In this document: positions 1 to 64,000 of the stretch, one piece after another
Position numbering within the stretch: position 1 is the stretch's first letter
How the letters are laid out: each line of letters starts with the position of its first letter
Assembly: GCA_035531755.1 (NCBI GenBank)
Contig: DATKSK010000030.1
Location: 1-64,000 of the forward strand
Origin: Acidimicrobiales bacterium
GTDB taxonomy: Bacteria; Actinomycetota; Acidimicrobiia; Acidimicrobiales; UBA8190
DNA length: 64,000 nt
Direction: 5' to 3'
The notes under the pieces: model-generated
Database searches by the model: none
What the model saw: the letters and a program-made list of their open reading frames with translations, nothing else
Told to the model about the DNA's origin: nothing
Made by a program: the position numbers and the translations under genes

Positions 1-19
1 GAGGCTAGGCCGAACCCTC

Positions 20-2254
20 CTAGGGAAGCGGGGGGGCGGCTGCGGCCACCATGGGGGCGACGAGCCGGGCCCCGGCTTCGGAACCCTCGAAGGGGGCGTC
101 GCCGAAGGCGAAGATCCCGCCGTCGGAGGCCACCTCCCAGTACCCCTGGCCGGTGGAGGTCGGCGTCATGGCCACCACGGGACGGACGAGCGCCCGGCCG
201 CCCATCGACCCGAAGAACCCGCCGCCACCGAAGGCGAAGACCCCGCCGTCGGAGGCCACCACCCAGTACCCCCCGCTCGGGGCGGCCACCATCGCCACCA
301 CCGGCTGGTTGAGCCACTGCCCGCCCATCGAACCCTCGAAGCGGGCGTCGCCGAAGGCGAAGACGCCGCCGTCGGAGCCCACCAACCAGTACCCGCCCCC
401 GTCGCGGGTCGCAGCCATTCCCACCACCGGGCGGTTGAGCCGCTGGCCGCCCATCGACCCGAAGTAGCCGGCACCACCGAAGGCGAAGACTCCTCCGTCG
501 GAGGCCACCGTCCAGTAGCCCTCGGGCGCGGGGGCCATGCCCACCATGGGTTGGGCCAGGTGCCGGCCGCCCATCGACCCGAAGTAGCCGGCGTCGCCGA
601 AGGCGAAGACACCCCCGTCGGCGGCCACCATCCAGTAGCCGCCCCCGTCCGAGGTGCCGGCCATGGCGACGACCGGGGCCACCAGGCGCGTCCCCCCCAT
701 CGACCCGAAGAACGGGGCACCGCCGAAGCTGAAGACCCCGCCGTCGGAGGCGCTCGTCCAGTACCCGGCCCGTGGTGGCGGGGGTGTGGGCGGCGGCGGG
801 AGCCCGGCAGGCCCGGCGAAGGCGTGCACCTGGGTGGACGACGCCGCCAGCAGCAGGCCGTCGGCCACCGTCGGCGTGGGGAAGTGGTTGGCCTCCGACC
901 CCAGGGAGAAGTGCTGGACCATGTTCCCCGTGGAGGGGTCGAGCCCGTAGAGGGTGCCGCTGCCCGGCGCGATCGTCCACACGAGGCCCCCGGCCACGAC
1001 GGCCGGGCCGCCCGAGCCCGTGTTCGTCTGCCACACGGCGTTGAGCTGGTTGGGAGCGACGGTGTCGGCCCTGATGAGGCCCCCTTGGCACGGCACGTAG
1101 ACCGACGACCCGACGATGGCGTCGCCACCGTCGACGTCGTGCCCGGAGCAGAACGAGAACGACGCCCGCTGGCCGCCCACACCGCCCAGGCTCGACTGCG
1201 ACAGCAGGTAGGCGGTACTGGACTTGCCGACCTGGAAGACGAGCCCGTTGCCGAGCAGCGCGGGCGCGCTCGAGCCCAGGTCGGCGTCACCGGCGTTGTC
1301 GATCCACCAGTTGCCGGGTGCGAAGGACTGCTCGAGCTGCATCGACGGTGACAGCTCGAGCACGCCGTCGCCGTTGTCGTAGGTTTGGCCCGACGACGTC
1401 ACGGCGCTGTTGCCGGTGGCCACCCAGACGTTTCCCTGACCGTCCACGACCGGGGCGGCCCCGCCCATCCACACGGCGCCCTCGCGGTCGCCGGGGTTCG
1501 TGGCCACCTCGAACGACAGCTGGGCCCCCCCACTCTCCGGGATGGCGACCACCCAGCCGTGGTAGGTGCCGCAATCACCGTCGTTGCCGCCGAACCCCAC
1601 GACGACGTTGCCGGCATCGAGCGCCAGCCCGGTCCGCTGGAGCTGGTCGAGCTGGTTGGAGCCCGGAAGATCGACGGCCTGGTGGAGGAGGACGGCCCCC
1701 GTGAACAGGTCGAGGCCGACCAGGAAGTGTTGGGCGGCGTTGCCACCAGCCTGCTCGTCGGTGACGGCGAAAACCTCGCCCCGGGCGGCGTCGATCACCG
1801 GCGTGCCCGTGATGCCGACCGTCGGGGAGATGTTCCCGCACGACAGGTTCCCGGACGGAACGGCCGGGGCCACGTGCGTCGACCAGATCACGGCACCGGT
1901 GTTGGCGGCCAGCTCGTAGACGGTGTCGTTCTCGGTGGCGACGACGACGCGGCCACCCTGCACGAGGGGCTCTCCGTAGACGGCGCCGTCGAGGCCGGCC
2001 GAGGACCACGCCGCGGTGGCCGGGCTCAGGTCTGTGCCGGTGGCGTCGACCCCCGAGCCGAGGCCGTCGTGGTGGTAGACGGTCCAGTTGGAGCCGAACA
2101 CCGTGTGGGCCACGGCCGCCCTGCCGGCGGGGGCGGCGGCGCCGACCGACGGCAGCACGACGGCGATGCCGCACGCGGCGAGCGCCGGCAGACGGCGCCA
2201 CCGAGGCGATCGGCGGCGCAGCGGCGGCAGAGGGCGCGGGCCCGTGATCGCCAT
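20..2254 (-). CDS. Secreted PQQ-like beta-propeller protein with C-terminal GYW repeats
   Basis: Predicted exported protein of 744 residues. An N-terminal signal peptide (Arg-rich start, then a hydrophobic stretch ending near AAAPAG) is followed by a PQQ-type beta-propeller over about residues 60-470, with repeated blades of the kind VYELAANTGAVIW and WVATGNSA. A proline-rich linker then leads to six tandem repeats of about 42 residues (GYW-x-VASDGGVFAFG...GSMGG). I took the ATG at 2254 because an AGGATGGGGGG ribosome-binding stretch lies directly before it; an upstream start at 2302 is possible but gives a poor signal peptide. No catalytic residues are recognisable, so a role in surface binding or as a structural exoprotein is inference. 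The repeat type is one I associate with Acidimicrobiia exoproteins. Confidence 0.85.
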   Translation of the reverse strand: MAITGPRPLPPLRRRSPRWRRLPALAACGIAVVLPSVGAAAPAGRAAVAHTVFGSNWTVYHHDGLGSGVDATGTDLSPATAAWSSAGLDGAVYGEPLVQGGRVVVATENDTVYELAANTGAVIWSTHVAPAVPSGNLSCGNISPTVGITGTPVIDAARGEVFAVTDEQAGGNAAQHFLVGLDLFTGAVLLHQAVDLPGSNQLDQLQRTGLALDAGNVVVGFGGNDGDCGTYHGWVVAIPESGGAQLSFEVATNPGDREGAVWMGGAAPVVDGQGNVWVATGNSAVTSSGQTYDNGDGVLELSPSMQLEQSFAPGNWWIDNAGDADLGSSAPALLGNGLVFQVGKSSTAYLLSQSSLGGVGGQRASFSFCSGHDVDGGDAIVGSSVYVPCQGGLIRADTVAPNQLNAVWQTNTGSGGPAVVAGGLVWTIAPGSGTLYGLDPSTGNMVQHFSLGSEANHFPTPTVADGLLLAASSTQVHAFAGPAGLPPPPTPPPPRAGYWTSASDGGVFSFGGAPFFGSMGGTRLVAPVVAMAGTSDGGGYWMVAADGGVFAFGDAGYFGSMGGRHLAQPMVGMAPAPEGYWTVASDGGVFAFGGAGYFGSMGGQRLNRPVVGMAATRDGGGYWLVGSDGGVFAFGDARFEGSMGGQWLNQPVVAMVAAPSGGYWVVASDGGVFAFGGGGFFGSMGGRALVRPVVAMTPTSTGQGYWEVASDGGIFAFGDAPFEGSEAGARLVAPMVAAAAPPLP
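26..768 (-). repeat. Six in-frame repeats encoding GYW..DGGVFAFG..GSMGG units
   Basis: The 3' third of the preceding gene consists of six consecutive units of about 120-126 bases. Each encodes an aromatic GYW start, a DGGVFAFG core and a GSMGG turn followed by LxxPVVxMA. The last unit is the most diverged (GSEAG instead of GSMGG). The regular length suggests one beta-sheet module per unit. Confidence 0.85.
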
Positions 2255-2329
2255 CCCCCCATCCTGGCCGCCCCCACGCGCCCATGCGCGTACGGGGCAC
2301 AACCGGGGGACAACTCGGGTCGGGTCAGA

Positions 2330-3505
<1,176 letters not shown>

Positions 3506-3551
3506 TCATCCGGGCCGTGCGCGTCCGTGCGCCTCATCCGGGGGCCAAGTA

Positions 3552-3565
3552 TAGAACGTGTTCTA
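3552..3565. promoter_or_regulatory. KstR-type operator palindrome
   Basis: TAGAACGTGTTCTA is a 6+2+6 inverted repeat and matches the mycobacterial KstR consensus TnnAACnnGTTnnA at every fixed base. It lies 62 bases before the thiolase start and 75 bases before the divergent GH4 start, so it could control either gene. KstR is a TetR-family repressor of cholesterol and lipid catabolism genes; no regulator gene is present in the window. Confidence 0.7.
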
Positions 3566-3570
3566 CGTAC

Positions 3571-3610
3571 GCCGCCCGGCGGCGCCCGGCGGCGCCCGGC
3601 GGCGCCCCCG
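3571..3610. repeat. Tandem 10-bp GC repeat upstream of the GH4 gene
   Basis: About four units of GGCGCCCGGC (first and last slightly changed) sit in the divergent intergenic region between the palindrome at 3552 and the GH4 start. No function is visible. Confidence 0.7.
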
Positions 3611-3640
3611 TCCCCGAGGGTTCGGTGGAAGGATGAGGAC

Positions 3641-4987
3641 GTGCAGGTCACCATCATCGGCGGGGGCAGCTACCAGTGGGCACCCACGCTGATCACCGAC
3701 CTCCTCGGCACCCCGTCACTGGCGGGGATGCACCTGGTCCTGGAGGACATCGACCCGGCACCGCTCGAGAAGATGGCGGCGATCGCCGGCATCGCCGACG
3801 ACAAGCTGGGCGCCAAGTCCACGGTGTCCACCACGACCGACCAGCGCCGCGCGCTGGAGGGCGCCGACTTCGTCGTGGTGACGATCTCCACCGGCGGGTT
3901 CGACAGCATGGCCGTCGACCTCGACGTGCCCGCCCGCCACGGCATCCGCCAGTCGGTGGGCGACAGCGTCGGACCAGGCGGGATCAACCGGGCCCTGCGG
4001 AACATCCCCGTCCTGGCCGGTATCGGCCGCGACATGGAGGAGATCTGCCCCGACGCCTGGCTCCTCAACATCACCAATCCGATGACCACGCTCACCCGCA
4101 CGGTGTGCCGGGAGACCTCGGTGAAGACGGTCGGGCTGTGCCACGAGGTGGGCAACTTCGCCATGGTCCTGGCGATCGCCTTCGGCAAGCCTCATACCGC
4201 CATCCGCCCGGTCGTGGCCGGCGTCAACCACTTCCCGGTCATCTGCGACCTCGAGATCGACGGGGCGGAGGGCTTCGCGCAGATCGCCGAACTGGTGGAC
4301 GAGCTCGGCGGCCTCGACGCCATCGCCCCCGACCCGGCGCGCCCCGAGCCCGAGCCCTTTACCAAGCTCGACTTCGCCGTGCACCACGTGCTCAAGCTCG
4401 CCATGCTCGACCGCTACGGCGCGCTGCCCGGCGCCAACGACCGCCACCTGGCGGAGTTCGTGCCGTCGGTGCTCACCGAGGCGTCGGGGTGGGGGGCGGC
4501 GTGGGGCATCGAGCTGACGTCGATCGCCCAGCGCCAGAAGCACCAGGACGAGTACGTGGCCGGGGTCGACGACGTGCTGGCCGGCAAGGAAGAGCTCCCG
4601 ACCTGGGACTCGGGCGAGCTGGTGGCGCCGGTGATCGACTCGCTCGTGACCGGCACCCGGCGCGAGCTGCCGCTCAACCTCCCCAACACGGGTCAGTGCC
4701 CGGACCTCCCGCTCGACGCCGTCGTGGAGTCCATGTGCGTGGTGGACGGTGACGGCATGCGCGGGCGCGACGTGGCCCGGCCGCCCGCGGCACTGGCCGA
4801 GCTGCTGCGGCGCCACGCCGCTGTCCAGGAGATGACGGTGGAGGCCGGGCTGAGCGGCGACCGCGGCCTGGCCCACGCCGCCTTCGCCCTCGACCCGCTG
4901 GCGGGCCGGGGCGACCTGCACGACACCGAGACCATGGTCGACGAGCTGCTGGCGGGGACCGCACAGTGGCTCCCGCAATTCGCGTGA
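3641..4987 (+). CDS. Glycoside hydrolase family 4 (NAD-dependent alpha-glycosidase type)
   Basis: GH4 enzyme of 448 residues, typical for the family, which hydrolyses glycosides by NAD+-dependent oxidation and elimination with a bound divalent metal. Visible are the dinucleotide motif IIGGGS at the N-terminus, VGDSVGPGGI, LLNITNPM, the metal/catalytic CHEV motif and the second metal ligand in GVNHFP. CHxV-type motifs are found in GH4 enzymes acting on unphosphorylated alpha-glycosides, while phospho-glycosidases usually show CN.P or CDMP; the substrate is therefore probably a free alpha-glycoside. Start is GTG 3641, preceded by GGAAGGA. It is first in an operon with the dehydrogenase, aldolase, kinase and LarA genes. 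A paralogue lies at 20220-21605. Confidence 0.88.
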   Translation: MQVTIIGGGSYQWAPTLITDLLGTPSLAGMHLVLEDIDPAPLEKMAAIAGIADDKLGAKSTVSTTTDQRRALEGADFVVVTISTGGFDSMAVDLDVPARHGIRQSVGDSVGPGGINRALRNIPVLAGIGRDMEEICPDAWLLNITNPMTTLTRTVCRETSVKTVGLCHEVGNFAMVLAIAFGKPHTAIRPVVAGVNHFPVICDLEIDGAEGFAQIAELVDELGGLDAIAPDPARPEPEPFTKLDFAVHHVLKLAMLDRYGALPGANDRHLAEFVPSVLTEASGWGAAWGIELTSIAQRQKHQDEYVAGVDDVLAGKEELPTWDSGELVAPVIDSLVTGTRRELPLNLPNTGQCPDLPLDAVVESMCVVDGDGMRGRDVARPPAALAELLRRHAAVQEMTVEAGLSGDRGLAHAAFALDPLAGRGDLHDTETMVDELLAGTAQWLPQFA

Positions 4988-5886
4988 GCCCGATTCGCGT
5001 GAAGGTCGGCTTCGTCGGGTTGGGTGCCATGGGCCTACCCATGGCACGGAATCTCGTGGAGGCCGGGCACCATGTGACGGTGGCCTCGCGCAGCCGACCG
5101 CCGGTCGACGAGGCCGTGGCCTTCGGCGCAGCCGACGGTGGCACCCTCACCGACGTGGCCGCGGCCAGCGAGGTCCTCGTCCTGTGTGTCCCCAGCTCCC
5201 CCGACGTCGTGCAGGTGGTCGACGCCGTGCTCCCCGCCCTGGGCCCGGGCACCATCGTGGTCGACTGCTCCACCATCGACCCCGACGTCGAGCGGGCGCA
5301 ACACGAGCGCGTCAACGCCACCGGCGCGCGCTACCTCGACGCCCCGGTGTCGGGCGGCACCGTGGGCGCCAAGAACGGGACCCTGACGCTGATGGTGGGC
5401 GGCGACGAGACGACCCTGGCGGATGCCACGCCCGCTCTCCAACCCATGGCCGGCCTCATCGTGCACGTGGGCGGCCCGGGGATGGGCCAGGTCGTGAAGC
5501 TCTGCAACAACCTGATCTACGCGGCGCAGATGGTGGCCACGGCCGAGGCCACCGCGCTGGCGGTTCGCTCGGGGGTGGACATGGCGAAGCTCCTCGAGGT
5601 GCTGCTCCACTCGACCGGCGACTGCACCGCCGTGCGCACGCGGCTGCCGGTCCCCGGCGTGGTCGCCGACAGCCCCGCCTCCAACGGGTGGAAGCCGGGG
5701 TTCATGACCGACCTCATGGCGAAGGACCTCGACCTCGCCCTGTCGTACGGGGCCCGGGCCGGCGTCCCCATGACCACCACCGCCACGGCGCGCCAGGCAC
5801 TGACGGCGGCGGCGACGGCCGGGTTCGGGCGCGAGGACTTCTCGGCGTTGGCGAAGGTGGTGCTCCGCCTGGCCGGCGTGGAGTGA
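4984..5886 (+). CDS. NAD(P)-dependent beta-hydroxyacid dehydrogenase (HIBADH family)
   Basis: Member of the 3-hydroxyisobutyrate / tartronate semialdehyde / threonate dehydrogenase family, about 300 residues. The Rossmann motif GFVGLGAMG stands at the N-terminus, the substrate motif DAPVSGGTVGAKNG in the middle, the catalytic Lys in KLCNN near residue 172, and KDLDLAL in the helical domain. The chosen GTG overlaps the GH4 stop as GTGA; GTG codons at 4966 and 4999 are in frame and also possible. In sugar-acid catabolic operons such enzymes oxidise a 2- or 3-hydroxyacid before decarboxylation or cleavage. Here the context (GH4, kinase, aldolase, LarA) points to a sugar-acid intermediate, which is inference. 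Confidence 0.85.
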   Translation: MSPIRVKVGFVGLGAMGLPMARNLVEAGHHVTVASRSRPPVDEAVAFGAADGGTLTDVAAASEVLVLCVPSSPDVVQVVDAVLPALGPGTIVVDCSTIDPDVERAQHERVNATGARYLDAPVSGGTVGAKNGTLTLMVGGDETTLADATPALQPMAGLIVHVGGPGMGQVVKLCNNLIYAAQMVATAEATALAVRSGVDMAKLLEVLLHSTGDCTAVRTRLPVPGVVADSPASNGWKPGFMTDLMAKDLDLALSYGARAGVPMTTTATARQALTAAATAGFGREDFSALAKVVLRLAGVE

Positions 5887-6692
5887 AGCGGGCCCCGATG
5901 GGCGCGCTCGAACCTCCCGTGGTCATCCTCGCCGCCGACCACCGCGCCCGGGGGGTCATGACGGTCGAGCACTACGCGCGCTACCTGGACGCGCTGCGCG
6001 CCGCCCTGCCGAGCTGCGACGGGGTCCTGGCGAGCACCCAGCCGCTGCGCGACCTGGCGGCCGTCGGCGCGCTCGGGCCCCGGCACCGCACGTACCTCTC
6101 CATCAACCGCACAGGACTGGCGGGGAGCGTGTTCGAGCTCGATGATCGTCTCGTGGCGAGCGTAGCGGGCGCTGCGGCCGAGGGATGGACCGGCGTGAAG
6201 CACATGACGCGCATCGACCTGTCGGACTCCATGACGGCGCCGGCCCTCGAGCTGCTGGGGCGGGTGCTGGAGGAGGCGCGTGCCGCCGGACTGGAAGCGC
6301 TCGTCGAGCCGTTGTCGTGGCGCGACGGGCACGTGGCCCGTGACACCGACTCGATCGTCCTCGCCGCCGTGGTCGCCCACGACATGGGCGCGCCCGTGCT
6401 CAAGGTGCCGGTCCCCGACGCCGCCCCGGGCGCAGCGCGCGTCGACGCCGTGGCCCGCGTCGTGGCCAGCGTCGGGGTGCCCGTCCTGTTCCTCGGTGGG
6501 CCTCGCGTCGAGCCCGCCGGGGGGCGTCGCGGCACGGCAGGCGACGTGCGCGGCGCCAGGGAAGCGGTGCTGGCCGAGGTGCGCGACGCCATGGACGGCG
6601 GCGGTGCCGGGCTGGCGGTGGGGCGCGTCGTGTTCCAGGACCCCGAGCCGGGGGTCATGGCCGGTCTCGTGGCCGACGCCGTCCGGGGATGA
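5883..6692 (+). CDS. Class I aldolase, FbaB/LacD/Cgl0159-like TIM barrel
   Basis: 269-residue protein with the pattern of class I (Schiff-base) aldolases of the DhnA/FbaB/LacD group: ILAADHRARG near the N-terminus, SINRTGL, GVKHMTRID and LKVPVP. The Lys of LKVPVP, about residue 174, is the expected Schiff-base residue. It should cleave a (phosphorylated) keto-sugar or keto-acid into two smaller pieces. The start GTG 5883 overlaps the dehydrogenase stop (GTGA); an ATG at 5898 is an alternative. Its stop overlaps the kinase start (ATGA). The coupling to an FGGY kinase suggests that the kinase product is its substrate. The exact sugar is unknown. Confidence 0.75.
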   Translation: MKRAPMGALEPPVVILAADHRARGVMTVEHYARYLDALRAALPSCDGVLASTQPLRDLAAVGALGPRHRTYLSINRTGLAGSVFELDDRLVASVAGAAAEGWTGVKHMTRIDLSDSMTAPALELLGRVLEEARAAGLEALVEPLSWRDGHVARDTDSIVLAAVVAHDMGAPVLKVPVPDAAPGAARVDAVARVVASVGVPVLFLGGPRVEPAGGRRGTAGDVRGAREAVLAEVRDAMDGGGAGLAVGRVVFQDPEPGVMAGLVADAVRG

Positions 6693-8209
6693 TCCTGACG
6701 ATCGACCTCGGCACCAGCGTCACCAAGGCGGCGCTGTGGCGGGACGACGGCCTGGCCGCCGTCGGGCGGGCACCGCTCGAATGCCAGTACGGACCCGGCA
6801 ACCGCGTCGAGCAGGATCCGGGGTCCTGGTGGCCCTCCGTCGTGGCCGCGTGCGAGGCGGCCCGGGCCGGCGCCGGTGGTCGCGGTCGTGGTCGTGGTCG
6901 TGGTCGTGGCGATGCGGTGCGGGCGCTGGGCTTCTCGGCGGCACGGCAGACGTTCGTCCCTGTGTCGGCGGCGGGGGTGCCGCTCGGGACGGCCATGGTG
7001 TGGTCGGACCGGCGGGCGGGCGCCGAAGCGGCGGCGCTGGCGGCATCGTGCGGGGGCGCGTCGCCGGTCCGGGAGCAGACGGGCGTCGTGCTCGACGCCG
7101 CCTCTGTGGCGGCCAAGGTGGCGTGGCTCGAGCGCCACGAGCCGGAACGACTCCGCCAGGCCCGGTGGCTGCTGTCGCCCCGGGACCTGCTGGCATGGCG
7201 GCTGACCGGCGAGGTGTGCACCGACCGCACCCTGGCTTCGGCGACCGGGATGTACGACGACACCGGTCGGGCGGTGCCGGCGCTCGTGGGCGATTCGGGC
7301 GACCGGCTCCCGGCGGTACACCCGTCGGACAGCGTGGTCGGCGCCCTCCTCGCTGGCCCCGCCGCCGAGCTCGCCCTCCCCCCCGGCATCCCGGTCGTCA
7401 TCGGCGCGGGCGACCGCGCCTGCGAGGTCCTCGGGGCGGGCGCCTCGGCCGAGCGGCCGATGGTGTCGTGGGGGACGACGGCGAACGTGTCGGTGCCGGC
7501 GGCACACCGCCCCCACCCGGCTCCGGATGCCATGATCGTCACGCGTGGCGCGCTGGGCGGGTGGCTGCTCGAAGGAGGCCTGTCGGCCGCGGGATCGCTC
7601 GTCGCCTGGCTGGCGCGCCTGACGGGGCTCGACGCCGACACGCTGTTGGCGCGGGCCGCGGTGAGCCCACCGGGGGCACGTGGCGTCGTCGCCCTGCCGT
7701 GGTTCGGTGGGGCGCGCGCCCCCTGGTGGCGCGACGGGGCGCGCGGCGCGCTGACGGGCCTTTCCCACGACCACGACGCCGGCGACCTGGCGCGCGCCGT
7801 CGTCGAGTCGGTCGCCTGGGACGTGGCGCGGTGCCTCGGTTCGGCACACGGGTCGTTCGAGGGGCTGGTCCTCGGCGGGGCGGGCGCCGCCGCCGCGGTG
7901 TGGGTCGACGTCCTCACCGCGGTGACGGGCCTGGCGGCGAGCCGTCGACTGTCGGGGGAGGCGGCTTCGGCGGGCGCGGCGATGGTGGTCGCCCGCGCCG
8001 TCGGCTCGCCGCTCGATCTCGACCGCTTCGACCCTGTCGTCGCCGAGACGCACCCCGACGAGTCGTGGGCCGAGCGCTATCGCGCCCTGCGCCCGCGTGT
8101 CGACGAGGCCGCCACGGCGATCATCGGGATCGGGGCCCGGGACGGGGACGGGGCCGGGGCCGGGGCCGGGGGCGGGGACGGGGCCGGGGGCGGGGAGGTG
8201 GGCCCGTGA
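6689..8209 (+). CDS. FGGY-family carbohydrate kinase
   Basis: Sugar or polyol kinase of 506 residues, in the usual size range. The N-terminal phosphate loop DLGTSVTKAAL starts at residue 6, followed by ARQTFVPV, WSDRRAGAEA and LSPRDLLAWRLTGE. The C-terminal lobe has GAGDRACEVLGAG, whose Asp is the expected catalytic base, SWGTTANVSV and LVLGGAGAAAAVW. ATG 6689 overlaps the aldolase stop. Two low-complexity stretches are odd: an Arg-Gly run at about residues 64-74 coded by GGTCGT hexamers, and a Gly/Ala/Asp tail at the C-terminus. Both look like replication-slippage insertions at tolerated surface positions. Closest recognisable relatives are xylulokinase-like FGGY enzymes; the substrate is not determined. 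Confidence 0.88.
   Translation: MILTIDLGTSVTKAALWRDDGLAAVGRAPLECQYGPGNRVEQDPGSWWPSVVAACEAARAGAGGRGRGRGRGRGDAVRALGFSAARQTFVPVSAAGVPLGTAMVWSDRRAGAEAAALAASCGGASPVREQTGVVLDAASVAAKVAWLERHEPERLRQARWLLSPRDLLAWRLTGEVCTDRTLASATGMYDDTGRAVPALVGDSGDRLPAVHPSDSVVGALLAGPAAELALPPGIPVVIGAGDRACEVLGAGASAERPMVSWGTTANVSVPAAHRPHPAPDAMIVTRGALGGWLLEGGLSAAGSLVAWLARLTGLDADTLLARAAVSPPGARGVVALPWFGGARAPWWRDGARGALTGLSHDHDAGDLARAVVESVAWDVARCLGSAHGSFEGLVLGGAGAAAAVWVDVLTAVTGLAASRRLSGEAASAGAAMVVARAVGSPLDLDRFDPVVAETHPDESWAERYRALRPRVDEAATAIIGIGARDGDGAGAGAGGGDGAGGGEVGP
6878..6910 (+). repeat. In-frame GGTCGT hexanucleotide microsatellite
   Basis: One GGTCGC and four GGTCGT units followed by GGC code for an Arg-Gly run in the N-terminal lobe of the FGGY kinase. 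A change in copy number would keep the reading frame. Confidence 0.9.
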
Positions 8210-9498
8210 AGCACGTCCGGCTCGAGTACGGCCGACACGGCCTCGTGGCCGAGGTGCCCGACGACGCCGTCGTGGTGACGGCCACCGACCTGCCGGGGCT
8301 CCCCGACGAGGCCGGCGCCGTCGTGGCCGCGCTGCGTGCGCCGGTGGCCGGGCCGTCCCTCGACGAACTGGTCGGGGCGGCTCGGGGCGCGACGGCGCGT
8401 CCGCGTGTGGCCGTGGTCTTCCCGGACGTGACGCGGCCCATGCCCAACCGGACCGTGCTGCCTCCGCTCCTGGCCGAGCTCGAGCGGCTCGGCATGGGGC
8501 CCGAGCACGTGGAGCTGCTGTGCGCCACGGGCACACACCGCGTGGCGACGCCCGACGAGATGGTGGAGCTGATCGGTCCCGAGATCGCCCGCCGGTACCG
8601 CGTCCACCAGCACCGCGCCGGCGGGGCCGGGCCGGCGCCGGCCGACACGCACGTCGAGGTGGGGCGGGTCGACGGGGCTGCGGTCCGGCTCGACCGCCGC
8701 TACGTCGAGGCCGACGTGCGCATCCTCACCGGGTTCGTCGAGCCCCATTTCTTCGCGGGCTTCAGCGGCGGTCCCAAGGGCGCATGCCCGGGCCTGGCCG
8801 CGCTGGAGACGGTCCTCGAAGCGCACAGCCCGGCCCGGATCGCCGACCCCAGGGCGACGTGGCTCGTCACCGAGGGGAACCCCGTCCACGACTTCGTGCG
8901 GTCGGCCGTGGCGCTGGCCCCGCCGACGCTTTCGCTCGACGTCGCCATCAACGGCACGCGCCGGATCACCGCGGTGTTCGCCGGCCCGTTGCCCGACGGA
9001 CACGCGGCGGCCTGCCACTTCGTCGAACAGACGGTGGTGCAGCACGTGGACGACCGCTTCGACGTGGTCCTGAGCACGAACGGCGGCTACCCGCTCGACC
9101 GCAACCTGTACCAGGCGGTCAAGGGCATGGCGGCGGCCGAGCGCGTCGTCCGGCCGGGCGGGACGATCGTCATGGCGGCGGCGTGCACCGACGGCACCCC
9201 CGGCGGCGGCGCATTCGCCCGCCTGCTCGGCGGCGCCCGCGGGCCCGACGCGCTCGACACCGTCGACGGCCCGTCCGAGACGGACCGCTGGCAGACGCAG
9301 GTGCTGGGCCGCGTCCTGCGGCGGGCGGACGTGTGGATACACGCCGAGGGCCTGGCCGAGGACGAGGTGCGGGCCGCGTTCCTCCGCCCCGTCGCCGACG
9401 TCTCGGCTGCGGTGGCGGAGGCCCTCGGTGCCGCGGGGCCGGGCGCCCGCCTGTGCGTGCTGCCCTTCGGCCCGCTCACCGTCGCCTCCGCTCCCTGA
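8206..9498 (+). CDS. LarA-family nickel-dependent 2-hydroxyacid racemase/epimerase
   Basis: 430-residue member of the lactate racemase (LarA) superfamily, which uses a nickel pincer nucleotide cofactor to racemise or epimerise the C2 of hydroxyacids including sugar acids. His111 (in GTHR), His181 and Lys191 (in EPHFFAGFSGGPKG) and His207 (in LEAHSP) correspond to His108, His174, Lys184 and His200 of Lactobacillus plantarum LarA, with identical spacings of 10 and 16 for the last three. The TRP motif of the N-terminal domain is also present. The Lys carries the cofactor and the last His binds nickel in LarA. Start GTG 8206 overlaps the kinase stop and has GGGGAGG 7 bases upstream. The cofactor-making larB, larC and larE genes are not in the window. 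Confidence 0.88.
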   Translation: MKHVRLEYGRHGLVAEVPDDAVVVTATDLPGLPDEAGAVVAALRAPVAGPSLDELVGAARGATARPRVAVVFPDVTRPMPNRTVLPPLLAELERLGMGPEHVELLCATGTHRVATPDEMVELIGPEIARRYRVHQHRAGGAGPAPADTHVEVGRVDGAAVRLDRRYVEADVRILTGFVEPHFFAGFSGGPKGACPGLAALETVLEAHSPARIADPRATWLVTEGNPVHDFVRSAVALAPPTLSLDVAINGTRRITAVFAGPLPDGHAAACHFVEQTVVQHVDDRFDVVLSTNGGYPLDRNLYQAVKGMAAAERVVRPGGTIVMAAACTDGTPGGGAFARLLGGARGPDALDTVDGPSETDRWQTQVLGRVLRRADVWIHAEGLAEDEVRAAFLRPVADVSAAVAEALGAAGPGARLCVLPFGPLTVASAP

Positions 9499-9528
9499 TC
9501 AGGGCCGCATCGCCCGGGTTCTCTCTGT

Positions 9529-9544
9529 CTGACGCACGCGTCAG
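9529..9544. promoter_or_regulatory. 16-bp palindrome, probable repressor operator
   Basis: CTGACGCACGCGTCAG is a perfect 7+2+7 inverted repeat located 19 bases before the start of the MFS-LivF fusion gene, where it would overlap the promoter. Its size and 2-base centre fit a TetR-family operator. No regulator gene is nearby, so the protein is unknown. Confidence 0.6.
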
Positions 9545-9563
9545 GGATTAGCGTGAGGCGGCA

Positions 9564-11804
9564 ATGTCGGGAACGGGTGAGCGGCTCGTCGGGGAGGGGG
9601 CAGCGGCCCTGTACGGCGGGGACGAACCGCTGTTCGCGTTCACGGTCCCCGACGAGCTGCTCCAGGAGGCCGTCAGCAAGAGCCGGCACAAAGAGGCGAT
9701 AGCCGACGTCGCCCTCATGCCCGGTGTCGGAGAAGGCAAACCGCCACCCCTGCGGGGGATCCTGCGTACGAGCGGCTACGCCCCACTCGTCCTGCTCACC
9801 CTGGCGGCCATCGTCCCGAACATGTTCGGCCAGGGCATCAACCTGATCGGCAACAACCTCGAGCAGTCGTTCCACCTCCACGATGCCGGCCTCGGGGCCG
9901 TCGCCTTCGTGGCGTCCGTGGCCCAGCTGCTGTGGGCGGTGCCCCTCGGCCTGTGGGCCGACCGTGGCAGCCGCAAGCTCGTGTCGGCCCTGGCTCTTCT
10001 CGTCTTCGCCGTGCTGGCCCCGCTCATGGCGCTGGCCCCCAACGTGTGGTGGTTCGTCGTGTTGTACCTGCTGGCCGCGGTCGGAAGCGCGGTGAACAAC
10101 ACGGTGCACAACTCCTACCTCGCCGACGCCTACCCGACCGAGGGGCGCAGCCGCGTCTTCAGCTGGCACTACCTCAACGACCCCGTCGCCCAGACCCTGG
10201 GCATCCTGGTCTTCGGGGGGATCGTGGCGCTGACCAACAACTGGCGGTGGGGTTTGGCGGTGGGGGCGGCAGGCATCCCCATCGGGCTGCTGCTCTTCAC
10301 CATCAGGGAGCCCGACAAGGGCACCAACGAGTCGAGCCACATCCTGAAGGCCTCGGGCATGGACATCCACTCGGAGCAGGAGCACACCCCCCGCGTCCTG
10401 CTGGGCCCGGCCATCACCCGCCTGCTGCGCATCCGCTCGCTCTACTACGAGCTGGTGGCCGTGGCGGTGCTGGGCTTCGTCGGAGTCAGCGCGTCGCTGT
10501 TCGGCAACCTTTATTTCGTGCGCGTGTGGCATCTGCACACTGCTGACCGCAGCCACGTCTACGCCATCATCGGGTTGAGCGCCTTCATCGGGCTCCCGAT
10601 CGCCTACTCGGTCGGGGACAGGCTCTTCCGCCGCAACCCGCAGGCACCATTGATCCTGGCAGGGGCCAGCATCACCGTGTACGGCCTCCTGTTCACCGTG
10701 TCGCTGTACATGCCGAGGCTGTGGCTGGTGGTGGCGTTGCAGTTCCTCGCCAACGCGGCCGTCGCACCGATTGCCATCGCCATCTTCCAGACGCTGGCGG
10801 CCACGGCCCCGCCCGAGATGCGGTCGATCTGTTTCGCCATGTTCGGCGTCTACTCGGCCGTGTTCGGAGGGTTCGCGGGGGGCATCATCCTCGGCGCCAT
10901 CAGCGATGCCAGCAACGTCACGACGGCGCTGACGTTCATCGGGCCGGTGTGTGCGCTCGGCGGTGCGCTGCTGGTGGTGGGGTCACGCTTCGTCCGCCGG
11001 GACATCACCCTCGTCATCGAGGACGTCCTGGAGCGGTACGCCGAGGGCAAGCGCCGGCAGTCCGGCGGGGCCATCCCTGCGCTGCAGATCCACAACATGG
11101 ACTTCTTCTACGGGACGCAGCAGGTCCTCTTCGACGTCAACCTCGAAGTGCCCGAGGGTGAGATCGTGGCGCTCCTCGGCACCAACGGCGCCGGGAAGAG
11201 CACCTTGCTGCGGGCCGTGTCGGGCCTCGACCACCCCCACCGGGGCGTGATCCGCATCTTCGGGACCAACTGCACCTACCTGGAGCCCGAGCAGGTCATC
11301 GATCTGGGCGCAGCGCTGCTCGTCGGCGGCAAGATGACGTTCCCGGGCCTCACCGTCCGGGACAACCTGCGCATCGGCGAGCACTCCTTCCGCCGCGAAT
11401 TGCCCAGGGCCCGGGCCGCGTTCGACGACGCCATCGGGCTGTTCCCCGAGCTCGAGGCGCGCATCGACCAGCCGGCGGGCACGCTGTCGGGAGGCGAGCA
11501 GCAGATGCTCGCCCTGGCGCGCGTCATGATGACCAAGCCCCGACTGCTCTTGATCGACGAGCTCGCCTTCGGCCTGGCCCCGATGACGGTGGAGCGGCTC
11601 ATGGGGATCGTGAGGCGCGTGAACGCCGAGGGCGCCACCGTCGTCCTCGTCGAGCAGAGCGTGAACCGCGCCATGACGCTCGCCGAGCGCGCCTTCTTCC
11701 TCGAGCGTGGTGAGGTTCGGTTCGACGGCTCGATCTCGGAGCTCCTGGGGCGCGACGACCTCCTGCGGCCCGTGTTCCTGGCCGGGGCGGGTGGCGACGC
11801 ATGA
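9564..11804 (+). CDS. MFS permease fused to a LivF-type ABC ATPase
   Basis: 746-residue fusion. Residues 1-60 are polar; about residues 70-490 form an MFS permease with roughly 12 membrane segments (for example ADRGSRK between segments 2 and 3). About residues 510-746 are an ABC ATPase of the LivF type with Walker A GTNGAGKST near 539, signature LSGGEQQ near 640 and Walker B LLLIDE near 660. The downstream genes encode LivH-LivM and LivG, so this protein supplies the second ATPase of that transporter and adds a second permease. ATG 9564 follows GAGGCGG. How the MFS half takes part in transport is unknown; an exchanger linked to, or a second route for, the same substrate is possible. The stop overlaps the next start (ATGA). 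Confidence 0.9.
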   Translation: MSGTGERLVGEGAAALYGGDEPLFAFTVPDELLQEAVSKSRHKEAIADVALMPGVGEGKPPPLRGILRTSGYAPLVLLTLAAIVPNMFGQGINLIGNNLEQSFHLHDAGLGAVAFVASVAQLLWAVPLGLWADRGSRKLVSALALLVFAVLAPLMALAPNVWWFVVLYLLAAVGSAVNNTVHNSYLADAYPTEGRSRVFSWHYLNDPVAQTLGILVFGGIVALTNNWRWGLAVGAAGIPIGLLLFTIREPDKGTNESSHILKASGMDIHSEQEHTPRVLLGPAITRLLRIRSLYYELVAVAVLGFVGVSASLFGNLYFVRVWHLHTADRSHVYAIIGLSAFIGLPIAYSVGDRLFRRNPQAPLILAGASITVYGLLFTVSLYMPRLWLVVALQFLANAAVAPIAIAIFQTLAATAPPEMRSICFAMFGVYSAVFGGFAGGIILGAISDASNVTTALTFIGPVCALGGALLVVGSRFVRRDITLVIEDVLERYAEGKRRQSGGAIPALQIHNMDFFYGTQQVLFDVNLEVPEGEIVALLGTNGAGKSTLLRAVSGLDHPHRGVIRIFGTNCTYLEPEQVIDLGAALLVGGKMTFPGLTVRDNLRIGEHSFRRELPRARAAFDDAIGLFPELEARIDQPAGTLSGGEQQMLALARVMMTKPRLLLIDELAFGLAPMTVERLMGIVRRVNAEGATVVLVEQSVNRAMTLAERAFFLERGEVRFDGSISELLGRDDLLRPVFLAGAGGDA

Positions 11805-13846
11805 TCGCCGTGTCCCTCCCCCCGTCCGTGATCCTCGAGGGAGCGATCCTCGGGCTCAACTACGGGCTGCTGGCGGTCGGCCTGGCACTCATCTACCGGA
11901 CCAGCCGTGTCGTCAACTTCGCCCAGGGACAGCTGGGCGTGGTGGCGGCCGTCTTCCTCGTCAAGCTCTACTACGACTTCGGGATCGACTACTGGGCCGC
12001 GGCGGTGGCGGCCATCGGCCTGGCGGCCGGGGCCGGTGCGCTGTCCGAGCTCGTCCTGCGCCGCCTGTTCGCCCGTCCCCGCGTCATGGTCATGGTGGCC
12101 ACGATCGGGCTGTCGCAGGTCCTGTTCCTCTTCACGCTCTTGCCGTTCATCCGCCCCAAGAAGCTCTTCCGGGCCTTTCCGGTCCCGGTCAGCTGGTCGT
12201 TCCACATCGGGACCTTCCTCTTCCCCCCCGGCGACGTCCTGACGCTCATCGTGGCGCCCGTGGTCGCCCTCGGCCTCGCCGCCTTCATCCGCTTCTCCCC
12301 GTGGGGCCTGGCCATGCGGGCGTCCGCCGAGAACATGGAGTCGGCGCGCCTGTCGGGCGTCTGGGTCCGACGCACCTCCACCGTCGCCTGGACCATCGCC
12401 GGCGCGCTGTCGGCGATCACCGCCATCCTGGCCTCGCCCGCCCAGACGAGCGCCCTCACGCAGGTTCTCAGCCCCGGGCTCCTCCTCCTGGCCCTGCTGG
12501 CCGCCCTGCTCGGCGCCATGGTGAGCCTGCCGGTGGCCTTCGCCGCCGGTGTGGGGGTCGGCATCGTGCAGGACCTCCTGCAGTGGAACATCACGAACCC
12601 CTCCACCGGGACGGCCACCGTCGAGCTGATCCTCTTCGTCCTCCTGCAGGCCGCCCTGCTGGTACGGGCGGCGTCGCTGCAGAAGGGCACGCGCACCGCC
12701 GAGCGCACGTCGTGGATGTCGGGGACGATGTCGTTCCGGCGGGTGGGTGAAGGGCTGCGCGACCGCGTCGGGACCGCCGGGGTGCTGGCCACGGTGGTGG
12801 TGGCCGCGTTGCTGCCCCTGACGTTGAGCGTGGGGCGCTCGTTCCTCATGTCGCAGATCTGCATCTACGGTGTCATCGCCCTTTCCCTGACGGTGCTCAC
12901 CGGGTGGGCCGGCCAGGTGTCGCTGGGGCAGTTCGCCCTGGTGGCGGTGGGGACGGACATGACCGCCCACCTCGGGTCCGGCATGCCCCTCGTGCTCCTC
13001 CTGCCGTTCGCGGGGGTGGTGACGGCAGTGGTGTCGGTCCTGGTGGGGCTCACCGCCCTGCGCATCCGCGGCCTGTACCTGGCCGTGAGCACGCTCGGGT
13101 TCGCCCTGTTCATGCAGACGTCGGTGCTGGCCACCCCGTGCTGGACCGTGCCGCTCCTGCACCGCAGGATCTGCTCGGGCCTGCCTGATCCCCAGTCGAC
13201 GCTGATCGCGCGCCCGACGCTGTTCGGGCTCGGGCTCACCTCGGAGCGCGCCTTCGCCTGGTTCTCCTTGGCGGTGCTGGTGCTGTCGGTACTCATGGTG
13301 CGGGTCTGGCGCGACAGGGGCATCGCCCGCCGGTTGATCTCCGTGCGCGACAACGAGGTGGCCGCCGGCGCGGCGGGCATCCCCATCATCCGCACGAAGC
13401 TCATGGCCTTCGCGCTGTCGGGGTTCATGGCCGGCTATGCCGGGGTGTGCCTGGCCTTCGCCACGGAGCGGTTCAGCACCGACACCTTCGACCCGACGTT
13501 CTCGATCCTGGTGGTCTCGATGGTCGTGATCGGCGGCCTCGACTCGATCCCCGGCGCGCTGCTGGGGGCGGTGTACCTCGTCGGGCTGCCCGCCGTCTTC
13601 GGGACCACCACGACCATCCAATTCCTCACGAGCGGCATCGGGCTCATGGCGTTCATCCTCTACCTGCCGGGTGGCATGGCCGAGGTGATGCACCGGCTGG
13701 GGGACCTCGTCACGGCCGGCGTGGTCCGACGCAAGGCCCGGTGGCGGGGTGGGGCGCCGGCGGGGATCGGTGGGAGGGGCGCCGCGCCCGACGCCCGGAT
13801 GTCTCCCGCCACGGACGCCGGGACCGTGGCCGAGGCCACCACGTGA
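11801..13846 (+). CDS. Fused LivH-LivM permease of a branched-chain-amino-acid-type ABC transporter
   Basis: 681-residue membrane protein that joins the two permeases of the HAAT family. Residues 1 to about 290 are LivH-like (LNYGLLAVGLALIYRTSR, VVNFAQGQLG). Residues about 310 to 640 are LivM-like (YGVIALSLTVLTGWAGQVSLGQ, then VRDNEVAAGAAGIP, the cytoplasmic loop that contacts the ATPase). The tail is short and polar. ATG 11801 overlaps the previous stop. Fused LivHM proteins occur in actinobacteria. The HAAT family carries amino acids, urea, amides and other small organic molecules, so the family alone does not prove amino acid transport. Confidence 0.92.
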   Translation: MIAVSLPPSVILEGAILGLNYGLLAVGLALIYRTSRVVNFAQGQLGVVAAVFLVKLYYDFGIDYWAAAVAAIGLAAGAGALSELVLRRLFARPRVMVMVATIGLSQVLFLFTLLPFIRPKKLFRAFPVPVSWSFHIGTFLFPPGDVLTLIVAPVVALGLAAFIRFSPWGLAMRASAENMESARLSGVWVRRTSTVAWTIAGALSAITAILASPAQTSALTQVLSPGLLLLALLAALLGAMVSLPVAFAAGVGVGIVQDLLQWNITNPSTGTATVELILFVLLQAALLVRAASLQKGTRTAERTSWMSGTMSFRRVGEGLRDRVGTAGVLATVVVAALLPLTLSVGRSFLMSQICIYGVIALSLTVLTGWAGQVSLGQFALVAVGTDMTAHLGSGMPLVLLLPFAGVVTAVVSVLVGLTALRIRGLYLAVSTLGFALFMQTSVLATPCWTVPLLHRRICSGLPDPQSTLIARPTLFGLGLTSERAFAWFSLAVLVLSVLMVRVWRDRGIARRLISVRDNEVAAGAAGIPIIRTKLMAFALSGFMAGYAGVCLAFATERFSTDTFDPTFSILVVSMVVIGGLDSIPGALLGAVYLVGLPAVFGTTTTIQFLTSGIGLMAFILYLPGGMAEVMHRLGDLVTAGVVRRKARWRGGAPAGIGGRGAAPDARMSPATDAGTVAEATT

Positions 13847-14694
13847 GCCCGAAGGCCGAGCACGAGGGGCCCGCCCGCCTCGAGATCCGCGACCTCGTCG
13901 TGGCGTTCGGCGGCCTCCGGGCGGTCGACGGTGTGAACGTCACCGTCGAGCCGGGCTCGATCGTGGGCCTCATCGGGCCCAACGGATCGGGGAAGACGAC
14001 GCTGCTCGACGCCGTATCCGGCCTGGTGGTGCCGGCGCCGGGGACCCTCCTCCTCCTCGACGGCGAGGACCTCGCGGACTACCTCCCCGAGGAGCGCGCC
14101 GCGCTCGGCGTGGTCCGGTCGTTCCAGGACTGCCGGCTGTACCCCGAGCTGAGCGTGGAAGACACGTTGCTGCTGTGCGAGGACGCCCGGCGGCGGGTGG
14201 GCGTGCTGTCGACGACGCTCCAGATGCCCTGGGCGCGCCGGTCCGAGCGCGATAAGCGGCGCGCCGTGGACCGCGCCATCGCCTCGTTCGGGCTGGAGCG
14301 CTTCCGCCACCATATGACCGGGCACCTCTCGACGGGGACGCGGCGGGTGGTCGACCTGGCGTCCATCGTCCTCGCCGGCCCTCGCCTTCTCCTCCTCGAC
14401 GAGCCCACGGCCGGGATCGCCCAGCGCGAGGCCGAGGCGTTCATCCCGCTCCTGCGCCGGCTCCACGACGTGACCGGCGCGACCATCCTCCTCGTCGAGC
14501 ACGACGTCCCGCTCGTGTTCGAGTTGTGCTCGACCGTGGTGGTGATGCAGACGGGGACGGTCGTGGCGTCGGGGAGCCCCGACGTGGTGCGCGAGGACCC
14601 CCGTGCGCTGGCCGCCTACCTGGGGGCGAGCGACGAGGCGCTTCACGTCACCGGGCCGGTCCACACCCCGGGCCCGGCGGGCACGACGCCCTGA
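13843..14694 (+). CDS. livG: LivG-type ABC transporter ATPase
   Basis: 283-residue ATPase that should pair with the LivF domain of the MFS fusion at the LivHM permease. Walker A GPNGSGKTT is at residues 45-53, the Q-loop in RSFQDCRLYP, and Walker B LLLLDEPTAGI in the C-terminal half. The signature reads LSTGTRR rather than LSGGQ; this variant is usual in actinobacterial LivG proteins. Start GTG 13843 overlaps the LivHM stop (GTGA). The gene converges on the TauD-like gene with only 15 bases between stops. Confidence 0.9.
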   Translation: MSPKAEHEGPARLEIRDLVVAFGGLRAVDGVNVTVEPGSIVGLIGPNGSGKTTLLDAVSGLVVPAPGTLLLLDGEDLADYLPEERAALGVVRSFQDCRLYPELSVEDTLLLCEDARRRVGVLSTTLQMPWARRSERDKRRAVDRAIASFGLERFRHHMTGHLSTGTRRVVDLASIVLAGPRLLLLDEPTAGIAQREAEAFIPLLRRLHDVTGATILLVEHDVPLVFELCSTVVVMQTGTVVASGSPDVVREDPRALAAYLGASDEALHVTGPVHTPGPAGTTP

Positions 14695-14709
14695 CGGCCG
14701 TCCCAGGCG

Positions 14710-15555
14710 CTACAGGCGGGCGGGGCCGAAGGGGCGGTCGCCTCGCAGCGTGACCCGGTGGGCGATGCGCAGTGCCTGCCCGTAGTCGTCGAGCGCGTAG
14801 TGGAGCGTCGCCCGGTTGTCCCAGAATGCCACCGCGCCCACCTCCCACCGGTACCGGCAACTGAATTCGGGCCGTTGGCAGTGGCGGTACAGCATGTCGA
14901 GGAGGGAGTCGCTCTCGATCTTGGAGACGCCCTCGACGAAGCGCGTGAACTGCGAGTTGACGAACAGGCCGTTGCGCCCCGTCTCGGGATGTGTCCTGAC
15001 CACGGGATGCGACACCGGATAGAGCTTCTCGTGCCACGTTCCGTCCCACTCGTAGCCGCCCTTGGCGTCGACGTCCGCCGCGAACCACGGGTCGTGGTGC
15101 CAGGCCACGAGCGTGTCGCACAGGGCGCGCACCGGCTCGGACAGCGCGTCGTAGGCCGCCTGCAGGCTGACCCACATGGTGTCGCCCCCGACGTCGGGTG
15201 CCTCGCGCATGTGGAGGATCGAGCCGAGCGGCGGGGTCTCCAGGAAGGTGACGTCGGTGTGCCACCACGACGCGCGGTCCTCCCGGCCGTCGATCGGCAG
15301 CACCTCGGGATGCCCTTCGAGGGAGGGGATCACGGGGTGCGCCGGCGTGACCTCGCCGAACTGCCTGGCGAAGTCGGCCTGCTTCTCCGGGGAGAGGTCC
15401 TGTCCGGGGAAGAACAACACGAGATGCCGGCACAGCGCGGCACGCACCTCCGCCACGACCGCGTCGCCCAGCGGCTTGGAGAGGTCGAGCCCGCGCACCT
15501 CGGCGCCCACGTTCGGTGAGACCGCCCTGATGTCGAGCCCCGTCGCCACGTCCAC
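14710..15555 (-). CDS. TauD/TfdA-family Fe(II)/2-oxoglutarate dioxygenase
   Basis: 281-residue dioxygenase that should hydroxylate a small organic acid, with 2-oxoglutarate decarboxylated to succinate. The iron ligands His99 and Asp101 are in WWHTDVTF; the distal His and the 2-oxoglutarate-binding Arg are in AHRVTLRGD near the C-terminus. I chose GTG 15555 because homologues start shortly before the conserved VGAEVRGLDLS; a TTG at 15591 is an alternative. The gene sits reversed between livG and the binding-protein gene. Family members act on taurine, alkyl sulfates, 2,4-D or carnitine precursors. The location suggests that it acts on the imported compound, which is inference. Confidence 0.85.
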   Translation of the reverse strand: MDVATGLDIRAVSPNVGAEVRGLDLSKPLGDAVVAEVRAALCRHLVLFFPGQDLSPEKQADFARQFGEVTPAHPVIPSLEGHPEVLPIDGREDRASWWHTDVTFLETPPLGSILHMREAPDVGGDTMWVSLQAAYDALSEPVRALCDTLVAWHHDPWFAADVDAKGGYEWDGTWHEKLYPVSHPVVRTHPETGRNGLFVNSQFTRFVEGVSKIESDSLLDMLYRHCQRPEFSCRYRWEVGAVAFWDNRATLHYALDDYGQALRIAHRVTLRGDRPFGPARL

Positions 15556-15644
15556 GCCGACAATGGTGCCCCAGGCCCGACCCCGCCACAAGCAGCCCCG
15601 GGACGCATATCGTGTGGCGCACGGGCGGACGGAAGGGGCGGAGG

Positions 15645-17192
15645 ATGGCGAGCGGGCGTCCTGGGGCGGTCCTGAAGCGGTCCTGGCGTCGACTGCGCCG
15701 CCGGCCTCCCGGCATGCAGGTCGGGGCCCTCGTCCTGGTCCTCGCCGTCGTGGGCGGTGCCGTCTACGGGGTCACGGCCGGCACGTCCTCGAGCACGTCC
15801 TCGAGCACGGGCTCGAGCGGGACGACGAGCGGCGGTGCCGGGGCAGGTTCGGGCGCCAACGGGTTGGGCGCACCGAGTGGTGTCGGCGTGAACCAGGCGT
15901 CGACGAGCAGCCGGGGCGTGACCGCGACGTCGATCAACGTGGCGTTCCCCGTGTCGAACCTGACGTCGCTGGCGTCGAACTTCGGCTTCGCCGGTGACAC
16001 CGAGTTCGCCGCCCAGCCCGCCGCCATCCACACCTTCGTGAACGCCGTCAACGCCGCCGGCGGCATCAACGGCCGGAAGATCAACCCGATCATCGTGCAT
16101 TTCGACCCGACCAGCGAGACGAACATGCGGTCCCTGTGCAAGCAGTGGACCGAGGGGAGCCCCCCTGTCTTCGCGGTGATCGACGGGATCGGGTCGTGGA
16201 CCGGTGACAACGAGCTGTGCGTCACGCAGGAGGGGCACACGCCGTTCATCGGGCAGTGGACGACGGTGACCAACTGGACGCAGCAGGGCGCTCCCTACCT
16301 ATGGTGGACGGGCCCAGACCAGTCGCAGATCCTCAGCACCGTCGTGGCCTGGGGCACGAACTCGGGCCTGCTCGGAAACTCGCCGAGGGTCGGCATCGTG
16401 GCGGGCGACCGCACGAGCGACCAGGTGGCCCTGAACCAGTACCTCTTGCCCGACCTGCGGCGAGCCGGCATCACCGACCCGCTCGTGGAGACGCTGCCCT
16501 CGAATCCCACCGACACCGCCGCCAGCAACGCCGCGGCGCCGCTGGTGGTGCAGCGGCTCAAAACCGCCGGCGTCCAGTCCGTGATCCCGCTCATGCCGTT
16601 CAACTCGTTCTTCCCGTTCCTCTCCCAGGAGAACGCACAGGACTACTTCCCGAAGCTCCTCCTGTCGGACTACGAGTCATCGATCCAGGTGGCCCTCGGC
16701 CTCATCCCGATCCCGTACGAGAAGGGCCTCGAAGGCCAGGAAGGCGTCACCGTCGAGACGCTCGGAGGCACCGACGCCGCCGTCCCCGAGAGCGAGGGCG
16801 GCTACAACCCCGGCGTCAGCAGCTGCTACGACACCTGGAAGGCCCACAACAAGCCGACCGACCCGTCGGTGTCCCCCTACATCGAGGAGCAGGGACCGAT
16901 CGTCGGATGGTGCCAGGGCATCCGCCTGTTCGCCCGGGCGGCGACGAACGCGGGGCGCAACCTCACCCGCCGGACCTTCGTCCAGGCGATGGCGGGCATC
17001 CAGAACTTCCCCGGGACCTACACGCCGACCCTCAGCTACGGGCCGGACAAGTACGCCGGGCCCACCCAGTACCAGATCGTGCAGCTGCACAACAACGTGC
17101 CGCCGTCGGCGCTGTGCGTGCCGACCTACACGGGCAAGCCGCAGGGCACCTGCTGGCACGTGGTCCAGACCTGGGCGCCCCTTGCCGGCTGA
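15645..17192 (+). CDS. Membrane-anchored periplasmic-binding-type substrate receptor (HAAT family)
   Basis: 515-residue extracytoplasmic receptor expected to deliver substrate to the LivHM-LivG-LivF transporter. A basic N-terminus and one hydrophobic segment at about residues 25-48 are followed by a Ser/Gly-rich linker and a two-lobe type I binding domain (NVAFPVSNLTS, NAAGGINGRKI). No lipobox Cys follows the hydrophobic segment, so the protein seems held by an uncleaved membrane anchor rather than by lipid. ATG 15645 has AAGGGG and GGAGG just upstream. The last 11 bases overlap the next reading frame. The distant form of the binding domain does not reveal the ligand. Confidence 0.85.
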   Translation: MASGRPGAVLKRSWRRLRRRPPGMQVGALVLVLAVVGGAVYGVTAGTSSSTSSSTGSSGTTSGGAGAGSGANGLGAPSGVGVNQASTSSRGVTATSINVAFPVSNLTSLASNFGFAGDTEFAAQPAAIHTFVNAVNAAGGINGRKINPIIVHFDPTSETNMRSLCKQWTEGSPPVFAVIDGIGSWTGDNELCVTQEGHTPFIGQWTTVTNWTQQGAPYLWWTGPDQSQILSTVVAWGTNSGLLGNSPRVGIVAGDRTSDQVALNQYLLPDLRRAGITDPLVETLPSNPTDTAASNAAAPLVVQRLKTAGVQSVIPLMPFNSFFPFLSQENAQDYFPKLLLSDYESSIQVALGLIPIPYEKGLEGQEGVTVETLGGTDAAVPESEGGYNPGVSSCYDTWKAHNKPTDPSVSPYIEEQGPIVGWCQGIRLFARAATNAGRNLTRRTFVQAMAGIQNFPGTYTPTLSYGPDKYAGPTQYQIVQLHNNVPPSALCVPTYTGKPQGTCWHVVQTWAPLAG

Positions 17193-18264
17193 CCCGGAGG
17201 TCCGTCCCCGCAACTTCTCGCCCTGGCACTCGTGGATGGTGCGGCTGCAGCAGATCCGCCAGTCCGATCCCCTCCCGGCCGATCTGGGTGACGGCGATCC
17301 CGGCGGTCCCGGCGGCCCCGGCCGCCGTGCCGCGCTCGACGACTGGCGGGCGCGGTGCCGAGGCCGCCTCGACGACATGCTCGGCCCGCCGCCGACCCGG
17401 GTGCCCCTCGCGCTCGAGACGACGGAGTCCGTCGAGTGCGACGGCTATCGCCGCGAGCGAGTCGTGTTCGACGTCGAGGAGACCATGTCCGTGCCCGCCT
17501 ACCGCCTCGTGCCGCACGGCCGCGTGGCGCCCGGCCCCGCGGTCCTGGCCGTCCACGGGCACGGTCCTGGCAAGGCCGAGGCCTGCGGGCTCGAGCGGAC
17601 GGGCACGCCCAACGCCGACTACGCCCACCAGCTCGCCCGCCTCGGGTACGTCGTCCTCGCCCCGGACCTGCGCTGCTTCGGCGAGCGCGTCGACTGGAAC
17701 CCGCCCGACCACTACGCCTGCGACACCAACCTGGTCCACGCCGTCATGGCCGGCCTCAACCCGCTCGCCCAGAACCTGTGGGACCTGTCCCGCGCGCTCG
17801 ACGTCCTGGAGGCCGACCCGCTCGTGGACCCCGGGCGCATGGGGGTGGCCGGCCTCTCCTACGGCGGCACGATGACGCTCTTCCTGGCCGCCACCGACCA
17901 TCGCGTGGCAGCCGCCGTGGTGAGCGGGTACTTCTCGTCGTGGACCGAGTCCCACAAGATGCCCTGGAACATGTGCGGCTCCCAGGTGCTCCCGGGGATG
18001 CTCGGGAACATCGAGCACGTGGACCTCGGCGCCCTGGTCGCCCCGCGCCCGCTGCTGGTGGAGACCGGCACCGACGACGACCTCTTCCCCGCGCCCGTGG
18101 CGACGGCTGAGATGGGGAAGCTGCGCGGCGTCTACCGGTCGCTCGGCGCCGGGGACCGGCTCGTGCACGACGTGTTCGCGGGCGGCCACGAGTGGCACGG
18201 AGTCGAGGCGTACCCGTTCCTGGACCGGTGGATCGGCCCCGTCGTACCGCCCCGGCGTCGGTGA
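17182..18264 (+). CDS. Alpha/beta hydrolase, acetyl-xylan-esterase / dienelactone-hydrolase-like
   Basis: Serine hydrolase of about 360 residues. The nucleophile elbow is GLSYGG, the acid is in TGTDDDLFP and the catalytic His in GGHEWHG, in the order expected for the fold. The N-terminal helical part (NFSPWHSWM) and the position of the elbow resemble large bacterial acetyl-esterase-like hydrolases. The TTG at 17182 overlaps the receptor gene by 11 bases; ATG 17236 is a plausible later start, and neither has a clear ribosome-binding site. The tight link to the transporter suggests hydrolysis of an ester on the imported compound. No signal peptide is present, so it acts in the cytoplasm. Confidence 0.82.
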   Translation: MPADPEVRPRNFSPWHSWMVRLQQIRQSDPLPADLGDGDPGGPGGPGRRAALDDWRARCRGRLDDMLGPPPTRVPLALETTESVECDGYRRERVVFDVEETMSVPAYRLVPHGRVAPGPAVLAVHGHGPGKAEACGLERTGTPNADYAHQLARLGYVVLAPDLRCFGERVDWNPPDHYACDTNLVHAVMAGLNPLAQNLWDLSRALDVLEADPLVDPGRMGVAGLSYGGTMTLFLAATDHRVAAAVVSGYFSSWTESHKMPWNMCGSQVLPGMLGNIEHVDLGALVAPRPLLVETGTDDDLFPAPVATAEMGKLRGVYRSLGAGDRLVHDVFAGGHEWHGVEAYPFLDRWIGPVVPPRRR

Positions 18265-18271
18265 GGGGCTC

Positions 18272-19375
18272 TCACCCGGGGATGCGCCAGTGGACGAGGT
18301 CCTTGCTGCGGGCGATGCCGATCTCGGCGTGCCCCCAGCCCCCGAAGTGGCTGAGCTCGTCGCTGCCCGAATAGGTCGCGTAGTAGTAGCCGTCGGTGGC
18401 GGTGGCGTCGCACAGGAACACCGAATTGGCGTGCTCGAACCCCACACTCGACAGGCCCCGGCCGCTGTCCCACGCCTGGCCGGGGATCGACAGCATCGTG
18501 GCATGCGTCCAGTGCAGCCACGAGGACGGCACGGACGGATCGCCCGACAGGTCGAACATCCACGGTTGGTCGAACGTGTTCGACGTCGCCACCAGCCGCC
18601 ACCGACCCCTGACCGCGATGAATTCCAGGTTCTCCACCGTGTCGCCGTAGACGACGACGTCGGGCCGGCCCACGAACGTCCACGGCCCGTCGAGCGACCC
18701 GCTCGGCGACCAGGCGACCTCGAAGTGCTGCGATGTGGTGCCCGACACGGTGCCGGCCTTGTACCCGAGGATGAGCCCGTGGCCGGTCCAGGCGAGCGCC
18801 GGGTCGATCATGCGGTCGCCGGGCGTCGGATGGAGGCTGCGCGCCAGCGGGTGGGGCGCCGACCACCTCACCAGGTCGGGCGATGTGCGGTAGTAGAGCT
18901 TCGACTGCCCGCCGCCGATCTCGCCCGGGCCCGAGTCGTAGGTGGCCACGAACGACCCCGACGGGCTGCGGACGACGTCGGGCGACCCCACGCCCACCAC
19001 GCCCGGCTGTGCCGGCCACGATGACGGCTGCGACCAGTGCACGAGGTCGGGGCTGGTGGCAGTGGCGATGTCCCAGTGCTCGTCTCCGGGAGTGGGCACG
19101 TCGTTGGTCACGATGCTGAAGAGCATGTGCCAGCGGCCCCTCGTCCACACCAGCGCCTGGTCCTTCACGCCGGCCGCCGGGTCACGCTCGATCGGGTTGT
19201 GCAGAGTCGCCCAGCGGATCCGGGGGCCGGCCGATCCCGGGACGATGCAGGTGTGGTCGGCGCCGGCCATCGTCGCGTTCGAACCACCGGTGCACCCCGT
19301 CAGCACCAGCGCCAGTGCGCAGGCCGCCGCCAGGCCCGCGGCGGCCGAAATGGCCCGCGGCCGACGCCGGGTCAC
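18272..19375 (-). CDS. Lipoprotein with GH43/GH32-like five-bladed propeller
   Basis: 367-residue lipoprotein: a basic start, hydrophobic core and lipobox LTGC near residue 27. The mature part has repeated blades with SPDLVHWS, SPDLVRWS and SKDLVHWR, the D-L-V-x-W pattern typical of GH43/GH32/GH68-type glycosidase propellers. Candidate acidic residues occur in IERDPAAGVKD and RMIDPALAW, but I cannot assign the catalytic triad. It would act outside the membrane on a polysaccharide or glycoside. It lies 10 bases downstream of nagB on the same strand, which fits amino-sugar or glycan use. Start is GTG 19375. Confidence 0.7.
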   Translation of the reverse strand: MTRRRPRAISAAAGLAAACALALVLTGCTGGSNATMAGADHTCIVPGSAGPRIRWATLHNPIERDPAAGVKDQALVWTRGRWHMLFSIVTNDVPTPGDEHWDIATATSPDLVHWSQPSSWPAQPGVVGVGSPDVVRSPSGSFVATYDSGPGEIGGGQSKLYYRTSPDLVRWSAPHPLARSLHPTPGDRMIDPALAWTGHGLILGYKAGTVSGTTSQHFEVAWSPSGSLDGPWTFVGRPDVVVYGDTVENLEFIAVRGRWRLVATSNTFDQPWMFDLSGDPSVPSSWLHWTHATMLSIPGQAWDSGRGLSSVGFEHANSVFLCDATATDGYYYATYSGSDELSHFGGWGHAEIGIARSKDLVHWRIPG

Positions 19376-19385
19376 GAGCGCCCGA

Positions 19386-20171
19386 TCACGCCCACCCGAG
19401 CGCCGACGCCGACGCCGCGTCGAGGTGCAGCTCGACGTTGTCCCGGGTGCGCAGGATCGAGGCGGGGCAGTCCGTGGAGACCGGGCCCGTCAGGGCTGCC
19501 CGCACCGGCGCGGCCTTGCGCTGCTCCGGGACCACCGCCAATACCCGGCGCGCTCGCAGGAGGGCGGGTATGGTCACCGTCAGGGCGTGCCTCGGCACAG
19601 CGTCGATGTCCGGGAAGTGCCCCTCGTTCACCTGCTGCAGTCGGCAGGCGCCATCGAGCTCGACCACCTTGACGTCGACGGGGTCGTCGAAGTCGGCCAC
19701 CGGCGGGTCGTTGAAGGCGAGGTGCCCGTTCTCGCCGATGCCCACGCAGCACAGGTCGAGCGGGTTGCGCCGGAGCAGCTCGGCGTAGCGGTCGCATTCC
19801 GTCGCGGGATCGGCGAGGCCGTCGACGTAGTGGGCCGCGCGGGGATGCACTCGGTCGGAGATGCGCTCCCGGATCCAGCGTTGGAACCCGGCGGGGTGGT
19901 CCGGGCCCACCCCCTCGTACTCGTCCATGTGGAAGACCACCACGTCGGCCCACGGGACATCGGGGGTGGCGGTGGCGAGCATGTCGACGAACTCGAGCTG
20001 GGAGTTCCCGGTGGCGAACATGGCGTTGGCGACACCCCCTGCCACCACCGCGTCGCGGATGGCGGCGGCGGCGGCGTCCGCCGCCGCCCGCGCCATCGAG
20101 GCGGTGTCGGGATGGGCCCACACGCGCAGGCGGTCGACGGTGCGCTGCTGTGCTCCGGCCATGCGAGGCAT
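19386..20171 (-). CDS. nagB: Glucosamine-6-phosphate deaminase
   Basis: 261-residue sugar-phosphate isomerase/deaminase that should convert glucosamine 6-phosphate to fructose 6-phosphate and ammonia. The family signatures are present: FHMDEYEGV (Asp of the active site), GIGENGHLAFNDP with the catalytic His, and LTVTIPALLRARRV. ATG 20171 and ATG 20162 are both possible; the first is used. It is divergent from the second GH4 gene with 48 bases between, and precedes the propeller lipoprotein. The 6-phosphogluconolactonase relatives lack the GENGHLAFNDP combination, so NagB is the better call, though a related amino-sugar phosphate could be the true substrate. Confidence 0.88.
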   Translation of the reverse strand: MPRMAGAQQRTVDRLRVWAHPDTASMARAAADAAAAAIRDAVVAGGVANAMFATGNSQLEFVDMLATATPDVPWADVVVFHMDEYEGVGPDHPAGFQRWIRERISDRVHPRAAHYVDGLADPATECDRYAELLRRNPLDLCCVGIGENGHLAFNDPPVADFDDPVDVKVVELDGACRLQQVNEGHFPDIDAVPRHALTVTIPALLRARRVLAVVPEQRKAAPVRAALTGPVSTDCPASILRTRDNVELHLDAASASALGWA

Positions 20172-20207
20172 GGTAGGTGACGGCAGGCACGGTCGGTGTG
20201 GTCGCGG

Positions 20208-20213
20208 TAGCGT
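20208..20213 (+). promoter_or_regulatory. -10 box for leaderless GH4 transcript
   Basis: TAGCGT matches TANNNT and ends 6 bases before the GTG at 20220, so transcription would start at or within a base or two of the start codon. No clear ribosome-binding site is present. Confidence 0.5.
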
Positions 20214-20219
20214 CGGCGG

Positions 20220-21605
20220 GTGATGGGGGCGCGGATCACACTGGTCGGCGGTGGCAGCACCCACTGGACACCGCTGCTCATGGTGGACTTTGCCAACACC
20301 CCCGCGCTGCGCGACGCCGACGTGGTCCTCCTCGACCTCGACCCCGACTCCCTGCCGCCCGTGTTGAAGCTGGTCGAGCACATCGCCGAGCGACGTGGGA
20401 TCGGTCTCCGGGCGCGGGGGACGACCGACGTCGACGACGCCATGGCCGGGGCCGAATTCGTGATCGCGGGATTCTCCGTCGGCGGGTTCGCCAGCATGCG
20501 GCACGACATCGAGATCCCGGCCCGGTTCGGGATCCGCCAGACCGTCGGCGACAGCGTCGGGCCGGGCGGGATCTCCCGGGCGCTGCGCAGCGTGCCGGTG
20601 ATCCTGGACGTGGCCCGCGCCATGGAACGGCACTGCCCCGAAGCGCTGCTCGTCAACGTCAGCAATCCCCTGACGGCGCTGTGCCGCGCCGTCACCCGGG
20701 AGACGGCCATCCGCACCGTCGGCCTGTGCGCGGAGATCGTCGGCCTCAAGTTCGTCCTGAGCCTCCTCTTCGACGCCGACTTCAATTCGATCGACCCCGT
20801 CGTCGCCGGGGTCAACCACCTGCCGCTCGTGACCTCCCTCCGCATCAGCGACCGGGACGGGTTCGCCATGCTGCGCAGTGCCCTCGACGGCGAGCTCGAC
20901 CTGTCAGCGACGATGTGGATGGAGCCACCCGCCGCCATGCACTGGAAGATGGGCGACACCGACCACGGATGGGCCAAGTCCGACATCCTGTCGAACAACA
21001 AGGTGAAGTTCGAGCTGTTCCGCCGCTTCGGGGTCCTGCCGGGGTCGTCGGACACCCATGTGGTCGAGTTCTTCCCGGGCTTCGTCACCCCGGCGTCCGA
21101 CTACGGCCGCGACTGGGGGATTCACCACTACGGCATGCACGGCCACCGCTCGGACAAGACCGACGACGACGCCGCCATGGCCACCCTGCTGGCCGCAGAG
21201 GCCATCCCCACGTGGCCCTCGGGCGAGTTCGTCGCATCGCTGCTCGAGGGACTGGTCACGGGCGAGGACCGGGACCTGCCCGCGAACCTCCCCAACGCCG
21301 GGCAGGTGGGGAACCTGGCCGACGACGTGGTCGTGGAGTGCATGGCGGTGGCCGGCACGGGTGGGGTGCGCGCCCGGGACCGGGCGAGCGTGCCCACGTA
21401 CCTCGGCGAGCACCTCCGCCGGGTCGTGAGCTCGCAGGAGCTCACCGTCGAGGCAGCGGTACGCGGGGACCCGGCCACGGTCGTGGAGGCGATGCTCGCC
21501 GACCCGCTCGCCGGTGCGCTGCCCTACGAGCACGTGGTGGCCATGACCGAGGAGCTCATCGCCGCCACCACCGCCTGGCTGCCCCAGTTCGCCACACAAG
21601 GCTGA
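20220..21605 (+). CDS. Glycoside hydrolase family 4, variant with CAEI motif
   Basis: 461-residue GH4 paralogue of the enzyme at 3641-4987: TLVGGGSTHW dinucleotide loop, VGDSVGPGGI, LLVNVSNPL and GVNHLP. At the metal/catalytic site the usual CHEV-type motif reads CAEI, keeping the Cys ligand but losing the adjacent His. The second metal ligand His in GVNHLP is kept. The enzyme should still bind NAD+, but its activity or substrate may differ from known GH4 groups. GTG 20220 (leaderless) or ATG 20223 is the start. It is divergent from nagB, which hints at an amino-sugar glycoside as substrate; that is inference. Confidence 0.85.
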   Translation: MMGARITLVGGGSTHWTPLLMVDFANTPALRDADVVLLDLDPDSLPPVLKLVEHIAERRGIGLRARGTTDVDDAMAGAEFVIAGFSVGGFASMRHDIEIPARFGIRQTVGDSVGPGGISRALRSVPVILDVARAMERHCPEALLVNVSNPLTALCRAVTRETAIRTVGLCAEIVGLKFVLSLLFDADFNSIDPVVAGVNHLPLVTSLRISDRDGFAMLRSALDGELDLSATMWMEPPAAMHWKMGDTDHGWAKSDILSNNKVKFELFRRFGVLPGSSDTHVVEFFPGFVTPASDYGRDWGIHHYGMHGHRSDKTDDDAAMATLLAAEAIPTWPSGEFVASLLEGLVTGEDRDLPANLPNAGQVGNLADDVVVECMAVAGTGGVRARDRASVPTYLGEHLRRVVSSQELTVEAAVRGDPATVVEAMLADPLAGALPYEHVVAMTEELIAATTAWLPQFATQG

Positions 21606-21615
21606 CGTCGGGATC

Positions 21616-21661
21616 GCCCGTGGCGGACAGACCGGCTCGGGTCTGGTTCACCGCCACGGGC
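21616..21661. terminator. Nested hairpin between convergent genes
   Basis: Perfect 11-bp arms GCCCGTGGCGG (21616-21626) and CCGCCACGGGC (21651-21661) enclose a second perfect 6-bp stem, CAGACC/GGTCTG (21628-21633 / 21640-21645). It starts 11 bases after the GH4 stop and lies between convergent genes. No T-run follows on either strand, so a U-less intrinsic terminator or an RNA-stabilising structure is likely. The rest of 21606-21830 shows nothing recognisable. Confidence 0.55.
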
Positions 21662-21830
21662 CACACCCCGGCGCTGGCCCCGGAGCGGGACCGCCCGTCG
21701 ACAGTCCGCCTTCCGCGCCCTCAACTGCGTGTGGATCTCGCAGCCCTGTCCGGGCTGGCGGCCGGCGCCACCGCCATCGAGGAGCACAGGGGAGCCGGGG
21801 TAGTCGCCCGGTGGCGCGTGGCGGGAGAGG

Positions 21831-23423
21831 TCAGTGGCGGTGCTTGGTCGCAGGCACCGCCGCGACGAGGAACGTGTAGGAGTCGCCGGGGCCGGCCACA
21901 CTCGGTCCCGACGGCGTGTTCACGACGACGACCACCGTCCCGGGAGCCGACGCCGGCGAGAGGACGACGACCCGCTTGTACGACCTTGAGACGATGGCCG
22001 CGCGCTGGGGCCCGAAGAGGACCGATGTCGCCCCGGCGAGGTTGGAACCGACGATGACGACCTTGCGACCGCCCGAGCTCGGCCCGGACCGGGCCTTCAC
22101 GGCGCGCACCGCCGGGAACGGGTCCGTGATCTCGCGGATGACGTTGTTGCCGTTGTCGGCGATCACCACGTGGCCGGACGGGGTCACGCTCACCCCTGCG
22201 GGCCCGTTGAGCGTGCCAGCCGTGGCCGGCCCCCCATTGCCGGTATCACCGGCGTTCCCGTTGCCGGCGATCGTGTAGATCTTGCCGGGCTTGACCGCCT
22301 TCCCGCTGAACGACCCCGCCACCGCCGGGACCAGGCGCACCATGTTGTTGTACGAATCGCCGATGTACAGGTTCCCGGAGGCGTCGAACGCGACGCCTTG
22401 GGGGGTGTCGAGCTCGGCGCGCGTGGCCGGCTTCTTGTTCCCCGAGTAGCCCTCGGTGCCGTTGCCGGCGATGGTGTAGATGGACCCGGCCTGCACGGTT
22501 CTCCCGTCGTACTGGCCGGTCACGGCGGCCACGACGCGGATCACCATATTGTCGGCGTCCGCGAACGCGACGTTGCCGGACGGGTCCACGGCCACTCCGG
22601 CGAAGGGCTCGATCGAGATCTCCGCCACCCTGGCCGGCCCTCCGTCGCCGGTGTACCCGTAGACGGTGGTGCCGGCGAGGGTGTAGATGTGCGCGGGCTG
22701 CATCGCCCGGCCGTAATAGGTGCCGGCATTCTGGGGAACGAAGCGGACGACGTCGTTGTTGGTGTCCGCCACGACCACGTCGCCGTGGGAGTCGAAGGCC
22801 ACGCCGTCGGGGGTATCGAGGCCCGCCGAGGTTGCCTGGCCACCGTCGGCGATCGTCCCGGGAGTCCCACCTCCGGCGATGGTGTAGATCTGGCCCGCGG
22901 ACATGAAGGTCCCGTACCGGAACCCGGAGATGGCGGACACGAGGCGCACCGCGTCGTTTCCGGAGTCGGTGATGGCGATGTCGCCCTGGGGGTCGACGGC
23001 GACACCGTTCGGGTCGCTGAGCTCGACCGACGTGAGCGGCTCCGCCACGCCGTCGCCCGCGTATCCGCTGTTGCCGTCTCCGACGATCGTGTAGATGTGG
23101 CCAGCGGACATCGCCTTGCCGTAGGCGGTGCCCGACGACGCGGCCACGACGCGGACGACGTTGTTGTTCTGGTCGGCGATCAGGATGTTGCCCTGGGCGT
23201 CGGCGGCGACACCGACGGGCGACCCGAGTGGGGTGGACGTGCCCGACACGCCGGTCGCCAGGACGCCGGTGGCCCCGTCGCCGGCTACGGTCGCCAGGAC
23301 CTGGGACGCCGCCGCCGACGCCGCTGCGGGGGGCGCTCCGAGGACGGATCCCGCGGTGATCGTTCCCACCGCCGCGGCCACGGCCGCCGCCACGACCGTG
23401 ACGGTCCGCGCTCTCGTGACCAC
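21831..23423 (-). CDS. Secreted NHL-repeat propeller protein with C-terminal IPT/TIG domain
   Basis: 530-residue exported protein. A signal peptide with a long Ala/Val core ends near AAASAAAS. About five to six NHL-type blades follow, each with PxGVAVDxxGxxxxxDxxNNxVR and an IYTIAGNG..GYxGDGGPA turn. The last 80 residues (SGPSSGGRKVVIVGSNLAGATSVLFG) look like an IPT/TIG immunoglobulin-like domain. Start is GTG 23423 with AAGGTGA about 9 bases upstream. No catalytic site is visible; cell-surface binding or scaffolding is the most that can be said. Its 222-base upstream gap holds only short CCTCAG repeats next to the acyl-CoA dehydrogenase stop. Confidence 0.82.
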   Translation of the reverse strand: MVTRARTVTVVAAAVAAAVGTITAGSVLGAPPAAASAAASQVLATVAGDGATGVLATGVSGTSTPLGSPVGVAADAQGNILIADQNNNVVRVVAASSGTAYGKAMSAGHIYTIVGDGNSGYAGDGVAEPLTSVELSDPNGVAVDPQGDIAITDSGNDAVRLVSAISGFRYGTFMSAGQIYTIAGGGTPGTIADGGQATSAGLDTPDGVAFDSHGDVVVADTNNDVVRFVPQNAGTYYGRAMQPAHIYTLAGTTVYGYTGDGGPARVAEISIEPFAGVAVDPSGNVAFADADNMVIRVVAAVTGQYDGRTVQAGSIYTIAGNGTEGYSGNKKPATRAELDTPQGVAFDASGNLYIGDSYNNMVRLVPAVAGSFSGKAVKPGKIYTIAGNGNAGDTGNGGPATAGTLNGPAGVSVTPSGHVVIADNGNNVIREITDPFPAVRAVKARSGPSSGGRKVVIVGSNLAGATSVLFGPQRAAIVSRSYKRVVVLSPASAPGTVVVVVNTPSGPSVAGPGDSYTFLVAAVPATKHRH

Positions 23424-23645
23424 TCTACAGATTCACCTTCGCGCCCGGGCAGGCTGTCGATCGGCCCCGCAGCTCCGTGCTGACGCCCATGGACCTCGAC
23501 CCCCCGTCACCCACCCGTCAGGCCGATCAGCCTGTCTTCCAGGCGCGATGGTATCCCCAAGTCCGGCGCAGCACACGGGCCCGGCGCAGATGGGCGGACC
23601 GACACGAGTTCGAGCCCCATGGCTTCGCGGTCCTCAGCCTCAGCC

Positions 23646-24797
23646 TCAGCCGAGCAGCTTCTTCGAGATCACGACCCGTTGGATCTGGTTGGTGCCCTCG
23701 TAGATCTGGGTGATCTTGGCGTCACGCATGAACCGTTCGGCGGGGAACTCGGTCGTGTAGCCGTATCCCCCGAGCAGCTGCACCGCGTCGGTGGTGACCG
23801 CCATGGCGGTGTCCGACGCGAAGCACTTGGCCATCGCCCCGACCATCGTCAGCTCGCCGTCGGGGTCGCCGGCGTCGATGACCGAGCACGCCCGGTACAC
23901 GAGGGTACGAGCGGCCTCGGTCCGCATGGCCATGTCGGCGAGCATGAAGCGCAGCCCCTGGAACTCGGCGATGGGCTGCCCGAACGCCTTGCGCTGCTCC
24001 ATGTAGTGCGCCGCGTAGTCGACCGCGCCCTGTGCGATCCCGACAGCTTGGGCCCCGATAGTGGGCCGGCTTCGGTCGAGGGTGTGCATGGCGATGGTGA
24101 AGCCCTGGCCCTCCTCGCCGACGCGGTTCGACACCGGGACACGGACGTCGTCGAAGACGACCTCGCCGGTCGGGCTGCCCCGCAGGCCCATCTTGTGCTC
24201 GAGCTTGGCGACCCGGACCCCCCAATCGGCCTCGACCACGAAGCAGCTGATCCCGCGGTGCCCGGCGTCGGGGTCCGTCTTGGCGAAGACGACGTAGATG
24301 TCGGAGACCCCGGCGTTGGTGATCCAGTATTTCGTGCCCGACAGCACGTAGTGGTCCCCGTCGCGCACCGCCCGGCACCGCATGGCCGCCACGTCACTGC
24401 CGGCGTCCGCCTCGGACAGGCAGTAGCTGGCCTGGGCCGTCCCCGACGCCACGCGCGGAATGTAGGTCTGCTTCAGCTCGAGCGACCCCCAGTTCATGAT
24501 GGGGATCATCCCGAGCTTCGAGATGAGCATGGTCACGCTGGTCGAGGCGCATACCCGGGCCAGCTCCTCGACCATGATCGCCTGCGTCACGTGATCTGCG
24601 CCCGCCCCGCCGAATTCCACCGGGAGCCCGAGGGCGGGAAGCTCCATCTCAGCGCATGCCTTGAATCCGTCCCACGGGAACGCCGCGTCCCGGTCGACCT
24701 CGGCGGCGTGCGGGGAGACGCGCTCCTCGCAGAGCTGGCGCATCACGCCCCGGAACTGCTTCTGCGTATCGGCGAGAGCGAATGCGTTCTGGTCCAT
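23646..24797 (-). CDS. Acyl-CoA dehydrogenase
   Basis: 382-383-residue flavoprotein that introduces the alpha-beta double bond into an acyl-CoA. Visible are CLSEADAGSD and the FAD-binding WITNAG, and near the C-terminus QLLGGYGYTTEFPAERFMRDAK and IYEGTNQIQR, whose Glu is the usual catalytic base of short- and medium-chain enzymes. ATG 24797 gives the normal family start; an upstream start at 24851 would overlap the neighbour. It follows the epoxide hydrolase gene on the same strand with 31 bases between. Substrate chain length or branching cannot be told. Confidence 0.93.
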   Translation of the reverse strand: MDQNAFALADTQKQFRGVMRQLCEERVSPHAAEVDRDAAFPWDGFKACAEMELPALGLPVEFGGAGADHVTQAIMVEELARVCASTSVTMLISKLGMIPIMNWGSLELKQTYIPRVASGTAQASYCLSEADAGSDVAAMRCRAVRDGDHYVLSGTKYWITNAGVSDIYVVFAKTDPDAGHRGISCFVVEADWGVRVAKLEHKMGLRGSPTGEVVFDDVRVPVSNRVGEEGQGFTIAMHTLDRSRPTIGAQAVGIAQGAVDYAAHYMEQRKAFGQPIAEFQGLRFMLADMAMRTEAARTLVYRACSVIDAGDPDGELTMVGAMAKCFASDTAMAVTTDAVQLLGGYGYTTEFPAERFMRDAKITQIYEGTNQIQRVVISKKLLG

Positions 24798-24828
24798 GTC
24801 CACAGTCTCGCGCCGCGGACCAGGGTCC

Positions 24829-25704
24829 TCAGTCCGCCGGGTGTGCCGCAAGGTGCTCGAGCAGGGCCCGGTTCAGGTCGCCCGGCGCGGTCTCGGGGAT
24901 CCAATGGCTCACGCCCTCCAGGACCTCGAAGCGGTACGGGCCCGTGACCCAGTCGGCGGTCGCCTCGGCGGCGGTGCGGCCCAGGGCGACGTCCTCGGTG
25001 GACCACACATACAGGGTGGGCACGGTGATCGGCCCCACCCCGGCGAGCGCCTGCGGCTCGGTGGCCCGGTACCAGTTGAGGGCGGCTGTCAGCGCCCCCG
25101 GCTCGACCATGGCGGCGACGAACTCCCGCACCTCGTCGCTGTCCGAGGGCAGGCCGCTGGCGTCGAACATGGCCCGCAACCCGTCACCCGAGCCGTCCTC
25201 GCCCAGCAGGGCGCGTTCCGCCACGCCGCCCTCGGCCCGGAAGACGTCGATGTACGACGAACGCTGGCGCTGGTCGTCCTCAGCGCCCTCACCGCCCCCG
25301 AATGCCGCCGCGAAGGCGCGCGGGTGGGGCACGGACACGGCGGTGAGTGTCCGTACCCGGTCGGGGTGAGCGTCGGCGACGGCCCAGGCGACCATGGCTC
25401 CCCAGTCGTGCCCGACGAGGTCGAAGCGGTCCACCCCGAACGCGTCGGCCACCGCCAGCACGTCGCCCACCAGCGCCTCGACCCGGTAGTCGTCGACGCT
25501 CAGGGGCCGCGCCCCGGGCGAGTAGCCGCGCTGGTCGAAGGCGAGGCCCCGGTGCCCTGCTGCCGCCACCGCTTCGAGCTGGTGGTGCCACGAGTATGCG
25601 GTCTGGGGGAAGCCGTGCAGGAAGAGCACGGGGCGGCCGCCCGGCGGCCCGTACGCCACCGTCTCGAACGTGAGGCCGTCGGCGACGATCTCCCGGCGCT
25701 CCAT
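24829..25704 (-). CDS. Alpha/beta hydrolase, epoxide hydrolase type
   Basis: 291-residue hydrolase. HGFPQ forms the oxyanion region, GHDWGA carries the Asp100 nucleophile, NWYRA holds a Tyr of the cap domain and VSHWIPE the catalytic His. Asp nucleophile plus cap Tyr is the pattern of soluble epoxide hydrolases; haloalkane dehalogenases share the Asp but differ at the halide-binding residues. ATG 25704 is 11 bases after the stop of the gene upstream, so the two are likely cotranscribed. The substrate is unknown. Confidence 0.85.
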   Translation of the reverse strand: MERREIVADGLTFETVAYGPPGGRPVLFLHGFPQTAYSWHHQLEAVAAAGHRGLAFDQRGYSPGARPLSVDDYRVEALVGDVLAVADAFGVDRFDLVGHDWGAMVAWAVADAHPDRVRTLTAVSVPHPRAFAAAFGGGEGAEDDQRQRSSYIDVFRAEGGVAERALLGEDGSGDGLRAMFDASGLPSDSDEVREFVAAMVEPGALTAALNWYRATEPQALAGVGPITVPTLYVWSTEDVALGRTAAEATADWVTGPYRFEVLEGVSHWIPETAPGDLNRALLEHLAAHPAD

Positions 25705-25715
25705 CCGCGGGACGG

Positions 25716-26243
25716 TCAGGCGCGAGCGTCCGAGACGTCGAGCAGGAAGCGCCACTCGTCGTGACGGGCGTGCACCTCTGCCGGACTCAGCCGGAGCGTC
25801 GCGGGCGGGACAACCTCGACGATGCGCCGCTGCTGGTCGTAGTGGTGGGCGGCAGCCCCGAACAGTGGGGCACGCCAGGTTGCCAGGTCGCCGGGAGCCT
25901 CGCCGAGGAACCCGAACAGCTCGAGCGCCAGCTCGACGTCCTTGCCCACGGGCGCCCGGCCGAACAGGGCGGCGCGCGCGCTCCCCACCTGCGCGCAACC
26001 GACGAGCACGTCCTCGGCCGATATGCCGTGGGTCAGGGCGAGCCGGTCCTCGAACAGCGAGTGCGCGATGAGGAGCGCGTATCCCTGGTCGGGCCCCGGG
26101 ATCCCGAGGTGTCGGCCGTGAGGGTGCTCCGGTGCCACGATCTCGCCGACCCGGCTCGCCCGCCAGTCAGCCGGGGTGCGCAGGCGGTATGCCGGCCGGA
26201 CCTGGTCCGCGTCGACGATCGGCACGTAGCTGGGCTGTGTCAT
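25716..26243 (-). CDS. Conserved-looking protein of unknown function
   Basis: 175-residue soluble protein that I do not recognise. It has no signal peptide or membrane segment, has a balanced composition (for example GIPGPDQGYALLIAHSLF and PLFGAAAHHYDQQRRIVEV), and uses codons like its neighbours, so it looks like a real gene. The start ATG at 26243 overlaps the 3' end of cimA by 77 bases in another frame. It is followed after 12 bases by the epoxide hydrolase gene. Confidence 0.7.
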   Translation of the reverse strand: MTQPSYVPIVDADQVRPAYRLRTPADWRASRVGEIVAPEHPHGRHLGIPGPDQGYALLIAHSLFEDRLALTHGISAEDVLVGCAQVGSARAALFGRAPVGKDVELALELFGFLGEAPGDLATWRAPLFGAAAHHYDQQRRIVEVVPPATLRLSPAEVHARHDEWRFLLDVSDARA

Positions 26244-27954
26244 CGGGGTCTGTGCTGCTTCCTCTGGTGCTCGGGGTCTCTGGTGCTCGGGTGTGGACCA
26301 GACCGTAGACGATGGAGTCGAAAAGGGCCTGCCAGGAAGCCTCGATGATGTTCTCCGACACCCCGATCGTGGTCCAGACGGCCTCGCCGTCGGTCGTGTC
26401 GATCAGGACGCGGGTGACGGCCCCGGTCCCCCGGCCCGTGTCGAGCACCCGAACGCGGTAGTCGGTGAGGTGGATACCCGAGAGCCTCGGGAAATGCGCG
26501 CCGATCGCCTGGCGCAGCGCCGAGTCGAGCGCGTTGACCGGTCCGTTGCCTTCGGCGGTCGCCACCACCCTCGTGTCCCCGACGAGGATCTTCACCGTGG
26601 CCTCGGTGGTGTCCCGACCCTTGCCGTCAGCGTGCCCGGCGATGCCTGCACCGTCGGCGTGGTCAGAGATCACGCGAAAGGACTCGACCTCGAAGAACCG
26701 GGGTACCCAGCCCGTCGCCCGCCGCAGCAGCAGCTCGAGGGAACCGTCGGCCACCTCGAAGTGGTACCCGCGGTGTTCCAGGGCCTTCAACGTGTCGAGG
26801 ACGTTCGACAGCGCGTCGGAGTCGAGCTCGAGGCCGAGTTCCTGGGCCTTGAACGCCAGCGTCGAACGCCCGGCCATCTCCGACACCACGAAACGCGTGC
26901 CGTTGCCCACGGCATCGGGGGCCACGTGCTCGTAGGCGTCGCGTCGGCGGGCGATGGCGCTCGTGTGCAGGCCCGCCTTGTGGGCGAAGGCAGCCGACCC
27001 GACATACGGCTGCTGCGGGTTGGGGGCGATGTTCACCAGCTCCGCGATGTGGTGGGAGACCGGCGTGATCCGCTCCAGACGGTCCGGCGGGATGGTCCGG
27101 ACCCTGAGCTTCAGAGAGAGGTTCGGGATCGTCGCCGACAGGTCGGCGTTGCCCGTGCGCTCCCCGTACCCGTTGACGCACCCCTGGACGTGGGTGGCCC
27201 CGGCACGGACAGCCGCGATCGAGTTGGCCACGGCACAGCCCGAGTCGTTGTGGAAATGCACCCCGACCTGGCACTCGAAATCCCGCACGACGCCGGCGAC
27301 GATCCGCTCGACGTCGTGCGGGAGGGTCCCCCCGTTGGTGTCGCACAGGACGAGCGCCTCGACGCCGGCCTCCTCCGCCGCCCGCAGGACGCGCAGGCTG
27401 AACTCGGGGTTGTCCCGATAGCCGTCGAAGAAGTGCTCGGCGTCGAAGAAGACCCGCAGGTCGTGCTCCCGCAGGAACCGCACGGAGTCGGCGGCCATCG
27501 CCACCGCCTCGTCGAGCGTGGTGCGCAGCGCCTCGGTGACGTGCAGCTCGGACGCCTTGGCCACGATGCACACCGCCTTGGTGTTGGCCTTCACCAGCTG
27601 GCGGAGCACCTCGTCGTCCTCGGCCCGCACGCCGGACCGCCGGGTGGACCCGAACGCCACCAGCGTCGCCGTCGACAGCCGGAGCTCCGCCGGTGCGCGC
27701 GCGAAGAACTCCTCGTCCTTGGGGTTGGCCCCGGGCCATCCGCCCTCGATGAACGTCACGCCGAGATGGTCGAGTTGCTCGGCCACGCGCAGCTTGTCGT
27801 CGACCGTCAGCGACAGGCCCTCCTGCTGGGATCCGTCGCGCAGCGTGGTGTCGAAGATGTCGACGGCCTCCGGCAGCACCGGCAGATCGAAGGCATGGCT
27901 GCCGGTCCCGTGGGCATGGCTGCCGGTCCCGTGGGCATGACGGTCACTCGGCAT
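26167..27954 (-). CDS. cimA: (R)-citramalate synthase
   Basis: 595-residue member of the isopropylmalate/homocitrate synthase family that condenses pyruvate with acetyl-CoA to citramalate. DTTLRDGSQQEG opens the TIM barrel (residues about 30-300), VHFHNDSGCAVAN has the metal-binding HxH, NGYGERTGNADL follows and the C-terminal regulatory domain runs to about residue 570. GSQQEG instead of GEQSPG separates CimA from LeuA, which is also present. The product enters LeuCD and LeuB to give 2-oxobutyrate, the isoleucine precursor, without threonine. The ATG overlaps the ilvE stop by 11 bases. The last about 25 residues run into the next gene and look non-homologous, as if the original stop was lost. 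Confidence 0.9.
   Translation of the reverse strand: MPSDRHAHGTGSHAHGTGSHAFDLPVLPEAVDIFDTTLRDGSQQEGLSLTVDDKLRVAEQLDHLGVTFIEGGWPGANPKDEEFFARAPAELRLSTATLVAFGSTRRSGVRAEDDEVLRQLVKANTKAVCIVAKASELHVTEALRTTLDEAVAMAADSVRFLREHDLRVFFDAEHFFDGYRDNPEFSLRVLRAAEEAGVEALVLCDTNGGTLPHDVERIVAGVVRDFECQVGVHFHNDSGCAVANSIAAVRAGATHVQGCVNGYGERTGNADLSATIPNLSLKLRVRTIPPDRLERITPVSHHIAELVNIAPNPQQPYVGSAAFAHKAGLHTSAIARRRDAYEHVAPDAVGNGTRFVVSEMAGRSTLAFKAQELGLELDSDALSNVLDTLKALEHRGYHFEVADGSLELLLRRATGWVPRFFEVESFRVISDHADGAGIAGHADGKGRDTTEATVKILVGDTRVVATAEGNGPVNALDSALRQAIGAHFPRLSGIHLTDYRVRVLDTGRGTGAVTRVLIDTTDGEAVWTTIGVSENIIEASWQALFDSIVYGLVHTRAPETPSTRGSSTDPDDTAQLRADRRRGPGPAGIPPAHPG
27894..27935 (-). repeat. Two 21-bp tandem repeats in the cimA start
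   Basis: Two exact 21-base units encode HAHGTGS twice at residues 6-19 of CimA, ahead of the conserved domain. The number of units could change without a frameshift. Confidence 0.9.
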
Positions 27955-28873
27955 ATTCGAGCCAGTCCTTGTACCGGTCGACCTGGCCGCGCACGGCTGC
28001 GAAGTAGGTCTCTTGGATCTTCTGGGTGACCGGTCCCGGGCGACCTTCCCCGACGGTGCGGTCGTCGACCTCGCGGATCGGCACGACCTCGGCCGCCGTT
28101 CCCGTGAGGAACGCCTCGTCGGCGGTGTAGAGGTCGGTGCGCACCAGGGCCTCGTCGACGACCTCGTAGCCCAGGTCGGTGGCAATGGTCCGGACCGAAT
28201 CCTGGGTGATCCCGGCAAGCGCGCCGGACTCGGAGGTCGGAGGGGTGACGATGCGGTCGCCTCGCACCACGAAGATGTTCTCCCCCGTGCACTCCGACAC
28301 GCGGCCGTCGGGGGCGAGCAGCAGGGCCTCGTCGTAACCCGCCTTGAGTGCCTCGACCTTGGCCAGCGAGGAGTTCACGTACATGCCGGTGCCCTTGGCC
28401 GCTGTGGGGACGGCGTTGGGGTCGTGCCGCTGCCAGGACGACACCTTGAGGCGGATGCCGTTGGCGACCCCCTCGTCACCCAGATACGTCCCCCAGGGCC
28501 ACGCCGCGATAGCCACGCTGACGGGACACGGCAGGGGGTTGAGGCCCATCTCGCCGTACCCCAGGTAGACGATGGGACGGATGTAGCACCCGTCGTCGAG
28601 GCCGTTGACCGCGACGACCTGCTTGGTGGCCGACACCAGATCGTCGACGCCGTAGGGGACGTCGATCAAGAAGACCTTCGCCGACGTGAACAGGCGCCGA
28701 ATGTGGTCGGTGAGCCGGAAGACAGCCACCCCGGAGGTGGTCGGGTAGGCACGGATGCCCTCGAACACACCCGATCCGTAGTGGAGCGAGTGCGTGAGCA
28801 CGTGGACTCGTGCCTGGTCCCAGTCGACGAGCTTACCGTCGAGCCAGATCTTTTCGGTCGGTGTGATTGGCAC
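27944..28873 (-). CDS. ilvE: Branched-chain amino acid aminotransferase
   Basis: 309-residue fold-type IV PLP enzyme that performs the last step of leucine, isoleucine and valine synthesis. LHYGSGVFEGIRAY, RLTDHIRRL and the PLP Lys of AAKGTGMYVNSSLAKVEA are present, followed by SECTGENIFVV. The chosen GTG 28873 lies 4 bases after the leuB stop and has AAAGG upstream inside leuB; a TTG at 28894 is less likely. It is the middle gene of leuB-ilvE-cimA and should be under the attenuator ahead of leuB. Confidence 0.93.
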   Translation of the reverse strand: MPITPTEKIWLDGKLVDWDQARVHVLTHSLHYGSGVFEGIRAYPTTSGVAVFRLTDHIRRLFTSAKVFLIDVPYGVDDLVSATKQVVAVNGLDDGCYIRPIVYLGYGEMGLNPLPCPVSVAIAAWPWGTYLGDEGVANGIRLKVSSWQRHDPNAVPTAAKGTGMYVNSSLAKVEALKAGYDEALLLAPDGRVSECTGENIFVVRGDRIVTPPTSESGALAGITQDSVRTIATDLGYEVVDEALVRTDLYTADEAFLTGTAAEVVPIREVDDRTVGEGRPGPVTQKIQETYFAAVRGQVDRYKDWLEYAE

Positions 28874-28877
28874 GGGC

Positions 28878-29912
28878 TCAGAGCCTTTCTGCAATGGCGT
28901 CGCCCACCGCGACGGTGGACGGCACGGTGGATCCGGGCGACTGTTCGGTCAGGTAGGTGGTGACAGCCTTGGAGATGCGCTCTGCGGCGTCGGGCTCGCC
29001 GAGGTGCTCGAGCATCAACGCCGCCGACCGCACGGCGGCGAGCGGGTTCGCCCTGCCGGTCCCGGCGATGTCGTGGGCTGCGCCGTGCACCGGCTCGAAG
29101 AGCGAGGGGCCCACGCGCGAGGGGTTCAGGTTCGCCGAAGCGGCGAACCCGATCCCGCCCGCGATGGCACCCGCGAGGTCGGTGAGGATGTCACCGAACA
29201 GGTTGTCTGTGACAACCACGTCGTAGCGACCTGGCTGCTCGACGAGGTAGATGCACGCCGCGTCCACGTGGTTGTAGTCGTGCGTCACCGTGGAGAATTC
29301 CTTGGACACCTCGTCGACGACGCGCTGCCAGAGGTCTCCCGCGAACGTGAGAACGTTCGTCTTGTGCACGAGGGTCAGGTGCCGGCGCGGGCGCCGTGCC
29401 GCCACCTCGAAGGCGAAGCGCACACACCGTTCCACGCCCATGCGAGTGTTGACGGAGCCCTGCGTGGCCACCTCGTGTGGGGTTCCCTTGCGCAGGAATC
29501 CCCCCTCGCCCGCGTAGGTCCCCTCCGTGTTCTCGCGCACGACTACGAAGTCGCAGTCGGGCGCCGGAGCGTCCGGGGTCCCCACGAAGGGTCGCAGGTT
29601 CACGTACAGGTCCAACTCGAAGCGCAGCCGCAGGAGCAGGCCGCGCTCGAGCAACCCCGACGGGACGTCGGTGGACCCGACCGGTGGCCCCACAGCGCCG
29701 AGCAGAATGGCGTCGAATGACCGCAGCTCCTGCAGGACTGCGTCCGACAGCACCTCGCCGGTCCGCAGATAGTGGGCCGCACCGAGCTCGTACTCGGTGG
29801 TGTCCAGCCTGACCCCGGCCGCGGCCACGACCTTGAGGGCCTCGGCGACCACTTCGGGGCCGATGCCGTCGCCGCCGATGACGGCCACCGTGTGGATTCT
29901 GTCGGCGCTCAC
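28878..29912 (-). CDS. leuB: 3-isopropylmalate dehydrogenase
   Basis: 344-residue NAD-dependent dehydrogenase of leucine synthesis, which probably also acts on the citramalate-derived 3-methylmalate for isoleucine. [13 protein letters not shown] begins the protein; [27 protein letters not shown] and [18 protein letters not shown] mark the active site, and [12 protein letters not shown] precedes the C-terminal helices. GTG 29912 is preceded by AGGG. A leader peptide and terminator lie between the promoter (30073-30101) and this start. Confidence 0.94.
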
Positions 29913-29970
29913 AGCGCCCTGCCCGTGCTCATGGTCTGTGCCTGTCGATCCTGTGCCTGTCCCGGAATTG

Positions 29971-29994
29971 AAAAACCGCCCACCAGGTGGACGG
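29971..29994 (-). terminator. Attenuator terminator before leuB
   Basis: On the minus strand an 8-bp stem CCGTCCAC / GTGGGCGG (one wobble pair) with loop CTG is followed by five T. It lies 58 bases before the leuB start and 30 bases after the leader peptide stop, as expected for a transcription attenuator. Confidence 0.8.
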
Positions 29995-30001
29995 TCGAGG
30001 C

Positions 30002-30025
30002 GGCGCACACCGGTGGGTGTGCGCC
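30002..30025 (-). promoter_or_regulatory. First hairpin of the leuB attenuator
   Basis: A perfect 9-bp stem GGCGCACAC / GTGTGCGCC with a 6-base loop directly abuts the stop codon of the leader peptide. Its CCCACC (minus strand) could instead pair with GGTGGG in the terminator's second arm, which would prevent termination. Confidence 0.7.
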
Positions 30026-30063
30026 TATTCGATGACGATTACGGGGGCGGTGGAGGTTCTCAT
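30025..30063 (-). CDS. Leader peptide [12 protein letters not shown] of the leuB-ilvE-cimA attenuator
   Basis: A 12-codon reading frame with control codons GTA ATC GTC ATC (Val-Ile-Val-Ile) just before Glu and stop. Shortage of charged tRNA-Ile or tRNA-Val should stall the ribosome here and favour transcription of the operon. The ATG lies only 9 bases after the -10 box, so the leader mRNA is probably leaderless. Ile and Val control codons fit an operon containing ilvE and cimA. Confidence 0.82.
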
Positions 30064-30072
30064 CGAGCAACC

Positions 30073-30101
30073 AGTCTCCCGCGCCCTGTCGAGGACGTCA
30101 A
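30073..30101 (-). promoter_or_regulatory. Promoter of the leuB leader
   Basis: TTGACG (30096-30101) and GAGACT (30073-30078) are 17 bases apart on the minus strand. The -10 ends 9 bases before the leader peptide ATG. The same geometry is found before leuA and ilvB. Confidence 0.65.
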
Positions 30102-30138
30102 CAACGTCCCGGGCCCGGACAGCCGGTCAGGGCCCGAG

Positions 30139-30190
30139 CGGTGGCCCGGCGGGAGCCGGCGGTGGCCCGGCGGGAGCCGGCGGTGGCCCG
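30139..30190. repeat. 21-bp tandem repeat between divergent promoters
   Basis: Two and a half copies of a 21-base GC-rich unit (CGGTGGCCCGGC...) lie between the leuB leader promoter and the greA start. It is noncoding if greA starts at 30237 as proposed. Confidence 0.85.
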
Positions 30191-30222
30191 GGCGACCTGC
30201 GGAGCCGCCCTGGTCGAGCCGG

Positions 30223-30228
30223 TACCCT
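30223..30228 (+). promoter_or_regulatory. -10 box for leaderless greA
   Basis: TACCCT matches TANNNT and ends 8 bases before the GTG at 30237. No ribosome-binding site is seen. Confidence 0.5.
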
Positions 30229-30236
30229 TTACCAGC

Positions 30237-30713
30237 GTGACCGACGAGACCCACCTCACCCAGGCGACGTTCGATCGCCTGCGTGCCGAGCTCGAGGACC
30301 TGACCACAAGGGGCCGGGTCGAGATCGCGCGGGCGATCGAGGCCGCGAGGGCCCTTGGCGACCTGTCCGAGAACGGCGACTACCACGCCGCCAAGGACAC
30401 CCAGGGGAAGATGGAGTCCCGGATCCGCCGACTCCAGCACACCCTGGGCCAGGCCGTCATCGTCGACCGGGAGGCCGTCGGCGGCTCCGACACGGTCACG
30501 GCCGGCACGGTGGTCGCCATCCGCTACGAAGGGGACGACGAGGTCGAGCGGTTCCTCGTCGGTTCGATCGAGGAGCGCCACGAGGAGCTCAACGTCGTCT
30601 CCCCCGGTTCGCCGCTCGGGCTGGCCCTGCTCGGCCGTCGCCCCGGTGACGTCGTCGAGTACGAGGCCCCGGGCGGCACGCTGCGCGTCGAGATCGTCCA
30701 GATCGGGGTCTGA
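30237..30713 (+). CDS. greA: Transcription elongation factor GreA
   Basis: 158-residue factor that binds the secondary channel of RNA polymerase and stimulates cleavage of backtracked RNA. The N-terminal coiled coil (residues about 1-80) has [15 protein letters not shown] at its tip, with the acidic pair Asp-Glu region expected for GreA; the C-terminal FKBP-like domain includes [18 protein letters not shown]. The GTG start gives the normal length; longer forms would translate the upstream repeat. leuC starts 1 base after its stop, so greA and leuCD are probably one transcript. Confidence 0.94.
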
Positions 30714-30714
30714 C

Positions 30715-32127
30715 ATGGCCGCCGGGCCTCGCACTCTCGCCGACAAGGTGTGGGATCGACACGTCGTCCACCACGCCGAGGGCGAACCAGATCTCCTGTT
30801 CGTCGACCTGCACCTCGTGCACGAGGTGACGTCGCCCCAGGCGTTCGACGGCCTGCGACTGGCGGGGCGGCCCGTGCGCCACCCCGAGCTGACGGTGGCG
30901 ACGGCCGACCACAACGTCCCGACCACCGACATCGACAAGCCCGTGGCCGACCCGGTCTCGGCCCGGCAGCTCGAGGTGCTCGCCGCCAACTGTGCCGAGT
31001 ACGGGATCACCTGCTACCCGATGGGCGACGCCAATCAGGGCATCGTGCACGTCATCGGGCCCGAGCTGGGCCTGACCCAGCCGGGGATGACCATCGTGTG
31101 CGGCGACAGCCACACGTCCACCCACGGCGCGTTCGGTGCACTGGCGTTCGGCATCGGGACGTCCGAGGTCGAGCACGTCCTGGCCACGCAGACGCTCCCC
31201 CAGCGACGGCCGGCCACCATGGCGGTGGAGGTGGAGGGTGAGCTGCCCGTCGGTGCGACGGCCAAGGACTTGGTGCTGGCCATCATCGGCCGGATCGGTA
31301 CCGGCGGAGGCATGGGCCACGTCATCGAGTACCGCGGCTCGGCCATCCGCTCGCTATCGATGGAAGGGCGGATGACGGTCTGCAACATGTCGATCGAAGC
31401 CGGCGCCCGGGCCGGGATGGTCGCCCCCGACGACACGACCTTCGCCTACCTGGAGGGCCGTCCCCACGCCCCCACGGGCACGCTGTGGGAGCAGGCCCTC
31501 GACGAGTGGCGTGGCCTCGGCACCGACGACGGCGCCCGGTTCGACTCGACGGTCACGTTCGACGCGGCCACACTGCAGCCGAACGTGACCTGGGGCACCA
31601 ACCCGGCCCACGTCGTCGCCATCGACGGCCACGTCCCCGACCCCTCGTCCTTTGCCGAGCCGGCCGAGCGCGAGGCGGCCGCCCGGGCACTGCAGTACAT
31701 GGGGCTCGAGCCCGGGACGGCGGTCCGGGACGTGCAGGTTGACACCGTATTCATCGGGTCGTGCACGAACTCGCGTATCGAGGACCTCCGATCCGCGGCG
31801 TCGGTGCTCCACGGACGGCACGTGCGCCCCGGATTGCGCGCCCTCGTCGTCCCGGGTTCCCACCGGGTGAAGGCCCAGGCCGAGGCCGAGGGGCTCGACG
31901 CCGTGTTCGTCGCCGCCGGCTTCGAGTGGCGCGAGCCGGGGTGCTCGATGTGCCTTGCCATGAACCCCGACAAGCTCTCGCCCGGCGAGCGCTGTGCTTC
32001 CACCTCCAACCGCAACTTCGAGGGTCGCCAGGGTCGCGGGGGCCGCACCCATCTCGTCTCTCCCGCCGTCGCCGCGGCCACCGCCGTGGCGGGACGGTTC
32101 GCCACGCCCGAGGACTTGACGCCGTGA
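30715..32127 (+). CDS. leuC: 3-isopropylmalate dehydratase large subunit
   Basis: 470-residue aconitase-family subunit. It isomerises 2- to 3-isopropylmalate, and likely also citramalate for isoleucine, with LeuD. The N-terminal KVWDRHVVH and ATADHNVPT, the [12 protein letters not shown] motif, and the three 4Fe-4S cysteines (one in [10 protein letters not shown], two in [12 protein letters not shown]) are present. ATG 30715 follows GATCGGGGTC. The gene overlaps leuD (GTGA). It is separated from leuB, on the other strand, by greA. Confidence 0.96.
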
Positions 32128-32720
32128 AGCCGGTCACCGTGGTCGCTGGGCGGGCTGTTCCTTTGGACCGGTCCGACGTCGACACCGACCAGATCATCCC
32201 CTCGGACTGGCTCAAGCGAGTCGAGCGCACAGGGTTCGGCGCCGGGCTCTTCTCCGAATGGCGGGACGACCGTCAATTCGTGCTCAACCAGCCGCAGTAC
32301 GCCGGAGCCACGATCCTCGTCGCCGGCCCCAACTTCGGCACCGGGTCCTCGCGCGAGCACGCGGTGTGGGCGCTTCTCGACTTTGGCTTCGAAGCCGTCG
32401 TGTCCCCGCGGTTCGCGGACATCTTCCGCAACAACTGCACGAAGCAGGGCCTGGTCCCGGTCGAAGTCGACCCGGTACTCGGGCGGGCATTGCTGGACGC
32501 GGTCGCCGCCGATCCGTCCATCGAGCTCACGATCGATGTCGCCCGCGGGACGGTCGAGGCGCCGGCCGCAGGGCTGGCCGGGTCGTTCCCGCTCGACGAA
32601 TTCACCCGCGAGCGGCTCCTGAACGGCTGGGACGACATCGGCCTCACGCTCCGGCACCAGGACGCCATCACGGCCTACGAGTCCGGCCGGGCCCCCTGGA
32701 TGCCCTCGGCAACCGGCTGA
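32124..32720 (+). CDS. leuD: 3-isopropylmalate dehydratase small subunit
   Basis: 198-residue swivelling subunit, partner of Leu[16 protein letters not shown] and [17 protein letters not shown] carry the substrate-binding residues, and [15 protein letters not shown] follows. GTG 32124 overlaps the leuC stop as GTGA, which should couple translation of the two subunits. The gene converges on leuA. Confidence 0.96.
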
Positions 32721-32721
32721 G

Positions 32722-32757
32722 CGGGGCCCAGCCCACGGCCTGACGGCCCAGGCCCCG
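32722..32757. terminator. Hairpin between convergent leuD and leuA
   Basis: CGGGGCC (32722-32728) and GGCCCCG (32751-32757) form a 7-bp stem around a sequence with an alternative GGCCTG/CAGGCC stem. It fills the gap between the two stop codons. There is no T-run, so the call is weak. Confidence 0.4.
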
Positions 32758-34389
32758 TCACGGGCCGATCTCAACCTCGCGCTGCTCGTTTCGAGCCGTG
32801 ATCCTCACCAGTCGGTTGACGGCCGCGAGGTAGGCGCGGGCTGACGCCTCGACCACGTCGGTCGACACCCCACGGCCCGAAACCTTGAGGCCGTCCGCCT
32901 CGAGCTGGACGACGACGTCGCCGAGGGCGTCCACGCCGCCGGTGACCGACGAGACGTTGAACCCGATCAGCCGCGAGTCGACGCGCGTCGCGGAGCGGAT
33001 GGCGGTGCAGGCCGCGTCGATCATGCCGTTGCCCTCGGCCGACGCTTCCACCTTGTCGCCCGACCGGCTCACCACGACCCGGGCCCGCGGCATCCCCACC
33101 GTCCCCCCGGCGACTTCGAGCGCCTCGAGATGGAAACCTTCGACCAGGTCCTGGCCGAGCTCCTCGGCCACGATCGCTTCGAGGTCGGCCTCGGTGATCT
33201 CGACCTTCCGGTCGGCCAGCTCCTTGAACCGCCTGAATGCCTGGTTCAGCCCGTCGCCCTGGACGTGGATGCCCATCTTGGCGAGGCTGTCGGCGAAGGC
33301 ATGGCGCCCGGAGTGCTTCCCGAGGACGATCTGCCGGCCGACCTGCCCGACACTGGCGGCGTCGATGATCTCGTAGGTCGACCGATCGGCCAGCACTCCG
33401 TGCTGATGGATGCCCGACTCGTGAGCGAAGGCGTTGCGCCCGACGACGGCCTTGTTGTACTGCACGGGATAGCCGGTGAGACGGGCCACGAGACGCGAGG
33501 CACGCGCCAGCTCCTCGGTGCGCACCGTCGTCGTGATCCCAGGGAACTGGTCGGGCCGGATCTGGACAGCCATCACGACCTCCTCCAGTGCGGCGTTCCC
33601 GGCGCGCTCGCCGAGGCCGTTCACGCAAACCTCCACCTGACGCGCTCCCCCCTGCACGCCGGCGAGCGTGTTCGCCGTGGCAAGGCCCAGGTCGTTGTGG
33701 CAGTGCGTCGAGAGCACGTAGTCGCCGGGAACCTGCTTGCGGATGTACTGGATCAGGGCCCCGAAATCCCAAGGGATCCCGTATCCCACGGTGTCCGGGA
33801 TGTTCAGCGTCGTGGCACCCGCCTCGACGGCCGCGGCGAGCACCTCCAACATGAAATCGACCGGGGTGCGGGTGGCGTCCTGCGGGCTGAACTCGACGTC
33901 GCCGGTGTGCTCCCTGGCTCTGGCCACGCCGTCGCGCGTCTCGCCCAACACCTGTGCGCGGGTCATCTTGAGCATGTGCTCCATGTGCTGCGGGCTTGTG
34001 GAGATGAAGACGTGGATGCGGGCGCGTGCCGCGTCCCGGAGGGCCTCCCAGCAGCGGTCGACATCCGACAGGTGGGTGCGGGACAGACCGCAGATCGCCG
34101 GCGCGTCCGGCCCGTTGCCGACGGCGCGGGCGATCGCCTCCACCGCGTCGAAATCCCCCTGGCTGGCGACCGGGAACCCGGCTTCGATGTAGTCGACCCC
34201 GACTCTCGCCAACTGCTCCGCGATCTCGAGCTTCTCGGCGGCATCGAGCGAGATCCCCGGTGACTGCTCGCCGTCGCGCAGCGTCGTGTCGAACACCACG
34301 AGGTGCCCGGAATCGCCCGCCGGGACGGCGCTCGACGCCGGCCGGCTGGATCGTTCCGAAGCTCCCGTGGCCTCTGGCTTCTCGCTCAT
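32758..34389 (-). CDS. leuA: 2-isopropylmalate synthase
   Basis: 543-residue enzyme that commits 2-oxoisovalerate and acetyl-CoA to leucine synthesis. FDTTLRDGEQSPG opens the barrel, STHCHNDLGLATANT has the metal-binding HxH, and NGLGERAGNAALEE and NAFAHESGIHQHG are present. The C-terminal LeuA regulatory domain (residues about 410-540) is complete, so leucine feedback inhibition is likely. ATG 34389 has AAGGGA 8 bases upstream. An attenuator with a Leu-rich leader peptide lies 70-215 bases upstream. Confidence 0.96.
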   Translation of the reverse strand: MSEKPEATGASERSSRPASSAVPAGDSGHLVVFDTTLRDGEQSPGISLDAAEKLEIAEQLARVGVDYIEAGFPVASQGDFDAVEAIARAVGNGPDAPAICGLSRTHLSDVDRCWEALRDAARARIHVFISTSPQHMEHMLKMTRAQVLGETRDGVARAREHTGDVEFSPQDATRTPVDFMLEVLAAAVEAGATTLNIPDTVGYGIPWDFGALIQYIRKQVPGDYVLSTHCHNDLGLATANTLAGVQGGARQVEVCVNGLGERAGNAALEEVVMAVQIRPDQFPGITTTVRTEELARASRLVARLTGYPVQYNKAVVGRNAFAHESGIHQHGVLADRSTYEIIDAASVGQVGRQIVLGKHSGRHAFADSLAKMGIHVQGDGLNQAFRRFKELADRKVEITEADLEAIVAEELGQDLVEGFHLEALEVAGGTVGMPRARVVVSRSGDKVEASAEGNGMIDAACTAIRSATRVDSRLIGFNVSSVTGGVDALGDVVVQLEADGLKVSGRGVSTDVVEASARAYLAAVNRLVRITARNEQREVEIGP

Positions 34390-34457
34390 CGCCAAGTCCC
34401 TTGCTCTCGTGGTTCCTCGTGGTTCCTCGTGGTGCTGCTCCCACTCACCGACCGCCC

Positions 34458-34492
34458 AAGAAGAAACCCCCTGGCCGTGGTGGCACAGGGGG
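34458..34492 (-). terminator. Attenuator terminator before leuA
   Basis: On the minus strand CCCCCTG (34486-34492) pairs with CAGGGGG (34467-34473), extended by GCC/GGC inside, and is followed by TTTCTTCTT. It stands 69 bases before the leuA start and after the leader peptide. Confidence 0.8.
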
Positions 34493-34498
34493 CGGGCT

Positions 34499-34524
34499 CG
34501 GCGAGCGCGTTGTGGCGCTCGCCG
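34499..34524 (-). promoter_or_regulatory. First hairpin of the leuA attenuator
   Basis: Perfect 10-bp arms CGGCGAGCGC / GCGCTCGCCG around a 6-base loop directly follow the leader peptide stop codon. The hairpin does not overlap the terminator stem, so the antiterminator pairing is not evident by eye. Confidence 0.7.
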
Positions 34525-34566
34525 TCAGGTAAGAAGCAGGTCGTCAGCGAAAACACGCACACGCAT
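34525..34566 (-). CDS. Leader peptide MRVRVFADDLLLT of the leuA attenuator
   Basis: 13 codons with three consecutive Leu codons (CTG CTT CTT) just before Thr and stop. CTT is otherwise rare in this GC-rich sequence, which strengthens the view of control codons sensitive to scarce leucyl-tRNA. The ATG is 10 bases after the -10 box, so the leader mRNA is probably leaderless or has a very short 5' end. Confidence 0.83.
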   Translation of the reverse strand: MRVRVFADDLLLT

Positions 34567-34576
34567 GGTGCCCCCC

Positions 34577-34605
34577 ATGCTCGCGAACCGGGCGGCGCCG
34601 GTCAA
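34577..34605 (-). promoter_or_regulatory. Promoter of the leuA leader
   Basis: TTGACC (34600-34605) and GAGCAT (34577-34582) are 17 bases apart on the minus strand; the -10 ends 10 bases before the leader peptide ATG. Confidence 0.6.
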
Positions 34606-34661
34606 GCACCACCCCGGGGACCCGTCGCCGGGGGCGTCAGAAGCATCTACGCTCGGGCGCC

Positions 34662-34883
34662 ATGCGAGGCGTCGGGCGGGCAGTGGCACGGGTGGCTGTC
34701 GTTGTAGCCGTCGGCGCCGGGGTGGTCGCCGCGGTCCGCGCCCTGCTGGCCCGTCTGGCCGGAGAACCCGGGGCGCCGAGCCTCCGGGGTAGCTTCGACT
34801 CGTGGCCCGCCGTCCCGCAGGCACCTGACCGTGGGGGCCCGAACGGCTCGAGCGCGGCGGCCGGGAGTGGCACGGGAAGCTGA
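34662..34883 (+). CDS. Small membrane protein of unknown function
   Basis: 73-residue protein with one membrane segment (residues about 5-30, VARVAVVVAVGAGVVAAVRA) and a polar tail with SLRGSFDSWPAVPQAP. The TANNNT box TACGCT ends about 10 bases before the ATG, suggesting a leaderless gene. The aromatic, proline-rich tail motif looks selected rather than random, but no family is recognised. It is divergent from the leuA leader promoter. Confidence 0.5.
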   Translation: MRGVGRAVARVAVVVAVGAGVVAAVRALLARLAGEPGAPSLRGSFDSWPAVPQAPDRGGPNGSSAAAGSGTGS

Positions 34884-34939
34884 CGCCGGGAGTGGCGCCG
34901 GGACGCGACCCGGGGAGCCACACGGTGGGCCGTCGACGC

Positions 34940-35953
34940 CTACAGGGACGTGGTCGTGAGGACGCGGCACCCGGAGGAAGCCGTCACCACCGCCAGCCGA
35001 TGCGAGGCGACGGCGCTGCCATGCCCGCCGGTGGCGGGGTTGAACACGTAGACGAGACCCGGGTTTCCCCGGTACAGGACCGAGGCGAGGAGCTGCAGGG
35101 TCCGATCCGATCCCGCGGCGCCGACGGCGGCCGACAGGCAGCGCTCGAACGGCGCGCTGGTCGTGGCGGCGCGGTACCCGTCGGATTCCGCCGCCCCGCC
35201 GGAGTGGGCCGGAGGTGGGGACGTCCCCGGGCGTGCGGCGTCCGCCTGGTCCGACAAGGAGGCCATGATGCGAGACCGCAGCGCGCCCCGGGTGTCGATC
35301 GTGCCGAGGACCACGCCGGCGGTGGCGGCGTCCGGCTCGGCCCCGTCGGACGCGAACGCACCGCCACCGGCCGCCGACGGCTGGTTCTTCGCAGACGACA
35401 GCGGCTCCGTGGCGCCTGTTGACGACTGCGATCGCGGCGAGCTCCTCGGGGCCGTAACCGGGGTCGCCGCAGAGTTCGGCGAGGAGTGCGCCGAGGAAGC
35501 CGTCGAATGGCCCGATGGGCCCGACGACGACCGCGCCAACGGGGCCCCGATGGCAACGGCCAGGGCCACGACTGCGGCGGCTGCTCCGATGACGACTGGC
35601 GGACGGCGGTACGGGCGGATCCGCGCCGGTGCGCGCTCGGGCGCCTTGCGGTGCCTGATCTGGTCGCGGTCGGTCCCGGCAGCGTCGTCCCGAGGAGAGT
35701 CGATCCCGGCGGCGTCGACGATGGCGGCGATCGAGGCTGTCCGTACGTGCGGCGCCACGGGCGTTACCACGGCCCGGACCCGATCGCGCACCAACTCGAG
35801 GGCCACCAACCGGCCACGGCACGCCGCGCACCCCTCGAGGTGCCGACGATCGACTCGCGGCGTAGCGCTCTCGCCGTCGAGGTATGCCGACAACTGCTCG
35901 ACGCCGAGGTGCCCGGCGGGGCGGTGCCCGTCGCTCAGGTACACGTCGATCAT
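34940..35953 (-). CDS. Anti-sigma factor with zinc-binding ZAS motif
   Basis: 337-residue membrane protein. The N-terminal domain has the ZAS signature His38-x3-Cys42-x2-Cys45 (RRHLEGCAACR), which holds ECF sigma factors inactive. One membrane segment lies at about residues 120-142 (VIGAAAAVVALAVAIGAPLA), followed by a long Ser/Ala-rich extracytoplasmic region of about 190 residues that could sense a signal. The ATG overlaps the sigma gene's stop (ATGA), so the pair is translationally coupled. The external part resembles nothing I know. Confidence 0.85.
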   Translation of the reverse strand: MIDVYLSDGHRPAGHLGVEQLSAYLDGESATPRVDRRHLEGCAACRGRLVALELVRDRVRAVVTPVAPHVRTASIAAIVDAAGIDSPRDDAAGTDRDQIRHRKAPERAPARIRPYRRPPVVIGAAAAVVALAVAIGAPLARSSSGPSGHSTASSAHSSPNSAATPVTAPRSSPRSQSSTGATEPLSSAKNQPSAAGGGAFASDGAEPDAATAGVVLGTIDTRGALRSRIMASLSDQADAARPGTSPPPAHSGGAAESDGYRAATTSAPFERCLSAAVGAAGSDRTLQLLASVLYRGNPGLVYVFNPATGGHGSAVASHRLAVVTASSGCRVLTTTSL

Positions 35954-36711
35954 TCGCTTCGCTCCTCCTGCTCCGCCGGTTCGCAGGAGAGCGCCTCCCG
36001 GCTCGCCGGCGCACGGTCCTTGCTCGTTCTGACGACGGGACCGGCGGCAGAGTTCCCGGCTGCCACCTCGCCCGCCGGACCGTTCTGGCCCGCAGTCTCC
36101 GAGCCCCACATCGCAGCCAGAGACGCCCGCCCGCGGGCGATGCGCGAGCGCACCGTGCCGACCGGCACGTCGAGGATCGCGGCGATCTCGTCGTAGGGCA
36201 GGTCGCACACGTCGCGGAGCACGACTGCGGTGCGGAACTCGATCGGGAGTCGACGCAGGGCGACGTCGACGTCCATCCTGGCGGAGACCGCGTCCGCCGG
36301 GTCGAGGTCCGCCCCAGGTCCGGCCCCGCCGACGCCCCCGCCGACGCCCCTGCCGACGCCCCCGCCACCCCCGCCACCCCCGCCGCCGACCGACGCGCCG
36401 CCCTCCGACCCGTGTCCCTCCAGGAGACCCGGCAGGGGTCGGGGTCGGCGTCGGCGTCGGCGCAGCTCGTCGATGCAGGAGTTGGTGGCGATGCGGTAGA
36501 GCCAGGTGCCGAACGAGCTCCTGCCGTCGAACCGGTCCAGCGCCCGGATGGCCGCCACCATGGCGTCCTGCGTGGCGTCGAGCGCGTCCGCCTCGTTACC
36601 CAACATGCGGCGGCACAATGCGTGCACGCGGTCGTATTGGGCCGTGATCAGCGCTTCGAGCGCCTCGGGGTCACCGCCGCGCGCCGCATCGAGATCGCCT
36701 TCGTGGACCAC
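35950..36711 (-). CDS. ECF sigma-70 factor with long Gly-rich linker
   Basis: 253-residue extracytoplasmic-function sigma factor. Region 2 spans about residues 20-90 (LCRRMLGNEADALDATQDAM, FGTWLYRIATNSCIDELRR) and region 4 about residues 148-200 (LPIEFRTAVVLRDVCDLPYDEIA and PVGTVRSRIARGR). The linker is unusually long and nearly pure glycine (residues about 107-135), and a polar tail of about 45 residues follows region 4. GTG 36711 lies 18 bases after the serA stop, so the gene may share the serA transcript. The anti-sigma gene follows. Confidence 0.9.
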   Translation of the reverse strand: MVHEGDLDAARGGDPEALEALITAQYDRVHALCRRMLGNEADALDATQDAMVAAIRALDRFDGRSSFGTWLYRIATNSCIDELRRRRRRPRPLPGLLEGHGSEGGASVGGGGGGGGGGVGRGVGGGVGGAGPGADLDPADAVSARMDVDVALRRLPIEFRTAVVLRDVCDLPYDEIAAILDVPVGTVRSRIARGRASLAAMWGSETAGQNGPAGEVAAGNSAAGPVVRTSKDRAPASREALSCEPAEQEERSE

Positions 36712-36729
36712 CGAAGCGCGCGCCGGGGA

Positions 36730-38298
36730 TCAGACGCAGGTGATCCGGTGGATGTCGAGGATGCCGTCGGTGGCGCGCAGACGGGCGAAGGTGTCGTCAG
36801 GGATGGCCTGGTCCGTGGACAGCACCATGAGGGCCGTGCCCTCGGTGCGTGACGGGTCGACGTCCATCGACGAGATGGACACGCCCGCCTCTCCGAGCGC
36901 CATCCCCACGACGCCGATCATCCCGGGCCTGTCGTCGTTGCGCACGATGAGCATGTGCTCGGCCGGGGGGACCTCCACAGTGTGATCGTCCACCAGGACG
37001 ATGCGGGCCTCGGAGCGCGCCCCGGTCAGCGTCCCCGCGATGGAGTGCTCGGGGGAGCGCAGCGTGACGAGGTTCACGTAGTCCCGGGCCGTCGACGTCG
37101 ACACCTCGCGCACTTCGAGGCCGCGCTCGGCGGCCAGCTGCGGTGCGTTCACATACGAGACGGGCTCCTCGGTCCCCGCCGCGAAGATCCCCTTGAGCAC
37201 CGCCAAGGTCAGGATCGACGTGTTGGTCCCGGCCAGTCCGCCCTGGTACTCGACCTCGAGGCGCTCGGGCAGCCCGTCGTTCAGGCAGGCGAAACACCGG
37301 CCGAGCTCCTCGGCGAGGCGGAGGAACGGGCGAACGGTCTCCGATACCTCGGTGGCCGCCACGTTGACTGCAAAGGGAACGAAGTCCCCGGCGAGCGCCA
37401 GGTTGACCTGCTCGGCGATGGTCACGCCCGCCTTGTCCTGCGCCTCCGCCGTGGACGCCCCGAGATGCGGCGTGACGACCACGTTCGGGAACGAGAACAG
37501 CGGCGACTCGGTACAGGGCTCCGAGGCGAACACGTCGATGGCCGCCCCCCCGACGGTTCCCGCGCGCAGCGCCTCGGCCAGAGCGTCCTCGTCGACGATG
37601 CCACCCCGCGCCGCGTTGACGATGCGGATGCCGGGCTTGGCCTTGGCCAGCAGGTCGGCGCCGATGAGCCCTGCCGTCTCCGCCGTCTTCGGCAGGTGGA
37701 TGGTCAGGAAATCAGACTCGGCCACGAGCTCGTCGAGCGGGAGCAACTCGACCCCCATGTGGCGGGCCCGGTCGGGCGAGACGTACGGGTCGTAGGCGCA
37801 CAAGCGCATCCCGAAGGCGAGCGCCCGCTGGGCGACCAGCGCGCCGATCCGGCCGAGCCCGACGACGCCGAGTGTCTTGCCGTGCAGCTCCACGCCTTCC
37901 CACTTGGTGCGCTCCCACTTCCCCGCCATCAGCGCGGCGTGCGCCTGCGGGATGTTGCGTGCCTGAGCGAGGAGCAGCGCCATGGCGTGTTCGGCCGCCG
38001 AGAGCACGTTCGACTCGGGTGCGTTCACGACCATCACGCCGCGCCGGGTGGCGGCTTCCACGTCGACGTTGTCGAGACCGATGCCGGCCCGCCCCACCAC
38101 AGCCAGATCGGTGCCGGCCTCGAGCACCTCGGCGGTCACCTGGGTCGCCGAGCGGACGATGAGGGCGTTGGCGCCGACGATGGCGCCGAGCAGCGTTTCG
38201 GGCGTGAGGTCGAGCTGCACGTCCACGTCGTGCCCCGCCGCCGCCAACTGCTCGAGCCCGCGGGCCGCGAGCTTCTCGGTGATCAGTACTCGTGCCAT
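36730..38298 (-). CDS. serA: D-3-phosphoglycerate dehydrogenase
   Basis: 522-residue long-form SerA, catalysing the first step of serine synthesis. Substrate- and NAD-binding domains cover residues about 1-310 (VGRAGIGLDNVD, GVVGLGRIG, NAARGGIVDE and the catalytic His in TPHLGASTAEAQ). An intervening domain and a C-terminal ACT domain (residues about 448-522, MLIVRNDDRPGMIGVVG) suggest serine feedback control, as in mycobacterial SerA. AAGGA stands 6 bases before the ATG. It lies 17 bases downstream of the aminotransferase gene. Confidence 0.96.
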   Translation of the reverse strand: MARVLITEKLAARGLEQLAAAGHDVDVQLDLTPETLLGAIVGANALIVRSATQVTAEVLEAGTDLAVVGRAGIGLDNVDVEAATRRGVMVVNAPESNVLSAAEHAMALLLAQARNIPQAHAALMAGKWERTKWEGVELHGKTLGVVGLGRIGALVAQRALAFGMRLCAYDPYVSPDRARHMGVELLPLDELVAESDFLTIHLPKTAETAGLIGADLLAKAKPGIRIVNAARGGIVDEDALAEALRAGTVGGAAIDVFASEPCTESPLFSFPNVVVTPHLGASTAEAQDKAGVTIAEQVNLALAGDFVPFAVNVAATEVSETVRPFLRLAEELGRCFACLNDGLPERLEVEYQGGLAGTNTSILTLAVLKGIFAAGTEEPVSYVNAPQLAAERGLEVREVSTSTARDYVNLVTLRSPEHSIAGTLTGARSEARIVLVDDHTVEVPPAEHMLIVRNDDRPGMIGVVGMALGEAGVSISSMDVDPSRTEGTALMVLSTDQAIPDDTFARLRATDGILDIHRITCV

Positions 38299-38315
38299 GT
38301 GTGTCCTTCGTGCGC

Positions 38316-40707
<2,392 letters not shown>

Positions 40708-42129
40708 TCAGGTGGCGGGGCTGACGGAGCTCATGTTGAAGTCGGCCACGCGCAGGGCGGGCATGGCGGTGCGGTTCATCCACTCGCCCCACTCACGCGA
40801 CAGCGCCCGCTCGGTGCACCCGGCCTCGACCGCCTTCGCCAGGACCTCCAGCGGGCTCTCGTTGAAGCGGAAGTTGTTGACCGCCCCGACGACCTCGCCC
40901 CGCTCGACCAGGTAGACCCCGTCACGCGTCAGCCCGGTCAGCAGGAGCGTCACCGGGTCGACCTCCCGGATGTACCAGAGGCAGGTGAGCAGGAGCCCGC
41001 GCTCGGTCGAGGCGATCATGTCCTCGAGCGTGCGGCTGGCACCGGGGAGTGTCAGCACCAGGTTGCCGACCGGCGGGGCCGGGTCGACGCCGGCACGCCC
41101 GGCGGCGGCCCGGTGGTAGCGCAACCGGCGCAGCGTCCCGCGCTCGATCCAGCGCGTGGCCCCGACGGGCAGGCCGTTGTCGAACACCGACACGTCGGTC
41201 CCGGACGCGCCCGTGGTCAGGAAGGGCGAACACTCCAGGCCGGGCTCGGCCGGGTCACCACGCAGCTCGAAGGGCATGGGGCACAGGGGCTCGCCGACCT
41301 TCGTCCCTCCCCCCGCCGCCGAGAAGGGGCTGCGGCCCTCCTCGGCGTCGCGCCCCGACATCGCCTCCGACAGCGACACCATCAGGTCGGCGGTGGCGTC
41401 GGGCGGCAGGAGCACCTCGTAGCGTCCCGCCGGGAGCTCGACCTGCCGGTGCGCCCACCCCAGGCGTCGGTCGAGCCGCTCCTCGAAGGCGTAGACGTCG
41501 ATGTCGTCGAACGACGAGGTCCCCGCGCCCGACCACACCGACCGCCGACCGTCGGCGCTGCGGGCGACGAGCTCCATGGTCCCAGCCGGCTGGACGTGGC
41601 GGCGACGAAGCCCCGCGCTGGTCCCGAGGTAGACGGACTCGACGCCGTGGGTGGCGAACCCGGCGATGAGGTTCCCGGCGGACCGGGCCCGGGCGAAGGC
41701 GTCACCGAGCCCTCGGATCACGCCGTCGAGGACGGCCGGCGACGTCAGCACCGGGGGGTCGTCGAACCCGCCCCCGCCACCAGGGGGGCCGGAAGGGTCG
41801 ACGAGGGGTGCGGCGTCCGGGGCGGGCCCCGCCCGGGCCGCCTCGCCCTCGCTGGTCCGCACCAGCTCCTCGACGTCGACGTCGCCGCTGGCGCTGGCCA
41901 CCCCGACCGCCGTGGGAGCGGCGCCGACGGGGGCGGCGGGAGCCCCGGGCACCAGGCGGAAGCTCACCACGACCACGCGCCGGTCGCGACGCATGCCGTT
42001 GGTGGTGGTGGTGTTGTTGGCGAAGCGGACCTCGGCCTGGCTGACGTCCTCGACGATGACCGTGCATCCGTCGCTGCGGCTGGCCGCCAGGGCCCGCTCG
42101 ACCACCTCGTGCGGGGGCGACATGCTCAC
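40708..42129 (-). CDS. tldE: TldE/PmbA-family metalloprotease subunit
   Basis: 473-residue partner of TldD. The family pattern includes the N-terminal strand-rich region (VRFANNTTTTNG), GLRRRHVQPAGTMELVARS and C-terminal SRTLEDMIASTERGLLLT and VGAVNNFRFNES. TldE lacks the metal site, as usual, and acts only in the TldD-TldE complex, which degrades unfolded peptides and matures some peptide antibiotics. GTG 42129 overlaps the tldD stop (GTGA); an in-frame ATG is at 42123. A Gly/Pro-rich insert (PSGPPGGGGGFDD) is present. Confidence 0.9.
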   Translation of the reverse strand: MSMSPPHEVVERALAASRSDGCTVIVEDVSQAEVRFANNTTTTNGMRRDRRVVVVSFRLVPGAPAAPVGAAPTAVGVASASGDVDVEELVRTSEGEAARAGPAPDAAPLVDPSGPPGGGGGFDDPPVLTSPAVLDGVIRGLGDAFARARSAGNLIAGFATHGVESVYLGTSAGLRRRHVQPAGTMELVARSADGRRSVWSGAGTSSFDDIDVYAFEERLDRRLGWAHRQVELPAGRYEVLLPPDATADLMVSLSEAMSGRDAEEGRSPFSAAGGGTKVGEPLCPMPFELRGDPAEPGLECSPFLTTGASGTDVSVFDNGLPVGATRWIERGTLRRLRYHRAAAGRAGVDPAPPVGNLVLTLPGASRTLEDMIASTERGLLLTCLWYIREVDPVTLLLTGLTRDGVYLVERGEVVGAVNNFRFNESPLEVLAKAVEAGCTERALSREWGEWMNRTAMPALRVADFNMSSVSPAT

Positions 42130-43646
42130 CGCGAGGCCTCGTCCCGGGTGTTCAGCACCCGGATCCCCCGGAACAGCGCCGACGGGCACCCGTGGCTCAC
42201 CGGCGCCACCTGGCCGGGCTGCCCCTTGCCGCAGTTCATGGCCCCGCCGAGCACGTAGGTCGAGGCGCCGCCGACGGCCTCGAGCGAGCCCCAGAACTCG
42301 GTGGTCTGGGCCTGGTAGGCGACGTCCCGCAGCTGGCCGGCCAGGCGCCCACCCTCGATGCGGTAGAAGCGCTGCCCGGTGAACTGGAAGTTGTGGCGCT
42401 GCATGTCGATGGACCAGCTCTTGTCCCCCATGACGTAGACGCCCCGGTCGACGCCCGACACCAGGTCCTCGGTCGTCGGTCCCGGCCCGGGACCGGGAGC
42501 GGGCTGCAGCGAGACGTTGGCCATGCGCTGGATCGGCACGTGCAGCGGTGAGTCGGCGAACGCGCACCCGTTGGAGCGGGGGAACCCGTTGTCGACGGCC
42601 ATGCGCCGGTCGAGCTGGTAGCCGACGAGGACGCCGTCGCGCACGATGTCGAACGACTGGCCGGCGACGCCCTCGTCGTCGTAGCCGACCGTGGCGAGGC
42701 CGTGGGGCGTCGTCCGGTCCCCCACCACGTGCATCACCGGCGACCCGTACCGCAGGGAGCCGAGCTGGTCGACGGTGGCGAACGAGGTCCCGGCGTACGC
42801 CGCCTCGTACCCGAGCGCCCGGTCGAGCTCGGTGGCATGGCCCACCGACTCGTGGATGGTGAGCCACAGGTTCGACGGGTCGATCACGAGGTCGAAGGTG
42901 CCGGCCTCGACGGAGGGGGCGGCCATCTTCTCGGTGAGCAGCGAGGGCAGTTGGTCGAGCTCGGCGTCCCAGTCCCATCCGGCGCCGGCGGTGTACTCCC
43001 AGCCGCGCCCGACCGGCGGCGCCAGCGTGCGCATGGACTCGAAGGTCCCCGACCCCTCGTCGACCCCCACGACCTCGACCACCGGGAAGACGCGCACCCG
43101 CCGCTGGGTCGTGACCGTGCCCGTCAGGTCGGCGAAGTGCTTGTCCTCCACCACCGCCAGCACGCGGGCAGCCACGTGGTCGACCCCCGGGGCCCCGAGC
43201 AGCCTCCCGCTCCAGTCGTCCAGGAGGGCGACCTTGTCGGCCACGGCGACCGTCGTCGGGTCGACCTCGTAGGGCGACGACCACTGCACCTCGCCGTGCG
43301 GCGGCTCGTCCGCCAGCTCCACGGGCCTGCCGAGGGCGGCCGCGGTGGCGTCGGCGAGCCCGGCGGCCTCGTCGGCGAGCCCGGCGGCGGCATCGGGATG
43401 GAGGTCCACCGTCGCCGCGAACCCGATCGACCCGCGGCGCACGACCCGGAGGCCGACGCCGACCTCGGTGTCGTCGACCGTCGTCTCGACGCGGCCGTCG
43501 CGCAGAGCCACGAACTGCGAGCGGAGCCGCTCCACCCGCACCTCGGCATGGCTGCACCCCAGCGCCGCGGCCCGTTCCAGCGCGGCCGTTCGCACCTGCT
43601 CGAGCGGCAGGTCGCCCAGCTCGGCCGGGCCGCCCCCGGACACCAC
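42126..43646 (-). CDS. tldD: TldD-family zinc metalloprotease subunit
   Basis: 506-residue catalytic subunit. HESVGH is the HExxxH zinc motif, and the third ligand Cys is in GGAMNCGKGQPGQ near the C-terminus. GCAFADSPLHVPIQRMANV is also typical. GTG 43646 or 43643 starts the gene, 11-15 bases after the ilvC stop. The Pro/Gly run (PAPGPGPGPTT) near residue 400 is an insertion in a loop. The association with the ilvBNC transcript is probably positional; no peptide precursor gene is visible nearby. Confidence 0.9.
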   Translation of the reverse strand: MVSGGGPAELGDLPLEQVRTAALERAAALGCSHAEVRVERLRSQFVALRDGRVETTVDDTEVGVGLRVVRRGSIGFAATVDLHPDAAAGLADEAAGLADATAAALGRPVELADEPPHGEVQWSSPYEVDPTTVAVADKVALLDDWSGRLLGAPGVDHVAARVLAVVEDKHFADLTGTVTTQRRVRVFPVVEVVGVDEGSGTFESMRTLAPPVGRGWEYTAGAGWDWDAELDQLPSLLTEKMAAPSVEAGTFDLVIDPSNLWLTIHESVGHATELDRALGYEAAYAGTSFATVDQLGSLRYGSPVMHVVGDRTTPHGLATVGYDDEGVAGQSFDIVRDGVLVGYQLDRRMAVDNGFPRSNGCAFADSPLHVPIQRMANVSLQPAPGPGPGPTTEDLVSGVDRGVYVMGDKSWSIDMQRHNFQFTGQRFYRIEGGRLAGQLRDVAYQAQTTEFWGSLEAVGGASTYVLGGAMNCGKGQPGQVAPVSHGCPSALFRGIRVLNTRDEASR

Positions 43647-43657
43647 GCCCGGGAGCC

Positions 43658-44683
43658 TCAGCCGCCCGAGACGTCCTGGACGCGCTGGCGGCCCGCGCTG
43701 ATGAAGGGCATCATGGCGCGCAGCTCGGCGCCCACCTTCTCGATGGGGTGCACGGCGCCCTTGGCCCGCAGCTCCTCGAAGCGCGTGCGACCCGAGCGGT
43801 TCTCGGCGATCCACTCCTCGGCGAACGCCCCCGACCGGATGTCGTCGAGGATCCGGCGCATCTCGGCCCGGACGTGCGCGTCGATCACCCGGGGGCCGCG
43901 GGTGAGATCGCCGTACTCGGCGGTGTCGGAGATCGAGTACCGCATGCCGGCGATGCCCTGCTCGTACATGAGGTCAACGATGAGCTTGAGCTCGTGGAGA
44001 CACTCGAAATACGCGGATTCGGGTTGGTACCCGGCGTCCACCAGCGTCTCGTAGCCCGCCTGCACGAGCGACGTGAGCCCCCCGCACAGGACGACCTGCT
44101 CGCCGAAAAGGTCGGTCTCGGTCTCCTCCTCGAACGTCGTGTCGAGGACCCCGGCACGCGTGGCGCCCAGCGCATAGGCGTACGACAGCGCCAGGTCGTG
44201 CGCCTTGCCCGACGCGTCCTGGGCCACCGCCACGAGCGAGGGCACGCCGCCGCCCTCGGTGTAGGTGCGCCGCACGAGGTGGCCGGGGCCCTTCGGCGCC
44301 ACCATGGCGACGTCGACGCCCGGCGGCGGGACGATCTGGCCGAATCGGATGTTGAAGCCGTGGGCGAAGAGCAGCGCGTCGCCCTGGCGCAGGTTCGGGG
44401 CGATCTCCGCCTCGTACACCGAGCCCTGCTCCGTGTCCGGCAGCAGCATCATGATGAGGTCCGCTTCGGCGGCCGCGTCGGCCACGGAGAGCACGCGCAG
44501 CCCGGCCTCCTCGGCCTTCTGCGTTGAGGACGACCCGGCTCGCAGCCCCACCCGCACGTCCACGCCCGACTCGGCGAGGTTGAGGGCGTGGGCGTGCCCC
44601 TGGGACCCGTAGCCGATGATCGCCACCTTGCGACCCTGGATCAGGCTCCCGTCGGCGTCGGACTCGTAGTACAGCTTGGCCAT
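43658..44683 (-). CDS. ilvC: Ketol-acid reductoisomerase
   Basis: 341-residue class I enzyme, third gene of ilvBNC, making 2,3-dihydroxyisovalerate and 2,3-dihydroxy-3-methylvalerate. [13 protein letters not shown] is the dinucleotide loop; [29 protein letters not shown] (metal ligands) and the C-terminal knotted domain with [11 protein letters not shown] are present. The ATG is 1 base after the ilvN stop. Length is standard. Confidence 0.96.
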
Positions 44684-44684
44684 C

Positions 44685-45314
44685 TCAGCCTGCCTCTCCC
44701 TGGTGAGCCCCGGCGACGCCCCCCAGCGGGGTCGTGTCGCCCACCGGGGCGGTGCGGGGCCCCAGCTTAGGCAGGGCGACCCGGCCCGTCCGCTGGAGCT
44801 CGACGATCCCGAAGGGCCGGACCGTGTGCTCGAACTCATCGATGGCACCGGGAGTGGCCGCCAGCATCACCGTCATGCGGTCGCCCGCGGCGCCCCCGCC
44901 CTGTCCTGCGCCGTCGAGGACCGTGCCCCCGAACCGGTGCACGAGCGCGGCCACCTCGTCGCGCGCCGCGGCGCCCGCCTCCACGGTGACGAGGAGCATC
45001 TCGCGCTCGACGGCCTCGTCGGGCGCCAGCTCGGTGATGGACACGACGTTCACGAGCTTGTCGAGCTGCTTCATGATCTGCTCGAGCGGCGCGGACTCCA
45101 CGTCCACCACGATCGTGAAGCGGCTGAACCGCTCGTCGTCGGTCGGGGCCACCACGAGCGAGAAGATGTTGAACCCGCGCCGGCTGAAGAGGCTGGCGAC
45201 CCTGGTGAGGACGGCGGGCTTGTTCTCGACGATGGCGGTGACGATGTGGTGCCGGGGCGGGGCGCCACCGCCGACCGCGGGGACGGCGGCTGACGGGACG
45301 GGGCCGGCGCTCAT
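44685..45314 (-). CDS. ilvN: Acetolactate synthase regulatory subunit
   Basis: 209-residue regulatory subunit with an N-terminal ACT domain ([23 protein letters not shown]) that binds valine, and the C-terminal ALS_ss_C domain. It activates IlvB and confers feedback control. It is longer than many because of about 20 extra residues at each end. ATG 45314 overlaps the ilvB stop (ATGA). Confidence 0.95.
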
Positions 45315-47089
45315 CGGCCGCCCTCGCCCTCGGACGGCCGGACGATGATGTCGTCGTTGGACGACCCCGCCGGCACCATCGGGTACACCTTCTCGAAGGC
45401 GTCGGTGCGGAAGTCGATCACCACGGGGCGGTCGTCGATCCCGTTGGCCTTCTCGATGGCGGGCGCCACCTCCTCGGCGGACTCCACCTTGAGCCCCACG
45501 CACCCCATGGCCTCCGCCCACTTCACGTAGTCCGGAAGGTCGGGCGACAGGTACACCTCGGAGTAGCGCTCCTCGTAGAACAGCTCCTGCCACTGGCGCA
45601 CCATGCCCAGGTAGGCGTTGTTGAGGATGGCCACCTTGATGGGGATGCGCTCGGCCGACGCCGTCACGAGCTCCTGGGCCGTCATCTGGAAGCAGCCGTC
45701 GCCGTCGATTGCCCACACCATCTTGTCGGGCCGCCCCACCTTGGCCCCGATGGCGGCCGGGACGGCGAAACCCATCGTGCCCGCGCCACCGGAGTTGACC
45801 CACGTGTAGGGGTTGTCGAACTTCCAGTACTGCGACGCCCACATCTGGTGCTGGCCCACGCCCGCCGCCACGATGGTGTCGTCGGGCGTCATGTCCCGCA
45901 GGGTCTCCACGACGAACTGGGGCTTGAGCGCTCCGCCGTCCTCCTGGGTGTAGGAGAGCGGGAACTGCTCCTGCCAGGCGTGCACCTGCGCCATCCACGG
46001 GCCGAGGTCGCGCCCTTCCCCCCCGTCGTGCGCCGACGTGGTGCCACTCACCGGCGAGCCGGTCGAGGGGCCGAGGCCCAGCGTCTCGAGCGCCCGGAGC
46101 AGCTCCTCGATCACGACCCGGCAGTCGCCGGCGATGGCCACGTCCGGGCGGCGGACCTTGCCGAGCTCGGCGGGGTCGATGTCGACGTGGATGACCCTGG
46201 CGTCGGGCGCGAAGGCGCTCACCTTCCCGGTCACGCGGTCGTCGAAGCGGCTGCCCAGGGCGATCAGCAGGTTGGCGCGCTGCATGGCGGTCACGGCCGT
46301 GTAATTGCCGTGCATGCCGGGCATGCCCAGGCACAGGGGGTGCCGGTCGGGGAACGCGCCGCGGGCCATGAGCGTCGTCACCACGGGGATGCCGGTGCGC
46401 TCGGCCAGCTCGCGCAGTGCCCCGGCGGCCCTCGCCTTCAGGATGCCGCCCCCCGCGTAGATGACGGGCCTGGTGGCGCCCAGGATCAGCTCGGCGGCCC
46501 GGCGGACCTGCTCGGGGTCTCCCTCGGTCTGCGGGTGGTAGCCCGGAAGGTCGAGGTCCTCGAGCCCGGCCGGCCAGTACCAGTCCATCTGCGCGTTGGA
46601 CACATCCTTGGGCACGTCGACGAGAACCGGGCCGGGCCGGCCCGTGGTGGCGACGTGGAAGGCCTCGGCGATCACCCTCGGCAGGTCCTGGGCGTCGGTG
46701 ACGAGCCAGTTGTGCTTGGTGATGTCCATCGTGACGCCGGTGATGGGGCACTCCTGGAAGGCGTCGGTGCCGATGGCGGTGGTGGCCACCTGGCCGGTGA
46801 TGACCACGATCGGGATGGAGTCCATGGCCGCGTCGGCCAGCGGGGTCACGATGTTGGTGGCGCCCGGCCCGCTCGTGACCATGGCCACGCCGGGACGGCC
46901 CGTCACGTGGGCGTAGCCTTCGGCCATGTGCCCCGCCCCCTGCTCGTGGCGCACGAGGACGTGTCGGATCGACGAGTCGAGGATCGGGTCGTAGACCGGC
47001 AGGATGGCCCCGCCGGGGAGGCCGAAGATGACCTCCACGTGCTGCATCTCGAGGCTCTTGATGAGGGCCTGGGCCCCTGTCAGTCGCAT
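45311..47089 (-). CDS. ilvB: Acetolactate synthase catalytic subunit
   Basis: 592-residue thiamine-diphosphate enzyme. [28 protein letters not shown] with the catalytic Glu, TSGPGATN, and the ThDP/Mg motif beginning [12 protein letters not shown] are all present. It makes acetolactate from two pyruvates or acetohydroxybutyrate from pyruvate and 2-oxobutyrate. It is first of ilvB-ilvN-ilvC. An attenuator lies 79-195 bases upstream. Confidence 0.97.
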
Positions 47090-47167
47090 GGCCTTCCTGT
47101 CTTTCGTGTCTTGTGCCGGTTCGGGGTTCGGGGTTCGGGGTCCGGGGTCCGGGCGGGAACGGCCCCG

Positions 47168-47198
47168 GAAATGAAACGACCTCCCGTGGGGGAGGTCG
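47168..47198 (-). terminator. Attenuator terminator before ilvB
   Basis: A perfect 9-bp stem CGACCTCCC / GGGAGGTCG (minus strand, 47177-47198) with a 4-base loop is followed by TTTCATTTCC. It lies 78 bases before the ilvB start. The T-run is interrupted but is the only T-rich stretch near. Confidence 0.75.
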
Positions 47199-47202
47199 AA
47201 AG

Positions 47203-47234
47203 GCGCAGGGAGCCGCGGGCGCGGCGCCGTGCGC
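47203..47234 (-). promoter_or_regulatory. First hairpin of the ilvB attenuator
   Basis: Arms 47203-47216 and 47221-47234 pair over 12 of 14 positions around a 4-base loop, and the hairpin abuts the leader stop codon. Its CTCCC (minus strand) could alternatively pair with GGGAG of the terminator. Confidence 0.6.
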
Positions 47235-47284
47235 TACCGGAGAACTACGAGGGTGATGTCGGGCGTGGCGGGCTCTCCGTACAT
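47234..47284 (-). CDS. Leader peptide MYGEPATPDITLVVLR of the ilvBNC attenuator
   Basis: 16 codons with an Ile-Thr-Leu-Val-Val-Leu block (ATC ACC CTC GTA GTT CTC) just before Arg and stop. It should sense shortage of leucyl-, valyl- and isoleucyl-tRNA, the three end products of the pathway. GTA and GTT are rare codons here. The ATG is 9 bases after the -10 box, indicating a leaderless leader mRNA. Confidence 0.82.
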   Translation of the reverse strand: MYGEPATPDITLVVLR

Positions 47285-47293
47285 GGTCCCACC

Positions 47294-47322
47294 AGTCTTG
47301 CACGGGTCGGGGTGCGCGGCAA
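47294..47322 (-). promoter_or_regulatory. Promoter of the ilvB leader
   Basis: TTGCCG (47317-47322) and AAGACT (47294-47299) are 17 bases apart; the -10 ends 9 bases before the leader ATG, as in the leuB leader. Confidence 0.6.
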
Positions 47323-47356
47323 CCCCACCGGAATGGGCGCCTGCGACGCACCCCCA

Positions 47357-47362
47357 TAGGGT
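47357..47362 (+). promoter_or_regulatory. -10 box for leaderless methyltransferase gene
   Basis: TAGGGT matches TANNNT and ends 7 bases before GTG 47370. Confidence 0.45.
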
Positions 47363-47369
47363 GTCCCCT

Positions 47370-48131
47370 GTGGACGAGCTGACCGCACGGCGCGCCAAGT
47401 CCTTCGGGCCGGTGGCGGCCGTGTACGACCGGGTACGCCCCGGCTACCCCCCCGACGGCGTGTCGTGGCTGCTCGAGGAGTCCTCCGGCACCGCCCGGAC
47501 GTCGCGGCGGCGCGTGCTCGACCTGGGTGCGGGCACCGGCGCGCTCACCCGGGACCTCGTGGCCCGAGGCCTCGACGTCGTGGCGGTCGAGCCCGACCCG
47601 CACATGCGGGCCGTGCTCGAGGAGCGCGTGCCCACCGCCGACGTGCGCGGCGGGACGGCCGAGGAGCTGCCGCTCGACGACGGCGACGTCGACGTGGTGC
47701 TGGGCGCGCAGATGTGGCACTGGGTACAGCTCGACCGGGCCACCGCCGAGGTCGCCCGGGTGCTGCGCCACGGCGGGACGCTCGGGCTCCTGTGGAACCT
47801 GCGCGACGAGCGGGTGCCGTGGATGGCGGAGCTCGGGGCCGTCTTCGGCGGCGAGGACGTTCACGGCGGTGCCGCCCGGGTGGCCCTGCCGCCAGGGGCC
47901 CCCTTCACCGCCACGGCAGCACGCGACTTCCGGTGGTCGCAGGAGCTGGCGCCGACCGACATCGTCGATCTCGTGGCGACCCGCAGCCACGTGCAGGTGC
48001 TCGCCGATGACGAGCGCAGCCGGGTGCTCGCCCGCGTCGGGGACTTCGTCGAGAGCCATCCCGCCGTCGCCGGCCGGGGGCGCATCGTCGTCCCGTACGT
48101 CACGAGCTGCTGGCGGGCGACCCGGGCGTAG
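47370..48131 (+). CDS. Class I SAM-dependent methyltransferase
   Basis: 253-residue methyltransferase of the UbiE/type 11 group. Motif I VLDLGAGTGALT, the acidic VAVEPDPHM, GTAEELPLDDGDVDVV and the post-motif LRHGGTLGLLW are in order. The substrate is unknown. The start is GTG 47370 by the leaderless promoter; a GTG at 47361 is also in frame. It is divergent from the ilvB leader and convergent with ilvD, with a 100-base gap of CCCGGGCCCGA repeats between the stops. Confidence 0.88.
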   Translation: MDELTARRAKSFGPVAAVYDRVRPGYPPDGVSWLLEESSGTARTSRRRVLDLGAGTGALTRDLVARGLDVVAVEPDPHMRAVLEERVPTADVRGGTAEELPLDDGDVDVVLGAQMWHWVQLDRATAEVARVLRHGGTLGLLWNLRDERVPWMAELGAVFGGEDVHGGAARVALPPGAPFTATAARDFRWSQELAPTDIVDLVATRSHVQVLADDERSRVLARVGDFVESHPAVAGRGRIVVPYVTSCWRATRA

Positions 48132-48231
48132 CCGGACACGGCTGGCCCGGTGGGCGATCCCGACCGGACCGGGCACGGCCGGGAGGTGACCCGGGCCCGA
48201 CCCGGGCCCGACCTGTGGACCCGGCCCGGGC

Positions 48232-49959
48232 TCAGGGCTCGGTGACCGCCCCGCGTTCGGCCCCGGTCACGAGGCGCGCGTACTTGGCCAGCACCCCAGT
48301 CGTGTAGCGGGGCTCGGGCACTTTCCACTGGGTGCGCCGGCGCGTCAGCTCGGCGTCGTCCACCCCGAGGTCGATGCGCTTGGCGGTGACGTCGATCACG
48401 ATGGGGTCGCCGTCGGCGACCAGGCAGATCGGACCACCGTCGACGGCCTCGGGGGCGACGTGGCCCACGCAGAACCCGTGGGTCCCGCCCGAGAACCTCC
48501 CGTCGGTCACGAGGGCGCAGTCGCCACCTCGTCCGGCTCCCTTCATCGCACCGGTCACCGCCAGCATCTCGCGCATGCCGGGGCCGCCCTTGGGCCCCTC
48601 GTAGCGGATGACGACCACGGTGCCGGGATCGATCTGCCCCGCCAGAATGGCGTCGAGCGCACCCTGCTCCCCGTCGAACACCCTGGCCGTGCCCTCGAAG
48701 CGCGGCGAGTCGATGCCCGCCACCTTCACGACGCCGCCGTTGGGTGCCAGCGAGCCGCGCAGCACGGCGATGCCACCGTCGGCGTGGATGGGCGACGACA
48801 ACGGGTGCACGACCTCGCCGTCGGGCGCCGGAGGGTCGAGGGCGGCGAGGTTCTCGGCCACCGTTCGGCCCGTCACCGTGAGGCAGCCGCCGTGCAGCAG
48901 CCCCGCGTCGAGCAGCTCCCGCATCACGACGGGGACACCCCCCACGCGGTCGATGTCGACCATGTGGTATTTGCCGTGCGGCTTGGTGTCGGCGATGTGG
49001 GGCACCCGCGTGGCCACCCGGTTGAAGTCGTCGAGGTCGAGCTCGACGCGCGCCTCGTTGGCGATGGCGAGGAGGTGCAGCACGGCGTTCGTCGAGCCTC
49101 CGAGGGCCATGACCACCGCGATGGCGTTTTCGAAGGCGGCCTTGGTCATGATGTCGCGCGGCCGGATGTCGCGTTCGAGCAAGCCGATCACGGCGCGGCC
49201 GGTCTCGTAGGCGAAGGCCTGACGCCGGGGGTCGACGGCCGCGGGCGAGGACGAGCCCGGCAGGGACATGCCGATGGCCTCGGCGACCGACGCCATGGTG
49301 TTGGCGGTGAACATCCCGGCGCACGACCCTGCCGTGGGGCAGGCGTTGTGCTCGATGAGCGAGAGCTCCTCGTCGGAGAGCGACCCGGCGGCGTGTGCGC
49401 CCACCGCCTCGAACACGCTGACGATGTCCAGCGACTCTGCGCCGGGCCTGCCCGGGATCGACCCGGGGAGGATCGACCCGCCGTAGAGGAAGACGGCGGG
49501 GAGGTTGAGCCGGGCGGCGGCCATCAGCATGCCCGGGAGCGACTTGTCGCACCCCGCGAACGTCAGCAGGGCGTCGAAACGCTCGGCGTGCATGACCGTC
49601 TCGATGGAGTCGGCGATCACCTCACGCGACACGAGCGAGGCGCGCATCCCCTCGTGACCCATGGAGATGCCGTCGGAAACGGCGATCGTGACGAACTCGA
49701 TGGGAAAGCCTCCGGCCTCGCGCACACCGTCCTTGGAGCGCTTGGCCAGACGGTCGAGCGGCATGTTGCATGGTGTGACCTCGTTCCACGACGACGCCAC
49801 GCCGACCTGCGGCTTGGTCCAGTCGTCGTCGGTCATGCCGATCGCCCGCAGCATGGCCCGGGCCGGGGCGCGCGTCGGGCCGTCGGTGACCTCGAAGCTG
49901 CGGATCTTCATGCCGTGCGGCCCCGGGGGGGCGGTGGGATCGTTCCGGTCGTCAGCCAT
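48232..49959 (-). CDS. ilvD: Dihydroxyacid dehydratase
   Basis: 575-residue iron-sulfur enzyme for the step after IlvC. The cluster cysteines are in [23 protein letters not shown] and [16 protein letters not shown]; the conserved [14 protein letters not shown] is near the C-terminus. ATG 49959 is 8 bases after a TAACCT -10 box, so the gene is probably leaderless and, unlike ilvB, shows no attenuator. It converges on the methyltransferase gene. Confidence 0.96.
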
Positions 49960-49967
49960 GGGCCGAC

Positions 49968-49973
49968 AGGTTA
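49968..49973 (-). promoter_or_regulatory. -10 box for leaderless ilvD
   Basis: TAACCT (minus strand) ends 8 bases before the ilvD ATG and overlaps the stop codon of the gene upstream. Confidence 0.5.
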
Positions 49974-50558
49974 GGGCCGGCCGAGGGCCCGGGCGGCGGC
50001 CGGGTCCACCTCCACATCGGGGCCGAGGCCCTGGCGCACCACGTCGACGAGGCCCGACTCGAGGGCGTCCACCCCGATGTCGACCCGCCGACCGGCGGCG
50101 TCCTCGAGGACGAGGGCGCGCCCGCCGGAGCCGGGCCCGCCGAACCCTCCCCAGCCGCTGAATGCGAACCCCGGCACGGGGCCGTCGTCGGCCAACCGCA
50201 CCACCCGGACCTGGCCGAGGTCGACGACGCGCCAGCCCCGCAGGATCCTGACCGCCACCCACCGGGGGCCGGCGGCGACGGCGGCGCGCAGTCCCACACC
50301 AACGGTCAGGACCAGTCCCGCCAACGGCAACGCGGCGAAGAGGCACCCCACGACGCTCCACGCCACCGGGTGGCCGAAGGCCCACACGAAGAAGAGGGTG
50401 AAGAGCGCGACCACCGCCAGCATCCCGAGGCAGGCGACGGCGATCGAGCGGAGCGCGCCCCGCACCAACCGGGACTGCCGCAACCGCCACACCACATCGG
50501 GGCGTGCGGCCCGTCCGGTCGGTACGCCGCCACCGGAAGCCGCCTGTCGTACGCGCAC
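49971..50558 (-). CDS. Membrane protein with PH-like domain, unknown function
   Basis: 195-residue protein with two membrane segments (about residues 40-63 and 66-92) followed by a soluble domain of about 100 residues ([24 protein letters not shown]) that resembles bacterial PH domains. GTG 50558 is preceded by GGAGG and by a TAGCCT -10 box 7 bases away. It ends 11 bases before ilvD. Confidence 0.7.
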
Positions 50559-50565
50559 GACCTCC

Positions 50566-50571
50566 AGGCTA
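50566..50571 (-). promoter_or_regulatory. -10 box before the PH-like membrane protein
   Basis: TAGCCT (minus strand) ends 7 bases before GTG 50558, the spacing of a leaderless start. Confidence 0.45.
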
Positions 50572-50642
50572 GGGCGCAGCACTCCGGCACCGGTCCGCGC
50601 CCATGCCACCCCGGGCGCCCTGCGCCCAGACCACGACCGAGA

Positions 50643-51872
50643 TCAGCCGGTGTCGAGCTCGGAGGGTGGGTTCCACTCCCACCTGACCGGGCCGCCCGTC
50701 AGCGTGTAGCCCTCATAGGTCTTGAGGGCGTCGTGGTAGGCGCACACCCTCGCCAGGCGGGCGAGCGCCATCGGCTCTCCGTCGGCCTCGGGGGTGTCCA
50801 CCTGCACGATCTCGAGGTCCCAGGCCACGTGGCACTCCGGCACGACGCACCGGGGATCGCGTCCCACGAGCGCGTCCCGTACGTGCTCGGGCACTCCCCA
50901 CCCCGCATGGCACACCGAGACGACGTCGAACCCGTCGGCCACCAGGAGCTCGAAGAAGGACCCGGGGATGAGTGCACGGGCCGTGGCCACGGGAACGGGT
51001 CCCACGCCGGGGATCTCGCACACCTCACCGCGCTCGACATGGCCTCGTCGCAACGCGGTGGCGTCCACGTGCAGGTGGACGATGGTCGTCCCGGAGTCGT
51101 CGGACGTGGCGGTTGCGCCGAGCGGGTGGGCACCTTCCGGCGTCGTGGCTGGGCCGGCGCCCCGTGTGACGAGGTCGACCAGCGCGTCGGCCGCGCAGGC
51201 GGACACCGAGTCGCGCCGGCCGCCGCGGCGCGCCGCGGCGACGAGCTCTCCGGCGCGGGCCTCGAGCGACGCCAGGAACCTGGCGCCCGCATCGGGTGCG
51301 AGCGAGAACTCGCCACGGACGGCACCATCGGGACCGCTGCGGTGATGGAGGAACCGGGCCCGCCGGACCGACTCGTACCGCTCCATCTCCGCGGCGGCAG
51401 AGCCCGCCACCGCCTTCACCTGCCGGCAGAAGCCCCTCAGGCCCTCGAGGCCGCAGGTGCCCGCCACGTCGAGCAGCTCCACCTCGGCGGCGGGGTCGGT
51501 GGTGGCGGCCGATGTGATGGCGTGCAGCTGCGGGACCGAGAGGGCGCCGCGGCGGAGCGCCGCCTCGGTCCGGGGCAGGGACTCCAGCCGCTCGGCGGTC
51601 TCGAGGGTGGCGACGGCATCACCGGTCGGCGTCCCGGTGGCCCTGGCCATCCACGATGCCGCCGACCCGTGGCCGGCACGGCGCCAGGTGTCCGACTCGG
51701 CCACGAGCGGCGCCAGCAGGACCTGGGCGGCCGACCCCAAGCGGGTCAGCTCGGCGAAGGCCTCGAACAGCTCCGCCGCCCGGGCGGGCGCGATGTCCTC
51801 GGGCGCGAGCCGGGCCACGAAGTCGGCGATCTCGGCGACCGCCGCCCTCGGGGACTCGAGCACCATCGTCAT
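50643..51872 (-). CDS. DUF222 (13E12-family) protein with degenerate HNH-like C-terminus
   Basis: 409-residue protein of the actinobacterial DUF222/13E12-repeat group, usually followed by an HNH nuclease domain. The helical DUF222 part covers residues about 15-290 (GHGSAASWMARATG, LSVPQLHAI). The C-terminus keeps a Cys-x4-Cys and Cys-x2-His pair (RCVVPECHVAWD, VCAYHD), but the DH of a normal HNH reads VD (EIVQVD), so nuclease activity is doubtful. A TTGATA-18-CATTGT promoter lies 7 bases before the ATG in a local AT-rich patch. The cellular role of the family is unknown. Confidence 0.82.
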   Translation of the reverse strand: MTMVLESPRAAVAEIADFVARLAPEDIAPARAAELFEAFAELTRLGSAAQVLLAPLVAESDTWRRAGHGSAASWMARATGTPTGDAVATLETAERLESLPRTEAALRRGALSVPQLHAITSAATTDPAAEVELLDVAGTCGLEGLRGFCRQVKAVAGSAAAEMERYESVRRARFLHHRSGPDGAVRGEFSLAPDAGARFLASLEARAGELVAAARRGGRRDSVSACAADALVDLVTRGAGPATTPEGAHPLGATATSDDSGTTIVHLHVDATALRRGHVERGEVCEIPGVGPVPVATARALIPGSFFELLVADGFDVVSVCHAGWGVPEHVRDALVGRDPRCVVPECHVAWDLEIVQVDTPEADGEPMALARLARVCAYHDALKTYEGYTLTGGPVRWEWNPPSELDTG

Positions 51873-51952
51873 GGCCCAGACAATGCCAGAAGAACATGAG
51901 ATATATCAAGAGGCAATCAGAAGACGTCGAGGGGCACAGCCGCGCCCGGGGA

Positions 51953-53389
51953 TCAGCCGCGCAGGCGCCGGAGCTCCTCGGCGACGGCCTTGCCGTTGGC
52001 CCGGTTCTGCGTGGCCCGCATCACCTGGCCGGTGAAGAAGCCCACGAGCTTGTCCTCCGTCCCCGAGCGGTAGCGCTCCCACTCGTCGGGGTGGGCGGCC
52101 ACCACCTCCGCCACCACGGCAGCCAGCGAGGATTCCTCGAGCGCCTCGAAGCCCTTGCGCCGGGCGATCTCGGCGGGGTCGCCCCCGGCGTCGAGCATGT
52201 CGGCGAGGACGGCCTTGGCCTGCGTGGCGCTCACGGCCCCCTGCTCCTCCATGCGGATCAGGGACGTGAACGCCGCGGGGTCGAGGCGGCGGGCGGCGTC
52301 GGCGTCGGCGGCCGCCTCGTTGGCGGCGCGCGCCAGCGCCAGGCCGGCGTCGGCCCCCGCCGTGGCGGCCGCCACGACGAGCCCGTCGAGCTCGAGCTCG
52401 ACCACGGTGGCGATCTGGCCGGTGCGGGCGTCGGTCGCCGGGGCGGGCCCCAGCAGCGCGGCCAGCCTGGCCCTCCGGTCGGCGGGCATCGGCCCCAGCG
52501 ACGCGGCGACCTCCGCCTGCCAGCCCGCGTCGGGCACGACGGGGACGAGGTCGGGCTCGGGGAAGTAGCGGTAGTCGAACGCCTCTTCCTTGGAGCGCAG
52601 GGCGACCGTCTCACCGGCGTCTTCGTTCCAGTGCCGCGTCTGCTGGACGACCACGCCACCGGATTCCAGCAGCGTCACCTGCCGCTCGATCTCGAACTCG
52701 ATGGCCCTCCCGAGCGACCGCAGCGAGTTGAGGTTCTTGATCTCGCAGCGCGTCCCGAGCTCCGCCGTCCCGGCCCGGCGCACCGACACGTTGGCGTCCA
52801 CGCGCATCGACCCTTCCTCCATGCGGCCGTCCGACGCCCCGGTGGCCACGAGGATGGCGCGCAACTCCGACGCGTACAGGCGGGCCTGCGCCGACGAGCG
52901 GATGTCGGGGGCCGAGACGATCTCGACCAACGGCACCCCGGCGCGGTTGTAATCGACGAGGGCGTGCTCGGCATCGTGGATCCTGCCCCCGCCGCCCATG
53001 TGCGACGTCTTTCCGGTGTCCTCCTCCATGTGGGCGCGCTCGATGCCCACGCGGCTGCCGTCGGGAAGCTCGAGCCACCCGCCGACGTTGATCGGCGCGT
53101 CGTACTGGCTCACCTGGTAGTCCTTCGGCATGTCCGGATAGAAGTAGTTCTTCCGGTGGAACAGCGACGGGCGGATCTCGCAGTGCAGGGCGATACCGAT
53201 GCGCATGGCGTACTCGACCGCCCGGGCGTTGAGCACCGGCAGGGACCCGGGCAGGCCGAGGCACACCGGGCACACGTTCGTGTTGGGCTCGTCACCGAAG
53301 GCGTTGCGGCACCCGCAGAACAGCTTCGTCTGCGTCTTCAGCTCGCAGTGCACCTCGAGCCCGATGACCGGCTCCCAGCCCTCGCTCAT
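51953..53389 (-). CDS. gatB: Aspartyl/glutamyl-tRNA amidotransferase subunit B
   Basis: 478-residue subunit that binds and activates mischarged Glu-tRNA-Gln or Asp-tRNA-Asn. VIGLEVHCEL and the zinc cysteines (FCGCRNAF, CPVCLGLPG) stand at the N-terminus, RKNYFYPDMPKDYQVSQYD and RMEEGSMRVDANVS in the cradle domain, and the YqeY-like tail domain at the C-terminus. It starts 16 bases after the gatA stop with GAGG upstream. Confidence 0.96.
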   Translation of the reverse strand: MSEGWEPVIGLEVHCELKTQTKLFCGCRNAFGDEPNTNVCPVCLGLPGSLPVLNARAVEYAMRIGIALHCEIRPSLFHRKNYFYPDMPKDYQVSQYDAPINVGGWLELPDGSRVGIERAHMEEDTGKTSHMGGGGRIHDAEHALVDYNRAGVPLVEIVSAPDIRSSAQARLYASELRAILVATGASDGRMEEGSMRVDANVSVRRAGTAELGTRCEIKNLNSLRSLGRAIEFEIERQVTLLESGGVVVQQTRHWNEDAGETVALRSKEEAFDYRYFPEPDLVPVVPDAGWQAEVAASLGPMPADRRARLAALLGPAPATDARTGQIATVVELELDGLVVAAATAGADAGLALARAANEAAADADAARRLDPAAFTSLIRMEEQGAVSATQAKAVLADMLDAGGDPAEIARRKGFEALEESSLAAVVAEVVAAHPDEWERYRSGTEDKLVGFFTGQVMRATQNRANGKAVAEELRRLRG

Positions 53390-53405
53390 GCGGGACCTCG
53401 GGCGC

Positions 53406-54863
53406 TCACGGGGCGTGCACCCGGGGGGGCACGGGCACGGGGGCGGCGTCCTCGAGGACGGCCGCCACCCGGAACATCACCGGCTCGCCCAGCGCGGGCG
53501 CCAGGACCTGGACCCCCACGGGCAGGCCGCCGTCGTCGCGGCCGAACGGGACGCTGATGGCAGGATGGCCGGCGAGGTTGGACGGGACGGTGCACACGTC
53601 GGAGAGGTACATGGCCCACGGGTCGTCGACCTTGGCGCCGATGGCGAACGCCGTGGTCGGCGTGGTGGCGCCCAGCAGGGCGTCGAAGCGTTGGTAGGCG
53701 GCCGCCAGCGCCTCGACGATGAGCGTGCGGACCTTCTGGGCCTGGCCGTAATAGGCGTCGTAGTAGCCGGCGGACAGCGCGTAGGTGCCGAGCATGATGC
53801 GCCGCTTGACCTCGGGCCCGAAGCCCGCGGCGCGCGTGGCCGCGTTCATGGCCTCGACGGTGTCGGCCTCCACCCGCAGCCCGTAGCGCACGCCGTCGTA
53901 GCGGGCGAGATTGGACGAGGCCTCCGCCGGCGCCAACAGGTAGTACGCCGGCAGCCCGTGGCGCAGCTCCGGCACCGAGCACTCCTCGACGGTCGCGCCG
54001 GCGCCTGCCAGCGCGTCGGCGGCCTCCCGCACGCGCGCCGCCACGGCGGGATCGACGTCGTCCACCAGCTCGGCGGGGACGCCGATGCGCAGGCCGTCGA
54101 CGCCGTCGGACAGCGCCGCCACCGATCGGGGCGAGGGCCGCTCCAGGCACGTCGAGTCGAGCGGGTCCTGCCCGCCGATCACGTCGAAGAGCGCGGCGCT
54201 CTCCGTCACGGTCGAGGTGATGGGGCCCACCTGGTCGAGGGAGCTGGCGAAGGCCACGAGCCCGTAGCGCGACACGGTGCCGTACGTGGGTTTCATCCCG
54301 ACCACGCCACACAGCGCCGCGGGCTGGCGGATCGAGCCCCCGGTGTCCGACCCGAGCGCCAGCGGGGCGAGCCCGGCGGCCACCGCCGCCGCCGAGCCGC
54401 CCGACGAGCCACCCGGCACGCGGGCCGGGTCGTGCGGGTTTCGGGTGGGGCCGAAGGCGGAGTTCTCGGTGGACGATCCCATGGCGAACTCGTCGAGGTT
54501 CGTCTTGCCGATCACGACGGCGCCGGCGGCCCGCAGCCGCTCCACCACGGTGGCGTCGTACGGCGGGCACCAACCGTCCAGGATGCGCGACGAACAGGTG
54601 GTGGGGATGCCCCGGGTGCACAGGTTGTCCTTCACCGCCACGGGAACGCCGGCGAGCGGTCCGGGGTCCCCCCCGGCGTCCACCGTGGCGTCGACGACGG
54701 CGGCGGCGGCGCGCGCCGCGTCGTGCAACACCGTCAGGAAGGCGTGCAGTTCCGGGTCGGTGGCGTCGATGGCGGTGAGGAAGCGCTCGACGACGTCGGC
54801 CGCCGGCACCGACCCGTCGCGCACGCTGCGGGCGATGTCGAGGGCGGGGGCGGGGCGGCTCAC
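53406..54863 (-). CDS. gatA: Aspartyl/glutamyl-tRNA amidotransferase subunit A
   Basis: 485-residue amidase-signature enzyme that releases ammonia from glutamine for GatB. The catalytic Lys78 is in VAVKDNLC, and the cis-Ser and nucleophilic Ser are in [11 protein letters not shown] and [19 protein letters not shown] 54863 overlaps the gatC stop (GTGA). The gene order gatC-gatA-gatB is usual. Confidence 0.96.
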
Positions 54864-55171
54864 AAGGCGTCCCCCAGGATGCGGGGCACCTTGAAGCGCC
54901 GGTCCTCGACGGCGGGGGCCTGGGCGAGGACCTCGTCGCGGTCGAGCGACGGGCGGGGCTCGTCGGGGCGCGTCACGTTGCGCAGCGGGAGCGGGTGGGC
55001 CGTGGGCGCCACCCCTTCGGTGTCGAGGGCGGCGACCTGGGCGGCGTGGGCCAGCACGGTGGCGAGCTGCGCGGCGTAGCGGTCGAGCTCCTCCTCGGTC
55101 AGCGCGATGCGCGCCAGGCGCGCCACGTAGGCGGCGTCGTCGCGCGTCAGGTGGCGTTCGTCGGCCGTCAC
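54860..55171 (-). CDS. gatC: Aspartyl/glutamyl-tRNA amidotransferase subunit C
   Basis: 103-residue small subunit that stabilises GatA-GatB. The pattern [20 protein letters not shown], a central coiled region and the C-terminal [20 protein letters not shown] and RFKVPRIL are typical. GTG 55171 overlaps the esterase stop (GTGA). Confidence 0.95.
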
Positions 55172-55920
55172 CCGAGGACGTCGCGCACGAACGCCACCGT
55201 GCGCGCCTCGACGATGGGGGCGTCGTGGTCGAGCGTGGCCACGTGGTAGCTGTGCTCGAGCCAGACACGCTCGACCGGACCCGACACCTTGGCCACGAGC
55301 GCGTCGCCCGAGGAGGAGGGCACGACGTGGTCCTCGCGGCTCGACAGCAGGAGCACCGGGCACCGGATGTGGTCGAGGCGGGCGGCCACCCCGTCGATGC
55401 CGTCGAACAGGCTGAGGGCCGCGGCGATGGGGGAGCCCGTGTACGCCAGCTCGACCGGGCCCTCCTTGGCGATGTCGGAGCCCACCCCCGGGGCGATCTC
55501 GGTCCCGGCGTCGAGGATGCCCCGCAGCACGTCGCGGAAGCTGTCGGCCGGTGGGTCCACGAAGGGGTTCACCAGCACGAGCCCCCGGATCTCGGGGTGG
55601 TGCTCGGCCAGCCAGCAGGCGAGGGTGCCTCCCATCGACAGGGCCACCACGGCGACGTCGCCGCCGCGGCCGGCCAGGCGCCCGAAGGCCTCTTCGGCGG
55701 TCTCGGCGTAGTCCGACCAGCGCGTCGGGACCATGTCCTCGACCGCCGTGCCGTGCCCGGGCAGGAGCGGCAGGTCGACCGTGTAGCCCTCGGCCGCCAG
55801 GGCCTCGGCCAGCGGGCGCATCGACTGCGGGTTGCCCGTGAAGCCGTGCAGCACCAGCACACCCGACGACCCGCCGTCGTGCGTGTACGGCTCGGCTCCG
55901 GGCATCACGGGGGCGGCCAC
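55168..55920 (-). CDS. Carboxylesterase / monoacylglycerol-lipase-like alpha/beta hydrolase
   Basis: 250-residue serine hydrolase of the Est30 kind. [11 protein letters not shown] forms the oxyanion hole, Ser95 the nucleophile in ALSMGG, the Asp is in SSREDHVVP and the His in [14 protein letters not shown] 55920 stands 6 bases after a TAGCAT -10 box. It is first in the transcript with gatCAB. Likely substrates are short-chain esters or monoglycerides. Confidence 0.87.
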
Positions 55921-55926
55921 GACGGC

Positions 55927-55932
55927 ATGCTA
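55927..55932 (-). promoter_or_regulatory. -10 box for leaderless esterase-gatCAB transcript
   Basis: TAGCAT (minus strand) ends 6 bases before GTG 55920. Confidence 0.5.
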
Positions 55933-56043
55933 GGTCACGGCCCGGGAGCCACCGGGCCTGGACGGCAGGTAGGGTGCCAGGCACCACGTCGGGGGCCGTG
56001 CACGGGTGACGGCCGCAGGTGAGCAGCAAGGAGCACAGCAGCG

Positions 56044-56451
56044 ATGACCCAGTTCCCGTTCCTCAGTGACGAGTGGGTTGGTGAGGCTCGCAGGATCCGC
56101 GAGGAGTACGGCGGGGGCGGCGGGGCGGTCGCCCACCAGATGCGCATGAACCTCGTCATCACCGAGGTCCCGTTCGGCGACGGGGCGATCGACGCCCACA
56201 TGGACACGTCCGACGGCCGCCTCAAGCTCGAGACGGGCCACATCGACCCCGTGGACCTCAAGGTCACGCTCGACTACGCCACGGCCAAGGCCATCCTCGT
56301 CGAAGGCAATCCCTCGGTCGGCATGCAGGCCTTCATGGCCGGCAAGGTCAAGGTCGAGGGGGACATGGCGAAGCTCATGATGCTCCAGGGCGCCAGTCCC
56401 GACGAGTCCGCGCAGGAGGTCGCCAAGCGCCTCCGGGAGATCACGGCCTAG
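56044..56451 (+). CDS. SCP2 sterol-carrier-domain protein
   Basis: 135-residue single-domain SCP2-like lipid-binding protein. The central LVITEVPFGDGAIDAHMDTS and the C-terminal helix region QAFMAGKVKVEGDMAKLMML match the family, in which the domain makes a hydrophobic tunnel for lipids or acyl-CoA. AAGGAG lies 11 bases before the ATG and TAGGGT at 55970 may be the -10. Its last 11 bases overlap the convergent MFS gene. Confidence 0.88.
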   Translation: MTQFPFLSDEWVGEARRIREEYGGGGGAVAHQMRMNLVITEVPFGDGAIDAHMDTSDGRLKLETGHIDPVDLKVTLDYATAKAILVEGNPSVGMQAFMAGKVKVEGDMAKLMMLQGASPDESAQEVAKRLREITA

Positions 56452-58063
56452 CCGGCGCCGCCTCCGGGACGGGGGCGGGCGCAGGCCCCACCACGGGTGG
56501 GCGGTCACCGGCGTCGAACGCCTCGACCGGCCCCACCGACGGCACCGGCCCCACCGACGGCACCGCGGCACGGTTGGTCGAGCGGGTCATCGCCGCGGCG
56601 GCCACGCCGACGAGCGCCAGCGCCCCGCCCACGAGGTAGGCGCGGTGGAATGCGGCCAGCAGCGGGCTGTGGGCGTGGCCGGCGGCCTCGGTGATCGTCT
56701 CCATGACCTGGATGCCGGCCACCGTGCCCACCTGGTTCATGAGCTGCTGGGAGGCCGCCGCCGTCCCGAGGTCCTCGGGGGCGAACTCGTTGGCGATCGC
56801 CGCCGACAGCGAGGGCGACGCCACGCCCAGCCCGATCCCCGACAGGACGAGCGCCACCTCCACCAACGCCAGGCCGGTCGAGTGCCCGGCCAGGGCGAAC
56901 ACACCCATGGAGAGCACGACCGCCGACGTCCCCACGATCGCCGAGGTCCGCTCGCCGATACGCACCGCCAGGTAGCCGGCGAAGGGCGCGATGGCCGAGA
57001 ACACGATCGGCCGGGGCAGCACCAGGAAGCCCACGGCCGACTGGTTGTGGGCGTAGCCGAAGACCTGCTCGAACAGCAGCGGGGTGAGGAAGAAGGCGCC
57101 GAGGTAGGCGAAGTTGGAGAGCGTCTGCGCCGCGATGGGGAACACGAAGTTGCGCTTGCGCAGATGGCGCAGCGCCAGGATGGGCTCCACCGCCCGCCGC
57201 TCGGCCGCCCAGAAGGCCACGCCCGAGACGGCCGACGCCGCCAGCAGACCGAGCACGACCGGGCTCGACACCCCGTGGCCCGGCATGAACGTGAACGCCA
57301 GGAGGAAGGCGGCCACGCAGCAGGCGATGGCGAGGGCGCCGGCCCAGTCCAGGTCGAGCTCGCCCCGGACGATGCGGCGGCGGCCGGCGGCCCGCTCCGG
57401 CAGCACGGCGATCGCCAGCGACGCGGCGATCACGAGCAGGGGCATCTGGAGGAAGAACATCCACCGCCAGCCGAAGAGCTGGATCACGGGACCCCCGACC
57501 GCCACGCCGATCACGGGCCCGCCCGCGCCCACGAGCGACCAGAAGCCGAGCGCCTTCACGCGGTCGCGCTTGTCGAACACCGACATCACGAGGGCCATGG
57601 AGGCCGCCCCGATGGACGCGCCCACCATGCCGCCCAGGACGCGCGCCGCGATGAGGATCCCCACGTTCGGCGCCAGCGCCGACAGGGCGGCGGCCACGAT
57701 CTCGGCACAGATCCCGATCATGAACAACCGGCGGTGCCCGAAGACGTCGCCGGCCTTGCCGACGAGCGGCGCCACCACACCGAACGCCAGCATCGGCCCC
57801 GTGACCACCCACGTCATGGTGCCGATGCTCGTGTGCAGTCCCCGGGCCACCTCGGGCAGCGCCACCACGAACACGGTGAACAGGAGGTTGGTGGCGAGCA
57901 GGCCCGACAAGGCCACCCACAGGACCCACCACCGGTAGTGCGGGCTCGAGCGCGCCCGGGCCCCCAGCGACTCGAGCCGCGTCCGCACCACGGACCAGCG
58001 GGCGCGGCATTCGGGACGGCCTTCGGGACGGCCTTCGGAAGAGGGTGGAACGGCGGGGCTCAC
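56441..58063 (-). CDS. MFS transporter of the DHA2/EmrB-QacA type
   Basis: 540-residue drug:proton antiporter-like protein with about 14 membrane segments. Visible family traits are VALPEVARGL in the first segments, GKAGDVFGHRRLFM after segment 2, and motif-C-like SLVGAGGPVIGVAVGGP in segment 5. The N-terminus has an RPEGRPE duplication and the C-terminus a VPSVGP duplication. GTG 58063 is 9 bases after TAGCCT. The substrate is unknown; export of toxic compounds is the usual role. Confidence 0.88.
   Translation of the reverse strand: MSPAVPPSSEGRPEGRPECRARWSVVRTRLESLGARARSSPHYRWWVLWVALSGLLATNLLFTVFVVALPEVARGLHTSIGTMTWVVTGPMLAFGVVAPLVGKAGDVFGHRRLFMIGICAEIVAAALSALAPNVGILIAARVLGGMVGASIGAASMALVMSVFDKRDRVKALGFWSLVGAGGPVIGVAVGGPVIQLFGWRWMFFLQMPLLVIAASLAIAVLPERAAGRRRIVRGELDLDWAGALAIACCVAAFLLAFTFMPGHGVSSPVVLGLLAASAVSGVAFWAAERRAVEPILALRHLRKRNFVFPIAAQTLSNFAYLGAFFLTPLLFEQVFGYAHNQSAVGFLVLPRPIVFSAIAPFAGYLAVRIGERTSAIVGTSAVVLSMGVFALAGHSTGLALVEVALVLSGIGLGVASPSLSAAIANEFAPEDLGTAAASQQLMNQVGTVAGIQVMETITEAAGHAHSPLLAAFHRAYLVGGALALVGVAAAAMTRSTNRAAVPSVGPVPSVGPVEAFDAGDRPPVVGPAPAPVPEAAPARP
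56529..56564 (-). repeat. 18-bp tandem duplication in the MFS tail
   Basis: Two exact 18-base units encode VPSVGP twice in the cytoplasmic tail of the MFS protein. Confidence 0.85.
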
Positions 58064-58072
58064 GGCGAGCCC

Positions 58073-58078
58073 AGGCTA
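58073..58078 (-). promoter_or_regulatory. -10 box for leaderless MFS gene
   Basis: TAGCCT (minus strand) ends 9 bases before GTG 58063. Confidence 0.45.
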
Positions 58079-58118
58079 CCGCCGGGGTCGGGAGCGGTCG
58101 CCGGGGGCCGGCGGGCTG

Positions 58119-58997
58119 TCAGTCGAACAGGGTGGGGAGCTCCTCGGCGAGCTCGCCCACCGTCCAGCGGTCGTCCTTCTCGAGGGTCTCGGTCATGGTC
58201 CACGGCTGGAACACCCGGACCTTGCCGCCCTGCACGAACAGCACCCGCCCGGTGAGCGGGCACCCCGCGGTGGCCAGGTAGGCCACGAGCGGCGAGATGT
58301 TGGCCGGGTTCCAGGTGTCGAAGGTCCCTGGGTCGTTGGGCGCCTTCACGATGTCGCCCAGCCCGGGCGTCTGCTCGGTCAGGCGCGTGCGCGCCGCCGG
58401 CGCGATGGCGTTCACGCGCACGCCGTAGCGCGAGAGCTCCTGGGCGGCGATGACCGTGAACGCCGCGATGCCCGCCTTGGCCGCCCCGTAGTTGGTCTGC
58501 CCGGGGTTGCCGAGCAGGCCCGACGTGGACGACGTGTTCACGATCGAGGCGCTCACCTCCCGGCCGCTCTTGACCTGCTCGCGCCAGTACGACGCCGCCC
58601 AGCGCGTCGGCAGGAAGTGGCCCTTCAGGTGCACGTGGATGACGGCGTCCCAGTCCTCCTCGGACATGTTCACGAGCATCCTGTCGCGCAGGATCCCGGC
58701 GTTGTTCACGAGGACGTGCAGGTCGCCGAAGGCCTCGACGGCCGCGTCGACCAGCCGGTGGGCCCCGTCCCACGACGCCACGTCGTCCCCGTTGGCGACG
58801 GCCTCGCCACCGGAGGCCCGGATCTCGTCGACCACCTGCTCGGCCGCCGTGCGGTCGTCCCCCGACCCGTCGACGGCTCCTCCGAGGTCGTTCACGACCA
58901 CCTTGGCGCCCTCGGCGGCGAACAGCAGGGCGTGCTCGCGGCCGATGCCGCGGCCCGCACCCGTGATGATCGCCACCCTCCCCTCGAGCGCACCCAT
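58119..58997 (-). CDS. Short-chain dehydrogenase/reductase, 3-hydroxyacyl-CoA type
   Basis: 292-residue SDR. TGAGRGIG is the NAD(P) loop at residues 13-20, NNAG follows, and the catalytic Ser, Tyr and Lys are in NTSSTSG and TNYGAAKAG. The spacing after the loop (VVVNDLGGAVDGSG) is characteristic of the N-terminal domain of 17-beta-HSD4 / multifunctional enzyme 2, so a (3R)-hydroxyacyl-CoA or steroid substrate is likely. ATG 58997 has GGAAGGGG 6 bases upstream. An imperfect palindrome (TGCCAACGTTGACA, 59039-59052) lies 42 bases upstream. Confidence 0.9.
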   Translation of the reverse strand: MGALEGRVAIITGAGRGIGREHALLFAAEGAKVVVNDLGGAVDGSGDDRTAAEQVVDEIRASGGEAVANGDDVASWDGAHRLVDAAVEAFGDLHVLVNNAGILRDRMLVNMSEEDWDAVIHVHLKGHFLPTRWAASYWREQVKSGREVSASIVNTSSTSGLLGNPGQTNYGAAKAGIAAFTVIAAQELSRYGVRVNAIAPAARTRLTEQTPGLGDIVKAPNDPGTFDTWNPANISPLVAYLATAGCPLTGRVLFVQGGKVRVFQPWTMTETLEKDDRWTVGELAEELPTLFD

Positions 58998-59110
58998 GCG
59001 TTCCCCTTCCTCACCCGGGGGCCTCCCGCCCGCGGGCGTGCCAACGTTGACAGGACGACGATGGGGGGTCAAGCAAGCCGATGGGGCCGTCTGCCGGTCG
59101 GGCCCGCCGA

Positions 59111-60178
59111 TCAGCCGGCCAGGGCCACTCGCGCCGAGTCGCGCCACGGCGCCACGACACGGCGGACATCGGGCCGATCGCCCGCCACCAGGATGTACTC
59201 CCGGTTGCGGAGCCGCCCCACCGTGCCGACCCGCTCGCCCGCGGGGTTGTGGATGCCGATCCGGGCGCCGACGTAGCGGGTGGAGTCGAACGCCAGCACC
59301 TCGACGTGCCCGCGCACCCGGCACATCTCGACCAGTTCGTCGAGCCCCATCCACGACTCGTCGTTGTACGACAGCACCAGGAGCCGGGCGCGGACGTCGC
59401 GGACGACCTGGGCGAGGGCGCCGGGCATGGTGCGGCGGGAGTTGAACGCGCTGCGACCGCCGTCGCGCACCTCGGTGCGCTTGCACGCCACGCCGTAGTG
59501 GGCGGGCGCGTCCCAGGCCACGAGCGTCTCCCAGATGTGGTAGTTCGCCTCGTAACGGTGCTGGTTGTAGGGCGGATCGAGGTACGCGAGGTCGAACGCG
59601 CCGAGGGTCGGGGCGAGGAGGCAGGCGTCGCCCCGGACCGCACCACCCGGCCCCGGCAACAACTCGGGCACCCGTAGCTCGAGCGGGCGGAAGGAGCGGT
59701 CGGACCACTGCTTCACGTAGGCCATCTGCACGCCGGTGGTGGAGTCGACGCGGTCAGCCGCCTCGAGCAGGCTCGTCAGCAGCACCGGCTCGAGAGGGCT
59801 GCCCGCGTGGTCCCGGGCGATGGCGCCGCGGACGGCGTCGATCCTGGCGCCGTTGGCGGGCTGGAAGAACCGGGAGCGCTCGCAGAACGTCTCGGTCACG
59901 TACCCCGGCCGGCCGGGCACGGCGTTGAGGGCTGCCACCGCCCGCTCGAGCTCGACGGCGTCGACGGCGTCGCCGTCGGTGGCCACGTAACACGCCGCCA
60001 GGACGGCGGCGCACCGGGTGGCGTCGACGGCCGTCACCACCGCACCCTCGGCTTTGAACGCCTGGGCCACGCGGGTGGTGCCGGTGAAGAGGTCGAGGGC
60101 GGTGCGGGCCCCGGCGCGGCGGGCCATCGCCCCGAGGACGGGCACGAGCCGCCGCTTGGAACCGAGGTACTTGATCAC
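59111..60178 (-). CDS. D12-class N6-adenine DNA methyltransferase
   Basis: 355-residue DNA adenine methyltransferase. YLGSKRRLVP at residues 4-13 is the usual start of the D12 (Dam-like) class, DLFTGTTRVAQAF is the SAM-binding motif, and DPPYNQHRYE at 201-210 is catalytic motif IV. GTG 60178 overlaps the phosphoribosyltransferase stop (GTGA). No restriction nuclease gene is adjacent, so this is an orphan or regulatory methyltransferase, or part of an unrecognised unit. The target sequence is not known. Confidence 0.87.
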   Translation of the reverse strand: MIKYLGSKRRLVPVLGAMARRAGARTALDLFTGTTRVAQAFKAEGAVVTAVDATRCAAVLAACYVATDGDAVDAVELERAVAALNAVPGRPGYVTETFCERSRFFQPANGARIDAVRGAIARDHAGSPLEPVLLTSLLEAADRVDSTTGVQMAYVKQWSDRSFRPLELRVPELLPGPGGAVRGDACLLAPTLGAFDLAYLDPPYNQHRYEANYHIWETLVAWDAPAHYGVACKRTEVRDGGRSAFNSRRTMPGALAQVVRDVRARLLVLSYNDESWMGLDELVEMCRVRGHVEVLAFDSTRYVGARIGIHNPAGERVGTVGRLRNREYILVAGDRPDVRRVVAPWRDSARVALAG

Positions 60179-60864
60179 GGCGCGCCGGACCCGCCGGGGG
60201 TCCCGGGAGTCCCGGGAGCCCCCTGCGGGCCGTCGGCCACGAGGCGGGCGACCTCGTCGTCGCCGACCTGGTGGAAGTCCTCGTACCACTCGCTGATGCC
60301 GAAGAACTGCTCGGTCACCTCGGCGCACACGACCTCGTCGGCGACCGCTTCCAGGGCGGCGACGGCCGCGGGCGGCCCCACCGGGACGGCCAGCACGACC
60401 CGGGCCGCGCCCCGACGGCGCATGACCTCGACGGCGGCGCGGGCGGTGAACCCGGTGGCAAGCCCGTCGTCCACCAGGACCACCGTCCGCCCGGCCACCG
60501 CCACGGGCGGACGGTCGCCGCGGTAGACGTGCAGGCGACGCTCGAGCTCGTCGAGCTCGCGCGCCGCCACGGCGTCGATCACGGCGTCGGTCACGTGGAG
60601 CTGCTCGACGAGCACGGCGTTGACCAGCCGCACCCCGCTCTCGGCGATGGCCCCCAGGCCCAGCTCGGGCTGGTCGGGGTGCCCCAGCTTGCGGACCACC
60701 ACCACGTCGAGGGGCGCACCGAGCGCCCGGGCGATCTCGCACGCCACGGGGACGCCACCTCGCGCCATGCCCACCACGACCGGCGGCGCCTCGCCCTCCC
60801 CCGTCACCCCCGCCAGGAGGGCGGCGAGCCGGCGCCCGGCGTCGCGCCGGTCGACGAAGGTCAC
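60175..60864 (-). CDS. Phosphoribosyltransferase-family protein
   Basis: 229-residue type I PRTase fold. The PRPP loop is VVLVDDGLATGFTA, and an earlier GMARGGVPVACEIA is the pyrophosphate loop region. Proteins of this type in actinobacteria are often annotated as predicted phosphoribosyltransferases without known base. The C-terminus has a GAPGTPGTPGG repeat. It overlaps the genes on both sides (GTGA each), so the three are translationally coupled. Confidence 0.82.
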   Translation of the reverse strand: MTFVDRRDAGRRLAALLAGVTGEGEAPPVVVGMARGGVPVACEIARALGAPLDVVVVRKLGHPDQPELGLGAIAESGVRLVNAVLVEQLHVTDAVIDAVAARELDELERRLHVYRGDRPPVAVAGRTVVLVDDGLATGFTARAAVEVMRRRGAARVVLAVPVGPPAAVAALEAVADEVVCAEVTEQFFGISEWYEDFHQVGDDEVARLVADGPQGAPGTPGTPGGSGAP

Positions 60865-61184
60865 GCGCGCCCGGCGCGCCCGGCGCGCCCGGCGCGGCGC
60901 ATCCACCAGCCGGGGTCGCGCGCATGGGCGTGGAAGTGGTCCGGGATCTGCCGCATCACGTCGTCGAGCGTCCACGTCCCGGCGCCGAGGACCTCGTCCG
61001 CCACCCGGCCGAGCTCGGAGACCATGTGGGCACGATCCTCGGGCGGCGGGTCGGTGCCGTGGGTCCGCCACACCACCATCGGCACGGCGCACACCTCGCA
61101 GTCCGCCACCCAGCAGACGTCGTCCTCGTGGTACCAGGTGGTGAGGCGCGCCGCCTCGCACAGCTCACACCCCATGGGCGTCAT
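60861..61184 (-). CDS. Small Cys/His-rich protein, HIT-like
   Basis: 107-residue protein with CELC near the start, CWVADCEVC in the middle and PDHFHAHAR near the end, suggesting one zinc site and a HIT-like fold. I recognise the pattern as a conserved actinobacterial protein of unknown function. ATG 61184 (MTPMGCELC) or ATG 61175 are possible. The tail is a Gly-Arg-Ala triplet repeat coded by a 9-base unit. It is first of three overlapping genes with the phosphoribosyltransferase and the adenine methyltransferase. Confidence 0.75.
   Translation of the reverse strand: MTPMGCELCEAARLTTWYHEDDVCWVADCEVCAVPMVVWRTHGTDPPPEDRAHMVSELGRVADEVLGAGTWTLDDVMRQIPDHFHAHARDPGWWMRRAGRAGRAGRA
60865..60899 (-). 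repeat. 9-bp tandem repeat coding Gly-Arg-Ala
   Basis: Three to four copies of GCGCGCCCG encode a GRAGRAGRA tail at the end of the small Cys-rich protein. Confidence 0.8.
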
Positions 61185-61230
61185 CCCGCATGGTCGGGGG
61201 CCGTCGTCGCACCCGGGCCACGACGCCCGC

Positions 61231-63168
61231 CTACTTGCTGTAGAGCGTGACCGTGGTCCCCTCGGGGACCTGCGTGCCCGGGCCGGGGTTGGCGTCGAAG
61301 ACCTTGCCACCCAGCGGGCCCTGGTCGGTCCCCGGCACCAGCTTGGCGTTCTGCAGGATCGTGATGGCCTGTGCCACGGTCTGGCCGATGATGCTCGGGA
61401 CGGTCACGAGGGGTGGCCCCTGGGAGATGTGCACCGTCACGGTCGCACCCTGCGGCGCCTGGCCGGTCGGGCTCCAGTCGATCACCTGCCCGCTGGGCAC
61501 CCCGGACTCCGTGTACTCGTTCACGCACGAGGTGACGAGCCCGACCGCCTGCAGCGTGGTCGTCGCCCCCGAGCACGTCTGCCCGGTCAGCGACGGGATG
61601 TTCTCGATGGGCGGCCCGGCGGAGACGGTCACCGTGATGATCGACCCGTAGATCGCCGTCCCCTTGGGGTTCCAGTCGATGACGGTGCCCTTGGGCACGC
61701 TCGTGGAGTTGGGGTCGGTGCAGGCGGCCTTCAGATGCGCCTGGGCGAGGACGGTGGTGATGTTCGGGCAGTCGCCGGTCACCGTCGACAGCACCGGCAC
61801 GGGCACGGGGGGCGGCCCCTTCGACTCCACCACCGACACCGCGCTCCCCTCCTTCAGCTTCGTCCCCGCTGCCGGGATCTGGCGCAGGATCTGCCCCACG
61901 GGCGCGGTGATCGAGTAGCGCTGGCGGGTCAGCGTGACGTGGAAGTGGTCCTTGCGCAGCGCGGCGTCGGCCTGACCGGTCGTCAGGCCCGTCACGACGG
62001 GGAGCTTGTGGCTCGGGGTCAGCAGCTTGGTCTCCCGCAGGGCGTACATGGTGCCCGCGGCGGCCAGTCCCAGGACCACCACGAGGACGGCCACCACCCA
62101 TGGCCAGCGCCGGCGGCGGCGGCGGCGGACGGTGGAGGCGGCGTCGGTGAGGCCCACGGCAGCGGCGAAGGCCAGGACGTCGGGGTCCTCGCCACCGCGG
62201 CCCATGCGCCGGCCGGACGCCGGCGCATGGGCGGGGGGCGCCGACATCCCGTGCTCGGTGAGGTCGTGGCGCTCGGGCGCGACCACGGGCCGCGCCACCA
62301 CACCGGCGCCGCCGGCGCCGGCGAGCCGGAGCGGCTCAGGGGCGGGCAGCTCGGCGGCGAGGTCCCGCAGGCGCGCCGCCAGCGCGGCGGCGTCGAGCCG
62401 GTGCTCGGCGTCCGCGGCGGCGGCGTCGTCGAGCACCGCCGCCAACGGGCCCAGGGCGTCGTGGCCGGGGAGGTCGGCGTCGACGCGCGCCATGAGGGTC
62501 GAGATGGTGGTGTCGGCGGTGAAGGGCACGACCCCGGTCACCGCCTCGTAGAGGACCAGCGCCAGTGCGTAGACGTCGGCCCGGCCGTCGACCACGTGCC
62601 CGAGGGCCTGCTCGGGCGCGGCGTACCGGGCGGTGCCCACCGTGGCCCCGGCCGGCTCGGTCAGGGCCGCCTCGGCCAGCGCCCGGGCCAGGCCGAAGTC
62701 GGCCACCCGCAGCCGCCCCTCCTCGTCGAAGAGCAGGTTGGCCGGCTTGACGTCACGGTGGACGAAGCCGCGGCCGTGCGCGTAGGCGAGCCCCTCGGCG
62801 GCCTGGATGCCGACGGCGACGGCCTGCGGCACGCTCAGGCGCGTCCCCTCGTCGAACATGTCGCGCAGCGAGCCCCCGCCCAGGAACTCGAGCACGAGGA
62901 AGGGCCCCTGGTCGTCCTCGCCCCAGTCGTGCACGGCCAGCACGTGCGCGTTCGCCAGCGCGGCGGCCGACTGCGCCTCCGAGCGGAAGCGGCGGAGGAA
63001 GGCGCTGTCGGCGGCCAGTGCGGGGTGCAGGACCTTGACGGCCACACGACGCTGCAGCGTCGTGTCGAACGCCGCGAACACATTCGCAGACGCCCCGCTC
63101 CCGAGCGCGGACTCGATCCGGTAGCGGCCGGCAAGGACCCGACCGATTGATTCGGTGATGGTCGACAT
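61231..63168 (-). CDS. pknB: Serine/threonine protein kinase with PASTA domains
   Basis: 645-residue PknB-like receptor kinase. The cytoplasmic kinase domain has the Gly loop GSGASANVF, Lys45 in VAVKVLHP, HRDVKPANLL with Asp139, DFGLA at 157-161 and the APEQ motif. A juxtamembrane linker, one membrane segment (residues about 365-388) and four extracellular PASTA repeats follow. PASTA domains bind peptidoglycan fragments or lipid II, so a role in growth and division control is likely. A TAGCCT box lies 12 bases before the ATG. The gene is next to ligA. Confidence 0.94.
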   Translation of the reverse strand: MSTITESIGRVLAGRYRIESALGSGASANVFAAFDTTLQRRVAVKVLHPALAADSAFLRRFRSEAQSAAALANAHVLAVHDWGEDDQGPFLVLEFLGGGSLRDMFDEGTRLSVPQAVAVGIQAAEGLAYAHGRGFVHRDVKPANLLFDEEGRLRVADFGLARALAEAALTEPAGATVGTARYAAPEQALGHVVDGRADVYALALVLYEAVTGVVPFTADTTISTLMARVDADLPGHDALGPLAAVLDDAAAADAEHRLDAAALAARLRDLAAELPAPEPLRLAGAGGAGVVARPVVAPERHDLTEHGMSAPPAHAPASGRRMGRGGEDPDVLAFAAAVGLTDAASTVRRRRRRRWPWVVAVLVVVLGLAAAGTMYALRETKLLTPSHKLPVVTGLTTGQADAALRKDHFHVTLTRQRYSITAPVGQILRQIPAAGTKLKEGSAVSVVESKGPPPVPVPVLSTVTGDCPNITTVLAQAHLKAACTDPNSTSVPKGTVIDWNPKGTAIYGSIITVTVSAGPPIENIPSLTGQTCSGATTTLQAVGLVTSCVNEYTESGVPSGQVIDWSPTGQAPQGATVTVHISQGPPLVTVPSIIGQTVAQAITILQNAKLVPGTDQGPLGGKVFDANPGPGTQVPEGTTVTLYSK

Positions 63169-63245
63169 GGGTCCATCCCCAGGCTACCGACGGCGCCGCG
63201 CGGATCGGTGGACCAGCCACGGCCCGTGGCCGTCCACCGCGGGGA

Positions 63246-64000
63246 TCAGGCCCCGGGCAGCTCGCCGGTGGCGAGGAGCTCGCCGAAGCGCGCACCGTCG
63301 ACGATCGGAATTCCCAGGTCCTCGGCCTTCTTCAGCTTGGCCGCACCCGGCTCGGCGCCGAGCACCACGGCCCACGTCCTGGCCGACACGCTCCCCGGCG
63401 ACTTGCCGCCCCGGGCCAGGATGGCCTCTTCGGCCTCCTCCCGGGTGTAGTCCTCCAGGGCGCCGGTCACCACGACCGAGCGACCCTGCAGCGTCTGGGG
63501 CAGGTCGGACCCGGCGGCCAGCGCAGCCTCGGGCACGCCGGCGGACCCGGCGGCCAGCGCAGCGTCGGGCACGCCGGCGGACCCGGCGACGGGGCGGGCG
63601 CCCGGCTCGACGAAGCCGACCCCCGCGGCGCGCAGCTTGTCGATGACCGACCGGTTCGCCGGCGACGCCAGGAACTCCACCACGCTGTCGGCGATGACGG
63701 GGCCGATCCCCTCCACGGCCGCCAGCTCCGTGACCTCGACCCCGACCAGGGCATCGAGCGACCCGTAGGCGCGCGCCACCGCCCGGCTCCCGGTCGGCCC
63801 GAGGTGGCGGATGCCGAGCCCCACGAGCAGGCGGCTGAGCGGTCGGCCCTTCGAGGCCTCGATGGCGGCGAGCAGGTTGTCGACCGACAGGTCGCCGAAC
63901 CGCTCGAGTGCCACGAGCGGCGCCGATCGCAGCGCGTAGACGTCGCCGGGGTCCGACAGCAGGCCCGCCTCGACCAGCTGGACCACGCGCTTGTCACCCA
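63246..64000 (-). CDS. ligA: NAD-dependent DNA ligase, C-terminal part (cut by window edge)
   Basis: The C-terminal 250 residues of LigA. The 5' end lies beyond base 64000, so the gene is partial. Helix-hairpin-helix repeats (GIRHLGPTGSRAVA, LAAVEGIGPVIADSVVEF) and the BRCT domain (LQGRSVVVTGALEDYTREEAEEAI) are clear. Between them an Ala/Gly-rich linker contains a 12-residue duplication. LigA seals nicks in replication and repair. Confidence 0.93.
   Translation of the reverse strand, partial: GDKRVVQLVEAGLLSDPGDVYALRSAPLVALERFGDLSVDNLLAAIEASKGRPLSRLLVGLGIRHLGPTGSRAVARAYGSLDALVGVEVTELAAVEGIGPVIADSVVEFLASPANRSVIDKLRAAGVGFVEPGARPVAGSAGVPDAALAAGSAGVPEAALAAGSDLPQTLQGRSVVVTGALEDYTREEAEEAILARGGKSPGSVSARTWAVVLGAEPGAAKLKKAEDLGIPIVDGARFGELLATGELPGA
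63507..63588 (-). repeat. 36-bp tandem repeat in the ligA linker
   Basis: Two near-identical 36-base units and a partial third encode AGSAGVPDAALA repeats between the helix-hairpin-helix and BRCT domains of LigA. Confidence 0.88.

Follow-up and report, generated by a model that had tools for sequence, protein, structure and literature searches.

A single open reading frame in the window, the 64,000-nucleotide stretch of an Acidimicrobiales contig analyzed here, encodes a permease of the major facilitator superfamily (MFS) joined covalently to the LivF-type ATPase of an ABC importer. No transporter superfamilies are larger than the MFS and ABC ones, whose members are usually regarded as distinct machines. 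The hybrid is real and is widespread in the class, and its putative workings are proposed here from sequence and predicted structure. We file the system as an ABC importer of the HAAT type whose ATPase bears an MFS permease, the MFS half being Spinster-like but lacking the proton network of the Spns proteins. Our preferred reading, which we hold tentatively and at somewhat less than even confidence, is that this half is a tethered, non-proton-coupled port beside a binding-protein-dependent LivFGHM importer, with both serving the same sugar acid, uronide or related compound.

The fusion gene (9564..11804, forward strand) begins with ATG and specifies 746 amino acids. Pfam detected both MFS_1 (residues 86-431, E = 7e-29) and ABC_tran (residues 523-666, E = 9e-27) in the one protein; none of the NCBIfam matches listed for it covers both halves, and the top matches to its C-terminal part are UrtE and LivF. 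The Spinster-like MFS domain (9741..10985, forward strand; residues 60-474) contains 12 predicted transmembrane (TM) helices and a motif A (ADRGSRK), which together place it in the MFS superfamily. It is followed by a linker (10986..11081, forward strand; residues 475-506) that is helical in the AlphaFold2 model, and then by the nucleotide-binding domain (11082..11783, forward strand; residues 507-740), which Pfam and NCBIfam assign to the LivF type and whose best Foldseek match is 1ji0. The model of the full protein (mean pLDDT 79.6) consists of 12 membrane helices (residues 73-474), a helix at residues 477-499, and an ATPase fold. As ATPase matches dominated the Foldseek search with the full model, a separate model of the MFS half was built and used for a second search; in it, TM12 runs into the linker as a single continuous helix (residues 459-499) that leaves the membrane.

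The ATPase half carries a Walker A motif (GTNGAGKST, 11178..11204; residues 539-547) that is invariant in our alignment A2, an ABC signature (LSGGEQQ, 11484..11504; residues 641-647), and a Walker B motif with its catalytic glutamate (LLLIDE, 11544..11561; residues 661-666), all on the forward strand. Domain matches, motifs and model thus agree with the preliminary description of one frame in which about 12 MFS segments precede a complete ABC ATPase. At the H-loop position the fused LivF has a glutamine (VEQ), while its partner LivG has the H-loop histidine and a degenerate signature (LSTGT). From these residues, the composite ATP site made of the LivG Walker motifs and the LivF signature appears canonical, and the second site would be degenerate.

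Directly downstream lie a fused LivH-LivM permease (11801..13846, forward strand; 681 amino acids), in which BPD_transp_2 occurs twice, and the LivG ATPase (13843..14694, forward strand), with ABC_tran and BCA_ABC_TP_C domains and LivG as its top NCBIfam match. The LivHM start overlaps the stop of the fusion gene (ATGA) and the LivG start overlaps the LivHM stop (GTGA), each by 4 bp, so that the three proteins are probably co-translated. The preliminary description had placed LivG and an itself fused LivHM downstream, and had proposed a domain search for MFS_1 plus ABC_tran in one protein and its neighborhood; the domains and coordinates bear this description out. A LivK-type solute-binding protein (15612..17192, forward strand; Peripla_BP_6) is conserved at 57-65% in five relatives (L041, L042, L045, L046 and L049), and its gene is directly 3' of LivG in L042, L045 and L046. 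In the window, a gene for a TauD-family dioxygenase (14710-15591, opposite strand) separates LivG from the binding protein, which is not the case in those three loci. The system therefore has LivF- and LivG-type ATPases, two BPD_transp_2 units and a LivK-type binding protein in its operon, as HAAT importers do, and it shares with its fused relatives an MFS permease at the N-terminus of LivF, adjoining LivHM and LivG, and no separate LivF.

Other genomes encode the fusion at 93%, 82%, and 65-72% identity; in deeper homologs, identity is approximately 22-37% for the MFS half and 49-59% for LivF. Counting that of the window, six genomes from the same family carry the MFS, and five have the fused frame intact, the sixth (L014) being cut by a contig end. 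A separate scan yielded 11 MAG contigs whose MFS is 65-93% identical and in every case joined to LivF (L039 is truncated where its contig stops, and L049 and G011 are one contig). With duplicates removed, the window clade comprises 14 relatives, or 15 members with the window. When the window is compared with L049, the 93% relative, the differences over linker codons 470-512 number 0, 0 and 21 in the first, second and third codon positions, respectively, and an uninterrupted fused frame is also present in the single-contig genomes G018, G022, G075 and G653. In L049 (3163-5787), the frame extends about 128 residues beyond the end of LivF, and the start of LivH lies some 400 bp farther on than its counterpart in the window. 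A frameshift or an error of assembly that merged two genes might be suspected from the draft, multi-contig state of the genome and from one locus (L146, in G461) where the neighboring MFS and LivF occupy different frames, with about 45 bp between them, but the same unbroken frame in many independent genomes, single-contig ones included, and the restriction of linker differences to third positions make it exceedingly improbable. For the same reasons we rejected a chance join. Of the two findings that the preliminary description had named as fatal to it, a sequencing error at the join is thus contradicted by some 14 relatives and by the substitution pattern; separately encoded halves are absent from close relatives, but do occur in a few distant ones (MFS alone at L148-L151 and L120, and the split pair at L146).

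We surveyed the distribution of the hybrid with a profile (A1) spanning the MFS domain, the linker and the first part of LivF. At E ≤ 1e-60, matches occurred in 91 of the 296 genomes sampled from the class, about a third, and in 21 of the 396 from the phylum; three or four candidates were scored per genome, so copy numbers are undercounted. Most matches cover both MFS and LivF, and a minority end near the junction. Among 82 distinct MFS homologs, 50 are MFS-LivF double fusions, 24 are MFS-LivF-LivG triple fusions, and eight have no LivF in frame; further loci include solo MFS genes (L148-L151) and the pair at L146, which reflects either gene fission or an assembly frameshift. Layouts, compared in 40 genome loci with flanks and 10 others, fall into three recurring types: MFS-LivF with LivH-LivM and LivG, as in the window clade; MFS-LivF with LivH-LivM-LivG; and LivH-LivM with MFS-LivF-LivG. 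At nearly all loci with enough flank, LivH, LivM, LivG and one fused LivF occur in one operon, and no second LivF was seen in the MFS-LivF operons of these 50 loci. At L099, another complete Liv system lies close to the MFS-LivF operon. Among the best 5000 records of a search of public plasmids, only one (Embleya sp. NBC_00888, NZ_CP108785, which carries no gene annotation there) covers at least 80% of the protein; on it, the fusion is accompanied by LivH-LivM-LivG, a binding protein and a GH3 enzyme.

The two halves share a history. In a LivF tree of 81 rows, the fused sequences cluster, with a few unfused rows inside. An MFS tree of 92 rows, built by a quick method, gathers the family into a single clade that excludes most solo Spns-like relatives (SH-aLRT 99); within it, double and triple fusions fall into two main groups, and a few solo members are nested among them. 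Both trees recover the same main groups, and in each L015 neighbors the window clade. MFS and LivF distances are correlated (Mantel r = 0.873, p = 0.001, n = 72), a result also expected from shared vertical descent. The simplest reading of these sequences, suggesting rather than establishing it, is one ancient fusion followed by a few losses. With operons that lack another LivF and halves that share their descent, the earlier view that two permease types are linked through one LivF is right as anatomy. A probable secondary loss is found in the window's own genome (L002, contig C68, reverse strand), where, in a LivF-LivG paralog nested in the triple-fusion clade, the place of the MFS is taken by about 150 residues that include one hydrophobic helix and a proline-rich stretch; the loss implies that the ABC core can do without the MFS. 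No MFS was found in the frames seen of four other Liv systems of this genome (L003-L007). At L119 (G044), a distant unfused Spns-like MFS adjoins LivF, LivG and LivHM, and that LivF falls outside the fused clade, possibly reflecting an independent association of MFS and Liv genes.

Both profile and structural searches relate the MFS half to Spinster transporters. HnSPNS was the first match in a profile search against solved structures (E = 2.7e-36), followed by SPNS1, SPNS2 and DgoT, and Foldseek ranks 1-15 were all Spinster structures, with G6PT and DgoT next. In HnSpns, Asp41 and Glu129 act as proton switches together with Arg42 and Arg122 (PMC9440201). The window protein has F, G, Y and S at the Asp41, Arg42, Arg122 and Glu129 positions; it is nearest to Spns in fold and sequence but lacks this network. 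Asp41, Arg42 and Arg122 are absent in all 15 members of the window clade, making proton exchange less likely there, and Asp41 and Arg122 are retained in 23 of 24 triple fusions. Glu129 is absent from all 62 fused sequences examined and from 15 of 16 unfused ones. We considered loss of Glu129 as a marker of fusion and rejected it, as just one of the 16 solo relatives has this residue; since Glu129 is missing in solo relatives too, proton coupling through other residues is possible. The window clade does retain motif A and the equivalent of Hn Asp142, the charge-relay aspartate.

Within the window clade, the cavity helices (1, 4, 7 and 10) are more conserved than the outer helices (entropy 0.59 versus 0.90 bits, p = 0.002), a difference not seen in the set of other fusions (p = 0.23), although such conservation could reflect packing instead of transport. 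Three polar residues, Gln121, Asp206 and Glu296, were gained by the clade and are largely specific to it. MFS, LivH and LivM have diverged there at an equal pace (73%, 71% and 72% identity), and this pace and the cavity-helix conservation are as expected for a working permease. Few stretches of the clade's proteins are as conserved as the linker (entropy 0.44 bits), which is much more variable outside the clade (2.49 bits).

The genes upstream of the fusion, all on the forward strand, encode a GH4-family enzyme (3527..4987) whose closest solved relative is the alpha-galacturonidase LplD (E = 3.5e-55), an HIBADH-like dehydrogenase (4966..5886), a Cgl0159/DeoC-like aldolase (5838..6692, start uncertain), an FGGY sugar kinase (6689..8209), and a LarA-like protein of the nickel-dependent 2-hydroxyacid racemase family (8206..9498); the dehydrogenase, kinase and LarA-like assignments come from domain and NCBIfam matches. 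These five genes are kept in most relatives with enough flank. Together they point to a sugar acid or uronide as the probable substrate, and suggest one other than branched-chain amino acids or urea; a further hint is that DgoT, which is a galactonate transporter, and G6PT follow SPNS among the structural matches. A second GH4-family gene (20220-21602) and a gene for a glucosamine-6-phosphate isomerase-like protein (19389-20180) lie near the operon, and in the FGGY kinase low-complexity runs of Gly/Arg and of Gly/Ala/Asp occur internally and at the end (about 6850-6900 and 8130-8200). The fusions of other clades have terpene or lipid genes nearby (AtuA, linalool dehydratase/isomerase, P450, WS/DGAT), so substrates probably differ among clades. 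The MFS-LivF operons L082 and L085 adjoin AtuA/biotin carboxylase genes and a linalool dehydratase/isomerase-like gene, suggesting that these clades may take up terpenes.

In our preferred reading, the importer would consist of the binding protein, LivHM, LivG and a LivF synthesized at the C-terminus of a Spinster-like permease, and the assembled complex would thereby carry a second, covalently tethered membrane port. The MFS half of the window clade would act as a facilitator or exchanger, not coupled to protons, and would handle the same sugar-acid or uronide nutrient, or a product or ion moving with it, beside the ATP-driven LivHM route. Of these parts, we infer the assembly into one complex, the class of substrate and the facilitator or exchanger mode. 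That the fusion joins subunits of one complex is plausible because the other fusions of these operons (LivH-LivM, LivM-LivG and LivF-LivG) do so.

The other readings follow in order of decreasing probability. An unlikely but serious one is that the MFS half transports nothing and is a sensor or gate (a transceptor), binding the substrate or a metabolite and tuning the LivF ATPase and LivHM uptake through the TM12-linker helix. The loss of the Spns proton residues throughout the clade, the strong conservation of the linker, whose changes against the 93% relative are confined to third codon positions, the continuity of TM12 and linker in the MFS-only model, and a paralog (L002) that manages without an MFS would all suit such a role. 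A flux-less protein, however, accords poorly with the conserved motif A, charge-relay aspartate and cavity helices; moreover, the retention of Asp41 and Arg122 in triple fusions makes the family as a whole look competent for transport, and the linker is not as highly conserved outside the clade.

Also unlikely, and placed next, is a fusion of convenience, in which an independent MFS transporter of the same pathway became joined to the neighboring LivF with no mechanical coupling; the MFS and ABC halves could indeed work independently. Gene fusions are frequent in these operons, solo and split MFS genes exist (L148-L151, L120 and L146), the L119 lineage has an unfused MFS adjoining LivF, and in Rhodococcus jostii RHA1 separate ABC (CamABCD) and MFS (CamM) systems take up related cholate metabolites of one pathway (PMC8399759). 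Against mere convenience, the same MFS-LivF order persists in 74 distinct homologs, LivG moves between layouts while MFS and LivF stay joined, and selection on the clade's linker is strong.

We consider it doubtful that the system represents a hybrid class of primary and secondary transporter, in which LivHM and an MFS that has lost its Spns-type proton coupling would mechanically share the LivF/LivG cycle and ATP would drive or gate the MFS fold. Less probable still is an MFS half energized by that cycle as a primary-active pump beside LivHM, in the manner of ArsA and ArsB: the direct covalent link through a predicted helix, and a loss of proton residues that would suit a changed energy source, are countered by the presence in the operons of LivHM, the normal partner of LivF and LivG, and any coupling-helix-like feature of the MFS would be hypothetical.

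Comparison with known systems places the tethered-port reading in context. The branched-chain amino acid and urea importers LivFGHM and UrtABCDE likewise combine LivF and LivG, LivH and LivM, and a LivK-type binding protein in one operon, but here LivF has an N-terminal 12-TM MFS domain, LivH and LivM are fused, and the probable substrate is not an amino acid but a sugar acid or glycoside. The Spns proteins (HnSPNS, MsSpns, and human SPNS1 and SPNS2) are nearest to the MFS half in fold and sequence, sharing motif A, the Asp142-equivalent aspartate and a REP-x-xG stretch after TM6; in contrast to them, the MFS described here is fused to an ATPase, in addition to its substitutions in the proton network. 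The ArsA ATPase energizes the secondary carrier ArsB, so that there, too, a secondary-type permease is associated with an ATPase; however, ArsA is not an ABC protein, and ArsAB has neither a covalent MFS fusion nor a second ABC permease. The likeness to CamABCD and CamM, which are separate proteins rather than fused, is one of function. We found no paper on an MFS-ABC, ABC-MFS or LivF fusion in the open-access literature, which is weak evidence of absence.

The family thus presents an old and widespread union of MFS and ABC transporters, one clade of which lacks the Spns proton residues, and with it a direct approach to the question of whether an MFS permease can be driven, gated or read out by an ABC ATPase. 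As general domain models name just one half of the protein, what many uncultured actinobacteria can take up may be misjudged.
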